From assembly GCA_013360395.1 (NCBI GenBank), contig JABWBQ010000021.1, forward strand, positions 1 to 47,361: a stretch of 47,361 nucleotides of DNA, in the 5' to 3' direction. The notes under the pieces are model-generated. The model was given only the letters and a program-made list of their open reading frames with translations, had not been told where the DNA came from and ran no database searches. The stretch's first letter is position 1, and every line of letters begins with the position of its first letter. Both the position numbers and the translations under genes were made by a program. Positions 1-47,361 of the stretch are shown piece by piece. The DNA comes from Flavobacteriales bacterium (GTDB lineage: Bacteria; Bacteroidota; Bacteroidia; Flavobacteriales_F; PHOS-HE28).

Positions 1-1
1 C

Positions 2-109
2 CCGTCGCGCGTCGCCCTGGCCACCCAGGACCTCGCCGCCGGCACCTATCTCGTACGGCTGTCGGACGGGCAGCACAGCAGCACCGCGGACCTGACCATC
101 GTGCGGTGA
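2..109 (+). CDS. C-terminal end of a T9SS-sorted protein (partial)
   Basis: Only the last 35 residues are inside the window, open from base 2 to the TGA at 107-109. The peptide has the end of a type A T9SS sorting domain: the 'LAAGTYLVRLSDG' strand-turn-strand followed by a short hydrophobic strand ending in IVR. Such domains direct export through the outer membrane in Bacteroidota and are removed on secretion. The same ending occurs in the proteins at 1652-2545 and 27228-28946. What the mature protein does cannot be seen. The stop overlaps an ATG at 109, so it may be translationally coupled to the next gene. Confidence 0.8.
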   Translation, partial: PSRVALATQDLAAGTYLVRLSDGQHSSTADLTIVR

Positions 110-141
110 TGGCGAACCACCCGGACGGACCCGAGGCGCGC

Positions 142-1281
142 ATGCACGCGGTGGTGCACCTGGCCGTGGTGTTCCTGGCCGCGGTGGCGTTGCTCCGGCC
201 CGCGCCGCTCCGCGCCCAGTGTTGTGCCGGCGGGAGCGGCAGCTGCATCATCGGTGGTGCCGCCCAGGGGGTGCTCCCGGAAAAGGAGATGGAGATCAAC
301 GCCAACTTCCAGTATATCGGCACCGAAGCCTTCTTCAAGGAGGACCGGCGTGTGGACGAACGCACCTTCGACCGGTTCGAGAGCCAGTACGGCTACCTGC
401 GGCTCGCCTACGGGATCACCTCCCACTTCACGCTCTCGCTGGAAAGCGGCTACTACCTGCTGAAGAAGGAAGTGGGACTGGACAAGGACCCGGCGACGAC
501 CTACCGTTCGCAGGGCTTCGGCGACCTGGTGATCTTCCCGCGGTACGATGTGCTGCGTCGATCGAACGGCCGGTCGTCCAACGAGATCGCCCTCGGCATC
601 GGCTACAAACTGCCGCTGGGCTCGTACAACGATTCCACGGGCAACGTCGAGCCCTTTTCGGGCCAGACGTACTACGTGACCAAGCCCACCTCCGTGCAGC
701 TCTCCTCCGGGGCCCACGACCTCCTCTTCCACGTCTTCCTGCACCACGGTTTCCTGCGCTCGAAGTTCAACGTCTTCGCGAGCGGCCAGTACATCCTGAA
801 GGGCTGGAACCCCAACGGCGAGCGCCTGGGCGACTTCATGAGCGTGGCGCTCTACGGGTCCCGGTCCATCGGCCGGCTCGTCGGCCTCACCGTGCAGGTG
901 CGCTACGAGGTGGTGAAGCCCACCCGGATCCTGGAGAGCGTCCTGCTGTTCGGCAGGCCCTCCAACTATTTCCCGGAGGCCACGGGCTACCGCAAACTGT
1001 TCCTCACCCCCCAGGTGAGCTTCACCAAGGACCGGTTCACGGTCTATGCCGCCGCCGACGTCCCCCTGTACCAGCACATGAACTCCGCGCCGCAGTACAC
1101 ACAGGTGGGCTCGCAATACACGGCCACCGTCGGCCTGTCCTACCGCTTCTCCCTGCACCGGTCGACCCTCCCCTTCCCCACGGTGAAGGGCCGCTACTAC
1201 TGCCCCATGCACCCCGAAGAGAATTCCGACAAGCCGGGCAGCTGCACCAAGTGCAAGATGGACCTGGAGCGCGCGAAGTAG
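142..1281 (+). CDS. Outer-membrane beta-barrel protein with C-terminal heavy-metal-binding domain
   Basis: 379 residues from the chosen ATG, which begins directly with a signal peptide (HAVVHLAVVFLAAVALL then a cleavage site near RAQ/CC). An in-frame ATG at 109, overlapping the previous stop, would add 11 residues and is the alternative. The body alternates aromatic and polar strands with GY and YG turns, as in outer-membrane barrels of the transporter/MetA-pathway kind. The last ~25 residues are a separate small module, YYCPMHPE...GSCTKCKMDL, the heavy-metal-binding domain (YHS-like) also found on CusB and P1B ATPases. The lipoprotein at 2708 and the copper ATPase at 4080 point to copper or silver handling at the outer membrane. 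Substrate and transport activity are inferred. Confidence 0.7.
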   Translation: MHAVVHLAVVFLAAVALLRPAPLRAQCCAGGSGSCIIGGAAQGVLPEKEMEINANFQYIGTEAFFKEDRRVDERTFDRFESQYGYLRLAYGITSHFTLSLESGYYLLKKEVGLDKDPATTYRSQGFGDLVIFPRYDVLRRSNGRSSNEIALGIGYKLPLGSYNDSTGNVEPFSGQTYYVTKPTSVQLSSGAHDLLFHVFLHHGFLRSKFNVFASGQYILKGWNPNGERLGDFMSVALYGSRSIGRLVGLTVQVRYEVVKPTRILESVLLFGRPSNYFPEATGYRKLFLTPQVSFTKDRFTVYAAADVPLYQHMNSAPQYTQVGSQYTATVGLSYRFSLHRSTLPFPTVKGRYYCPMHPEENSDKPGSCTKCKMDLERAK

Positions 1282-1651
1282 CGCGACCGGGCTCGTGGTG
1301 CGCTGTTCGGCGGGTGGCGCTTCACAAGGCGGTGAATGCCGGGGATCGTGGCGTTCCATGCATCGAACGCACAACGCCACAGGACGAGGATGGAACGATC
1401 GCTCACGGGTGATCGGGGTTGGGACCAGTTCCTGCGCGCGGTAACGGAGCATCCGGTCTTGCACAAGGACCGGGTCCCGATCCTTGACGGTCCCTGGCCG
1501 CCCACCCATGGGATCTCCAATGCAAGCCGACCTGCCTGCTCTTCCCCATCCAACCTTCACCCGGGGATCTGTTAAAAAAACGGCCACGCATCTCAAGCCG
1601 CTTTTGAAGGTCGAAATGGTATCACACCTTTACCGCACCAACCCTCACCCC
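1282..1651. other. Intergenic stretch, no gene seen
   Basis: 370 bases between the barrel protein and the next T9SS gene. Open frames crossing it have no recognisable protein content. It ends in an A/T-richer stretch (about 1570-1640) that probably holds the promoter of the downstream gene, but I could not pick a convincing -7/-33 pair. Confidence 0.4.
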
Positions 1652-2545
1652 ATGAAATACACCGCTACGCTCGGCATTTCCCTTTTCGCCTTGTGTGCAT
1701 CCGCGCAGCCCGTGCTTGAGTACGCGAACGTGGACCTCATCGGCAAGACCTTCCCGCTGCACCTGGTGACCGACGCCGGCACGGCGGACCCCACCGTCAC
1801 CGGCGCGAACGTGGCCTGGGACTTCAGCAGCATCACCCTGCAGATGAACGCGGGCACGGCGGCGTTCGTGGACCCGGCGACCACACCCTACGCCAGCTCC
1901 TACCCCACGGCCAACCTGGCCCAGGTGATGACCACCTCGATGGGCACCAGCTACAACTACTTCGTGCTCACCTCCGCCGGTCTGGACATGCTGGCCGAGG
2001 ATGTGGGCGGGACGAACCCCGACGTGTACACCGACCCCAAGACCCCGTTGCAGTTCCCGCTAGCCTACCAGAACTCCTTCGTGGACAACTACACCGCCAA
2101 CGGCACGCCCGCATCCACGACACGCACCTACTCGGGTCATGGCACCGTGGTGCTGCCCACCGGCACCTACACGAACGTGGTGCAGGTGTCCAGCAGCAGC
2201 GGCACCATCGACTTCTACCGCAGCAACCCCGTGGAGCCCCTGGGCCACATCGAGGACGATGGAACGGCGATCGTCTTCGGGGATGCCGTGATCGGCATGG
2301 ACGAGCACCCTTCAACGCCGGTGCTGCTGGTCATGCCCAACCCGACCACGGGCCTGGTGCAGGTGAACGGCCTGGCACGCAACGCCGCATGGCAGCTGAT
2401 GGACATGCAAGGCCGCGTACTGCGCCAGGGCAGCACGAACGTCGCAGCGCTGCAGCTGGACCTGGATGGCCTGGCCGCCGGGCCTTACGCGCTGGTGGTA
2501 TTGGACGGCGCAGGCCGACGCAGTGTGCAAGTGGTGAAGGAGTGA
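1652..2545 (+). CDS. Secreted protein with T9SS type A sorting domain
   Basis: 297 residues. The ATG at 1652 was chosen because it starts a clean signal peptide (MKYTATLGISLFALCASAQ); the frame stays open further upstream without protein character. The middle, about residues 20-210, resembles Bacteroidota secreted proteins of unknown function with repeated Thr/Ser/Gly-rich beta segments (VTGANVAWDFSSI). The C-terminus is a T9SS sorting domain: PNPTTGLVQVNG, then MDMQGRVLRQG, then LAAGPYALVVLDG and VQVVKE. It is predicted to be exported across both membranes and anchored or released. No catalytic motif was recognised. Confidence 0.8.
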   Translation: MKYTATLGISLFALCASAQPVLEYANVDLIGKTFPLHLVTDAGTADPTVTGANVAWDFSSITLQMNAGTAAFVDPATTPYASSYPTANLAQVMTTSMGTSYNYFVLTSAGLDMLAEDVGGTNPDVYTDPKTPLQFPLAYQNSFVDNYTANGTPASTTRTYSGHGTVVLPTGTYTNVVQVSSSSGTIDFYRSNPVEPLGHIEDDGTAIVFGDAVIGMDEHPSTPVLLVMPNPTTGLVQVNGLARNAAWQLMDMQGRVLRQGSTNVAALQLDLDGLAAGPYALVVLDGAGRRSVQVVKE

Positions 2546-2552
2546 AACGCCG

Positions 2553-2588
2553 GAAGGAACGTGGTGTGGGGCCGCACCACATTCCTTC
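2553..2588. terminator. Hairpin between convergent genes
   Basis: A 14-bp stem (2553-2566 with 2575-2588, one C-A mismatch) and an 8-base loop lie just after the stop at 2545 and before the 3' end of the leftward lipoprotein gene (2708). There is no strong T-run. Position suggests a bidirectional terminator. Confidence 0.5.
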
Positions 2589-2707
2589 TCACGGCCAGGA
2601 GCTCCCCGGCCTTGGGCAGCTCTCCAGCAGTTGAGTATGCTCAAGCTGCGTTGGGGTACGTTCCACCGCTCCGGCCTCACCGCGATGCGCTGCACAAGGT
2701 CCGGTCT

Positions 2708-3274
2708 TCACACCCCGATCACCTCCTTCACGCTCCCGCAGGTCATCATCGCCGCGCCGTAGAAGGGATTGCGCACCGCACGCTCGCGGCTGAGCCAGTC
2801 CGCGCCGCCGTGGTACATGGGGCAGTGCATCAGGTACACCGGCGCATCGAGCGCGGTGAGCTTGGCCAGTTGCAGCATGCCGGGCGTGAGTTGCGCGAAA
2901 AGCGTGCGTTGCTGCTCCAGCTCCGTGGCGACATAGAATGGATGCAGCGCGGTCATCAGCGTATCCATCAGCATGTCCCAAGCGGCCTGTTGTTCCGCGG
3001 TCAATGCGTTCCGGTCCATGCTGTGGAAGGTGCCGTCCAGCGCCACCGCCAGCTTGGGCGCCTGCACCGAGTCCGCGGCCACCAGGGCATCCTTCAGCCG
3101 GAAGTAGGCATCAAACACCGGTGCGATAGGATCTGCGGCGGCCTGGGTTCGCGTCGCTGCCTCGTGCACGTGTTTCGCATGGTCTCCATGGGCCGGGCTG
3201 TGGGTGTTTCCGGTGCCGCATGCGCCGAGCAGCAGCGCGGCCACGACGAGCGAAGGGAGATGAAGGGTTTTCAT
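2708..3274 (-). CDS. DUF3347-type copper-associated lipoprotein
   Basis: 188 residues. The start at 3274 gives a lipoprotein signal (MKTLHLPSLVVAALLLGAC, lipobox LGAC), so the protein should be anchored to a membrane on the periplasmic side. A short His-rich stretch follows (HSPAHGDHAKHVHEA). The rest is a helical DUF3347 domain: DAYFRLKDALVAAD near the front, and the hallmark HCPMYHGGADWLS with NPFYGAAMMTCG near the end. In Bacteroidota this domain is found alone or fused to CusB-like efflux adaptors. The neighbouring copper ATPase and the shared upstream element suggest a role in copper binding or delivery. The promoter region contains a CTTTGTGCC box and repeat copy 1. Confidence 0.75.
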   Translation of the reverse strand: MKTLHLPSLVVAALLLGACGTGNTHSPAHGDHAKHVHEAATRTQAAADPIAPVFDAYFRLKDALVAADSVQAPKLAVALDGTFHSMDRNALTAEQQAAWDMLMDTLMTALHPFYVATELEQQRTLFAQLTPGMLQLAKLTALDAPVYLMHCPMYHGGADWLSRERAVRNPFYGAAMMTCGSVKEVIGV

Positions 3275-3327
3275 GTTCCTGGTTTCTGGGCACAAAGCAA
3301 CCGGCCCATAACGGCGGAGGTGTGACA

Positions 3328-3353
3328 ACATCGTGGGGAAGGTTTGTATGGGG
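3328..3353. repeat. Dispersed 28-bp element, copy 1
   Basis: Core on the + strand is acatcg-tggggaaggttt with gtat-gggg after it. It lies about 55 bp upstream of the DUF3347 lipoprotein start. The flanking CGGAGGTGTG (3314-3323) also recurs beside copy 2, upstream of the copper ATPase. Confidence 0.7.
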
Positions 3354-3522
3354 CGTGATTGCGCGATGGTCGACGAGACTTGCGGAATGCCCGCGTGAGG
3401 GAGCGCAGCGGCAGCCTGCTGAAGGGGTCGCCGTGCAGCCACGTGAACAGTTGCCGGCCCATCGCCAGGTACTTTTCAACACGAACCATCGCCAAGCCCC
3501 GCAAGTCGTATACTGTGGAACG

Positions 3523-3549
3523 GCGATCGACGATGGATCCGTCGATCGC
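3523..3549. promoter_or_regulatory. Perfect 10-bp inverted repeat before dinD remnant
   Basis: GCGATCGACG (3523-3532) and CGTCGATCGC (3540-3549) are perfect complements separated by 7 bases, ending 9 bases before the dinD ATG. A repressor operator is the likeliest reading, because dinD genes are usually under SOS control. No regulator is identified. Confidence 0.5.
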
Positions 3550-3558
3550 GAGAGGCAC

Positions 3559-3891
3559 ATGAAGAAGGAACTCATCAACGAACTCTGGCAACGCTTCGAG
3601 GCGGCCAGTGGCACCTTGGACGAGGTGGAGTGCTGGAGCGCCCGCGAGCTTCAGGCGATGTTCGGTTATGCCAATTGGCAGAACTTCCAGCAGGTCATCG
3701 AACGCGCGCGTGAAGCATGCTCGAACGCCGGGGAGCTCCCGGAGCACCATTTTACTGGTGTCAGTAAAATGGTCGAACTCGGCAGCGGGGCCCAACGGTC
3801 CATAGACGACTTCGCCCTGACGCGCTACGCCTGCTACCGTGGATGTGGAGAAAGTGAAGCGGCCTGGCCTCCGAACAGAAGCAGGTGCTGA
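3559..3891 (+). pseudogene. dinD: Truncated DinD (DNA-damage-inducible protein D) remnant
   Basis: The first ~93 residues match the DinD N-terminus: MKKELINELWQRFEAASG, ECWSARELQAMFGYANWQNF, VIERAREACSNAGE, HHFTGVSKMVELGSGAQR, DDFALTRYACY. DinD is normally about 270-290 residues. Here homology ends abruptly at base ~3837, followed by about 17 unrelated residues and a stop. The Bro-N-like/KilA-type front end is intact, but the rest is absent from this frame and the following 190 bases. It is therefore a deletion remnant, with its operator-like palindrome still in place upstream. Confidence 0.75.
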
Positions 3892-4079
3892 GAACGACAA
3901 GGCGATTGAAGGGGAGGAAGTAGGCTGCACCGAGGAAACGCTGCTGAGCGCGTCTGGCACCTTTCCCCATTTCCACTCCGCCCTTGCCATCACCTGCGGT
4001 GAGCCTGTACGTAGCTCCATTACCTGATGATCCTGCGGGCGCCGAATGGTGTCATGAAGGTGCCTGATCTTCCGCTCGC

Positions 4080-6386
4080 TCACAACTTCACCCACCGCAG
4101 CCGTAAGCTGTTGCTCACCACGCTGACGCTGCTGAGGGCCATGGCTGCGCCGGCGATCATGGGGTCGAGCAGGAAGCCGTTGACGGGGTAGAGCGCGCCG
4201 GCGGCGATGGGGATGCCGATGATGTTGTAGATGAAGGCCCAGAAGAGGTTCTGGCGGATGAGGCGCACGGTCTTGCGCGAGAGGGTGATGGCCTTGGGGA
4301 TGCTGGTGAGGTCGGAGCCGATGAGGGTGACGCGGGCCACGTCCATGGCGATGTCGCTGCCCTGGCCCATGGCGATGCCGACGTCGGCCTTGGCGAGGGC
4401 TTCGCTGTCGTTGATGCCGTCGCCCACCATGGCGACGACATGGCCCATCTGCTGCAGCCCCGCGACGAAGGCGGCCTTGTCCTTGGGCAGCACTTCGCTG
4501 CGGAAGTCGGCGATGCCCACTTCGCGGGCCACGGCCTGGGCGGTGCGGCGCGCGTCGCCGGTCTGCATGTACACGGCGATGCCGCTGGCCTTGAGGCGGG
4601 CGATGGCTTCCTTGGCGGAGGGCTTGATGCGGTCGGCGATGGCCACGGCTGCGCGCAGCTGCTTGTCGTCGGCGAGCCAGATCACCGTGTGGGCTCCTTC
4701 CTGCCAGTGCTGTTCCTGCTCGCGCCACGTGCCGGTGATGGCGATGCCGTGCTCTTCCATCAGGCGGCGGTTGCCCACGATCCACGGCGTGCCGCCGATG
4801 GTGGCCCTAGCGCCTTTGCCGGTGAGGGATTCGAAGTTGATGAGGCTGGCCGGTGCACCTGTTGCGTCGACCCATTGGGTCGACTGTACAGGTGCGCTGT
4901 GGCCAGCATGGTGCGGGCCGTGGCCAGCTTGCTGCGGGCTGCGGAGATGCCTCACCACCGCCTCCGCCAGCGGGTGCTCGGAGCGCGATTCGATGGCGAG
5001 CAGGGCTGCGGCGGCTTCGGCGTCGTCCAGGCCGATGGCCTCGATGACGGCGGGCTTGCCTTCGGTGATGGTGCCGGTCTTGTCCAGCACGATGGCGGTG
5101 ATGTTGCGCGCGCGCTCGAGGCTTTCCGCATCCTTGATGAGGATGCCGTGCCCCGCTCCCTTGCCCATGCCGGCCATGATGGCCGTGGGCGTGGCGAGGC
5201 CCAGCGCGCAGGGGCAGGCGATCACCAGCACGGTGACGAGCGCGAGCAGCCCTTGCGTGAAGGCGTGTTCGCCGCCGAGGATCCACCACGCCACGGCGCT
5301 GAGCAGCGCGATGCCCATGACGACGGGCACGAAGACGGCCGCCACCTTGTCCACGAGCTTCTGCACCGGGGCCTTGCTGCCCTGCGCCTCCTGCACGGTG
5401 CGCACGATCTGCGCCAGCAGCGTGGCGGCGCCCACCTTCTGCGCCCGCATCCGCAAGCTGCCCTTCTGATTGATGGTGCCGGCGAGCAGGGATGCGCCTT
5501 CGGTCTTGGGCACGGGCACGGGCTCGCCGCTGATCATGCTTTCGTCCACGTAGCTCTCGCCGTCGATCACCACGCCGTCCACGGCGATGCTCTCGCCGGG
5601 CCGCACCAGCAGGATGTCGTCCACGTTCACATCGGCGATGGGCGTTTCCACGGCGTGGCCGTCGGGACCTTCGCGCATCACGGTGTTGGGGCGCAGGCCC
5701 ATGAGCTTCTTGATGGCGCTGCCGGTGCCGGCCTTGGCGCGTTCCTCCAGGAATTTGCCGAGCAGGATGAAGGTGATCACCACGGCGGCGGCCTCGAAGT
5801 ACACGTGCGCCTCAAGCCCGCGACTGGTCCAGAAGCTTGGCCACACGGTGTTGAACACGCTGAACAGGTACGCCACGCCGGTGCTGAGGGCCACGAGCGT
5901 GTCCATGTTGGCGCTGCGGTGCTTGGCCTGTTTCCACGCGTTGACGAAGAACTGCCGGCCGAAGACGAGCACCACGGGCGTGGCCAGTAACCACTGTACC
6001 CACGGCGACCACGGCGCGTGCATGAAGCCCATGCCCACCACCATCAGCGGGATGCTCAGGGCCACGGAGGCCCAGAGGCGCCGCTTCAGCGCGGCCATGC
6101 GCTCGTGCGCGATCCGCTCCAGGTCCATTGCTTCGCTCCCGTCGCCGACGACCAGGTCATAACCGGCGGCTTGCACGGCCTTGCGCAGCTGCTCCGCATC
6201 CGTGCGGTCCGGGGCATAATCCACCAAGGCGGAGTTGGTGGCCAGGTTCACGCTCACTTGGTCCACCCCCGGGGCACTTTGCAGCGCCCGCTCCACACTG
6301 GCCACGCAGCTCGCGCAGGTCATGCCCGACACCGGGAAGCTGCGCTTGAGCGTACCGCCGTTCAGGGCCTGCTCCATTGTTTCCAT
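4080..6386 (-). CDS. copA: Cu+-type P1B ATPase (CopA family)
   Basis: 768 residues; inner-membrane ATP-driven copper(I) exporter. The start at 6386 is followed within 12 codons by the N-terminal HMA domain (GMTCASC, Cys 24 and 27). Upstream in-frame codons only read through repeat DNA. Order seen: HMA (15-80), two N-terminal helices, actuator domain with SGEP (about 285), CPC in the transport helix (about 391-393), DKTGT phosphorylation site (about 435-439), HP locus SEHPLAE (about 469), TGD, GDGINDSEAL, and a last helix with MALSSVSVVSNS typical of copper-selective P1B-1 pumps. A His-rich insert (GHGPHHAGH) in the nucleotide domain near residue 490 is unusual. A CTTTGTGCC promoter box abuts the start, with repeat copy 2 further upstream. 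Confidence 0.95.
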   Translation of the reverse strand: METMEQALNGGTLKRSFPVSGMTCASCVASVERALQSAPGVDQVSVNLATNSALVDYAPDRTDAEQLRKAVQAAGYDLVVGDGSEAMDLERIAHERMAALKRRLWASVALSIPLMVVGMGFMHAPWSPWVQWLLATPVVLVFGRQFFVNAWKQAKHRSANMDTLVALSTGVAYLFSVFNTVWPSFWTSRGLEAHVYFEAAAVVITFILLGKFLEERAKAGTGSAIKKLMGLRPNTVMREGPDGHAVETPIADVNVDDILLVRPGESIAVDGVVIDGESYVDESMISGEPVPVPKTEGASLLAGTINQKGSLRMRAQKVGAATLLAQIVRTVQEAQGSKAPVQKLVDKVAAVFVPVVMGIALLSAVAWWILGGEHAFTQGLLALVTVLVIACPCALGLATPTAIMAGMGKGAGHGILIKDAESLERARNITAIVLDKTGTITEGKPAVIEAIGLDDAEAAAALLAIESRSEHPLAEAVVRHLRSPQQAGHGPHHAGHSAPVQSTQWVDATGAPASLINFESLTGKGARATIGGTPWIVGNRRLMEEHGIAITGTWREQEQHWQEGAHTVIWLADDKQLRAAVAIADRIKPSAKEAIARLKASGIAVYMQTGDARRTAQAVAREVGIADFRSEVLPKDKAAFVAGLQQMGHVVAMVGDGINDSEALAKADVGIAMGQGSDIAMDVARVTLIGSDLTSIPKAITLSRKTVRLIRQNLFWAFIYNIIGIPIAAGALYPVNGFLLDPMIAGAAMALSSVSVVSNSLRLRWVKL

Positions 6387-6422
6387 GGCACAAAGGTCCG
6401 GAGGTGTGCAGCGCTGGGCGTT

Positions 6423-6452
6423 ACATCGCGATGGGGAAGGTTTGTATCGGGG
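6423..6452. repeat. Dispersed 28-bp element, copy 2
   Basis: acatcgcgatggggaaggtt then tgtatcgggg, about 37 bp upstream of the copA start. It shares its core and the nearby CGGAGGTGTG (6400-6409) with copy 1, so both copper genes have the same arrangement: element, CACACCTCCG, then CTTTGTGCC at the start codon. Confidence 0.75.
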
Positions 6453-6570
6453 AGGCGGCGTGGGCGCGTGCTGTGGGAGCTGCCTGTGTCGCGCCCCTTC
6501 GGGGCTGGGAGAGACGCTGGGATCCCGACCTGGCGCTCCTTCAGGGCTGAGAGAGATGCGCTCATCTGGT

Positions 6571-6714
6571 CTCGGCACGCTGCCCACGCACACTCTCTGG
6601 GCAGTGCCAGCACATGGTCTCGGGGTGCTGCGGTCGCTCACTCTCGGGGCGGTGCCCTCGCTCCCGCTCGGGATGGTACCCTCGCACTGCCTCGGGGTGG
6701 TACCCCGAGTTCGT
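6571..6714. repeat. Degenerate tandem repeat, 6 x 24 bp
   Basis: Six consecutive 24-bp units begin at 6571, 6595, 6619, 6643, 6667 and 6691, each starting CTCGGG or a close variant, with a GTGC/GTACC middle. Because 24 is a multiple of three, every frame reads an 8-residue periodic peptide (LGAVPSL-type on +, GYHPE-type on -). No start or ribosome site suggests translation. Confidence 0.7.
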
Positions 6715-6782
6715 ACCTCGCGCCCCTACGGGGCTGGGCAAGTCCTCGCTCGGTATGCTCGCGGCCCTGAAGGGGCCGCAGT

Positions 6783-6813
6783 CCTGTGCCCGGTGCGATG
6801 CACCGGGCACAGG
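6783..6813. repeat. Perfect 14-bp hairpin
   Basis: CCTGTGCCCGGTGC (6783-6796) and GCACCGGGCACAGG (6800-6813) are exact complements around a 3-base GAT loop. It lies between the tandem repeat and the transposase gene, and may be a Y1-transposase recognition hairpin or a terminator. Confidence 0.65.
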
Positions 6814-7045
6814 CTTTGAGCGTTCTCCCAGCCCTGAAGGGGCGGGACCTCATGATCATCAGACCTGTTCGGGCGAAGGAACGGGATAATGCCAGGAGCT
6901 GTTCGCCAGTACAGGGCGCAAAGCGTCGATGATCCGGACCGTACATTCGTTCATCACACGCACGCATGGAAACATGCAGGTGCCTGGTCGCAGCCTACCG
7001 CGCACTTACATCTCAGCATCCTTCTTACTCTGAAAGCGCGAAACC

Positions 7046-7498
7046 ATGCCACAGTCGCTCGCACAACTGCTCGTCCATCTGGTGTTCTCCACGAAGTACC
7101 GGGAGCCTGTCCTCCCGGATGCGCACCGCGACGCACTGCACGCGTATATCGGTGGGATCATCGCGAACCACAAGGGGACGCTGTTGAAAGCGGGATCGGT
7201 GGCCGACCACATCCACCTGCTGATCGCACACCCACGGACCAGCACACCGGCCGACCTGGTACAGGCCATCAAGACCGGATCATCGAAATGGCTGAAGACC
7301 GTATCGCATGACCTGTCCAAGTTCCGCTGGCAGAACGGCTATGGCATCTTCTCGGTGAGCCCATGGTACCGCGCCACCATCGAACGGTACATCGCCAACC
7401 AGGCCGAGCACCACCGGAAGCAAGGCTTTCAGGAAGAGTATCGGCTCATGCTGAAGAAGTACGGCGTGGCGTATGACGAGCGCTACGTTTGGGATTGA
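7046..7498 (+). mobile_element. tnpA: IS200/REP-type Y1 transposase
   Basis: 150 residues, the usual size of single-domain Y1 (HUH) transposases. Visible features: the opening strand LLVHLVFSTKYREPVL, the HUH metal motif in DHIHLLI (about residues 54-60), the KTGSSKWLK helix, QNGYGIFSVS, and the C-terminal helix carrying the nucleophilic tyrosine (IERYIANQAEHHRKQGF, Tyr about residue 112). These enzymes cut and join single-stranded DNA at hairpins. No TnpB/IscB partner is present. The neighbouring REP-like elements favour a REP-associated role, but a plain IS200 copy is also possible. The gene appears intact. Confidence 0.9.
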
Positions 7499-7615
7499 AC
7501 GGTTAAGCGACTCGGGGACCGTAGGCACGGAGCCAAGTCCTTGTAGCGCGTGGGGTAGAGAGAGGTCGCTTATTCCCGGTTCCATGTCTTTTCAAGGCAC
7601 CCAATGCAACCATGT

Positions 7616-7644
7616 ACATCGCGATGGGGAAGGTTTTTACGGGG
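7616..7644. repeat. Dispersed 28-bp element, copy 3
   Basis: acatcgcgatggggaaggtt then tttacggggg, downstream of the transposase and about 68 bp upstream of the antitoxin gene. It has the same + strand orientation as copies 1 and 2, but no leftward gene begins beside it. Confidence 0.7.
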
Positions 7645-7711
7645 GGGGCAGGAACCGCGGGGTTTCTCCGGTCAGTTCAGTTGTTCGTCACTCATAGCGT
7701 AACTTCGGGTC

Positions 7712-7930
7712 ATGTTCACGAAGCTGGATCTGATCGAACGGATCATTGCCACCACGGATGAAAAGATCCTGGAGGAGGTGGGCAAGGTGCTCGATGGCGG
7801 GACTGGCAAGTACACCTTCACGAAGGAACACCTTGCGCTGTTGGAGGAACGCCGAGCACGAAGGCAAGCTGGACAAGGGAAAGGCTATTCCTTGTCCGAG
7901 GTGAAGCGCATGCTGGCGAAGAGGAAATGA
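7712..7930 (+). CDS. Antitoxin of a type II toxin-antitoxin pair
   Basis: 72 residues, helical and charged. It opens with a DNA-binding-like front (FTKLDLIERIIATTDEKILEEVGKVL) and ends in a basic tail (YSLSEVKRMLAKRK). The size, the ATGA overlap with a RelE/ParE-like gene and the order (antitoxin first) fit addiction modules common in Bacteroidota. It should bind and neutralise the downstream toxin and repress its own promoter. The exact antitoxin family was not resolved from sequence alone. Confidence 0.75.
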   Translation: MFTKLDLIERIIATTDEKILEEVGKVLDGGTGKYTFTKEHLALLEERRARRQAGQGKGYSLSEVKRMLAKRK

Positions 7931-8289
7931 AGTCTCGGCCACTGGAGCTTCGGGACGAAGCATGGCAGGAGTGGCAGGAGGCTTCCTTGTGGTACGATCT
8001 GGAGAAGTCGGGCCTTGGTGATCGGTTCGACAAAGCCGTACTGGCCACGCTTGAACATCTCTGCACGGTCGCAGCGCATTACCAACTGCGGGAAAATGGT
8101 TTCCGGTACGCTCCGGTAAAGCGGTTCGCGTTCTTGATCGTCTTCGAGATCGTTGAAGGGACGATCGTGGTGTACAACGTGTTCCATATGAGCAGAAAGC
8201 CGATCAGAAGTGGAGGTGATCAGGAAGGCCGCCCCTCACCCCACCTTGTCCAGCTCCTTCCTCCCCTGCCCCATCTTCTTGAAGGCTGA
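7927..8289 (+). CDS. RelE/ParE-superfamily toxin
   Basis: 120 residues, overlapping the antitoxin by 4 bases (ATGA). The fold signature is clear: EAWQEWQEASLWYDLEKSGLGDRFDKAV (helical hairpin), then the four-strand core LRENGFRYAPVKRFAFLIVFEIVEGTIVVYNVFHMSRKP. Family members normally end just after this HxSRxP segment, near residue 96. Here the frame runs on for about 25 Pro/Leu-rich residues and overlaps the 3' end of the leftward araC gene by 54 bases. The tail is probably a lost stop codon. Whether it targets ribosomes (RelE-like) or gyrase (ParE-like) cannot be told. Confidence 0.8.
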   Translation: MKSRPLELRDEAWQEWQEASLWYDLEKSGLGDRFDKAVLATLEHLCTVAAHYQLRENGFRYAPVKRFAFLIVFEIVEGTIVVYNVFHMSRKPIRSGGDQEGRPSPHLVQLLPPLPHLLEG

Positions 8290-8799
8290 TGGCGTCATGC
8301 CGGTGAGCTTCTTGAACTGGGTGCTCAGGTGGGCCACGCTGCTGAATCCGGTGCGGAAGGCGATCTCGCTGAGATTGAGCTCGCCGTACTTGATCAGCTC
8401 CTTCACGCGCTCCAACCGTTGCAGCAAGAAGTAGTGCTCGATGGTGATGCCCTCCACCTGGGAGAACAGCGCGCTGAGCGTGGAGTAGTCCTTATGCAGG
8501 GCGTCGGCCACATGCGCGGCCAACTTCACCCGTCCGTCGGTATCGCCGCTGTGGTGCACCAGTTTCACGATCACGGCCTTGATGCGCGCGATAAGTGCGG
8601 CGTCGCGGTCGTCCACCAGCTCGAAGCCCTCGGCCTGCAGGGCGGCGTTCAGCTTGTGCAGGTCGTCCAGCGTGGGCTGGCCGCCGAGTTCCACCTCGCC
8701 CAGCTCCACATGCCGCACGGCGAGGCCCTGGGCGGTGATCACCCGCCACACCGCCGCCTTGCAGCGGTCGCAGACCATGTTGCGGATGGTGAGCAGCAT
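8236..8799 (-). CDS. AraC-family regulator with N-terminal CxxC head
   Basis: 187 residues. The start at 8799 gives MLLTIRNMVCDRCKAAV, a CxxC segment reminiscent of an HMA metal site. The middle (about 20-90) is a short alpha/beta domain with VELGEVELGG and LQAEGFELVDD. The C-terminal ~100 residues are a standard AraC double helix-turn-helix: LSALFSQVEGITIEHYFLLQRLERVKELI, then LSEIAFRTGFSSVAHLSTQFKKLTGMTPSAFKK. This compact CxxC-AraC type often sits beside heavy-metal ATPase genes in Bacteroidota, so it may sense copper and control copA. That link is inferred; the gene is 2.4 kb from copA and separated from it by mobile DNA. Confidence 0.8.
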   Translation of the reverse strand: MLLTIRNMVCDRCKAAVWRVITAQGLAVRHVELGEVELGGQPTLDDLHKLNAALQAEGFELVDDRDAALIARIKAVIVKLVHHSGDTDGRVKLAAHVADALHKDYSTLSALFSQVEGITIEHYFLLQRLERVKELIKYGELNLSEIAFRTGFSSVAHLSTQFKKLTGMTPSAFKKMGQGRKELDKVG

Positions 8800-8866
8800 G
8801 GTACGAAGGTAGGGCGGTGCAGAAGGGACCTCTCCATGCCCGTCCACGACCGGATGAACGCGCGGT

Positions 8867-9079
8867 TCACTTCTTCCGGTGATCCGCAGGGACCAGCTCG
8901 CCGCTTTCCGTGCGGATATAGGTCTCCGCGCCGGACACGATATCCGTGTTCCGGGCCGAGACGCACAGCCAGCCAGCCTCGCTCTTGCGCACCACGAAGC
9001 TGAAGACCGTTCGGCGCGTGCCGGCCTTTCCGTCCAGGTCCGATCGGCCGCTGAGGCGCATGCGCACATGCACGGTCAT
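8867..9079 (-). pseudogene. Fragment of a SnoaL/SgcJ-like (DUF4440-type) protein
   Basis: A 70-residue frame whose body resembles the C-terminal half of the SgcJ/EcaC small cone-fold family: RTVFSFVVRKSEAGWLCVSARNTDIV matches the usual 'vlvr..ggWrivaaqNT' ending. Whole members are about 130-150 residues. Here the N-terminal half is missing, and upstream sequence runs into the promoter region of the divergent PLP-enzyme gene. A remnant is most likely, though a short functional protein cannot be excluded. Confidence 0.45.
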
Positions 9080-9172
9080 GGCCGAACCTGGGCCGTCCGC
9101 GGAGCGCGAGGTCGGCACACATCGTCCGTATCTTGGTGGGACCGGATCGTTCCGCCCCCGCGCGTACCCACC

Positions 9173-10426
9173 ATGGACCACGACCACCGTTTCCGTCCCG
9201 AGAGCCTGATGATGTCGTACGGCTACAAGCCGTCGCTTTCCGAAGGGGCCATCAAGAGCCCGATCTTCCTCACCAGCACCTTCGTGTTCAAGAGCGCCGA
9301 AGAGGGCAAGGCCTTCTTCGAGGTGGCCTACGGGTTGCGCGAGCGGCGGCCGCACGAGGAACAGGGGCTCATATACAGCCGCATCAACAACCCGGACCTG
9401 GAGATCCTGGAGGACCGCCTCACGCTATGGGACCGCAGCGAGGACTGCGCCGTGTTCGAGAGCGGCATGAGCGCCATCACCACCGTGCTCCTGGAGTTCC
9501 TTGCGCCCGGCGACCTGCTGGTGCACAGCACACCCTTGTACGGGGGCACGGACCACTTCATCCACCACTTCCTGAAGAAGATCGGCGTGCACACGCTGGC
9601 CTTCACCCCGGGGCAGGAGCGCGGCGACCTGGAGGCGATGATCCGGGCCAGCGGCAGGGCCGACCGTCTGCGCATGATCTACGCGGAGACACCCGCCAAC
9701 CCCACCAACGACCTGATCGACATCGCCGCGTGCCGACGCGTGGCCGATGCCTTCGCCACACCCGAGGCCCCGGTGCGCGTGGCCGTGGACAACACCTACA
9801 TGGGGCCCTTGTGGCAGCATCCCCTCGCACACGGCGCCGACTTCTCCATCTATTCGGCCACCAAGTATATCGGGGGTCACAGCGACCTGATCGCCGGGGC
9901 CGTGTGCGGCAGCCATGAGACCATCGGCCGCGTGAAGGCGCTGCGCACCTTCCTGGGCAACATGGCCTCGCCGCATACGGGCTGGATGCTGATGCGCAGC
10001 CTGGAGACGCTCAAGGTGCGGATGGACCAACAGGCCATCAACGCACGTCACGTGGCGGAGTTCCTGGCCGCACACCCCAAGGTGGGCAGGGTGTATTACC
10101 CCGGCTTCATTCCCGAGGGCACGGCGGATCACGACACCTTCCGGCGCCAATGCACCGCGGCCGGGGCGATGCTCTCCTTCGACGTGAAGGGCGGCGAGGC
10201 CGAAGCCTTCCGCCTGCTCAACGCGCTGCGCATGGTGAAGCTGGCGGTGAGCCTCGGCGGCACCGAGTCGCTGGCCCAGCACCCGGCCACCATGACGCAT
10301 GCCGGTGTCGACCCCGCGCACCGTCAGGCCATGTCCATCACCGGCAGCATGGTGCGCCTTTCGGTGGGCGTGGAACACCACGCCGACATCATCTGGGACC
10401 TGGGCCAGGCCCTGGAGCAGGTGTAG
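9173..10426 (+). CDS. PLP-dependent Cys/Met metabolism enzyme (cystathionine/methionine gamma-lyase family)
   Basis: 417 residues from the ATG at 9173, chosen because the conserved family region starts soon after (PESLMMSYGYKPSLSEGAIKSPIFLTSTFVF). PLP-binding features: IYSRINNPDLEILEDRL, FESGMSAITTVLLEF, YAETPANPTN, the VAVDNTYMGP strand, and the Schiff-base lysine in SATKYIGGHSD (about residue 230). The C-terminal domain has SLGGTESLAQHPATMTH. Reaction choice (methionine gamma-lyase, cystathionine gamma-lyase or -synthase) cannot be settled by eye; the SLGGTESL loop fits gamma-lyases and synthases. It is a cytoplasmic sulfur amino-acid enzyme with no obvious link to its neighbours. Its 3' end overlaps the convergent YwqK-like gene by 38 bases. 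Confidence 0.85.
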   Translation: MDHDHRFRPESLMMSYGYKPSLSEGAIKSPIFLTSTFVFKSAEEGKAFFEVAYGLRERRPHEEQGLIYSRINNPDLEILEDRLTLWDRSEDCAVFESGMSAITTVLLEFLAPGDLLVHSTPLYGGTDHFIHHFLKKIGVHTLAFTPGQERGDLEAMIRASGRADRLRMIYAETPANPTNDLIDIAACRRVADAFATPEAPVRVAVDNTYMGPLWQHPLAHGADFSIYSATKYIGGHSDLIAGAVCGSHETIGRVKALRTFLGNMASPHTGWMLMRSLETLKVRMDQQAINARHVAEFLAAHPKVGRVYYPGFIPEGTADHDTFRRQCTAAGAMLSFDVKGGEAEAFRLLNALRMVKLAVSLGGTESLAQHPATMTHAGVDPAHRQAMSITGSMVRLSVGVEHHADIIWDLGQALEQV

Positions 10427-10814
10427 GCCGCTCTCCGGTCGGTCCGACCGGATGGTCGTTGCTGTACACCAGCGTGCGCAACACCCTGTTGCCGGGGCCG
10501 TATTCCACGTAGGGCCCGTTGAGCCGGTCGTCCACGTATTCGGCCTTGGTGAGCGTGTCGCCGTCGGTGGAGAAGGTGAGCCATGTGCCTTCGCGCTCGC
10601 CCTTGTCGAACCGCCCCTCCATCTGCTTGCGACCGTTCTCGTGGTACCAGGTCCACAGCCCCTGGTTGAGGTCGTTCACCTGGCCGCCGCTGCGCTTCAC
10701 CTGGCCGTTGGGGTAATGGTCCTGGACCGGCCCGCGCAGGAAGAAGTGCCAGGCCGCCCACACCATGATGGCGATGCCGATGATGATCTTATGGCGGCTG
10801 TCGTAGGCGAACAT
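10389..10814 (-). CDS. YwqK/MORN-repeat-like protein with membrane anchor
   Basis: 141 residues. A single N-terminal hydrophobic segment (IIIGIAIMVWAAWHFFL) should anchor it. Residues about 30-120 carry repeated 'YPNGQ/ WTWYHENGRKQMEGRFDKGEREGTW' units, the toxin_YwqK antitoxin (MORN-like) repeat that is widespread in Bacteroidota. The C-terminus is a Pro/Gly-rich tail overlapping the convergent PLP gene. Function unknown. It sits 9 bases after the moaCB stop and so may ride on the molybdenum cofactor operon. Confidence 0.7.
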   Translation of the reverse strand: MFAYDSRHKIIIGIAIMVWAAWHFFLRGPVQDHYPNGQVKRSGGQVNDLNQGLWTWYHENGRKQMEGRFDKGEREGTWLTFSTDGDTLTKAEYVDDRLNGPYVEYGPGNRVLRTLVYSNDHPVGPTGERPTPAPGPGPGPR

Positions 10815-10823
10815 GGCCGGTGA

Positions 10824-11735
10824 TCAATCGTGGCGCCCGCCGCCCATGATGAGGAAGGCGTGGAGCAGCGCGGGGAACACGGCGTCCATCGATTCCACGG
10901 CGCCGCGCGTGGAACCGGGCAGTGCCAGCACGATGGTGCGGCCCACCACGCCGGCCACCCCGCGCGAGAGCATGGCGTAGGGCGTACGCTGCTGCCCGTG
11001 CGCACGCACCGCCTCGGCCACACCGGGGATCTCGCGGTCGAAGAGGGGCAGCAACGCCTCGGGCGTGACGTCGCGCACCGAGAGGCCCGTGCCGCCGGTG
11101 AACAGCACCAGGTCCACCGCACCGTCCACCGCACGCCGCACCTCGGCCTGGATCCGGTCCTTCTCGTCGGGGATCACCACCTCGCCGACCACATCGACAC
11201 CGGCCGCACGCAACCGCTCGGAAATGGCCTTGCCGGCCTTGTCCTCCTTGCGGCCCGCGGCCACCGTGTCCGAACAGATGACCACCAGCGCGCGCAGACC
11301 CCCGCGATGCCGGTCGGTGAAGGAGCTCTTGCCCCCCTTCTTCGCCAGCAAACGGAGGTGCAGCACCTCGATGCCCTTGTCGATGGGCTTGAGCATGTCG
11401 TACATGGTGAGGGCCACCACCGACGCGCCGTGCATGGCCTCCACCTCCACACCGGTGCGGTAGATGGTGCGCACCGTCATCTCGATGATGATGTCCAGCC
11501 CTTCGGTGCGGTAGTCCACGCGGGCGTGCTCAATGGGGATGGGATGGCAGTCGGGCAGCAGGTCGGGCGTGCGTTTGACGCCGAGCAGACCGGCGGCGCG
11601 CGCCATCTCGAACACGTCGCCCTTGGGAACGGTGCGCTGCAGCACGGCGTCCATGGTGGCCTGGGCGCTCACGCGCACGACGGCCTGGGCCGTGGCTTCA
11701 CGCAGGGTGGTGGGCTTGTGGGTGATGTCGATCAC
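10824..11735 (-). CDS. moaCB: Bifunctional molybdenum cofactor protein MoaC-MoaB
   Basis: 303 residues, a fusion of two cofactor enzymes. Residues 1-~150 are MoaC, which with MoaA makes cyclic pyranopterin monophosphate: LLPDCHPIPIEHARVDY, VEVEAMHGASVVALTMYDMLK, and DKG with the conserved lysine. Residues ~155-303 are a MoaB/MogA-type molybdopterin adenylyltransferase: LVVICSDTVAAGRKEDKAG, LVLFTGGTGLSVRDVTPEAL and ALPGSTRGAVESMDAVFPALLHAF. The fusion is known from other bacteria. It is the fifth gene of the modE-moaD-moeB-moaE-moaCB series, 82 bases after moaE, and supplies the cofactor needed by the nitrate reductase at 15.2 kb. Confidence 0.95.
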   Translation of the reverse strand: MIDITHKPTTLREATAQAVVRVSAQATMDAVLQRTVPKGDVFEMARAAGLLGVKRTPDLLPDCHPIPIEHARVDYRTEGLDIIIEMTVRTIYRTGVEVEAMHGASVVALTMYDMLKPIDKGIEVLHLRLLAKKGGKSSFTDRHRGGLRALVVICSDTVAAGRKEDKAGKAISERLRAAGVDVVGEVVIPDEKDRIQAEVRRAVDGAVDLVLFTGGTGLSVRDVTPEALLPLFDREIPGVAEAVRAHGQQRTPYAMLSRGVAGVVGRTIVLALPGSTRGAVESMDAVFPALLHAFLIMGGGRHD

Positions 11736-11817
11736 GGGGCGGGGGATGGTGGTGCGGCGTGGGGGTGATGCGATGGCCGGTCACAAAGTTGGGGCCCGGT
11801 CGGCCTCGGGCCACGGT

Positions 11818-12276
11818 TCAGCGGTTGGTCTTCCACTGGTGCCCCTGGTCCTCGAAGACCTCCCTTCCGAACACGGGCAGGTGGGCCTTGATGCCTTCCA
11901 CCACATGGCGGCAGGCGTCGAACGCGGCCTGACGGTGGGGCGCGCTCACGAACACGAACAGGCAGATGGCGCCCGCTTCCACACGGCCCAGGCTGTGGTA
12001 CACGTGCATGCAGCTGAGGTCCCAAAGGGCGAAGGTCTCCTCGCGGATGCGGTGCATGGCCTCCTCGGCCATGGGCACGTAGGCACTGTACTCGATGGCG
12101 GCCACGCTGCGGCCGTCCACGACATCGGCCCGCACCTGGCCCAGGAAGATGTCGTGCGCCCCGATGCCGGTGCGGCTCTGGTGCGCGGCGATGGAGGCCG
12201 CGATGCGCTCGGGCAGGATCGGGCCTTCCACGAAGATGCTCTTCACTTTGCGCTTGTCGGCCGCGGGTTCGCTCAT
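11818..12276 (-). CDS. moaE: Molybdopterin synthase catalytic subunit MoaE
   Basis: 152 residues; with MoaD it adds two sulfurs to cyclic pyranopterin monophosphate. Start at 12276 overlaps the moeB stop by 4 bases (translational coupling). Recognisable features: GAHDIFLGQVRAD, VAAIEYSAYVPMAEEAMHRI, VYHSLGRVEAGAICLFVFVSAPHRQAAFDACRHVVEGIKAHLPVFGREVFEDQGHQWK, including the conserved HR and the KxxxPxxxxE segment around the active-site lysine. Standard length for the family. Confidence 0.95.
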   Translation of the reverse strand: MSEPAADKRKVKSIFVEGPILPERIAASIAAHQSRTGIGAHDIFLGQVRADVVDGRSVAAIEYSAYVPMAEEAMHRIREETFALWDLSCMHVYHSLGRVEAGAICLFVFVSAPHRQAAFDACRHVVEGIKAHLPVFGREVFEDQGHQWKTNR

Positions 12277-13379
12277 GGCAGGGGTTGTTCCTGTGGGATG
12301 GTCCCGGCGGCGGACAGTGGCCAGGCACGCACGCCGCCGCGCAGGGAGCGCACCTCGTGAAAGCCCAGACGGCGCAGGATGGTGGCGGCGGACCGCGACC
12401 GTACGCCCGAGGCGCAATAGGCCAGCACCGGTCGTTCGCGCTCCAGCTCATCGGCGCGCGCCCCGAGATCGGCAAGCGGGATGCGATGCCCTTCGAGCGC
12501 GGCGATGCGCGGGGTCTCCTCCGGGTCCCGCACGTCGAGCAGCTGCCAGCGTTCGCCCCGGGCCAGCCGCTCCAGCAGTTCCACCGGGGTGAGCTCGTCC
12601 TCCGCCTGCGCACAGCTGTCCGGCACACGCTCCCCACCGCCGATGTCACGCGCCAGCGCCCTGGCCACCTGCGCGGGATCGCGCCGCAGGGCCATGCGGT
12701 GGTACCGGTGCGTGAGCAGGTCCACCAGCAGGATGCCGTCGTCCAGCAGGCCGCCCGTGCCCAACAGCAGCTTCAGCACTTCAGTGGCCTGCAGCGTGCC
12801 CACCGCACCGGGCAGTACGCCCAGCACACCGGCGTCGGCACAATCGGGCACCTGGCCGGGACCGGGTTCCTGCGGGAAGGCACAGCGGTAGGTGGGACCC
12901 TCGCCGTGGTTGAACACGGCCACCTGGCCGCTGAAACGATGCAGGCTGCCGTGTACGAAGGGCTTGCCCGCTTGCACGCAGGCATCGTTGATCAGGTAGC
13001 GGGTGAAGAGGTCGTCGGTGCAGTCCACCACCACGTCGTGCCGTTCCACGAGGGCGCGGGCATTGTCCGGGCGCAGGTGCCGCCCCACGGCTTCCACCCG
13101 CGTCTCGAAGCCCTGCTCGCGCAGACGTCGCGCGGCGGTATCGGCCTTGCCGGCGCCCACGTCCGCCGTGGCATAGAGCAGCTGGCGGTGCAGGTTGCCC
13201 AGCTCCACGATGTCGCCGTCCACCACGGTGAGCCGACCCACACCGGCCGCCGCCAGCTGGTGCAGCACCGGGCAGCCCAGTCCGCCGGCGCCCACCACCA
13301 GCACGTTCGCCCGGGCCAGGCGCGCCTGTCCGGCGGCACCCACCTGGGGAAGGACGATCTGTCGGGTGTAGCGTTCCAT
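12273..13379 (-). CDS. moeB: MoeB-type adenylyltransferase with rhodanese domain
   Basis: 368 residues. It adenylates the C-terminal glycine of MoaD and, via the rhodanese domain, may supply the sulfur. The ATG at 13379 is preferred; a TTG five codons upstream would overlap the moaD stop. Residues 1-~245 are ThiF/MoeB: RYTRQIVLPQVG, VVGAGGLGCPVLHQLAAAG, DGDIVELGNLHRQLLY, DCTDDLFTRYLINDAC. Residues ~265-355 are rhodanese, with the active-site cysteine in VLAYCASGVRSRSA. The zinc CxxC pairs of classical MoeB are not evident. This domain pair is common in Bacteroidota and eukaryotic MOCS3. Confidence 0.9.
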   Translation of the reverse strand: MERYTRQIVLPQVGAAGQARLARANVLVVGAGGLGCPVLHQLAAAGVGRLTVVDGDIVELGNLHRQLLYATADVGAGKADTAARRLREQGFETRVEAVGRHLRPDNARALVERHDVVVDCTDDLFTRYLINDACVQAGKPFVHGSLHRFSGQVAVFNHGEGPTYRCAFPQEPGPGQVPDCADAGVLGVLPGAVGTLQATEVLKLLLGTGGLLDDGILLVDLLTHRYHRMALRRDPAQVARALARDIGGGERVPDSCAQAEDELTPVELLERLARGERWQLLDVRDPEETPRIAALEGHRIPLADLGARADELERERPVLAYCASGVRSRSAATILRRLGFHEVRSLRGGVRAWPLSAAGTIPQEQPLP

Positions 13380-13390
13380 GGTGGTGCGGA

Positions 13391-13624
13391 TCAACCCCCG
13401 GCGAAGGGCGGCAACAGGGCCACCTCGGCACCGTCAGGCAGCATGCTGTGGTCATCGACCAGCTGGAGGTCCACCGCGATGCGGAAACTGAGGCCCTGCA
13501 ACGCGGGGTGCCGACGCAACAGTTCGGCGCGCAGGTCGGCCACGGTGGCTGGCGCCGTGTCGAGCCGTTCCTCGGCGGTGCCGGTGGTCTCGGCGAGCAG
13601 GCCGAAGTAGAGGATGCGGTTCAT
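13391..13624 (-). CDS. moaD: Molybdopterin synthase sulfur carrier MoaD
   Basis: 77 residues with a beta-grasp pattern (ILYFGLLAETTGTAEERLDT, then LRAELLRRHPAL) and the essential C-terminal Gly-Gly (LLPPFAGG) that is adenylated and thiocarboxylated. The start at 13624 places the family's first strand right at the N-terminus. It lies 11 bases before moeB and 29 bases after modE, in the same leftward operon as its partners moaE and moeB. Confidence 0.93.
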   Translation of the reverse strand: MNRILYFGLLAETTGTAEERLDTAPATVADLRAELLRRHPALQGLSFRIAVDLQLVDDHSMLPDGAEVALLPPFAGG

Positions 13625-13653
13625 GGCGGGGATGCCGGGGCGTGCAAGTTCGG

Positions 13654-14004
13654 TCAAAGACGGGCCTGTTCCATCAGTTCATCCACGCGATCGCGGCATT
13701 GCTGTTCCATCTGGCGGAACACCTTCACCGCGCGGCGCCCGTACGGAGTGAGCCGGGTGCCGCCCCCGCCGCGCCCGCCGCTGTCCCGCTCCACCAGGGG
13801 TTCCTCGGCCGCACGCTCCATGGCCTCCACCATGCCCCAGGCCTTGCGGTAGGAGATGCCCAGCTCGCGGGCCGCCTGGCTGATGGAGCCCGTGGAGGCG
13901 ATGCGCTCCAGCAGCGCCACCCGCCCACCGCCCAGGAAGGCGCGACCATCCCGGTCGATCCAGATCCTGCTGCGCACCTGCAGCCGTTCAGGGCCCTTCG
14001 TCAT
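13654..14004 (-). CDS. modE: ModE-type HTH regulator (DNA-binding domain only)
   Basis: 116 residues. The start at 14004 gives MTKGPERLQVRSRIWID. It carries the winged helix-turn-helix of ModE: GGGRVALLERIASTGSISQAARELGISYRKAWGMVEAME, then GGRGGGGTRLTPYGRRAVKVFRQME. The C-terminal molybdate-binding (Mop) domains of full-length ModE (~260 residues) are absent, as in many short family members, so how it senses molybdate is unclear. It is first in the cofactor operon and diverges from the nitrate reductase operon, well placed to regulate both. Its promoter has a CRP/FNR-like site (14054-14067). Confidence 0.85.
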   Translation of the reverse strand: MTKGPERLQVRSRIWIDRDGRAFLGGGRVALLERIASTGSISQAARELGISYRKAWGMVEAMERAAEEPLVERDSGGRGGGGTRLTPYGRRAVKVFRQMEQQCRDRVDELMEQARL

Positions 14005-14024
14005 GTCAGTCCGGGAACAACGGT

Positions 14025-14067
14025 CCAAGGTAGCGCATGGCATGAGCCCCTAAATGACACACATCAT
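14025..14067 (-). promoter_or_regulatory. CRP/FNR-like site and -7 box upstream of modE
   Basis: ATGAC-ACAC-ATCAT at 14054-14067 on the + strand. Reading leftward, 21 bases separate it from TACCTTGG (14032 to 14025), a TAnnTTTG-like -7 box 20 bases before the modE start. The same site-to-box geometry recurs at six other promoters in the window. Confidence 0.65.
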
Positions 14068-14227
14068 GTTCCAAAGCCCTCTTTGACAGGCCCGCGCCAC
14101 AGGCCCGCCGCGTCCTGCACGAAGTTCACGATCCGCTCGGTGGAGAGGGCATCGGGCTGCAACGCACAGCACGCGCAGGTTCCATGGGACCGCACGGCGG
14201 GGGCATCCCCCGATCGCGGTACGTTTC

Positions 14228-14271
14228 ATGACATATATCATACCATGGAAGCACTCAGCCGCCGATCCTTG
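14228..14271 (+). promoter_or_regulatory. CRP/FNR-like site and -7 box upstream of narC
   Basis: ATGAC-ATAT-ATCAT at 14228-14241, then 22 bases, then GATCCTTG (14264-14271) followed by TCAC. The site lies 66 bases before the narC start and should drive the nitrate reductase operon. Confidence 0.65.
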
Positions 14272-14306
14272 TCACGCTTCCACGATCAACAGCCACGAAC
14301 CAAGCG

Positions 14307-15170
14307 ATGACCACCATGCCCCACCCCGGCCGACTCCTGCGGATGTCCATCGTGCTGCTCGGCCTGCTCCCGGCGACCGCCGGTGCGCAGGACGGCGAGA
14401 CGCTCTTCAAGCAGAACTGCGGCGCGTGCCACGTGATCGGCCGGCGCCTGGTGGGCCCGGACCTCACGGGCGTCACCGAGAAGCGCAGCAAGGAATGGTT
14501 GCACAAGTTCATCCGCAGTTCCCAAACGTTCATCAAGAGCGGCGACCCGGACGCCGTGGCGGTGTTCAAGGAGAACAACGAGCTGATCATGACCGACATC
14601 AACCTGGACGAAGCGCAGATCGACCAGGTGCTGGCCTACCTGGGCACGTTCGGCAAGCCGGCCGAAGCCGCCACCGCCACCGCCACCGCGGACACGGTGC
14701 CGGAGGCGCCCATCACCTACACCGATGCCGATCGCGCCGCCGGTCGCGAACTGTTCGACGGCACGCGCGCGCTGTCCGCCCGCGGCCCCGCCTGCATCAG
14801 CTGCCACAACGTGAACAGCGCGTCGTTGATGGTGGGCGGCACCCTGGCCAAGGACCTCACCGAGGTGCATGCGCGCATGGGGCATGCCGGCATCACGGGC
14901 ATCCTGGGCGCGCCGCCCTTCCCGGCCATGGCGAGCAGCTATGCCAACGCGCCCATCACCGCCGAGGAGGCCCACCAACTGGCGGCCTTCCTCGAGGAGG
15001 CCAACACCAGGCGCACCGAGGTGCCCGCCCGCTCGGCGGCGGTCACCTACAGCATGTTCGGCGGTGGTGGCCTGGCGCTGATCCTGCTGCTGATCGGCCT
15101 GCACTGGCGCAGGCGTCTGAAAGGTTCCGTGAAGCAGGACATCCTGGACAGGCAACTGCGCTCCATCTGA
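14307..15170 (+). CDS. narC: Membrane-anchored dihaem cytochrome c of the nitrate reductase operon
   Basis: 287 residues. An N-terminal signal ([16 protein letters not shown]) leads to two c-type haem domains, with CGACH (Cys 38/41, His 42) and CISCH (about residue 160). One C-terminal helix ([16 protein letters not shown]) anchors the protein with its haems in the periplasm. A second ATG at 14316 is possible. A cytochrome c gene ahead of narG is known from the Thermus nar operon (narC), where it helps assemble and feed the enzyme. Here it lies 25 bases before narG, so it likely passes electrons to or from NarI. Confidence 0.85.
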
Positions 15171-15195
15171 CCACCCATCCTTCAAACGCACGACA

Positions 15196-18100
15196 ATGAG
15201 CTGGATCGAGGACATCATTTCGCCGAAGACGCGGCAATGGGAGGAGTTCTATCGCAACCGCTGGCAGTATGACAAGGTGGTGCGCAGCACCCACGGCGTG
15301 AACTGCACCGGCGGCTGCTCGTGGAACATCCACGTGAAGGACGGCATCGTGGTGTGGGAGATGCAGGCCCTGGACTACCCGTTGTTGCAGGAGGGCCTGC
15401 CGCCCTATGAGCCCCGCGGCTGCCAGCGCGGCATCAGCTACAGCTGGTACCTATACAGCCCCATCCGCGTGAAGTACCCGCTGATGCGCGGCGCCCTGCT
15501 GGACCTGTTCAAGGCCGAGAAGGAAAGGACCAAGGGCGACACCGTGCAGGCCTGGGCCAACCTGCAGAACGACCCCGAGAAGCGCAAGCGCTACCAGCGC
15601 GCCCGCGGCAAGGGCGGCTTCCGCCGCGTGCATTGGGACGAGGTGCTGGAACTGATCGCCTCGGCCAACATCCACACCATCCGCACGTACGGGCCCGACC
15701 GCATCATCGGCTTCTCTCCCATCCCGGCCATGAGCATGCTGAGCTATGCGGCCGGTGCACGCTACCTGCAGCTGATGGGCGGGGTGAACCTGAGCTTCTA
15801 CGACTGGTACTGCGACCTGCCCTGCGCCTATCCGGAGATCTGGGGCGAGCAGACCGACGTGTGCGAGAGCGCCGACTGGTACAACAGCAAGTTCTGCGTG
15901 AGCATGGGCGCCAACCTGGGCATGACCCGCACGCCGGACATCCACTTCTTCAGCGAAGCGCGCCACAACGGCACCAAGACCGTGGTGATGTCACCCGACT
16001 TCAGCATGGTGGCCAAGCACGCCGACCAGTGGATCCCCTGCCACGCCGGCAGCGACGGCGCCTTCTGGATGGCCGTCACCCACGTGATCCTCAAGGAATG
16101 GCACGTGGACAAGCGCACGCCCTACTTCCACGAGTACGTGAAGCGCTACACGGACTGCACCTTCCTGGTGGAGCTGCAGCAGGACGGCGACCGGTGGCGC
16201 CCCGGGCAGATGCTCCGCGCCAACCGCATCGACCGGTTCAAGGACATCAGCAACGGCGACTGGAAGTTCCTGTGCTTCGACAGCGCCTCCGGCCAGCCGG
16301 TGACCCCCAAGGGCACCATGGGCTACCGCTGGGACGAGAAGAAGGGCAACTGGAACCTCAAGTACGAGAACGGCACCGACGACCGTCCGTACGACCCCGA
16401 GCTCACCCTGATCGACAAGAACGACGGGACCCTGCCGGTGGAGTTCACCGAGTTCGGCCTGCGCAAGAAAGCCGTGCGCCACGTGCCGGTGCGGCACATC
16501 ACCACGCACGACGGCAAGCGTGTGGCCGTGGCCACCATCTACGACCTCACCATGGGGCAGTACGGCGTGGGCCGCGGCCTTGCCGGGGAATACCCCACCA
16601 CGTACGACGACAAGGACCAGGCCTACACCCCGGCCTGGCAGGAGATCTTCACCGGCGTGGGGCGCAAGACCGTGATCAAGTTCGCCCGGGAGTGGGCCAG
16701 CACCGCCGAGGCCACCGAAGGCAAGTGCATGGTGATCGTGGGCGCGGCCATCAACCACTGGTTCCACGGCAACCTGATGTACCGCGCCAGCATCATGGCG
16801 CAGATGCTCACCGGCTGCAACGGCCGCAACGGCGGCGGCATGAACCACTACGTGGGCCAGGAGAAACTGGCACCCGTGGACAGCTGGGGCACCATCATGG
16901 CCGCCAAGGACTGGCAGGCCGCCAACCGCCTGCAGCAGGCCCCCATCTGGCACTACATCAACAGCGACCAGTGGCGCTACGACAACAACCAGGCCGACTA
17001 CAACAGCATCCCCGACGAGGCCAACCCCATGGCCCGCATGCACACCGCCGACTGGGTGGTGAAGAGCGTGCGCAACGGCTGGATGCCCTTCTACCCGCAG
17101 TTCAACAAGAGCAACCTGGACATCGTGAAGGAGGCCCGCGCCGCCGGCGCCACCAACGACGATGAGGTGCGCAGGCACGTGGTGGAACAGCTCAAGAACG
17201 GCAAGCTCCTGCACAGCGTCGTGGACCCCGACGACCCGGTGAACTTCCCCCGCAACTGGTTCATCTGGCGCGGCAACGCCCTGATGAGCTCCGCCAAGGG
17301 TCACGAGTACATGCTGAACCACTACCTGGGCACCCACCACAACGACATCGCCGACGAGGTGGCCGGCCCCCTGGTGGAGGACATCGTGTACCGCGAGAGC
17401 GCGCCTTCGGGCAAGATGGACCTGGTGGTGGACATCAACTTCCGCATGGACACCTCGGCGCTGTACTCGGACATCGTGCTGCCCACCGCCAGCTGGTACG
17501 AGAAGGCCGACCTCAACAGCACCGACCTGCACTCGTTCATCCACCCCTTGAGCGAGGCCGTGGCACCGGTGTGGGAGGCCAGGACCGACTGGCAGATCTT
17601 CCAGGCCATCGCCAAGAAGGTGAGCGAGCTGGCCAGGCACCACCTGCCGCAGCCCGTCACCGACCTGGTGAACGTGCCCCTGCAGCACGACAGCGCCGAC
17701 GAGATCACCCAGCCCACCATGAAGGACTGGGCCAAGGGCGAATGCGAGCCCGTGCCCGGCAAGACCATGCACAAGATGGTGCTGGTGGAACGCGATTACA
17801 CGAAGATCCACGACAAGTACATCGCCCTGGGCGAGCGCCTGCTCACCAGCACCCTCGGCGCGCACGGCAACAGCTACATGGCCGATGACGTGTACCGCGA
17901 GATGCAGGCCGACAAGCGCCACGTGCAACGCTTCAACGGCACGGAGCTGCCCAGCGTGCGCGAGGACGTGGAGGCCTGCAACGCCGTGCTGCGCCTGAGC
18001 ACCCTCACCAACGGCAAGCTCAACCACCGCGCCTACAAGAACATGGAGGTGAAGAGCGGCCTGGTGCTGGCCGACCTGGGCGAGGGCAGCCAGGATGTGG

Positions 18101-18822
18101 CTATCGACTACAAGGACCTGCAGGCCCAGCCCCGCCGTTACAACACCTCGCCCCTGTGGAGCGGCCTGATGAACAACGGCCGCGCCTACGCCGCGTACAC
18201 CTACAACGTGGACCGCCTGGTGCCCTGGCGAACCCTCACCGGCCGCCAGCACTTCTACCTGGACCACGAGGGCTACATCATGTTCGGCGAGCACCTGGCC
18301 ACCTACAAGCCCTCGCCCACCCCGCAGGTGTACGGCGACCTGCGCAAGACGGTGAACGACGGCAAGGCCCGCATGCTGAACTGCCTCACGCCCCACGGCA
18401 AATGGCACATCCACAGCACCTACGGGGACACCCTGCGCATGCTCACCCTCAGCCGCGGCATGGAACCCTGCTGGATCAGCGAGAAGGATGCCGAGGCGCT
18501 GGGCATCAAGGACAACGACTGGGTGGAGGTGTACAACGACCACGGCGTGTACTGCACCCGTGCCTGCGTGAGCGCCCGCATCCCCCGCGGGGTGTGCATC
18601 GTGTACCACAGCCCGGAGCGCACCTACACCATGCCCAAGAGCCAGGTGCGCGGCGGCCGGCGCGGCGGCGGGCACAACAGCTTCACCCGCGTGCACCTCA
18701 AGCCCAACCTGCTCGTGGGCGGCTACGGCCAGTTCTCCTACCACTTCAACTACTGGGGCCCGGTCGGCTCCAACCGCGACACCCACGTGCTGGTGCGCAA
18801 GATGGACAAGGTCGAATTCTGA
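15196..18822 (+). CDS. narG: Respiratory nitrate reductase catalytic subunit NarG
   Basis: 1208 residues; reduces nitrate to nitrite at a bis-MGD molybdenum site. The FS0 cluster ligands are His33, Cys37, Cys41 and Cys76 ([11 protein letters not shown], then RGC). The Mo-ligand aspartate lies in FYDWYCDLP (about 201-209), followed by [16 protein letters not shown]. Further family blocks are [52 protein letters not shown] and the C-terminal [20 protein letters not shown]. There is no Tat signal, so the active site should face the cytoplasm and nitrate must be imported (NarK1/K2). Length is normal for NarG. Confidence 0.98.
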
Positions 18823-18845
18823 TCACACCCTAAGAAGCCACGACG

Positions 18846-20339
18846 ATGAACGTCAGATCGCAGATCTCCATGGTGTTCCACCTCGACAAGTGCATCGGGT
18901 GCCACACCTGCTCCATCGCCTGCAAGAACATCTGGACCGACCGGCGGGGGGCCGAATACATGTGGTGGAACAACGTGGAGACCAAGCCCGGCACCGGTTA
19001 TCCCACCAAGTGGGAGGACCAGGACATCTACCAGGGTGGCTGGAAGAAGGACGGCAACAGCGTGTCGTTGCGCGGCGCCGGCAAGCTCAAGGGCCTGAAG
19101 AACCTCTTCCACAACCCGGCCCTGCCCGTGCTGGAGGACTACTACGAGCCGTGGACCTACAAGTACAGCGATCTGTTCACCGCGCCCGAGGGTGACGACC
19201 AGCCCACCGCGCGCCCCGTGTCCCTGGTGACCGGCGAGCCCATTGATGTGAAGGCCGGCCCCAACTGGGACGACGACCTGAGCGGATCGCCCGACTACGC
19301 CCGTCAGGACGTGAACTTCAAGGACCTGAGCCCCGCCGAGCAGGAGAGCCTCTTCCAGCTGGAGCGCATGACCTTCCACTACCTGCCGCGCATCTGCAAC
19401 CACTGCCTCAACCCCGCCTGCGTGGGCAGCTGCCCCAGCGGCGCCCTCTACAAGCGCGGCGAGGACGGCGTGGTGCTGATCAACCAGGAGCGCTGCCGCG
19501 CCTGGCGCATGTGCGTCACCGCCTGCCCCTACAAGAAGAGCTACTACAACTGGAACACAGGCAAGAGCGAGAAGTGCATCCTGTGCTACCCCCGCCTGGA
19601 GAGCGGCCAGGCGCCCGCCTGCATGCACAGCTGCGTGGGCCGCATCCGCTACCTGGGCGTGATGCTCTACGACGCCGACCGGATCCACGAAGTTGCCGCC
19701 TCCGAGGAGAAGGACCTGGTGGACGCCCAGCTCGGCATCTACCTGGACCCCTTCGACGAGAACGTGATCGCCGCGGCCAAGGCCAACGGCATCGCCGACA
19801 GCACCATCCGCGCCGCGCAGCTCTCGCCGGTGTACAAGTTCGTGAAGCAATGGGGCATCGCCCTGCCGCTGCACCCCGAGTTCCGCACGCTGCCCAACCT
19901 GTTCTATGTGCCGCCCATGCTGCCGGCCATGGCCAGCGTGGACGCCGACGGCGTGTACGACAGCACCACCAAGAGCCTCTGGGGCGGGGTGGAGACCGCG
20001 CGCCTGCCCATGAAATACCTCGCCAGCCTGTTCACCGCCGGCGATGAGGAGAAGGTGCGCAACGTGCTGCGCAAGCTGCTGGCCGTGAAGATCCACCGCC
20101 GCGACGCCACCGTGGGCGACCTGCCCAAGGCCGAGGTGGAGGAGGCCCTGAACACCGGGCGCACCAACGCTGCCGAGGCCGATGCCATCTTCCGCCTCAC
20201 CAGCTTGGCCACCTTCAACGAGCGCTTCGTGATCCCGCCCGCGCACCGCGAGGAGAGCATCGAGATGATGGAGGCCACCGCCGACACCAAGGGCGAGACC
20301 GGCTTCGGCTTCAAGATGCGCCCCGCACGCGGCCTCTGA
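18846..20339 (+). CDS. narH: Nitrate reductase iron-sulfur subunit NarH
   Basis: 497 residues; carries electrons from NarI to NarG through four clusters. The first motif CIGCHTCSIACK has Cys16, 19, 22 and 26. Then come CNHCLNPACVGSCPSGA, CRAWRMCVTACPYKK, in which Trp replaces a cysteine and so gives the [3Fe-4S] cluster as in other NarH, and CILCYPRLESGQAPACMHSC. The C-terminal region (LPNLFYVPPMLP, FNERFVIPPAHRE) also fits. It begins 23 bases after narG. Confidence 0.98.
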   Translation: MNVRSQISMVFHLDKCIGCHTCSIACKNIWTDRRGAEYMWWNNVETKPGTGYPTKWEDQDIYQGGWKKDGNSVSLRGAGKLKGLKNLFHNPALPVLEDYYEPWTYKYSDLFTAPEGDDQPTARPVSLVTGEPIDVKAGPNWDDDLSGSPDYARQDVNFKDLSPAEQESLFQLERMTFHYLPRICNHCLNPACVGSCPSGALYKRGEDGVVLINQERCRAWRMCVTACPYKKSYYNWNTGKSEKCILCYPRLESGQAPACMHSCVGRIRYLGVMLYDADRIHEVAASEEKDLVDAQLGIYLDPFDENVIAAAKANGIADSTIRAAQLSPVYKFVKQWGIALPLHPEFRTLPNLFYVPPMLPAMASVDADGVYDSTTKSLWGGVETARLPMKYLASLFTAGDEEKVRNVLRKLLAVKIHRRDATVGDLPKAEVEEALNTGRTNAAEADAIFRLTSLATFNERFVIPPAHREESIEMMEATADTKGETGFGFKMRPARGL

Positions 20340-20342
20340 CCG

Positions 20343-21029
20343 ATGAACGACCTCGCCAAATACCGCCTGTTCACGCCCCTGGTGTCCTACCCCGATGCCG
20401 GGCTGCCCGCCGCCGTGGAGCGATGCACCGCCATGCTGGGTCTGCAATGCCCGGAGGCCGCGGCGACCCTCGCCCCCTTCGCACAATGGCTCGCGGCAAC
20501 ACCACAGCACGACCAGGAGGAGGTGTACGCACGCACCTTCCACATCCAGGCCATCTGCTACCTCGACCTGGGCTTCGTGCTCTTCGGGGAGGACTACAAG
20601 CGCGGCGAGTTCCTGGTGAACATGAAGCGTGAGCAGGCCCAGGCCGGCAACGATTGCGGTGATGAACTGCCGGACAACCTGGCCAACGTGCTGAACCTGC
20701 TGCCCCTGCTCAAGGACCGTGAGCTGGTGGCCGACCTGGGCGGCCGCGTGATGGTGCCCGCGCTGCGCCGGATGCTCGAGGAGTTCGACAGCGCCCGCAC
20801 GACGATGCGCGACCGCATGCTCCGGCGCAAGCACAACGCCATCCTGCTGGAGGGCCGCACGGACGGCAACATCTACGTGCACGTGCTGCAGGCCCTGCTG
20901 CAGCTGCTGCTCACCGACTTCGAGGAGCGCAAGGCACCGGCCGCACCCTCCTCACAGGCCTTCATCAGCGGTGCCTCCTCGTGCGGCACCTGCACCACCC
21001 ATCCCAAGCCACAGTCCCAAACCACCTGA
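20343..21029 (+). CDS. narJ: Nitrate reductase assembly chaperone NarJ
   Basis: 228 residues, TorD/NarJ-type all-helical chaperone that holds NarG for molybdenum cofactor insertion and membrane attachment. Visible: YRLFTPLVSYPDAG at the front; LDLGFVLFGEDYKRGEFLVNMKREQ, the NarJ core; and DELPDNLANVLNLLPLL. It starts 3 bases after the narH stop, and narI follows 3 bases later, so the operon is tightly packed. The C-terminal 30 residues are Ser/Pro-rich and poorly conserved, with a CGTC pair. Confidence 0.9.
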   Translation: MNDLAKYRLFTPLVSYPDAGLPAAVERCTAMLGLQCPEAAATLAPFAQWLAATPQHDQEEVYARTFHIQAICYLDLGFVLFGEDYKRGEFLVNMKREQAQAGNDCGDELPDNLANVLNLLPLLKDRELVADLGGRVMVPALRRMLEEFDSARTTMRDRMLRRKHNAILLEGRTDGNIYVHVLQALLQLLLTDFEERKAPAAPSSQAFISGASSCGTCTTHPKPQSQTT

Positions 21030-21032
21030 ACC

Positions 21033-21995
21033 ATGCGCTTCCTCCAAACGGCCCCTGCGAACGAGACCATCGCCATGATCGTCATCGCGACGGTGCTGGT
21101 GCTCCTGCTCTTCGCCCTGCCCACCATCCTGCGGGCCCGCCGCATGGCCGTTGAGCTCGGCCCCATGGTGCGGTCGCAGCCCGTCAACTACCCCATCGTG
21201 TTCCTGGTGATGCTGGCCGCCGCCGGTGCGGTGACCTACGGCCTGAAGCTGGGCTGGGACGAGAACATCCCCATCCTCAACACCTTCACCTTCCTGGTGC
21301 TGCCCTACCTGGCGCTGGCCATCTTCCTGATCGGCTCCATCTACCGCTACATGAACCGCGGCTTCCAGGTGTCGTCGCTCTCCAGCAACTTCCTGGAGCG
21401 CAAGAAACTGTTCTGGGGCAGCCAGCCCTTCCACTACGGCCTGCTCTTCCTGTTCTTCGGCCACCTCATCGCCTTCCTGTTCCCGGCCTCGGTGATCGCG
21501 TGGAACCACATGCCGGTGCGCCTGCTCATCCTGGAGATGACCGCCTTCGCCTTCGGCCTGGCCACCCTGCTGGGCCTGCTGCTGCTGATCCGCCGCCGAC
21601 TCACCAACCGCCGGGTGCTGATGGTGACCAACCGCATGGACATGCTGGTGTACGTGGTGCTGATCACCCAGATCGTGAGCGGCCTCATCGTGGCCTACGC
21701 CAACCGCTGGGGCAGCTCGTGGTTCGCCTCCACGCTCACCCCCTACCTGCGCTCGGTGTTCGCCTTCAACCCCGATGTGGCCGCGGTGAGCGCCATGCCC
21801 TGGACGGTGAAGCTCCACATCTTCTCGGCCTACTTCATCGTGGCCATCATCCCCTTCACGCGGTTCATGCACTTCCTGGTGGCGCCTGTGGACTACCTCT
21901 GGCGCGGTTACCAACTGGTGATCTGGAACTGGAACCGCCGCATGATCCGCCAGGGCAAGGCCTGGCACATGGGGCACCGCGCACGCAACCACTGA
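21033..21995 (+). CDS. narI: Nitrate reductase cytochrome b subunit NarI
   Basis: 320 residues, membrane dihaem subunit that oxidises quinol. After an N-terminal helix (IAMIVIATVLVLLLFALPTIL) absent from short NarI proteins come five NarI helices. Haem-ligand histidines lie in QPFHYGLLFLFFGHLIAF and in KLHIFSAYFIVAIIPFTRFMHFLVAP. It ends with the usual basic loop (YQLVIWNWNRRMIRQGK). The additional first helix is also seen in Thermus-type NarI. Together with narC upstream, this suggests electrons may pass to or from a periplasmic cytochrome as well as quinol. Confidence 0.93.
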   Translation: MRFLQTAPANETIAMIVIATVLVLLLFALPTILRARRMAVELGPMVRSQPVNYPIVFLVMLAAAGAVTYGLKLGWDENIPILNTFTFLVLPYLALAIFLIGSIYRYMNRGFQVSSLSSNFLERKKLFWGSQPFHYGLLFLFFGHLIAFLFPASVIAWNHMPVRLLILEMTAFAFGLATLLGLLLLIRRRLTNRRVLMVTNRMDMLVYVVLITQIVSGLIVAYANRWGSSWFASTLTPYLRSVFAFNPDVAAVSAMPWTVKLHIFSAYFIVAIIPFTRFMHFLVAPVDYLWRGYQLVIWNWNRRMIRQGKAWHMGHRARNH

Positions 21996-22091
21996 TCCCG
22001 ACCGACCGGATCGGAACGCACTTTCCCATCGGCGACGCACGACCCGGGCCGGGATGTACGTCGTCGATCCCTTTTTCCGGACGCCGATCCG

Positions 22092-22589
22092 CTAAGGCAG
22101 CTCGAAGCGGGTGCTCCACTCCTCCCCCGTCGCTGTGCGGCGCGCGCGGACCTCGAGGAAGGCATCCTTCCCCTCGCGGTGCAGCCTGCGGCCGGTCACC
22201 ACGCTGTCCGCCGCACCGCCCGCACCGCCTCCCACGATGGGGTCGCCCGGTCGCGGCAGGAAGGGATAGAGGATGGTGAGCCGCTCCTCCTCGTTCGTCG
22301 CCAGCTCGGAACCGCACTGGAAGAGCAGCTCCTCCAGCTTCTCACCCACGATGGTGTCGTTCACCGCATGGCGCGCCTCCTCGCCCAAGGCGCTCAGCCA
22401 AGCGTGGAACCGCTCGGCCGTGCGCTCCCGCAACGTGGCATGCCACGGCGCCGGAAAGGGCGAGCGCAGGTGCGCACTGCCCGTGAACCAGAACTCGAGC
22501 GTGGCGGTGAACAGCTCGCTCTGCGCGATCTGCTCCCGGGTGGGAACGCCGGTACCCGGCTTGTCGGTGGACATGGTCGCAGGGCTCAT
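22092..22589 (-). CDS. Unrecognised protein divergent from narK1
   Basis: 165 residues (151 from the alternative ATG at 22574). No signal peptide or membrane helix. The first half is helical and aromatic-rich (SELFTATLEFWFTGSAHLRSP, WHATLRERTAERFHAWLSALGEEARH). The middle has EELLFQCGSELATNEEERLTILYPFLPRPGD, a Gly-rich linker follows, and the last ~35 residues form strands (GKDAFLEVRARRTATGEEWSTRFELP). I recognise no family. It lies between narI and narK1 on the opposite strand, with its own CRP/FNR-like promoter site. That suggests a role in the nitrate or anaerobic response, but the biochemistry is open. Confidence 0.6.
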   Translation of the reverse strand: MSPATMSTDKPGTGVPTREQIAQSELFTATLEFWFTGSAHLRSPFPAPWHATLRERTAERFHAWLSALGEEARHAVNDTIVGEKLEELLFQCGSELATNEEERLTILYPFLPRPGDPIVGGGAGGAADSVVTGRRLHREGKDAFLEVRARRTATGEEWSTRFELP

Positions 22590-22595
22590 CAGGCA

Positions 22596-22639
22596 GCAAG
22601 TTCGGCATCACCACGCGCAGGGATCATGATGCAGGTCAT
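22596..22639 (-). promoter_or_regulatory. CRP/FNR-like site and -7 box for the unknown gene
   Basis: ATGAT-GCAG-GTCAT at 22626-22639 (+ strand). Leftward, 22 bases then GAACTTGC (22603 to 22596). The box ends 7 bases before the start codon at 22589, so the transcript would be nearly leaderless if that start is used; the ATG at 22574 gives a short leader. Confidence 0.55.
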
Positions 22640-22663
22640 CCGCCCGCGACCGCACCGCCGTGC

Positions 22664-22708
22664 GTGAGCAATATCATCGCCTTGCATGACATAGCCCATA
22701 CCGCTTGG
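22664..22708 (+). promoter_or_regulatory. Weak CRP/FNR-like site in front of narK1
   Basis: GTGAG-CAAT-ATCAT (22664-22677) has one intact half-site and one with two mismatches. Downstream, 21 bases lead to TACCGCTTGG, which resembles the other -7 boxes but has two extra bases. A second half-match, ATGAC-ATAG-CCCAT, lies at 22686-22699. The remaining ~210 bases before the narK1 ATG show no gene. Confidence 0.35.
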
Positions 22709-22918
22709 GGCGGGCTCCATCCTACCATTGATGCGCTTTTCAATGGCACGGACCGGGACCCTGGACAGAACGCACGACGGCTTGTGGGGCGTAGCGGTCC
22801 CGCAGCGTTCCCGCCGGTCCGGGCTGTTGTCCGTTCCTCCGGCGGTGCGCACCCTGCCTCGCACGTACGTGAACTCCCCGGGCCCGCCCCCTGGGCCTGC
22901 CGCACCAACGCACCGACC

Positions 22919-24424
22919 ATGATCGATGACGAGCCCGTCACCGGCCGATCGCACCGGATGTTGTTCCTCAACACCCTGGCCTTCACGGTCTGCTTCGCAG
23001 CGTGGATGCTCAACGGGGTGCTGGTCACCTTCCTGGTGGACAGGTCGGTGTTCGATTGGACCCCGGTGCAGGTGGGCTGGCTCCTGGGCATACCCGTGCT
23101 CACGGGATCCATCCTTCGTCTGCCAGTGGGCATCCTGACGGACCGTTTCGGTGGCAAATGGGTCTTCACGCTGCTGCTGCTCGCCGCATCCGTGCCGATG
23201 TACCTGCTCTCCGAAATGAACTCCTATGCCGGCTTCGCGCTGATGAGCTTCGGCTTCGGCATCGTGGGATCGGGTTTCGCCGTGGGCATCGCGAACACCT
23301 CGGTGTGGTACCCCAAGCGGCTGCAGGGCGTGGCGCTCGGCGTCTTCGGCGCGGGCAATGCGGGCGCGGCGCTAACCACCGTGTTCGCCCCGAGCCTGCT
23401 GCTGCAGCTCACGCACGATGGTGCCGACCCCGAAGGATGGCGCCATCTCCCGCGCATCTATGCCGCCGTGCTCGCCGGCATGGCCGTGATCTTCGCGCTG
23501 TTCACCTTCAACCGGCTGCCGGACAAGGCGGGGCGGACGATGTCCGAACTGCTGAAACCCCTGGGCAGTGTGCGCGTGTGGCGCTTCGGTTTCTACTACT
23601 TCCTGGTCTTCGGCTGCTTCGTGGCCTTCGCACAGTGGCTGGTGCCCTACTACGTGAACGTGTACGGCGCCTCGCTGGTGCTCGCGGGCCTGCTCACGTC
23701 GTTCTTCAGTTTCCCCTCCGGCGTGATCCGCGCGCTGGGGGGCTGGCTGAGCGACCGCTGGGGCGCCCGCCGGGTCATGTACTGGATCCTGGGCTCCTCG
23801 CTGGTGATCAGCGGCATGCTGATGGTGCCGCGCATGGAGGTGCTCTCCCCCGGTCGTGGAGTGATGGCCGTCCGCAAGGGGAACGTGGAAATGGTGCGCG
23901 ACAGCCTGATCCGCGTGTCGGGGACCGACTATCCGCTGCTGAACAAGAAGCGGGACCTGGAGGTGATCGGCAATGAGCAGCTGATCATGCCCACCAAGGA
24001 TTCCTGGCACCAGCCCGTGGTGAAGGAGGGCGACGCGGTCGAGAAGCGCCAGTTGCTGGCCCGGGGCATCACCCGCATCTACTTCCAGGCGAACATCTGG
24101 GTGTTCACCGCGCTGGTGATCCTGATCGGCATCGTGTGGGGCATCGGCAAGGCGGCGGTGTACAAGCACATCCCGGAGTACTTCCCCAAGGAGGTCGGCG
24201 TGGTGGGCGGCATGGTGGGGGTGATCGGCGGCCTGGGCGGCTTCTTCTGCCCGATCCTCTTCGGCTATCTGCTGGATGCCACCGGTCTGTGGACGAGCTC
24301 CTGGATGCTCATGCTGCTGCTCTCGGGCGTGAGCCTGTGGTGGATGCACCTGGTCGTGAGCCGCATCCAACGCGGCATCAAGCATCCGGATGCCGACCGT
24401 TTCGAGAAGCGCCAAACACACTGA
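22919..24424 (+). CDS. narK1: Nitrate transporter NarK1 (MFS, NNP family)
   Basis: 501 residues from the ATG at 22919; the frame is open upstream but lacks protein character. Twelve predicted helices. Nitrate-porter signatures: GVLVTFLVDRSVFDWTPVQVGWL at the front, FGFGIVGSGFAVGIANTSVWYPKRLQGVALGVFGAGNAGA in helix 5, and GGMVGVIGGLGGF in helix 11. A ~90-residue hydrophilic insert between helices 8 and 9, with SWHQPVVKEGD and LLARGITRIYFQAN, is typical of NarK1 of denitrifiers, usually a proton-nitrate symporter. It feeds cytoplasmic NarG; narK2 follows 14 bases later. Confidence 0.92.
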   Translation: MIDDEPVTGRSHRMLFLNTLAFTVCFAAWMLNGVLVTFLVDRSVFDWTPVQVGWLLGIPVLTGSILRLPVGILTDRFGGKWVFTLLLLAASVPMYLLSEMNSYAGFALMSFGFGIVGSGFAVGIANTSVWYPKRLQGVALGVFGAGNAGAALTTVFAPSLLLQLTHDGADPEGWRHLPRIYAAVLAGMAVIFALFTFNRLPDKAGRTMSELLKPLGSVRVWRFGFYYFLVFGCFVAFAQWLVPYYVNVYGASLVLAGLLTSFFSFPSGVIRALGGWLSDRWGARRVMYWILGSSLVISGMLMVPRMEVLSPGRGVMAVRKGNVEMVRDSLIRVSGTDYPLLNKKRDLEVIGNEQLIMPTKDSWHQPVVKEGDAVEKRQLLARGITRIYFQANIWVFTALVILIGIVWGIGKAAVYKHIPEYFPKEVGVVGGMVGVIGGLGGFFCPILFGYLLDATGLWTSSWMLMLLLSGVSLWWMHLVVSRIQRGIKHPDADRFEKRQTH

Positions 24425-24438
24425 AACACACCCCTCCG

Positions 24439-25776
24439 ATGGCTACGTGGCTGACCTCCTGGGATCCCGAGAACAAGGCGCAGTGGGAACAGAGCGGCGA
24501 ACGCCTGGCCTGGCGCACGCTCACCATCACCACCATCGCGCTGACGCTCTCCTTCGCCACCTGGTTCATGATGAGCGCCATCGTGACCAAGCTGCCCGGC
24601 ATCGGGTTCAAGTTCACCACGGACCAGCTGTTCTGGCTGGCGGCCATGCCGGGCCTGGCCGGCGGCACCCTGCGCATCGTGCACACCTTCCTGATCCCCA
24701 TCTACGGCACGCGCCACACGGTCACCTATTCCACGCTCATCAAGCTGATCCCCTGCATCGGCATCGGCCTGGCCGTGATGGACCCCACCACGCCCTTCTG
24801 GGTGTTCATGGTGCTGGCGCTCACGGCCGGCTTCGGAGCGGGCGACTTCAGCAGCTACATGCCCAGCACGAACCTGTTCTTCCCGAAACGGCTGAAGGGT
24901 GCGGCCCTGGGCATCCAGGCGGGCATCGGCAACTTCGGCGTGAGCCTGGCCCAGTTCATGACGCCGGCCCTGCTCGGTGTCGCCCTCTTCGGCACGCCGC
25001 AGGAATGGACCGCGCCCGGTCCCGGAGGCACCCCGGGCACCACGTGGATCTACCTGCAAAGCGCGGCCCTCTGGTACGTGCCGTTGCTGCTCATCATGAC
25101 CGGGGTATGCTGGTGGGGCCTGCGCAGCGTGCCCATCAAGGCGAGCTTCCGCGAACAACTCGACATCTTCAAGGAGCGGCACACCTGGTACTGCACCATC
25201 ACCTACGTGATGACCTTCGGCACCTTCGCCGGGCTTTCCGCCGCCTTCCCCATGATGATGAAGGCGCTTTACGGCAACTTCCCCGGCGCACCGGACCCAC
25301 TGCAATATGCGTTCTACGGCCCCCTGATCGGGTCGGCCAGCCGGGTGCTCTTCGGCTTCGTGGCCGACCGCACCGGCGGTGGCGTGCTCACCACGGTCAC
25401 CGGCCTGGGCCTGCTCGCCGGCTCCGCCATCATGCTGTTCACCGGATCGCTGGCCCCCACGTCCATGGACCAGTTCCCGGTGTTCGTGGCCGGCATGCTG
25501 GGCATGTTCCTGTTCGCCGGCATCGGCAACGCCGCCACCTTCCGGCAGTTCCCCATCATCTTCGGGCACAACCCGCGCCAGGCGGCCGGCGTGATCGGTT
25601 GGACGGCGGCCGTGGCGGCTTACGGCCCCTTCATCTTCTCCATGCTCATCGGCGCGGTGATCGGCGCCACGGGCAACGCCAACGGCTTCTTCGTGGGCTT
25701 GATCGTGTTCCTGGTGCTCGCCACCTGGATCAACTGGAACTTCTACCACCGCAAGGGTTGCGCGCGCCCGTGTTGA
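24439..25776 (+). CDS. narK2: Nitrate/nitrite transporter NarK2 (MFS, NNP family)
   Basis: 445 residues, inner-membrane, probably nitrate/nitrite antiport. The start at 24439 gives MATWLTSWDPENKAQWE, the usual NarK2 opening. Both nitrate signatures are present: GFGAGDFSSYMPSTNLFFPKRLKGAALGIQAGIGNFGVSLAQF (helix 5) and GIGNAATFRQFPIIFGHNPRQAAGVIGWTAAVAAYGPF (helix 11). It lacks the insert found in NarK1. The narK1-narK2 pair, fused in some proteobacteria, is separate here. Exchange of nitrite for nitrate would avoid nitrite accumulation, since no nitrite reductase gene is seen in the window. Confidence 0.93.
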   Translation: MATWLTSWDPENKAQWEQSGERLAWRTLTITTIALTLSFATWFMMSAIVTKLPGIGFKFTTDQLFWLAAMPGLAGGTLRIVHTFLIPIYGTRHTVTYSTLIKLIPCIGIGLAVMDPTTPFWVFMVLALTAGFGAGDFSSYMPSTNLFFPKRLKGAALGIQAGIGNFGVSLAQFMTPALLGVALFGTPQEWTAPGPGGTPGTTWIYLQSAALWYVPLLLIMTGVCWWGLRSVPIKASFREQLDIFKERHTWYCTITYVMTFGTFAGLSAAFPMMMKALYGNFPGAPDPLQYAFYGPLIGSASRVLFGFVADRTGGGVLTTVTGLGLLAGSAIMLFTGSLAPTSMDQFPVFVAGMLGMFLFAGIGNAATFRQFPIIFGHNPRQAAGVIGWTAAVAAYGPFIFSMLIGAVIGATGNANGFFVGLIVFLVLATWINWNFYHRKGCARPC

Positions 25777-25788
25777 ACCCCCACGGTC

Positions 25789-27207
25789 ATGCTGAACAGC
25801 GCCCTCCCTCCCTGCGGCCAACGGCACTCGCTCCCACACCGCGCGACGCACGGATATGCCGCTGACACTCCGCGAACCTTCCTCCGCGGTGCGTCCCTGC
25901 GCCACACCCACCTCCTGGCGCTGCTGCTGCTGTTGCTCCCTGCCGGTCTTCCCGCGCAATTCTCCGTGGGCGGCCAGCTGATGCAGCGCAGTGAATACCG
26001 CAACGGCTATGGAAAACTGATCGCACGGAGCGCGGAACCTGCGGTGCAGATCGGCCATCGCGCCCGCGTCCATGTACGCTACGACCACGCGAAAGCGCGC
26101 TTCCACGTCAGTGTCCAGGATGCGCGCCCGTGGGGGGCCTCCGTGCAGACCAACACCGTGGAACCCTATTTCTCCCTGTACGAGGCCTGGGCGGAACTGA
26201 CGCTGGGCCCCAGCTGGAGCGTGAAACTCGGGCGGCAGGAACTGACCTACGACGACGCCCGCTTCCTGGGCAACGTGGACTGGTCCCTGGCCGGAAGCTC
26301 CCACGACTTCGCCCTGCTACGCTTCGAGAGGAAGGGCACCAAGGTGCATGCGGGCGGCGGTTACAATGTGGGCGCCGAAAGCCTGACGGAACAGCCGTAC
26401 ACCGTGGGCAACCGGTACAAGGCCGCGCAGTTCCTGCGTGTGGAGCAGCGCCTGGGCGGCTTCACCGGCAGCGCCATGCTCTGGGCCAACGGACTGCAGC
26501 AGCTCCACACGGACACCGCCGGCAACGTCACGGGTCGCACCATGCGGTACACCTATACGTTCGGCCTGCCCACGCTGCGGTATGTGCGTGGTCGTGTCAC
26601 CACGTCCGCCTTTCTCTACCTGCAGCTGGGGCAGGACCGGACCGGCCGCACCGTCCAGGGCCATGATGCCGGCGCCTGGGTGACCTACGCCCTACCTCTG
26701 GACACCGCGCGCGGCTCGGGCTTCCGCTTCACCGTGGGTGCCGAACTGCTCTCCGGCACGGCGCAGGATGCCACCGATGCGGTGAACCGCTCCTACGACC
26801 CGATCCACAGCACCAAACACGCCTGGAACGGCTACATGGACCACTTCTACACGGGCGGTCGCTGGGCCAACAGCGTGGGCCTGTTCGATGCCCATGTGCG
26901 CCTGCGCTACGATGTCGGTCGGCGGACCTTCCTCTCCCTCAATGCCCATGAGTTCCACGCCGCAGCCGCGGTGCTGCGGAACGGCGCACCGATGGACCGC
27001 CGGCTGGGCACGGAGCTCGACCTCACGGTGGGCCACCTGCTGAACGAGGTGGTGTCCCTGCAACTGGGCTATTCCCACATGCTGCCGACCGCCACGCTGG
27101 AGCACCTGGAAGGTGTGACCGACCCGGCGGCGATGCAGCACTGGGGTTACCTCGCCATCCTGTACCGCCCGGGCATGAAGGACCGCTTCACCGGCCTGCG
27201 CTTCTGA
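25789..27207 (+). CDS. Alginate-export-type outer-membrane porin
   Basis: 472 residues by the only in-frame ATG, which gives an odd 36-residue stretch before a clear signal sequence (LRHTHLLALLLLLLPAGLPAQ). The true start may be a rarer codon nearer that point. The mature part reads as an alginate-export (AlgE-like) beta-barrel: SVGGQLMQRSEYRNGYG, HRARVHVRYDHAKARFHVSVQDARPWG, AWAELTLGPSWSVKLGRQELTYDDARFLGNVDW, ending in an outer-membrane strand (AILYRPGMKDRFTGLRF, terminal Phe). It starts 12 bases after narK2, so it is probably the outer-membrane pore for nitrate or another anion in this operon. Substrate is inferred from position only. Confidence 0.7.
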   Translation: MLNSALPPCGQRHSLPHRATHGYAADTPRTFLRGASLRHTHLLALLLLLLPAGLPAQFSVGGQLMQRSEYRNGYGKLIARSAEPAVQIGHRARVHVRYDHAKARFHVSVQDARPWGASVQTNTVEPYFSLYEAWAELTLGPSWSVKLGRQELTYDDARFLGNVDWSLAGSSHDFALLRFERKGTKVHAGGGYNVGAESLTEQPYTVGNRYKAAQFLRVEQRLGGFTGSAMLWANGLQQLHTDTAGNVTGRTMRYTYTFGLPTLRYVRGRVTTSAFLYLQLGQDRTGRTVQGHDAGAWVTYALPLDTARGSGFRFTVGAELLSGTAQDATDAVNRSYDPIHSTKHAWNGYMDHFYTGGRWANSVGLFDAHVRLRYDVGRRTFLSLNAHEFHAAAAVLRNGAPMDRRLGTELDLTVGHLLNEVVSLQLGYSHMLPTATLEHLEGVTDPAAMQHWGYLAILYRPGMKDRFTGLRF

Positions 27208-27227
27208 GCGGCGGGTGCCGGCCCGCG

Positions 27228-28946
27228 TTACTCCACCATCACCTTCCCGGTCCACGCACGAGCGCCATCGCTCAGGCGCACGATGTACGGGCCCGCCGGG
27301 AGCGCGGTGGCATCGACCACCGTGCTGTGGCCGGTGGTGCGTTGCTCCAGGACCGCATCCCCCAGGGCGTTGGCAAGCACGAAGGATGCACCCGGCAGGC
27401 GCGGATGGTCCACGGTGAAGGCTCCCATCGCCGGGTTGGGATGCACACGCAGCGCGAAGCCGTCCCCGTCCAACTCACCGATGCCGATGCCGGTGATGGT
27501 GAACACCGCGGACATGTAGGTGCAGCCCAGGTCATCGGTCACCTCCACGCTGTAGCCGCCGTTGCCGATGGGTGCCAGCACGGTGTCCGTCTCCCCGGCG
27601 AGCGGTGCGCCATCCAAGTACCATTGGAAGCTGATCCCGCCCGTGGTGTGCAACAGCAGGGTGTCGCCCGAGATGTGCGGCACGTTCAACTGTGTGCTGT
27701 AGCGTTGCATCCACTGGTCGGTGTTCCACCCGCCGAACAGCAGGCGATCGTTCGGCAGCTCCACCACATCGATCAGCTGGTCGCTGCCGGGGATCAGGTC
27801 GACGGACAGGTAGCCCCCGTTGCCGAACGATGCGTCCATGCTCCCGTCCGACAGCAGGCGTACCGCGAAGCCGAAGCCGGTGCCATCGTCGCTGCCGAGG
27901 ACGAGGTAGCCGCCATCCGCCATCAGGCGCAGCCCCCTGCAGTTCTTGGTGGATCCGGTGATGGTCACATGCCCGTTGGTGCCGAAGGTGCCGTCGGGTG
28001 CCCCGGAAGGAGTGAGCCGCACCAGTTCGATGCCGTCCGCGTTCGGCTCGCGTGTGCAGGCCATCACCAGGCGGTCGTCCAGGTCCTTCACCAGTACGTT
28101 CCGTAGGGTAAGCCCGCCGAGAGGCACCGTATCAACGAAAACGCCGGCATTGCCGAAGGCGGGGTTCAGCGCACCGGTGGAGTCGAAGCCCACGGCGATG
28201 AAATGCGCGATGTTCCCCCCGACCAGGTAGCGCCCGGCGACCACGACATCCCCGTTCTGGAAGGTGCTCGCATAACATTCCCGCATGAAGCTCGCGGCCA
28301 CGTCATGCCGCACGATGCCATCCCCGCCGAAGGTGCTGTCCAGGGAACCGTCGGGCATGAAGCGCATGGCCCCGAGGCCGATGCCGCCGAAGGCGTACTC
28401 GCCCCCGCACAGGATGCGGCCGTCGGGCATCCGCTCGACGCTGTAAAAGGCGCCGCGCTCGCCGGGTGCGAACCGGCGTGCGTGGGTCCCTGTATCTGCG
28501 AAGGTGGTGTCCGGGCTGCCGCTCGCCAGGTAACGCGCCACGAACGGCGTCTGCGACGACGAGCTGTTGTCCGGTGCCTGCACCCCTGCCGCGAGGAACT
28601 TGCCATCGGGCTGCAGTGCAAAGGCATGGCCCATGTTGCGCACGTCGAAATGATGGTGCACGATGCCATCGGTCCCGAAGGTGCTGTCGATGCGGCCGCA
28701 CGGGTCGAACCGCACCATGATGTTGAATGCCCCGGTGCCGCCTGCACCAAAGTCCCACCCGCCGAGAACGATCTTCCCGTCGGGCTGCATCATGAAGTTG
28801 GAGAAGGTCTCCATCCCGCCGGCGTTCGCCGAGAGCCTGGAATCCGTGCCGAAGAGGGAGTCAGGGAACAGGTTCTGTGCCGTCGCGGGCACGGTCACCA
28901 GTGCGACGAGCAGGGTGGCCAAGCGGAAGGTTCCCATGACTTTCAT
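27228..28946 (-). CDS. Secreted T9SS protein with delta-60 (beta-propeller-like) repeats
   Basis: 572 residues. The start at 28946 (MKVMGTFRLATLLVALVTVPATAQ) gives a signal peptide; an ATG at 28937 is equally possible. Residues ~35-420 contain seven or so repeats of the 'QPDGKIVLGG...VRFDPCGRIDSTFGTDGIV' type, the delta-60 repeat of Bacteroidota surface proteins. A PKD/Ig-like segment follows (GGISFQWYLDGAPLAGETDTVLAP). The C-terminus is a T9SS sorting domain (HPNPAMGAFTVDHPRLPG ... LPAGPYIVRLSDG ... KVMVE). It is a surface or secreted protein of unknown role. It converges on the porin gene with 20 bases between. Confidence 0.85.
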   Translation of the reverse strand: MKVMGTFRLATLLVALVTVPATAQNLFPDSLFGTDSRLSANAGGMETFSNFMMQPDGKIVLGGWDFGAGGTGAFNIMVRFDPCGRIDSTFGTDGIVHHHFDVRNMGHAFALQPDGKFLAAGVQAPDNSSSSQTPFVARYLASGSPDTTFADTGTHARRFAPGERGAFYSVERMPDGRILCGGEYAFGGIGLGAMRFMPDGSLDSTFGGDGIVRHDVAASFMRECYASTFQNGDVVVAGRYLVGGNIAHFIAVGFDSTGALNPAFGNAGVFVDTVPLGGLTLRNVLVKDLDDRLVMACTREPNADGIELVRLTPSGAPDGTFGTNGHVTITGSTKNCRGLRLMADGGYLVLGSDDGTGFGFAVRLLSDGSMDASFGNGGYLSVDLIPGSDQLIDVVELPNDRLLFGGWNTDQWMQRYSTQLNVPHISGDTLLLHTTGGISFQWYLDGAPLAGETDTVLAPIGNGGYSVEVTDDLGCTYMSAVFTITGIGIGELDGDGFALRVHPNPAMGAFTVDHPRLPGASFVLANALGDAVLEQRTTGHSTVVDATALPAGPYIVRLSDGARAWTGKVMVE

Positions 28947-29089
28947 CTTGAGGTATTCGTACCAGCAGCAGATGACACCGTGCCGACCGTTCCGGCCCAG
29001 GCGCCCTTGCCGTCGATCCTCATCCGCGCACGAACACACGCGAACCGCGCCCTGTGCGTGAAGGTGAGTCCTCGGATCGTAGGCGTACA

Positions 29090-29133
29090 ATGACAAACAT
29101 CAACCAGTCCCGGCGTGGGGAGGCGTAAAATTG
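29090..29133 (+). promoter_or_regulatory. CRP/FNR-like site and -7 box upstream of the hemerythrin gene
   Basis: ATGAC-AAAC-ATCAA at 29090-29103 (9 of 10 half-site bases), 22 bases, then TAAAATTG (29126-29133), a TAnnTTTG-like box about 105 bases before the hemerythrin start. A second near-match, TTGAT-GCCG-GTCAT (29131-29144), overlaps the box and might act as a blocking site. Confidence 0.5.
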
Positions 29134-29237
29134 ATGCCGGTCATACTCGGATGCCGGACCGGGCCACAGCTTCGCCGCCGCCACCTCCAAGGAAGGCCGT
29201 ACTTTCATCACCGCAATGACATTTCAGCCATAACGCC

Positions 29238-29945
29238 ATGAAGATCATCGACCCCGCCACCGGCAAGCGCATCGACGGCCGGGGGGCCAGCGAGCTGGAC
29301 CTGAAGAAGTTGAAACACACCGACCCGCTGCAACGCGAGGTGGAGAAGGAGATCAACGCTTCGGAACACTCGCCCATGGACCCGCCGGACGCCTACGGTG
29401 GCCAGGTGATCGACGCGGTGGCCTACGAGGAGATGCCCGCCCTGCTGCAGCGCTACATGGACGAGCACCGCAAGGCCGAGGCGCAGATCCATGACTTCGA
29501 GCAGGCCATGGCCCGGTACAAGGAAGGGGGCTACAAGCTGGACCCGTCCATCAACGAGACCTTCCGCGCCTTCTTCACCTTCTTCGACGACAAGGTGCTG
29601 GACCACAACCGGCGCGAGGAGCGCCAGCTCTTCCCCCTGCTGCACCGGCGGCTGGTGGAGAGCGGCGAGCGCAGCACCGGCCCGGCGCCCACCACGGCCG
29701 TGGACCTGATGGAGGACGACCACGTGAAGTTCATCCAGCTCGGCGCCCTGGCCTTCAACCTGCTGGGCCTGGCCGCCCGCCTGCCCGACGACCGCTCGGC
29801 GATGTTCACCTACGACGCCGCCTTCGACGCCTCGCGCGAGCTCACCGAGGCGCTGCGCCTGCACATCCACCGCGAGGACAACATCCTGTTCCCGCTGGCC
29901 TGCAAGCTGATCGACCGCGCGGAGATGGACCACCTGGCCTCCTGA
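29238..29945 (+). CDS. Hemerythrin-domain protein
   Basis: 235 residues, soluble. A ~65-residue polar front (PATGKRIDGRGASELDLKKLKHTDPLQ) precedes a four-helix hemerythrin domain with the expected diiron ligands: MDEHRKAEAQIHDFE, DHNRREERQLFPLLHRRL, MEDDHVKFIQLG and LHIHREDNILFPLA. Such proteins bind O2 or NO, or handle iron-sulfur repair (Ric/YtfE-like). It precedes moaA by 11 bases, so both are likely cotranscribed. A plausible role is protecting Fe-S enzymes such as MoaA, NarH or benzoyl-CoA reductase from NO or O2 during nitrate respiration; this is inferred. Confidence 0.85.
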   Translation: MKIIDPATGKRIDGRGASELDLKKLKHTDPLQREVEKEINASEHSPMDPPDAYGGQVIDAVAYEEMPALLQRYMDEHRKAEAQIHDFEQAMARYKEGGYKLDPSINETFRAFFTFFDDKVLDHNRREERQLFPLLHRRLVESGERSTGPAPTTAVDLMEDDHVKFIQLGALAFNLLGLAARLPDDRSAMFTYDAAFDASRELTEALRLHIHREDNILFPLACKLIDRAEMDHLAS

Positions 29946-29956
29946 ACCGCACCGGC

Positions 29957-30964
29957 ATGGACGCCCCCGCCACCACGTTGACGGACACCTTCGGCCGGAG
30001 GCACGACTACCTGCGCATCTCCCTCACCGAGCGCTGCAACATGCGCTGCACCTACTGCATGCCCGAGGAGGGCATCCCACTGCGGCCCCGCGAGCAGTTC
30101 ATGCGCCAGCAGGAGGTGCTGGCCATCGCCGAAGTGTTCACCGGACTCGGCGTGCGCAAGGTGCGCCTCACCGGCGGCGAGCCCCTGGTACGCAACGATG
30201 CGGAGGCGATCGTCCGCGGGCTGGCGCGGCTCCCGGTGGAGCTGGCCATCACCACCAACGGCGTGCTGGTGGACCGCTTCATCCCCGCCTTCCACGCTGC
30301 GGGCCTGCGCAAGGTGAACGTGAGCCTGGACAGCCTGCGCCCCGAACGCGTGGCCGCCATCACGCGCCGGGACCACTACCAGCAGGTGATGGGCAACATC
30401 GAACTGCTGCACCGCGAGGGCTTCGACCTGAAGGTGAACGTGGTGCTGCTGCGCGGCGTGAACGACGACGAGATCGGCGACTTCGTGCAGTGGGGCGCGG
30501 ACCATGGCGTTCCCGTGCGCTTCATCGAGTTCATGCCCTTCGACGGCAACCGGTGGAACATGGAGCGCACCGTGCCCCAGGCGGAGGTGCTGCGCAAGCT
30601 GCGCGAGCGCTTCGGGGAGGACGCGCTGCAGACCGTCCCGGGCGAGGCGCACGACACCGCCCGCCACTACCGGCTGCGCGGCGCCACGGCCACCTTCGGC
30701 ATCATCGCCTCGGTGAGCAACCCCTTTTGCGACACCTGCAACCGCCTGCGCCTCACCGCCGACGGCAAGCTGAAGAACTGCCTCTTCGCCGGCGCCGAGA
30801 CCGACCTGCTCACCGCCCATCGCCGCGGCGAGGACATCGCGCCGCTGATCCTGCGCAGTGTGCTGCACAAGGCCCGCCGCCGTGGCGGCATGGAGGACCT
30901 GGAGCAGCTGAGCGACCCCGCGCAACACGGCGCCAACCGCGCCATGGTGGCCATCGGGGGGTGA
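29957..30964 (+). CDS. moaA: GTP 3',8-cyclase MoaA (radical SAM)
   Basis: 335 residues; first step of molybdenum cofactor synthesis, converting GTP to 3',8-cH2GTP for MoaC. Radical SAM cluster motif CNMRCTYC (about residues 28-35), the GGEPL SAM strand, NVSLDSL, the C-terminal cluster cysteines in CDTCNRLRLTADGKLKNCLFA, and the C-terminal Gly-Gly (AIGG) needed for catalysis. It is separated from the other moa genes (10.8-13.6 kb) and instead linked to the hemerythrin gene. Confidence 0.97.
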   Translation: MDAPATTLTDTFGRRHDYLRISLTERCNMRCTYCMPEEGIPLRPREQFMRQQEVLAIAEVFTGLGVRKVRLTGGEPLVRNDAEAIVRGLARLPVELAITTNGVLVDRFIPAFHAAGLRKVNVSLDSLRPERVAAITRRDHYQQVMGNIELLHREGFDLKVNVVLLRGVNDDEIGDFVQWGADHGVPVRFIEFMPFDGNRWNMERTVPQAEVLRKLRERFGEDALQTVPGEAHDTARHYRLRGATATFGIIASVSNPFCDTCNRLRLTADGKLKNCLFAGAETDLLTAHRRGEDIAPLILRSVLHKARRRGGMEDLEQLSDPAQHGANRAMVAIGG

Positions 30965-31050
30965 GGGTGGCGGCATGCCCGTCCAACCGGAAGGCGTTGC
31001 GCAACGCATACGTCGCCCGCAGCGTTCGCACGGGCCGGTTCGCGCTCGGT

Positions 31051-32505
31051 TCAGGACATCACCGCCAGCCGTTCCAACTGCTCCAGCAGCACATCGACCT
31101 GTTCGCGGTGGGTGCGGAAGGACAGCGCGGCGAAGCGCAGGGTGAACACGCCGTTCAGCACGGTGGTGGAGATGAACACGCGACCGTCCCGCTGGATGGT
31201 CTGCGCGATCCGTCGGTTGGCGATCTCCGCTTCCGCAGTGCCCGACCCCAGCCGGAAGTGGACCACCGACAGGTCCGGTGGCGGACCGACCTCGTAGCCC
31301 AGGGCCGACACGCGCTGGCGGAAATAGCGCGCAAGCCACAGTTTCTCCTCCAGGCAGGCGCGGAACGGGGCGAGGCCATGCAGTTTCAGCGGCAGCCAGA
31401 GCCGCAATCCCCGGAAGTGCTTGCTGAGCTCCGGCGACAGCTCGGCAGGTGAGGGCTCGTGCATGCGGTCGCGCGCATCCTGCATGTAATGCGCCTCGTA
31501 GCTGTTGGCCGCCCGCAGGTGCCGGATGTCCTTCACCAGCAAGACCCCGGTGCCGTAGGGCAGGAAGAGCCCCTTGTGCGGGTCCATCACCAGGGAATCC
31601 GCACGTGCGATGCCGGCCATCACCGCACGGCCGTGTTCGGTGAGCAGGAAGTAGCCCCCGTAGGCCGCGTCCACATGGAACCAGATCCCGAGCCCGGCGG
31701 CCACGTCGGCCAGCGCGTCCAGCGGGTCCACAGCCCCCACATCGGTGGATCCGGCGTTGGCGATGATCAGGAAGGGCCGCAACCCCGCCCGCTTGTCCGC
31801 GAGGGCCTGCTCGCGCAGCGCATCGGGGCGCATGCGGTGGCGCTCGTCCATGGGCACCTGCCGCACGATGCACTCGCCCAGCCCGGTGAGACGCAGGGCC
31901 TTGTGCAGGCTGTGGTGGGCCTGTTCGGTGAGGTACACCACGCCCCGGTCGAGGTCGCGCCCCTTGAGGTCCATGGCGGTGCGTGCCGTGGCGATGGCGG
32001 TGAGGTTGGCCATGCTGCCGCCGGAGAGCAGGCATCCGCCACAGCCTTCGGGATAGCCCACCAGCCGGCCGCTCCAGCGCACCAGCTCGTTCTCCATGCG
32101 CACGGCGCCGGGCGATGAATAGAAGACCCCGGCGTAACGGTTGGTGATGGCGGCCAGCAGATCGCCCCAGGCCGCGGCTTCCAAGCCACCCCCGGGGATG
32201 TAGCCCAGGTGGCCGCCCGAGGCGGGATTGAGGCCGGGCCCGTCCACCCGCTCCGCCAGGTGCTCCAGGAGCTCGTCGAGGTCGGTGCCGTGTTCCTCCG
32301 GTACGAACTGGCGGTCGGCACCGGTGCGCTCGTAGCCGTCCGCCTCATAGGCCTTGCGCTCCGCGAGCCCGTCGAGGAAACGATCCGCGTAGCCCTGCAC
32401 CCTTGTGAAAAGCGCCTTGCGCCGCTCCACCGGAAGCTCCAACGCCCGGCCGATCCGGCCATGACGCTCAAGCTGCTCCACGATATGGTCGATGTCCGGA
32501 TCCAT
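31051..32505 (-). CDS. PLP-dependent group II amino-acid decarboxylase
   Basis: 484 residues. Family blocks: NPASGGHLGYIPGGGLEAAAWGDLLAAITNRYAGVF, GGCLLSGGSMANLTAIATAR, the PLP-stacking histidine region (TEQAHHSLHKALRL), ANAGSTDVGAVDPL, HVDAAYGGYFLLT, and the Schiff-base lysine in SLVMDPHKGLFLPYGTG (about residue 300). It belongs to the aromatic-L-amino-acid/glutamate decarboxylase group; which amino acid it uses is not clear. Convergent with moaA, 86 bases apart. Its own promoter is visible (TACTTTGC, 32538-32545) without a CRP/FNR-like site, so it is probably outside the anaerobic regulon. Confidence 0.9.
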   Translation of the reverse strand: MDPDIDHIVEQLERHGRIGRALELPVERRKALFTRVQGYADRFLDGLAERKAYEADGYERTGADRQFVPEEHGTDLDELLEHLAERVDGPGLNPASGGHLGYIPGGGLEAAAWGDLLAAITNRYAGVFYSSPGAVRMENELVRWSGRLVGYPEGCGGCLLSGGSMANLTAIATARTAMDLKGRDLDRGVVYLTEQAHHSLHKALRLTGLGECIVRQVPMDERHRMRPDALREQALADKRAGLRPFLIIANAGSTDVGAVDPLDALADVAAGLGIWFHVDAAYGGYFLLTEHGRAVMAGIARADSLVMDPHKGLFLPYGTGVLLVKDIRHLRAANSYEAHYMQDARDRMHEPSPAELSPELSKHFRGLRLWLPLKLHGLAPFRACLEEKLWLARYFRQRVSALGYEVGPPPDLSVVHFRLGSGTAEAEIANRRIAQTIQRDGRVFISTTVLNGVFTLRFAALSFRTHREQVDVLLEQLERLAVMS

Positions 32506-32537
32506 GAACTACGCCGCCCTACCGCTGAACGGGACCG

Positions 32538-32545
32538 GCAAAGTA
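32538..32545 (-). promoter_or_regulatory. Bacteroidota -7 box of the decarboxylase gene
   Basis: TACTTTGC on the - strand, about 32 bases upstream of the decarboxylase start, matches TAnnTTTG-type boxes. The other ~230 bases up to 32777 hold no gene that I can support. Confidence 0.45.
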
Positions 32546-32777
32546 GCGAACCGATCGCGCAGCCACCGCTGGCATCTCCGCGGACACTGTCGGGCCCAAG
32601 CGATGCAGGACGAGGCATCCAGTGCGTTGGGCCCATGCATCACGACCGCTGCATTGGTCCGTTCGTACCCGCCCGCCCCGCAGGCCGGTTCAACGACGGA
32701 ACTGGACGAGCCAGCGCCCGGGTGGACCCGTGCGTCCGGATGTTCGGCGGATCACGAGGCCGTTGTAAACGCCCCCG

Positions 32778-33599
32778 CTACCCGTTCTCCCAGCGCGGCG
32801 GGCGCTTCTCCAGGAAGGCGGCGATGCCTTCGTTCGCATCGGCCGTGGCCATCAGCTGGTCCACGTACAGCTTCTCCAGCTGGGGCAGGAAGTTGGACAG
32901 CACATGGTTGAACTTCACGCGGGCGGCGCGCACGGCGAAGCGCAGGGACGAGGCGCTCTTGGGCAGGATGTGCTGCACGGTCCACGCGTCCACGGCGGCG
33001 TCGAGGGCGGCGCGGTCGGCGTGCACGGCATATACCAGGCCGATGTGCAGGGCCTCCTGCGCATCGATGCTGCGGCCGGTGAGCAGCAGTTCCCCGGCGC
33101 GCGCCAGGCCCACCTTCTCGGGCAGGATGATGGAGGCCGGCGGCGGGAACACGCCCAGCACGACCTCGGGCTGGCCCAGCTTCGCATCGGCCGCGGCGAA
33201 AAGCACGTCGCACATAAGCGCCAGTTCCAGGCCGCCGCCCAGGCACTGACCGCTGATCTTCGCCACGGTGGGGATGGCCAGGTCGCGCAGCGTGAGGAAC
33301 AGGCCGTGGAAGGCGCGGAGCATGGCGGGTGCCGCGTCGCGCTGATGCTCCTCCACGCTGGCACCGAAGCTGAAGTGCCGGCCCGCGCCCTCGAAGCAGA
33401 TCAGCTTCAGGGAGGCCGCCGTCGCGAAGCCGTCGAGCACTTCCTGCAGCTGCTCCATCATCCGATGGTCCAGCACGTTGCCCTTGCCGTCGTCCAGGGT
33501 GATGCGCGCCACCTGGCCGCCGTGGGTCCAGGCCAGCTTCACCTTGCCCAGGTCGCGGTCCTGTGGCGTGGTCTGCGCTGCGGGTGTGGTGGTGCTCAT
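32778..33599 (-). CDS. dch: Cyclohexa-1,5-diene-1-carbonyl-CoA hydratase (dienoyl-CoA hydratase)
   Basis: 273 residues, crotonase fold. The start at 33599 overlaps the oah stop by 4 bases. Features: VARITLDDGKGNVLDHRMMEQL, the oxyanion-hole segments FGASVEEH and ISGQCLGGGLELALMCDVLFAA, and LGQPEVVLGVFPPPASIILPEKVG, a proline-rich stretch seen in dienoyl-CoA hydratases of the benzoyl-CoA pathway. It would hydrate the dienoyl-CoA product of benzoyl-CoA reductase to 6-hydroxycyclohex-1-ene-1-carbonyl-CoA. The assignment rests on family look and on position with had and oah; a general enoyl-CoA hydratase is the alternative. Last gene of the cluster. Confidence 0.85.
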   Translation of the reverse strand: MSTTTPAAQTTPQDRDLGKVKLAWTHGGQVARITLDDGKGNVLDHRMMEQLQEVLDGFATAASLKLICFEGAGRHFSFGASVEEHQRDAAPAMLRAFHGLFLTLRDLAIPTVAKISGQCLGGGLELALMCDVLFAAADAKLGQPEVVLGVFPPPASIILPEKVGLARAGELLLTGRSIDAQEALHIGLVYAVHADRAALDAAVDAWTVQHILPKSASSLRFAVRAARVKFNHVLSNFLPQLEKLYVDQLMATADANEGIAAFLEKRPPRWENG

Positions 33600-34693
33600 G
33601 CCTGCTCGGTGCGGTATTGGGGGCTGATGGCGCGGTGCATCTCCTCGTCCCACGGACGGCCCTCGGCGAGCAGCTGACGCAGCTTCACGAAGTCCACCTC
33701 GCGGCGGTCCTTGGGCCCTTCGTTGAAGGCCTTGAAGCCGGCCCGGGCCTCGGTCATCATGTTCAGGGCGAGCCATTCGCGGCTGCTTTCCTTATTGCGG
33801 TCCCAGTGCTCGAGCTTCTTCTTGCGGATCTCGCTGAGCGACTTGACGGTGCAGTTGGGGAAGGTGTGGAGCAGCTTGGCGATGAGCCGGTCCACGGCCT
33901 TGTCCAGCTCGCCCAGGTCCACGGTGCCCTGTTTCAGCAGCGCACGGCCCCGTGCGGCCTCGTCGCCGGTGCGCCACTGGCCGTACACGATGTTGCCCAT
34001 GTCGTCCAGGAAGCGGTCGGTGACCACCAGCGGGTTGGGGACGTAGCGCCCGTCGATCCTCAGGGCGGGCACGATCTCGGTGACCAGGCCGATGAACTTC
34101 GCGTAGTGCGCGCTCCAGTGCTCGCAGAACGTGAGGGACTGCGCGGCCTTGTCGTAGCCCACGTGCAGGTGCAGGAAGTCGGTGCTGCCGCCGATGGCCG
34201 CGCTGCCGTGCTTGGGCCCGGCCTGCCCGAAGCGGGCCAGGTCGCTGGCCACGGTGAAGTCGCACGCCATGCCGATCTCCTGCCCGCCGGCGATGCGCAT
34301 GCCGTTCACGCGGTTGATCACCGGCTTGTCGCACTTCAGGATGCCGCTCACCATGTCGTTGAACAGCCGCATGTATTGCGCGTACTCCTGCGGATTGCCG
34401 GCGTAGTACTCGGCGTACTCCCTGGTGTTGCCACCGGTGCAGAAGGCCTTGTCGCCCACGGCGGTGAACACCACGGCCACCACGCTGCGGTCGTTGCCGG
34501 CCTCGGCGAAGGCCATCGTCACCTCCTTGACGGCCTGCGTGGTGTAGCTGTTGAACTGGGCGGGGTTGTTCAGGATGATCCAGGCGTTGAAGAGGCCGGG
34601 CACCACGGAGCCGTCGTGGTCGCGGCAGGGGCGCTTCTCGAACAGGATCTCCCGGTACGCCGTGCGGGTGAGGTTGTGGTCCTTCAGTTCCAT
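33596..34693 (-). CDS. oah: 6-oxocyclohex-1-ene-1-carbonyl-CoA hydrolase (ring-opening)
   Basis: 365 residues, the long crotonase typical of Oah/BamA. It opens the ring of 6-oxocyclohexene-carbonyl-CoA to 3-hydroxypimelyl-CoA and is the standard marker of anaerobic aromatic degradation. Diagnostic blocks: GLFNAWIILNNPAQFNSYTTQAVKEV, AFCTGGNTREYAEYYAGNPQEYAQYMRLFNDMV, NRVNGMRIAGGQEIGMACDF, GQAGPKHGSAAIGGSTDFL, and LNMMTEARAGFKAFNEG near the end. Starts 15 bases after had and overlaps dch by 4. Confidence 0.95.
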   Translation of the reverse strand: MELKDHNLTRTAYREILFEKRPCRDHDGSVVPGLFNAWIILNNPAQFNSYTTQAVKEVTMAFAEAGNDRSVVAVVFTAVGDKAFCTGGNTREYAEYYAGNPQEYAQYMRLFNDMVSGILKCDKPVINRVNGMRIAGGQEIGMACDFTVASDLARFGQAGPKHGSAAIGGSTDFLHLHVGYDKAAQSLTFCEHWSAHYAKFIGLVTEIVPALRIDGRYVPNPLVVTDRFLDDMGNIVYGQWRTGDEAARGRALLKQGTVDLGELDKAVDRLIAKLLHTFPNCTVKSLSEIRKKKLEHWDRNKESSREWLALNMMTEARAGFKAFNEGPKDRREVDFVKLRQLLAEGRPWDEEMHRAISPQYRTEQA

Positions 34694-34708
34694 GGGGATG
34701 GGGTGCGT

Positions 34709-35770
34709 TCAATCCAGGCCGGGCACCAGCACCGACCGTTTGCTGTACTTGTGCTGGATGGCTCCTTGGAACACCTCGTTGATGCGCGAGAGGGGGAAGG
34801 TCTCCACGAAGTCGCCGATGCGGAGCCGCCCGTCGGCGATCAGGTCGAGCACCTCGGGGTAGAGCTCGGCGCGGCAGCCCCAGGTGCCGATGAGCTTGGC
34901 GTCGAAGGCCATCAGGTTGCTCAGGCGCACTTCCACACGGTCCATGGTGAAGCCCACGATGCTCAGGGTGCTGGTGTAGGTGATGAGGTTAAAGGCCAGG
35001 TCCTGGCCGGCCCGCGTGCCGCTGATCTCGAAGATCTTCCAGCCCAGCTTGGGGGCGCCTATCTCGCCGGCGAGCACCTTCACGCGCTCCTTCACGGCCT
35101 TCTGGTCCATGCCGGAGGTGTTGAGGGTGGCCTCCACGCCCTGCGCCCGGGCGATGGCCAGCTTCGCATCGCTGATGTCGAGGGCGATGACCTTGGCGCC
35201 GAGGATGCGGGCGATGAGCGCGCCGTAGATGCCCACGCCGCCCACGCCGATCACGATGGCCAGGTCGCCGGGCACGAGCTCGGAGCGCTTCACCACCTGG
35301 TAGGGCGTGCTGATGGCGTCGGCGATCACGGCCAGCTGCTCCAGCGGATAGCGCGCCAGCACGGCGTCGGGCACCGCGCAGAGGAAGCGGTCGGGCACCA
35401 CGATGTGGGTGGCGAAGCCGCCGTGCATGTCGTTGCCGGGCATCACCTGGCGGCGGCAGATGTTGCTGCGCCCCTGGAGGCAAAGGGCGCACTCGCCGCA
35501 CGGCAGCACGGCGGGCACGATCACGGGCCTGCCCACCCACCGCGCATCGCCGGCCACCACCGTGCCGCTGATCTCGTGGCCCAGCGTGAGGGGCAGCGGG
35601 TGCTTGGTCTGTACGCCGTGGTGCCAGAAGCTCAGGTCGGTGTGGCACACGCCGCAGCCGGCCACCCGCACCAGGGCCTCGCCAGGACCGGGGACCGGCA
35701 GCGGTTGTTCATGCCGCACGAAGGCCTGGTCGGTGGCCACCATCCGCCATTGGTGCATCATCTCGCTCAT
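34709..35770 (-). CDS. had: 6-hydroxycyclohex-1-ene-1-carbonyl-CoA dehydrogenase
   Basis: 353 residues, zinc-type medium-chain alcohol dehydrogenase. Catalytic zinc site GCGVCHTD ... LGHEISG; structural zinc cysteines in PCGECALCLQGRSNIC; NAD-binding VIGVGGVGIYGALIARILGA. Compared with generic alcohol dehydrogenases it matches the Had subfamily (VMPGNDMHGGFATHIVVPDRFLC). It oxidises the hydroxyl made by Dch, giving the substrate of Oah. It has its own CRP/FNR-like promoter 24-67 bases upstream, so had-oah-dch can be transcribed apart from the upstream bcr genes. Confidence 0.9.
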   Translation of the reverse strand: MSEMMHQWRMVATDQAFVRHEQPLPVPGPGEALVRVAGCGVCHTDLSFWHHGVQTKHPLPLTLGHEISGTVVAGDARWVGRPVIVPAVLPCGECALCLQGRSNICRRQVMPGNDMHGGFATHIVVPDRFLCAVPDAVLARYPLEQLAVIADAISTPYQVVKRSELVPGDLAIVIGVGGVGIYGALIARILGAKVIALDISDAKLAIARAQGVEATLNTSGMDQKAVKERVKVLAGEIGAPKLGWKIFEISGTRAGQDLAFNLITYTSTLSIVGFTMDRVEVRLSNLMAFDAKLIGTWGCRAELYPEVLDLIADGRLRIGDFVETFPLSRINEVFQGAIQHKYSKRSVLVPGLD

Positions 35771-35793
35771 GGTGCTGTCGCTGGTCGTGCTTG

Positions 35794-35837
35794 CGATGTT
35801 ACCACGGTCCCTTGCGCGGGATCATGATATGCGTCAT
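35794..35837 (-). promoter_or_regulatory. CRP/FNR-like site and -7 box inside the cluster, before had
   Basis: ATGAT-ATGC-GTCAT at 35824-35837 overlaps the stop of the fusion gene. Leftward, 22 bases separate it from TAACATCG (35801 to 35794), 23 bases before the had start. Geometry matches the bcrC and mobA promoters. Confidence 0.6.
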
Positions 35838-37705
35838 GGAACAGCCTTCGGCGGGGCCGCGGCCGTGTCCGTCCGGGCGGCGGCACGCCGATGGTGGTCG
35901 CGGGCGATGAGGGCCGCGCCGAACGACACCACGTACTGGGGCGCCTCCAGCACATGCAGTTCCACGCCGAGCTTCCCCTGGAGCAGTTCGCGCAGGTACG
36001 GATGGTGCGCCACCACCCCGCCGATCATCACGGTGGGGACACCCGGCGCAAGGCGCAACTTGGCCACCTTGCCGGCGATGCTCAGGTAGATGCCGCGCGC
36101 GATGTCCTCGGGCCGCATGCCGTCGAAGATCCAGTTCATGATCTCGGTCTTGGCGAACACGGTGCAGAAGCTGTTCAGCTCCTTGTCGTGGGTGCTCAGC
36201 GCCGCCATCCGGCTCATCTCGCCGATGTCGATGCGGGCGCGCTCGGCGATCTCGCTCAGGAAGGCGCCCGTGCCGGCGGCGCACTTGTCGTTCATGTGGA
36301 AGTTCTCCACCTCGCCCCGGGCATCGCAGCGGATCACCTTGATGTCCTCCCCGCCGATGTCGATGATGTTGAGCTCGCCCTGCACGTGGTGCTGCACACC
36401 CGCGGCGGCGCAGTTGATCTCGGTCTTCACCAGGTCGGTGGCACCGAAATGCTTGCGGCCGTAACCGGTGGCGCAGCTGTGCACGATGCGGAAGTGGGTG
36501 CTCACGGCCTTCATCACGTTGCTCACCGCCTGGCGGTCGGCGCCCAGGGTGGGCAGGCCGTAGCGGAAGAGCACGCGCCCTTCGCCATCGGTCACGGTGA
36601 ACTTGGTGAAGGCCGAGCCGAGGTCCACGCCGAGGTAGCACGGGGTCTCGCGGTACATGGCCGGGCTGGCGCCCTTCTCGGTGAAGCCCTTGTCGAGGAT
36701 CCTGCGGAACACGTCGCCCACGGGCCCGGGCACGCGGGAAATGATGTTCTTGTTGGTCATGGCCTTCACCATGTTGGTGAAGGTGAGGTTGAGCGAGGTG
36801 CGGACGTAGTGCTTGCGGCCGTATTCGACGATCTTGCCGTTGAAGTGGTCGATCTCGGTGGGCCGGCCCTGGATCAGGTCCACGGCGAGGCTGGGGAAGT
36901 GGTCGCCGCCGCGGCGCAGGTAGCGCATGCAGCGGCGCGTGAAGTCGTCCGGGAAGCGGATCTTCTCGTGCTCGGCCACGGCCACGGCCTCGCTGATGAC
37001 CTGTTCGATGAGCTCGCGCGAATCGGGATCGTCCATGGCCTCGGCCATGGTGAGGCGGCCCACACCGCACAGGGCGCTGAGCGAGGCGTTGAGGATGGTC
37101 TTCTCCCAGCTGCGCCGCAGCAGCTCGAAGCCGTCCACCGCCTCGGTGCGCAGGCCCGCACGGGTGAGCAGTTCGGCCAGTTCGCGCGCGCGCCCGGACT
37201 GGCTGTCGTCGATGCTGCCCAGGTAGTTGGGCGGCTGGTTGAAGTTCACCCGCAGGCTGTTGGGGCCGGTGATGCTGCCGGCGAAGTTCACCACCATGCG
37301 CAGGGTACGGTCGGCGCCGAAGGCCGCGGCCAGCATCTGCTCGGTGTCGATGCCGTTCTGCGCCGAGACCACCAGCAGGCCGGGGCTGTTGAGCACCTGC
37401 GCTTCCCCGGCGGCCTCGACGGTCTGGTAGGTCTTGGTGGCGAAGAACAGCACCTCGGGCGCGAGGTCCCGCAACCCGGCGATGTCGTCGACGACGGTGA
37501 TGCCCCGGGCATGTCCCTCAAGGGCGTGCTCCAGCACCAGGCCGTCCTCGGCGATGCGCCTTGCCCTCGTGCCGTTGCGCACCACCACGGCCACCTCGGC
37601 GCCCGCCTCGCGCAACTTGGTGGCCAGCACCATGCCCACCGGCCCCAGGCCGATGATGCCGATGCGCGGTCCGCTCCCCCGGTCGTTGTCCGTCGTGTGT
37701 TCCAT
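35834..37705 (-). CDS. Ketopantoate reductase-BcrA/D-type ATPase fusion
   Basis: 623 residues from the ATG at 37705 (a GTG lies one codon before). Residues ~12-320 form a PanE/ApbA 2-dehydropantoate reductase-type domain: Rossmann GIIGLGPVGMVLATKL, TKTYQT, the catalytic-lysine helix RRSWEKTILNASLSALCG, and GRPTEIDHFNGKIVEYGR with its conserved Glu. Residues ~355-605 form an ASKHA ATPase of the benzoyl-CoA reductase/hydroxyacyl-CoA dehydratase activator family: YLGVDLGSAFTK, CATGYGRKHFGA, IDIGGEDIKVI, and cluster cysteines in NDKCAAGTGAFL and FCTVFAKTE. Both halves look catalytically complete. I know of no described protein with this arrangement. It lies between an extra HgdB-type subunit and had, so it may drive that subunit and couple it to NAD(P)H. 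Confidence 0.85.
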   Translation of the reverse strand: MEHTTDNDRGSGPRIGIIGLGPVGMVLATKLREAGAEVAVVVRNGTRARRIAEDGLVLEHALEGHARGITVVDDIAGLRDLAPEVLFFATKTYQTVEAAGEAQVLNSPGLLVVSAQNGIDTEQMLAAAFGADRTLRMVVNFAGSITGPNSLRVNFNQPPNYLGSIDDSQSGRARELAELLTRAGLRTEAVDGFELLRRSWEKTILNASLSALCGVGRLTMAEAMDDPDSRELIEQVISEAVAVAEHEKIRFPDDFTRRCMRYLRRGGDHFPSLAVDLIQGRPTEIDHFNGKIVEYGRKHYVRTSLNLTFTNMVKAMTNKNIISRVPGPVGDVFRRILDKGFTEKGASPAMYRETPCYLGVDLGSAFTKFTVTDGEGRVLFRYGLPTLGADRQAVSNVMKAVSTHFRIVHSCATGYGRKHFGATDLVKTEINCAAAGVQHHVQGELNIIDIGGEDIKVIRCDARGEVENFHMNDKCAAGTGAFLSEIAERARIDIGEMSRMAALSTHDKELNSFCTVFAKTEIMNWIFDGMRPEDIARGIYLSIAGKVAKLRLAPGVPTVMIGGVVAHHPYLRELLQGKLGVELHVLEAPQYVVSFGAALIARDHHRRAAARTDTAAAPPKAVP

Positions 37706-37798
37706 CACCTTCGCTAGTCCTTCGGCCCGTCCGCCGGGCCTTGCGTTCCTGCCGTGTTCCCGCCGTCGCTCCCCTTGCCGCCCGCACCGTGCCCCCGC

Positions 37799-39028
37799 CT
37801 ACCGCACGCTCTCCCTTTCCGCCAGCTGTTCCAGGAAGGTCTCGATGCGCGTGGTGCTCTGCCCGTCGCTGAAGAAGCGCATGTCGCACAGGTCGCCTTC
37901 CACCACCAGGGCCGGCACACCCGAGAGCGCCCTGAGGCGTTGGGGCATGCCGAACTTGGCGTTGCTGTTGTTGAAGCAGGTCTTGGAGTCGTGGTACACG
38001 ATGCCGTCGATGCGGTAGTCCTCGAACCAGCGGGTGAGCATGGCCATCTTGGCCTTCTCGCTGCGGTTGATGAAGATCTCGGTGTAGGCGCGGGCGGTGC
38101 TCTCCCAGGGCTCGTGCTCATCGAAGCGGTCGAAGACCCAGCTGCTGCAATAGGTGCTGGCGACCACGGCCGCATCGTTGGAGGCGAAGAGGTCGCTGAG
38201 CATGCGCAGCCGGCCCCAGATGGGCATGCCCTCCCAGAAGATGCGGCTGCGCACACGGGGGATGAAGCCCCGGCCGGCCTGCACATTGGCCTGCAGCTCC
38301 TCCAGCAGCAGCGCGTAGTAGTCGCGGGCCTCCTGCGTGCCGCGCAGCACCACGATCGGCCCCATGTGGATGGTGCCGTCGAAGAAGCTCAGCGGCGGCG
38401 TGTCGGCGGCACTGGTGCGAAGCACTTGCTGCCACAGGAGCGTGGCCTCCCGGCTCAGGCGCACCGTTTCGCGGAAGCGCTCCTCGTCGAAGCGCCTCCC
38501 GCTCACCTGCTCGCACACCGGGACCATGCGCTTGAACTGCTTCACCACCAGTTGCACCTCGTCGTCGCTCACCTCGTCCAGGTGGCGCGGCGGGTGGATG
38601 CCCACGATGGGGCACTTGAAGGCGTCGGCGAAGAAGGTGAACCAGTCCTCCACCTCGCGGCACTGGTTGGTGTTGTAGGCGATCAGGTCGGGCTTGGGGA
38701 TGCCTTCGAGGCCGTAGTGCTTGCGCAGGGGCGTCTCGTTGCGGAGGTAGGCCCCGATGTCGCTGGTGGTGTAGGAGCACACATGGCCGCTGTAGCCGCA
38801 CTTCACCGCCTCGGGGATGTGGTCCATGGCGGTGCGGGTGGCGCCGAGCAGGGCGCCGTGGTTCTCCGGGAAGTACACCTCGAAGCCGAAGGAGCGCAGC
38901 AGCTCGGCCGGCCCCACGCTGGTGCACCAGGCCACCTTGCCCGCGCCGGATCCCAGCCGTTGGAAGTAGGCGCCCATGAGCTCCTTGAGCCGGTCGGTGC
39001 TGCGGATGGTGTAGGCCGGTGCGCTCAT
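37799..39028 (-). CDS. Additional 2-hydroxyacyl-CoA dehydratase/benzoyl-CoA reductase-type subunit
   Basis: 409 residues of the HgdB/BcrB/BcrC superfamily, a third such protein beside BcrB and BcrC. Features: KVAWCTSVGPAELLRSFGFEVYFPENHGAL (front Rossmann-like domain, Cys35), CGYSGHVCSYTTSDIG (Cys77, Cys84), a Cys in NTNQCREV, TYCSSW, YHDSKTCFNN (Cys351) and VEGDLCDMRFFSDGQSTTRIETFLEQL (Cys381). The three cluster cysteines of the family appear to be present. It overlaps the ligase gene by 4 bases and is followed by the ATPase fusion. It could be a subunit of a second ATP-driven reductase or dehydratase, or a double-cubane-type protein. Not assignable to bcrB or bcrC. Confidence 0.8.
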   Translation of the reverse strand: MSAPAYTIRSTDRLKELMGAYFQRLGSGAGKVAWCTSVGPAELLRSFGFEVYFPENHGALLGATRTAMDHIPEAVKCGYSGHVCSYTTSDIGAYLRNETPLRKHYGLEGIPKPDLIAYNTNQCREVEDWFTFFADAFKCPIVGIHPPRHLDEVSDDEVQLVVKQFKRMVPVCEQVSGRRFDEERFRETVRLSREATLLWQQVLRTSAADTPPLSFFDGTIHMGPIVVLRGTQEARDYYALLLEELQANVQAGRGFIPRVRSRIFWEGMPIWGRLRMLSDLFASNDAAVVASTYCSSWVFDRFDEHEPWESTARAYTEIFINRSEKAKMAMLTRWFEDYRIDGIVYHDSKTCFNNSNAKFGMPQRLRALSGVPALVVEGDLCDMRFFSDGQSTTRIETFLEQLAERESVR

Positions 39029-40764
39029 GGGGTGGTGGTGCTCGCGGCCGCGTCGTCCAGGCGGATCACGTACGCGTCCTCCGGCGGCATGCCGGTCTCG
39101 TCGTACAGGTGGTCGAGGTGTTCGCGGTAGGTCTCCAGCACCTTCACCGGCGCCACCTTCATGGAGGGGGTCAGGGTGCTCTTCTCCAGGCTGAGCTCGT
39201 CATCGATGATCACGGCCTTGCGCACTTTGCTGAACTTCTGGCCGATGCTGCAATTGGCGTTCTTCAGGCATCCGCGCAGGCATTGCTGCAGCTCCTCGAG
39301 GGTGCGCGGGCACAGGCAGCCGTCGAGGGGCGTCACGCTGTAGTCCGGGTTGCCCAGCTGGCGCCGGTCGGGGAAGAGCAGGGCCACGGGATAGTCCTGC
39401 CCGTTGCCGCTCACCACGGCGAAGGAGACGTAGTGGCAGCTGCCCTCGATGGCGCGCTCCAGGTCGGTGGGGATCACCTTCTCGCCGTTGCTGAGCTTGA
39501 AGATCCGGTCCTTGCGGGTGACGATGCGCAGGCCGGTGGGCCCCATTTCGCCCACGTCGCCGGTGCGGAACCAGCCGTCGTCGGTGAAGATGCCCGCATT
39601 GGCCTCGTCGTTCCGGTAATAGCCGCGCATCACGTTGGGCCCCCGCACCAGCACCTCGCCGTCGGCGTCGATGCGCACCTGCACACCGGGTATGGGCTGG
39701 CCCACCACGCCGGTGGCACGCTTCACGCCGGGGTCGGTGAGCGTGCAGCAGGGCGCGGTCTCGGTGAGGCCCCAGCCCTCGATCACGGGGATGCCGCGCT
39801 GCTCGAACGCGTCGCTGAGGCGCTGCGGCAGGGCGGCCGCGGCCGTGAAGATGAACTTCAACCCGCCGTGGAAGAAGAGCGCCCCCGCCTCGGGGCTCTC
39901 GTGGCTGAGGTCGTGGAGCGCCTGGTACACCTTGGGCACGCTGAAGAAGACCGTGGGCTTCACCGTCCGCCAGTTGGCCATGATCTCCGCCGCATCGCGC
40001 CCGAAGGACGACTCCAGGTACATGCACGCGCCGCGGTACAGCACGTTGAACAGCTCGAAGATGCCGCCGAAGCTGTGGTGCCATGGCAGGTAGGACAGGA
40101 AGCGGTCGTGCTCATCGAGCTTCCACCAACCGGTGGTGCTGAGGGCATCCTGCTGGGAGAGGATGTTGCGATGGCTGAGCTGCACGCACTTGGGCACGCC
40201 CATGGTGCCCGAGGTGTACATGTTCAGGCAGAGCGCGTCGGGGTCCACCGCGATGTCCATGGCCGCGCCGCCGTCCCCGGGGTGTGCGAGCAGCGCGCTG
40301 AAGGGGATGGTGCCCGCCGGCATGCCGGGGCCCACGGGGTCCAGCGAGATCACGGTGCGCAGCCCGAGGTCCGGACCGATCTTCTCCAGCTGCGCGGCCC
40401 CTGCGGCGGTGAGGTGGCGGGCGTCGCTGTGGCGCACCAGCAGCTCGGCGGTCTCGCGCTTGAAGTGGGCGAAGATGGGCACCGCGATGCCGCCGGTGGC
40501 CATCACGGCCAGCTCCATGCGCAGCATGTCCAGCCGGTTGGGCGAGAACAGCACCATCTTCTCGCCGGGGCCGAAGCCGCGGGCACGCAGGGCCGCGGCC
40601 ACCCGGGCCACGTCGCTGCCCAGCCTTCCCCAGGTGATGCTGCGCCAGGTGCCGTCGGCATCCTTCTCGGCGAACACGGGCCGGTCAGCGAAGCGCGCAG
40701 CGTTGGTGCGCACCAGTTCGGCCACGTTGCGGAAGCGGAGGGGGGGCGCGGGAGCTGGGTTCAT
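39025..40764 (-). CDS. AMP-forming acyl-CoA ligase
   Basis: 579 residues. The start at 40764 was chosen because the family region begins there (LRFRNVAELVRTNAARFADRPVFAEKD). Motifs: TSGTMGVPKCVQLSHRN (P-loop, with an unusual Met and Cys), GWGLTETAP, the FRTGDVGEM aspartate, DRIFKLSNGEKVIP hinge, and the C-terminal catalytic lysine in STLTPSMKVAP. The overall look is closer to long-chain-type acyl-CoA synthetases than to the ~520-residue benzoate-CoA ligases. Its place between bcrD and the extra HgdB-type gene suggests it activates benzoate or another aryl or cyclic acid to the CoA thioester. Substrate is unproven. Starts 13 bases after bcrD. Confidence 0.85.
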   Translation of the reverse strand: MNPAPAPPLRFRNVAELVRTNAARFADRPVFAEKDADGTWRSITWGRLGSDVARVAAALRARGFGPGEKMVLFSPNRLDMLRMELAVMATGGIAVPIFAHFKRETAELLVRHSDARHLTAAGAAQLEKIGPDLGLRTVISLDPVGPGMPAGTIPFSALLAHPGDGGAAMDIAVDPDALCLNMYTSGTMGVPKCVQLSHRNILSQQDALSTTGWWKLDEHDRFLSYLPWHHSFGGIFELFNVLYRGACMYLESSFGRDAAEIMANWRTVKPTVFFSVPKVYQALHDLSHESPEAGALFFHGGLKFIFTAAAALPQRLSDAFEQRGIPVIEGWGLTETAPCCTLTDPGVKRATGVVGQPIPGVQVRIDADGEVLVRGPNVMRGYYRNDEANAGIFTDDGWFRTGDVGEMGPTGLRIVTRKDRIFKLSNGEKVIPTDLERAIEGSCHYVSFAVVSGNGQDYPVALLFPDRRQLGNPDYSVTPLDGCLCPRTLEELQQCLRGCLKNANCSIGQKFSKVRKAVIIDDELSLEKSTLTPSMKVAPVKVLETYREHLDHLYDETGMPPEDAYVIRLDDAAASTTTP

Positions 40765-40777
40765 GGCACGGTGCGTT

Positions 40778-41635
40778 TCAGGCGGCCACGACGGCGGCCC
40801 GGTCCTTGATGCGGTGATGCCGGTACCCGCCCCAGAGCGCGGCGCCGATGGCCCCGCTGTAGATGGCATCGGGATGGGTCACCATCCGCAGCGGCTTCCT
40901 GCCTTCCCTGCTCAGCTCCTCCATGGCGTCCACCATGCCGATGTTCATGGCGATGCCGCCCATCAGGGCCACCGGCTCCTGGGCCTTCAGCGAGCTCAGC
41001 AGACGGATGGAACGGTTGGCGATGGACAGGTGGATGCCCTTGATGATGTTGGGGGTGGACACCCCGCGCGACACGCTGTTGATCACGTCGGTCTCGGCGA
41101 GCACGGCGCAGATGCCCGAGGGCAGCTCGGGCTTGTCGCTCTTGAGGCTGATGGGCCCCACCTCGTCGATGGAGAGGCCCAGGTAGCGCGAGATGTTCTC
41201 GATGAACTGGCCCGAGCCGCTGGCGCACTGCCCGGTCATCTTGTAGTCCAGCACCCGGCCGCGCTCGTCGATGCTGATGGCCCGCACGTACAGTGCCCCC
41301 ATGTCCACCACGGTGCGCGCACCGGGGCAGAGGAAGAGGCCGCCCCGGGCGTGGGTGGTCATGCTGTAGAAGTGGCCGGTCTTGCGTTCCACCAGCTCCC
41401 CTTCGCCCGTGCTGGCCAGGTAGGCGATGTCGCGCTCGTAGTCCAGCGCGTTGCGTTCCAGGACCATGGCGACGGCGTCCACCACCACGTCCTTGGGGTT
41501 GCGCTTGCGGATCTTCTCCACCTGCCGGTCGAACAGCCGGTGGTCGCCCGTGGCCTGGTCGTACCGCATCAGCACGGTCTTCACGTAGCTGCCGCCCACG
41601 TCCACGCCCATGGTGAGGATGCCTTTGTCGTTCAT
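40778..41635 (-). CDS. bcrD: Benzoyl-CoA reductase ATPase subunit BcrD (BadG-like)
   Basis: 285 residues, the normal length for BcrD/BadG. ASKHA ATPase that with BcrA hydrolyses ATP to push electrons into BcrBC. Motifs: TMGVDVGGSYVKTVLMRYD, VVDMGALYVRAISID, cluster cysteines in TGQCASGSGQFI and GICAVLAETDVINSV, and VALMGGIAMNIGMV. It overlaps the stop of the saccharopine dehydrogenase-like gene by 4 bases (start 41635). Upstream in-frame codons belong to that gene's shadow and were rejected. Confidence 0.92.
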   Translation of the reverse strand: MNDKGILTMGVDVGGSYVKTVLMRYDQATGDHRLFDRQVEKIRKRNPKDVVVDAVAMVLERNALDYERDIAYLASTGEGELVERKTGHFYSMTTHARGGLFLCPGARTVVDMGALYVRAISIDERGRVLDYKMTGQCASGSGQFIENISRYLGLSIDEVGPISLKSDKPELPSGICAVLAETDVINSVSRGVSTPNIIKGIHLSIANRSIRLLSSLKAQEPVALMGGIAMNIGMVDAMEELSREGRKPLRMVTHPDAIYSGAIGAALWGGYRHHRIKDRAAVVAA

Positions 41636-42768
41636 GTCGGTTCGTTGATGTCGGTGGTGGTGCGTTGCAGGCCGATGCCCTGCGCATGCAGATGCCCGAG
41701 CACGGCACGGTGGCATCCGGCGTCGGCGCCGAGGCGTTCGGGCGCGTTGATGCCGGGCATGCGATAGCGGCCGTCGGCCACCAGGAGCGCGGCGGCGATG
41801 CAGGTGTGGCCGGTGGTGCGCGCCATGGAAGTGGTGCCCCGGTCGTCCATGCGGTCCAGCAGGTGGTACACGTGCCGCTCGCGGTCGTCCTCCACGGTCA
41901 CCCGCATCACGGTGAGGTCCTCCTCGCCCGGTCCGAGCTCCCACTGGGCGAAGAGCAGACGGGCGGTGAGCGCCCGGGGCACCACGCGGGCACCCTGCAC
42001 CTCCACGGGCCCGGTGCCGAAAAGGCCGGCGTGGCGCAGGATGCGCATCCGTTCGGCATGGCCCGGATAGCGCAGGGTCTTCTCCTTCATGAACGGCACG
42101 TGGGGCATGGTGTGCAGCAGGGTGCGCAGCCCGTCGGTGTTGAACGCTTCCAGGGTGCCGAGGCCGTCGATGTCCACGGCCTCCACTTCGCTGAGCGCCT
42201 CGCGCGTGACCGCGGTGCCGTGTTCCACCAGCCGCGCCGGACGCGTGTATTCCTCGAGCACATCGGCCGGGCTGAAGACCGCCTTGTACTCCCAGGGCAG
42301 CTGGCGCGTGCGCGGCAGACCGCCCACCAGGCATTCGTAACGCACCAGCGGACGTTCCGCGTCGTGATGGCCGGCGATGATGTTGCAAAGGCCCGGCGCC
42401 ACGCCGCAGTCCACCACGGCCGTCACGTTCATGCGCCGCGCCAGGTCGTCCAGCGTGAAGGGGTCCTCCGGGAAAAAGCTGATGTCCACCACGTTCTTCC
42501 CGGCGGTGATGACGGTCTCCAGCGTCCGGTGGCCCAGGTGGCCGGGCACCGCGCCGATCACCAGTTCGGTGGGCTCCAGCAGGCGGTTCAATGCGGCGGC
42601 ATCGCTCACGTCCACCACCGCGGTGGTGATGTGCGGATCGCGGGCGATGCGGTCCAGGGCGGCGGGATCGCGGTCGGCGCAGGTCACCGCGAAGCGCCCG
42701 GCGAGGCCTTGCGCAATGGTGCGGCCGATCAGGCCCGCACCCAGGACGGTGACGCTGCGGAGGCTCAT
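41632..42768 (-). CDS. Saccharopine dehydrogenase-like oxidoreductase within the bcr genes
   Basis: 378 residues. N-terminal Rossmann domain with GAGLIGRTIAQGLAG, then AVPGHLGHRTLETVITAGKNVVDISF and AVVDCGVAPGLCNIIAGHH, both classic for saccharopine dehydrogenase/reductase relatives. The C-terminal half has FMKEKTLRYPGHAERM and ends with GHTCIAAALLVADGRY. Lys-Tyr-type activity is known for the family, but many members act on other substrates. It overlaps bcrA upstream and bcrD downstream by 4 bases each, so it is locked into the operon and probably has a pathway role. What it reduces or oxidises is unknown. No such gene is part of the textbook bcr operons of Thauera or Rhodopseudomonas. Confidence 0.8.
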   Translation of the reverse strand: MSLRSVTVLGAGLIGRTIAQGLAGRFAVTCADRDPAALDRIARDPHITTAVVDVSDAAALNRLLEPTELVIGAVPGHLGHRTLETVITAGKNVVDISFFPEDPFTLDDLARRMNVTAVVDCGVAPGLCNIIAGHHDAERPLVRYECLVGGLPRTRQLPWEYKAVFSPADVLEEYTRPARLVEHGTAVTREALSEVEAVDIDGLGTLEAFNTDGLRTLLHTMPHVPFMKEKTLRYPGHAERMRILRHAGLFGTGPVEVQGARVVPRALTARLLFAQWELGPGEEDLTVMRVTVEDDRERHVYHLLDRMDDRGTTSMARTTGHTCIAAALLVADGRYRMPGINAPERLGADAGCHRAVLGHLHAQGIGLQRTTTDINEPT

Positions 42769-44165
42769 GCCATGCCTTCGTTCTCCTCGGCCCCGGCCTT
42801 GGCGCCCTTGGCGGCGGCGGGCAGGTCGGCCTTGATGTTGCGGCGGGCGAACATGGCGCCGCCGAGCGCCCCCATGAAGATGGAGTCGGTGTGCACGTTG
42901 ATGGTGAGGTCCTGCCCGTAGTTGCGGCGCACCATGTCGCTCACATAGTGCAGCACGGCGTCGTTGCGGGCCACCCCGCCGGTGAAGGTGAACTCGTTCT
43001 TGACGCCACCGCTGCGGGCCAGCAGCGACAGGGCGCGCATGACGATGGCCTTGTGCAGGCCGGCCAGGATGTCCTCACGCCGTTCGCCCACGTTGAGCAG
43101 TTCGCGCAGCTCGGCGCCGGCGAACACCGTGCAGGTGCTGCAGATGGTCACCTCCTTCTCGGCCTTCATGGCCATGGGCCCCAGCTCGTTCAGGGAGATG
43201 TTGAGCTCGTCGGCGATGTAGCCCAGGTAGCGGCCGCAGCCGGCGGCACAGCGGTCGTTCATGTGGAAGCTGGTCACCAGGCCGTGGCTGTCCACCTGGA
43301 TGGCCTTGGTGTCCTGCCCGCCGATGTCGAGCACGGTGCGTGTCTTGGGAAAGACCGCATGTGCGCCGAAGGCATGGCACAGGATCTCGCTGCGGATGCA
43401 GTCCTCGGGGAAGGGCAGCAGGGCGCGGCCGTAGCCGGTGCCCACCATGCGGGCGATGTTGAGCTCCTCGGCGGCCACCCGGTCGATCGCTGCGGTGAAG
43501 GCCCCGGCGGCCCTGCGCAATGCGGCGGCCTCGTCGGGTGCCGCCTTCTCGGCGTGGTAGCGCTCGAGCATGGCCTGCGCCTGATGCACCAGTTCGCTGA
43601 AGTCGGGCGCCATCATCTCGTTCTCCACCGGGGTGATGCTCTTGTCGAACAGCAGCATCAGGGGCTCGAAGAGCTCCTTGGGGCGCTCCTCGACGGCCTT
43701 GGCGTAGGCCTCGCCCACGATGTCGCGGAAGAACTGGCCCTTGCCGCCCAGGTCCTCTTCCATGTAGCGCCGGCGCCCGGTGGCCAGGATGCCGTCCGCG
43801 ATCTCCTGCACGTGCTTCACCAGCTCGGTGGCGGGCACACGTGTCTCCACCTTCAGCGCGGTCTCGGCGAGCTCGCGCCGCAACCGCTCCAGACGGCTCT
43901 CGAACTGCACGAACTGGAAGGCGGCGTCGAGGTCGGCGGCGTAGCGTGCAAAGGCCGGGTCGGCGGCGATCTCCGCAGCGAGGGCCTGCTTCAACAGGTG
44001 GAAGCGCGCGTTGTACAGCGCCTGCACCTTGGCGATCTCGGCGGCCACCTCGTAGTTGGCGCGCGTGTTGGTGATGCCCTTGCCCACCACCTCGTCGCGG
44101 TCGTTGATGATGATGGCCTTGCTGGTGGTGGATCCCAGGTCGATCCCAAGGAAGTAGTCTGCCAT
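42765..44165 (-). CDS. bcrA: Benzoyl-CoA reductase ATPase subunit BcrA (BadF-like)
   Basis: 466 residues. ASKHA ATPase: FLGIDLGSTTSKAIIIN at the front, a ~180-residue helical insert (about 45-235) that distinguishes BcrA/BadF from the short BcrD, then VGTGYGRALLPFPEDCIRSEILCHAFGA, TVLDIGGQDTKAIQVD, cluster cysteines in NDRCAAGCGRYLGY and ICSTCTVFAGAELRELL, and FTGGVARNDAVLHYV. It pairs with BcrD to bridge a [4Fe-4S] cluster and drive ATP-dependent electron transfer. It begins 25 bases after bcrB. Confidence 0.95.
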   Translation of the reverse strand: MADYFLGIDLGSTTSKAIIINDRDEVVGKGITNTRANYEVAAEIAKVQALYNARFHLLKQALAAEIAADPAFARYAADLDAAFQFVQFESRLERLRRELAETALKVETRVPATELVKHVQEIADGILATGRRRYMEEDLGGKGQFFRDIVGEAYAKAVEERPKELFEPLMLLFDKSITPVENEMMAPDFSELVHQAQAMLERYHAEKAAPDEAAALRRAAGAFTAAIDRVAAEELNIARMVGTGYGRALLPFPEDCIRSEILCHAFGAHAVFPKTRTVLDIGGQDTKAIQVDSHGLVTSFHMNDRCAAGCGRYLGYIADELNISLNELGPMAMKAEKEVTICSTCTVFAGAELRELLNVGERREDILAGLHKAIVMRALSLLARSGGVKNEFTFTGGVARNDAVLHYVSDMVRRNYGQDLTINVHTDSIFMGALGGAMFARRNIKADLPAAAKGAKAGAEENEGMA

Positions 44166-44190
44166 GGTGCTTGCGGTTGGGACGTCCCGT

Positions 44191-45480
44191 TCAGGCGGTG
44201 GCGAGCACTTTGCGCTGCGCCAGCATCTGGAAGAAGGAGTCCAGGCGGTTCTTGATGTTGGAATACGAGAAGTAGCGCGGGTCCACCAGGTCGCTCTCGA
44301 TGAAGCCCACGGGGATCTCCAGCTTGTCCTCCAGGTCGCGCATGATCATGAGCTGGCCGGCGCTGAAGCTGTTGCAGCTCTTGATGGAGTTGATCAGGAA
44401 GCCGTCGGCCTGGTACTCGGTGATGCACTTGCCCAGCAGGTCGATGCGCTGGGGCAGGTTCATGTTGGTGTAGCAGTTCATGCAGTACTCGGCCAGGGTC
44501 TCCAGGGGCCGCGCGGGGTCGTGGCGGAAGCCCAGGTCGTACACGCCGCCCACCTTGGTGTAGCTGCTGGCCACGATCACGGCGCCCTGGTCGTGGAACA
44601 GCTTCCAGAACTCGCGGAAGCTGGTCCAGTTGGGCGGCCCCTCCACCACCAGGCGGTACTTCTCCTCCTTGATCTCGCCCTCGGGCGTCACCGGCCCCCT
44701 GCCCTCGGCCGCGCGCTGCTTGATCTCCTTCAGCAGCTCCTCGTAGTAGGTGACGGCCTCGGGGGTGCCCCGGAAGCCGATGTTGATCGGCCCGATGTAA
44801 TACACCCCGGCGAAGTAGGCGTCGATGGGCGAGGGGCGCTGCCGGCTCTGTGCGAAGATCTCGGTGATCAGGTCGTCGGTGCGCTTGCTGTTCGCCAGGA
44901 TCCCGGCCAGGCGCGCCTCATCGAACTTTTTCCCGGAGACCTTCTCGAACTTGGGGATCACCTCCTCGCGCAACTGCTTCACCATGTACTGCCGCATCTC
45001 GTCGGTGATGCGGCCGCCCTCCTGGTAGGGCGTGTGCAGCATGGCGATCTCGGCGTTGGGGTAGAGGCGCTCCAGGTTCTCGAACCACTTCATGAAGGTG
45101 AAGCAGCCGGTGTAGCTCAGCAGCAGCAGGTCGGGCTCGGGCAGCTTCTGCCCCGTGGGGCCCACGTTGCCGTTGAGCATCATGCCGATGTCGCACTTCA
45201 CGTAGGTGCACACGTCCTCGCTGTGGCCCCATTTCTCCGCATCGCGGATGAAGGCGGCGCTCTTCTTGCGCATGCCGCTCTGCAGGGCGTTGATCTCGGG
45301 GTACACCGGCAGCATGTCGAAGGCGCGGATCAGCTCCGACAGGTTGCCGGGCACGAAGGTGTACACCACCTTGCGCCCCTTCTCGCGCGCCGTGGCGAGC
45401 TCCTTGAAGAGGCCCTCGACCATCTCCTTCTGCATGATCATGCTGCGCTCCTTCTCGACGGGTGCGGTCGGTTTCGCCAT
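44191..45480 (-). CDS. bcrB: Benzoyl-CoA reductase subunit BcrB (BadE-like)
   Basis: 429 residues, matching BcrB of Thauera in length. One of the two catalytic subunits that bind [4Fe-4S] clusters and benzoyl-CoA. Blocks: KVVYTFVPGNLSELIRAFDMLPVYPEINALQSG, EDVCTYVKCDIGMMLNGNVGPTG, LLLLSYTGCFTFMKWFENLERLYP, EGPPNWTSFREFWKLFHDQGAVIVASSYTKVGG, YCMNCYTNMNLPQR and NSIKSCNSFSAGQLMI. Cluster cysteines lie in CTYVKC and IKSC. An ATG 13 codons in (MIMQKEM) is an alternative start. It begins 33 bases after bcrC. Confidence 0.95.
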   Translation of the reverse strand: MAKPTAPVEKERSMIMQKEMVEGLFKELATAREKGRKVVYTFVPGNLSELIRAFDMLPVYPEINALQSGMRKKSAAFIRDAEKWGHSEDVCTYVKCDIGMMLNGNVGPTGQKLPEPDLLLLSYTGCFTFMKWFENLERLYPNAEIAMLHTPYQEGGRITDEMRQYMVKQLREEVIPKFEKVSGKKFDEARLAGILANSKRTDDLITEIFAQSRQRPSPIDAYFAGVYYIGPINIGFRGTPEAVTYYEELLKEIKQRAAEGRGPVTPEGEIKEEKYRLVVEGPPNWTSFREFWKLFHDQGAVIVASSYTKVGGVYDLGFRHDPARPLETLAEYCMNCYTNMNLPQRIDLLGKCITEYQADGFLINSIKSCNSFSAGQLMIMRDLEDKLEIPVGFIESDLVDPRYFSYSNIKNRLDSFFQMLAQRKVLATA

Positions 45481-45513
45481 GGGTCCGTTGTTGTTGGGGT
45501 CCTTCGGTCCTTG

Positions 45514-46695
45514 TCATGCAGTGGCGGCCTCCCCTTCCCACAGCTTGATGCTGTCGGCGAAGGCGCCCACCTGCTCCTTGATCACCTTGAACTGGCCGGT
45601 GTTCTCGTTGTACTGGAATTGCACGTAGCGCACGCCCTCCTTCTCGCACTGGTGGAAGTAGAGCGGCTGGTCCAGCAGCGCCGGATCGCAGAAGCTGGGC
45701 GCGGCGAACACCAGCCCGTCGGCGCCGCGGCGCCTGGCGAGGTCCAGCAGGCGCTTCTCCTTGGGGTTCCCCACGTCGTACACCACGCTGCTCTGCACGC
45801 TGCGCGTGAGGTAGGCGTCGGCGATGGCGGCCAGCGGATCGCCGTTCCCACCACCCACGGCGCCCTCGATCCAGCGCGAACCCAGCAGGAAGTCGTCGTC
45901 CACCACGTAGCACCCGGCGGCCTCGATGGTCTTGATCAGGCCCAGCGGCGGCTGCTCGCAGAACGCGCCGGCCACCACCACCTTGATGCGGTCCTCGGGC
46001 ACACCGCGCTCCCGCCCGATGGCCTCCAGCACCTGCTCCAGCATGGCGTTGTGCTCCTCCACCGGCATCACCAGGCCCGCCCGCATGATGCAGTACAGGT
46101 CCTCGTAGGCCAGGCGCCAGGGATGGTCCTGCCGGATGTCGTAGATCGCCGCCAGCATCGCCCGGTTGCGGTCGTACAGGGCGATGGAGCGGTCCAGGGC
46201 GTCGGCGGTGACCTGCACGCCGTTGATCGCCTCGATGCGCCGCAGCACATCCTCCATCTCGGCCTTGTAGAACGCCCCGCCGATCTCCGCGCGGAAGTTC
46301 TGCGGGAAGTCCATGTACTTGGCGAAACGCCCCTTGCCCATCAGCTGGAACATGCCGCTGAGGTTGCGCATCACGTCGCAGATGCTGGGGAAGACGAAGC
46401 CGTCGAACCCGTCCAGGTTGCCGTCCAGCGCCAGCTCCACGATGCCGCGCGGCATGTGGCAGATGTAGGACTGGTAGTAGGCATCGCCCTTGATGATGGG
46501 CTTGCGGTCGCCAGCGCCCAGGATGCCCACGGCCAGCCCCTTGGCGGCGTGCACCACCTCACGCGGGAAGTAGATGGGCGTGAAACCCACCAGCACGCGC
46601 TGCGGGTCCTGCGCCTTCCACGCCTTGGCACGGCTGAAGTTCAGGTCGAAGGCAAGCTGGCGGCAGGTGCTGATGATCTCCTCGAGTGGCGTCAT
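45514..46695 (-). CDS. bcrC: Benzoyl-CoA reductase subunit BcrC (BadD-like)
   Basis: 393 residues from the ATG at 46695, where family alignment would begin (TPLEEIISTCRQLAFDLNFSRAKAWK). An ATG at 46746 would add a 17-residue CxCxC head and leave almost no leader after the -7 box. Blocks: GFTPIYFPREVVHAAKGLAVGILG, GDAYYQSYICHMPRGIVEL, FDGFVFPSICDVMRNLSGMF, DFPQNFRAEIGGAFYKAEM, AGLVMPVEEHN and SFCDPALLDQPLYFHQCEKEGV. Together with BcrB it forms the ring-reducing half of a class I enzyme that dearomatises benzoyl-CoA. First gene of the cluster, behind a CRP/FNR-like promoter. Confidence 0.95.
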   Translation of the reverse strand: MTPLEEIISTCRQLAFDLNFSRAKAWKAQDPQRVLVGFTPIYFPREVVHAAKGLAVGILGAGDRKPIIKGDAYYQSYICHMPRGIVELALDGNLDGFDGFVFPSICDVMRNLSGMFQLMGKGRFAKYMDFPQNFRAEIGGAFYKAEMEDVLRRIEAINGVQVTADALDRSIALYDRNRAMLAAIYDIRQDHPWRLAYEDLYCIMRAGLVMPVEEHNAMLEQVLEAIGRERGVPEDRIKVVVAGAFCEQPPLGLIKTIEAAGCYVVDDDFLLGSRWIEGAVGGGNGDPLAAIADAYLTRSVQSSVVYDVGNPKEKRLLDLARRRGADGLVFAAPSFCDPALLDQPLYFHQCEKEGVRYVQFQYNENTGQFKVIKEQVGAFADSIKLWEGEAATA

Positions 46696-46761
46696 GGTCG
46701 GTCCGATCACTGCTCCCTGACCATCGCCGCACGCGCAGCTGCACATGGCCGGAGGGCCGTG

Positions 46762-46805
46762 CCAAAGTAGGGGCGTTCGTGGGCTTGTTTTATGATTTAC
46801 GTCAT
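46762..46805 (-). promoter_or_regulatory. CRP/FNR-like site and -7 box upstream of bcrC
   Basis: ATGAT-TTAC-GTCAT at 46792-46805. Leftward, 22 bases lead to TACTTTGG (46769 to 46762) followed by CAC, almost identical to the mobA box (TACCTTGGCAC). Confidence 0.7.
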
Positions 46806-46925
46806 ATTGACCATATCCCGACCTGACCGCCCCCGTAACGCATTCCGCGCAGGTTCATCCTCGCACAGGCACTTTTACAAACACCTGGCCGCCGCTGGCA
46901 TCCGGCCTGCGGCAATGCCCCATCC

Positions 46926-46968
46926 ATGACCTCCATCATATTTCCATCCCCGCTCCTCGGTACCTTGG
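46926..46968 (+). promoter_or_regulatory. CRP/FNR-like site and -7 box upstream of mobA-like gene
   Basis: ATGAC-CTCC-ATCAT at 46926-46939, 21 bases, then TACCTTGG (46961-46968). The box is 22 bases before the ATG and identical in sequence and spacing to the modE promoter. Confidence 0.7.
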
Positions 46969-46990
46969 CACGAACCGAACGAACGGCCGC

Positions 46991-47361
46991 ATGAACGCCA
47001 CGGACAGCCCGGCCTGTGTGATCCTCTCCGGCGGAGCGTCCCGCCGCATGGGGCGCCCCAAGGCCCTGCTGGATGCCGGGGAGGGCCGCTCCTTCCTGGA
47101 ACGCATCGTGGACGCCTACCGCGAGGCGGGAGTGCGGCGCATCGTGCTGGTGCTGAACGGCGGCCTGCTCGGCGGTCGCGCGGAGGATATCGCCCATGCC
47201 CGGGGCCTGCTGGTGGTGCCGATCCACGCGCCGCCGCAGGGCAAGTGGCGCAGCCTGCGCGCCGGCATGTCCGCCCTGCCCGATGCCCCCTACTGCTACC
47301 TGCAACCGGTGGACCAGCCAGCGGTGGACGCGCCGCTGCTCCGCCGCCTGCTTGCCGCCGT
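46991..47361 (+). CDS. mobA: MobA/MocA-type nucleotidyltransferase (partial, runs off the edge)
   Basis: 123 residues are visible, with no stop before the window ends. The NTP-transferase signature CVILSGGASRRMGRPKALL at the N-terminus is followed by FLERIVDAYREAGVRRIVLVLNGG, then QGKWRSLRAGM and YCYLQPVDQPAVDAPLL. The family transfers GMP or CMP to molybdopterin (MobA/MocA). Nitrate reductase needs the bis-MGD form, so MobA would complete the cofactor path begun by moaA-E. The SLRAG and QPVDQP pieces also fit MocA-like enzymes, so the exact nucleotide is open. Divergent from bcrC and preceded by its own CRP/FNR-like promoter. Confidence 0.75.
   Translation, partial: MNATDSPACVILSGGASRRMGRPKALLDAGEGRSFLERIVDAYREAGVRRIVLVLNGGLLGGRAEDIAHARGLLVVPIHAPPQGKWRSLRAGMSALPDAPYCYLQPVDQPAVDAPLLRRLLAA

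Follow-up and report, generated by a model that had tools for sequence, protein, structure and literature searches.

The locus described here raises the question of why a benzoyl-CoA reductase (bcr) operon should encode a PanE/ApbA-type reductase and a radical-enzyme activase as a single polypeptide. Activases of the HgdC/BcrA family are usually separate small proteins. In the window (the whole stretch analysed, 47,361 nucleotides of contig JABWBQ010000021.1 from a Flavobacteriales bacterium), one frame on the minus strand is open without a break from a GTG at 37708 (ATG at 37705) to the stop at 35834. The first-pass annotation had read this frame as a ketopantoate reductase (KPR) domain joined to a BcrA/HgdC-type activase, and the profiles and the structure model bear this out. 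Pfam places ApbA at residues 16 to 163, ApbA_C at 197 to 317, and BcrAD_BadFG at 359 to 602, each above its gathering score, and TIGR00745 and TIGR00241 both exceed their curated cut-offs; by both databases, a complete KPR domain (residues 15 to 320) precedes a complete activase (residues 359 to 602). The protein fails the models for the benzoyl-CoA reductase subunits BcrA (TIGR02259, 93.7 bits; cut-off, 578) and BcrD (TIGR02261, 65.7 bits; cut-off, 312.85).

The AlphaFold2 model (mean pLDDT, 81; pTM, 0.52) contains two folds joined by a low-confidence linker at residues 318 to 330; it is a single-chain model in which the mutual placement of the domains is unreliable. Residues 14 to 320 adopt the KPR fold (VIA Z, 25 to 33), with KPRs and D-mandelate dehydrogenase as matches, and residues 355 to 610 adopt the activase fold (Z, 24 to 28), with the activators 9gai, 4eht, 1hux, and 7yyl as matches. 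Pfam, NCBIfam, and structure comparison identified only KPR families in the reductase part and neither a flavin nor an additional Fe-S domain; the VIA-align rows compare domains only, and the lack of other folds among them is uninformative. Across 74 aligned fusions, conservation reaches at least 97% in ~180 columns, among them those of the KPR catalytic residues and the activase cysteines: G20xG22PVG25, N118, K203, N207, S273, and E285, as well as C476 and C515, show no or almost no variation. The Rossmann loop (G20 to G25), the catalytic Lys and Glu, both cluster cysteines, and the short linker, all noted at the first reading, are thus features of the whole group, in which the linker length is almost constant. 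With both Pfam domains, TIGR00745, the Rossmann loop, and the Lys/Asn/Ser/Glu set, the first half belongs to the PanE/ApbA superfamily; with an ASKHA domain, TIGR00241 above its cut-off, and two cluster cysteines, the second is an HgdC/HadI/BcrA-type activase.

The fusion is genuine, as had been supposed. Full-length copies are present in 7 of 39 relatives (an eighth is broken at contig ends), in about 48 of 395 Bacteroidia genomes, in 10 genomes from a second class of the phylum, and in about 70 named public MAGs; these collections overlap, and the counts are not additive. Because full-length fusions recur in all of these sets, an assembly error or a chance read-through is excluded as their origin. 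With wider sampling, the fused forms need one change on the KPR tree and two on the activase tree. In the plasmid collection, no record covered 80% of the fusion, and the HgdD relatives found there were <30% identical. The first-pass annotation had allowed that the architecture might prove common and already characterised: it is common in Bacteroidota, but we found no paper that describes or names it. A divergent KPR-activase fusion (41%) was identified at L058:3780-5618 in an 82%-complete genome (G179) in which no HgdD protein was found; it may have a different partner, or the genome may be incomplete.

In the window, the operon runs from upstream to downstream in the order bcrC, bcrB, bcrA, a saccharopine-dehydrogenase-like gene, bcrD, an AMP-forming acyl-CoA ligase gene, HGDD2, the fusion gene, had, oah, and dch, with several 4-bp overlaps between genes (Table 1). 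The saccharopine-dehydrogenase-like gene occurs in few relatives only (7 of 73 loci). The placement of the fusion in a bcr operon stands, with one correction: since the operon encodes its own BcrA and BcrD, which serve BcrBC, the fusion is an extra activase and not the Bcr activase. A role as part of the Bcr enzyme is ruled out by the same two genes and by a genome, G316, that has the components with no match to BcrB. No aminotransferase gene is present in the window operon. Elsewhere on the contig (15196 to 25776), genes resembling, by sequence, a respiratory nitrate reductase cluster and nitrate transporters suggest nitrate-dependent degradation of aromatic compounds.

Table 1. Fusion gene, its domains, and the neighbouring operon genes in the window
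Feature	Position	Strand	Basis or remark
Whole fusion gene	35834..37708	minus	624 codons from GTG; 623 aa from ATG at 37705
KPR (PanE/ApbA-family) reductase domain, residues 14-320	36749..37669	minus	Pfam/NCBIfam, fold, catalytic residues in 74 fusions
Linker, residues 321-355	36644..36748	minus	Alignment; low pLDDT at 318-330
ASKHA ATPase/activase (archerase), residues 356-610, cysteines C476 and C515	35879..36643	minus	Pfam/NCBIfam, alignment, fold
bcrC	45514..46746	minus	TIGR02263, 449 bits
bcrB	44191..45480	minus	TIGR02260, 656 bits
bcrA	42765..44165	minus	TIGR02259, 439.7 bits, below cut-off of 578; operon position
Saccharopine-dehydrogenase-like gene between bcrA and bcrD	41632..42768	minus	Pfam; locus comparison
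bcrD, benzoyl-CoA reductase activase subunit	40778..41635	minus	TIGR02261, 312.6 bits (cut-off, 312.85)
AMP-forming acyl-CoA ligase (longest frame; start uncertain)	39025..40869	minus	Pfam; 4-bp overlap with HGDD2
C-terminal ligase subdomain, conserved five-Cys motif	39025..39522	minus	Free-standing gene of ~156 aa in 32 of 73 loci
HGDD2, single HgdD-family subunit, HadB-like; putative [4Fe-4S] ligands C84, C123, C351	37799..39028	minus	
had, 6-hydroxycyclohex-1-ene-1-carbonyl-CoA dehydrogenase	34709..35770	minus	TIGR03201, 450 bits
oah, 6-oxocyclohex-1-ene-1-carbonyl-CoA hydrolase	33596..34693	minus	TIGR03200, 584 bits
dch, dienoyl-CoA hydratase (crotonase family)	32778..33599	minus	4-bp overlap with oah; named by position beside oah/had and similarity in our own comparisons, not by family profile

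The same gene order was found in 73 loci, many of them incomplete at contig ends, so that all counts over this set are lower bounds. HGDD2 adjoins the fusion gene in 70 of them, and a thiolase gene, carried by 50, usually follows the fusion directly. The fused activase probably pairs with HGDD2, and the fusion travels with it and with an acyl-CoA ligase, which is AMP forming in 34 loci and ADP forming in about 30 and is thus conserved in kind and not in family. FadB-like hydroxyacyl-CoA dehydrogenases are encoded in many of the operons and 2-oxoacid:ferredoxin oxidoreductases in several. The C-terminal subdomain of the window ligase carries a five-Cys motif (CHY...GCxCPR...C..GC). In most operons with an ADP-forming ligase, this subdomain is a free-standing gene between HGDD2 and the fusion gene (e.g., L089:9534-10004); it was not found in G316. 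The motif may mark a metal or Fe-S site, or the subdomain may be a third component of the module.

HGDD2 is the third HgdD protein of the operon and is closest to the HadB alpha subunit (NF052455, 198 bits, versus 158 for the BcrB model; best PDB match, 3o3m), and the three Cys residues predicted to ligate the active-site cluster are kept. Class I benzoyl-CoA reductases are relatives of the 2-hydroxyacyl-CoA dehydratases and have an aqua-[4Fe-4S] active site (PMC11971306). The known 2-hydroxyacyl-CoA dehydratases are alpha-beta heterodimers; an ATP-driven homodimeric activator starts them with a single electron, after which they complete many turnovers (PMC11574389). No dedicated beta partner was found for HGDD2 in the seven genomes that have exactly three HgdD proteins or in G316; because those genomes hold only BcrB, BcrC, and HGDD2, and G316 holds HGDD2 alone, gene content does not provide for an alpha-beta heterodimer, and HGDD2 is probably a homodimer.

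The association with benzoyl-CoA degradation is close. Of 395 Bacteroidia genomes, 51 encode BcrB, 52 have the KPR/activase pair, and 50 have both (hypergeometric p, 8e-60, over 26 families, with relatedness ignored). The exception (G337), with BcrB and without the pair, is a 67%-complete genome in which HGDD2 runs off its contig. In G316, in which no BcrB match was found, the class II reductase subunit BamB is encoded twice (1226 bits to PDB 4z3w for one copy), and KPR, HGDD2, and activase are encoded by separate genes next to dch/had/oah and 4-hydroxybenzoyl-CoA reductase; in G532, which has a Bzd-like reductase, the three genes lie on separate contigs. Because these two genomes have the HGDD2-KPR-activase trio, the trio follows the benzoyl-CoA pathway, whether with class I (Bcr, Bzd-like) or class II (Bam) enzymes, and not one reductase. 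The first BamB candidates, L153 (G316) and L154 (G177), matched aldehyde:ferredoxin oxidoreductase (AOR) better than BamB and were rejected; L157 (G316) and L156 (G177) are true BamB loci. L153:1456-3438 combines the C-terminal half of an aldehyde:ferredoxin oxidoreductase with a NuoG-like ferredoxin region, and the N-terminal AFOR domain is apparently absent. Class I Bcr and class II BamB coexist in G177 (L156, L062), and G316 has two copies of the BamB-type cluster (L157, L158, L170, L171); class II benzoyl-CoA reductase in Bacteroidota is perhaps worth reporting in itself.

Related genomes have the KPR and the activase as separate genes of the same cluster. The fusion thus joins two independently functional proteins, and neither activity requires it, as each half also occurs by itself. 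HGDD2, KPR, and activase are three neighbouring genes in G238, G331, G058, G789, and G801. A single-contig genome, G653, has HGDD2, KPR, two 4-hydroxybenzoyl-CoA reductase genes, and then the activase. Six further genomes (G968, G871, G956, G947, G863, and G895) share an ADP-forming ligase, HGDD2, a first KPR (KPR-a), a HisC-family aminotransferase, a second KPR (KPR-b), and molybdenum-enzyme maturation genes; 4-hydroxybenzoyl-CoA reductase, activase, and had come next in the five whole loci. In G895, a contig end splits the cluster, the second half of which is found on a different contig. The operon of G956 also includes oah, dch, thiolase, and a FadB-like gene, and in G532 the aminotransferase gene has a 4-bp overlap with KPR-a. 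The aminotransferase link comes from seven genomes of another class, and an aminotransferase beside KPR is the strongest hint that the KPR substrate is a 2-oxo acid derived from an amino acid. KPR-b retains every catalytic residue. In the KPR-a copies beside HGDD2 (L223:4609-5586, L184:9475-10434, and similar), the catalytic Asn is replaced by Ile (Val in one), and this copy may have a different or noncatalytic role. In some loci, the [2Fe-2S] gamma and molybdenum alpha subunits of 4-hydroxybenzoyl-CoA reductase form a single fused chain (L057:2128-4941, L181:15191-17995, and L223:12875-15598).

KPR relatives of the domain include NADH-dependent D-mandelate dehydrogenase (3wfi, the best KPR match in Foldseek; 5x20, with a Z of 31.6). 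Asn184 of the Escherichia coli KPR, a pantoate-pocket residue, is kept in the KPRs aligned and is Ser in the fusion clade (Ser211 in the fusion). This replacement indicates that the pocket is not that of pantoate reductase, and by this residue the domain would not be a ketopantoate reductase proper. A Paracoccus KPR encoded next to a gene for 3-keto acid cleavage has the same Ser; its neighbourhood gave no link to 2-oxo acids and only a possible 3-keto-acid context. A housekeeping PanE role is unlikely, since the family follows the bcr genes; against this rejection, the fusion is the only ApbA_C protein of G000. At position 43, which bears on the choice of NADH or NADPH, 55 of 74 fusions have an acidic residue at the end of beta-2, and the window protein has V43-R44. 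Lactococcus PanE has been used as a D-hydroxyacid dehydrogenase (PMC7583248, citing Chambellon 2009). A second, unfused KPR in G177 (L061:5682-10614) lies beside a sodium/solute symporter gene, had, and oah, with no HGDD2 or activase nearby.

On balance, we favour a bifunctional protein that would supply two activities of one reductive route from an aromatic 2-oxo acid to (hydroxy)benzoyl-CoA. The KPR domain would reduce a 2-oxo acid with NAD(P)H, most likely phenylpyruvate or 4-hydroxyphenylpyruvate from phenylalanine or tyrosine; we infer both this substrate and the (R) configuration of the 2-hydroxy acid produced. The neighbouring ligase would convert the product to a 2-hydroxyacyl-CoA. The activase domain, dimerised around a [4Fe-4S] cluster, would use ATP and reduced ferredoxin to deliver one electron to HGDD2, which would remove water by a ketyl-radical mechanism to give a 2-enoyl-CoA (cinnamoyl- or 4-coumaroyl-CoA). 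Hydratase/dehydrogenase and thiolase steps could then yield acetyl-CoA and benzoyl-CoA or 4-hydroxybenzoyl-CoA, the latter being reduced to benzoyl-CoA, which would enter the Bcr/Dch/Had/Oah pathway. The fusion might fix the stoichiometry of the two activities or keep the activase where the substrate is made. The first-pass annotation had proposed that the reductase acts on the product of the partner subunit; this came closest of its suggestions, but gene order and the aminotransferase place the KPR upstream, where it probably makes the precursor of the substrate of HGDD2.

The closest known systems are FldABC/FldI (phenyllactate dehydratase of Clostridium sporogenes) and LdhA/HadA/HadBC/HadI (2-hydroxyisocaproate in C. 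difficile), which likewise combine a 2-oxo acid reductase, CoA activation, an HgdD-family dehydratase with an active-site [4Fe-4S] cluster, and a dimeric ATP-dependent activator, here predicted. The present system differs from them: its reductase is a KPR-family domain joined to the activator, a ligase attaches CoA, the dehydratase comprises one type of subunit, and the product is probably not reduced but passed on to beta-oxidation and benzoyl-CoA. The activase half resembles BcrA/BcrD, BzdP/Q, and MbdP/Q in its ASKHA ATPase fold, bridging-cluster cysteines, and location in the same operon (best PDB match, 9gai, MbdQ), but it goes with HGDD2, and G316 has unfused relatives of it and no class I Bcr. 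The reductase half shares its fold and catalytic Lys/Asn/Ser/Glu with Enterococcus D-mandelate dehydrogenase and Lactococcus PanE, and the acidic beta-2 end of most fusions with the NADH-dependent members, from which the V43-R44 of the window protein departs; compared with D-mandelate dehydrogenase, it is only ~22 to 24% identical, has Ser at the E. coli N184 position, and is fused to an activase. The double-cubane cluster protein with its reductase (DCCP:DCCP-R) also pairs a single HgdD-family product with its own activase, and DCCP is homodimeric, as HGDD2 is predicted to be, whereas HGDD2 has the three-Cys pattern of HadB/BcrB and not the double-cubane set.

The neighbouring genes of the cluster point to a route, so far undescribed, by which phenylalanine and tyrosine would reach benzoyl-CoA. 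We tentatively propose, at somewhat under even chances, that Bacteroidota use radical alpha-dehydration for this purpose, with a single-subunit homodimeric dehydratase and a bifunctional reductase-activase encoded in the benzoyl-CoA operon; the order of intermediates, offered equally guardedly, would be arylpyruvate, (R)-aryllactate, aryllactyl-CoA, cinnamoyl/coumaroyl-CoA, and beta-oxidation. For a benzene degrader, a similar series that runs from phenylpyruvate through phenyllactyl-CoA and cinnamoyl-CoA to benzoyl-CoA has been put forward on paper (PMC13416013). Several observations weigh against such an aromatic entry route. The window operon lacks an aminotransferase, the ligase could instead be a benzoate-CoA ligase, the KPR pocket is altered (Ser for N184), one KPR copy of the unfused operons has lost the catalytic Asn, the second KPR of G177 lies beside Had-Oah without its own HGDD2, and, by analogy with the known alpha-beta dehydratases, HGDD2 would be expected to have a beta partner. 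Part of this evidence would fit a KPR that acts on an intermediate of the central pathway, for example as a dehydrogenase of 3-hydroxypimelyl-CoA or another ring-derived acyl-CoA, with HGDD2 and the activase handling a side product or ring intermediate. That is a less likely explanation, though one to be taken seriously: the KPR adjoins had in G316 and lies near had-oah without HGDD2 in G177, the trio accompanies Dch/Had/Oah regardless of reductase class, and the change of N184 to Ser affects the substrate pocket. The fusion would then be, with the same rather low probability, a device of the central pathway and not of an entry route. However, many operons already encode FadB-like hydroxyacyl-CoA dehydrogenases, the aminotransferase between the KPR genes is left unexplained, and proteobacterial benzoyl-CoA pathways are not known to need a KPR or an extra HgdD protein.

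HgdD enzymes were first known with hydroxyglutaryl-CoA, and a module that turns a nonaromatic 2-oxo acid into an enoyl-CoA, such as 2-oxoglutarate to glutaconyl-CoA via (R)-2-hydroxyglutarate, would be consistent with the 2-oxoacid:ferredoxin oxidoreductase genes of several operons. It might even run in reverse, from glutaryl-CoA to 2-oxoglutarate for ferredoxin reduction, as an ADP-forming ligase could work in the ATP-making direction. We regard the module as improbable in the forward direction, and its reversal as no less so: the AMP-forming ligase that replaces the ADP-forming one runs towards the thioester, HGDD2 is HadB-like, and 4-hydroxybenzoyl-CoA reductase and the aminotransferase suit aromatic substrates better. 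Least probable of all is that the KPR feeds or gates the activase, either by routing hydride-derived electrons to the cluster or by sensing NAD(P)H, as the first-pass annotation had suggested. The covalent linkage, the nearly constant linker length, and the invariant nucleotide-binding loop would fit a direct coupling, but a fold that handles hydride only, with neither flavin nor Fe-S, is unable to donate single electrons directly, the halves exist apart (separate genes in G653, different contigs in G532), and all of the KPR catalytic residues are conserved, a set that would be superfluous for sensing.

The fusion is widely conserved within an aromatic-ring-degradation gene cluster of Bacteroidota. 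A conserved union of an activase with a 2-oxo-acid reductase couples two steps of the same route, and it assigns a testable function to a gene that would be annotated as 2-dehydropantoate 2-reductase or activase. The phenylacetate route is known in Thauera and Azoarcus. If our reading of an aromatic entry route is true, it would differ from that route, would show how many uncultured Bacteroidota channel aromatic amino acids into benzoyl-CoA, and would provide a minimal one-subunit dehydratase for mechanistic work.
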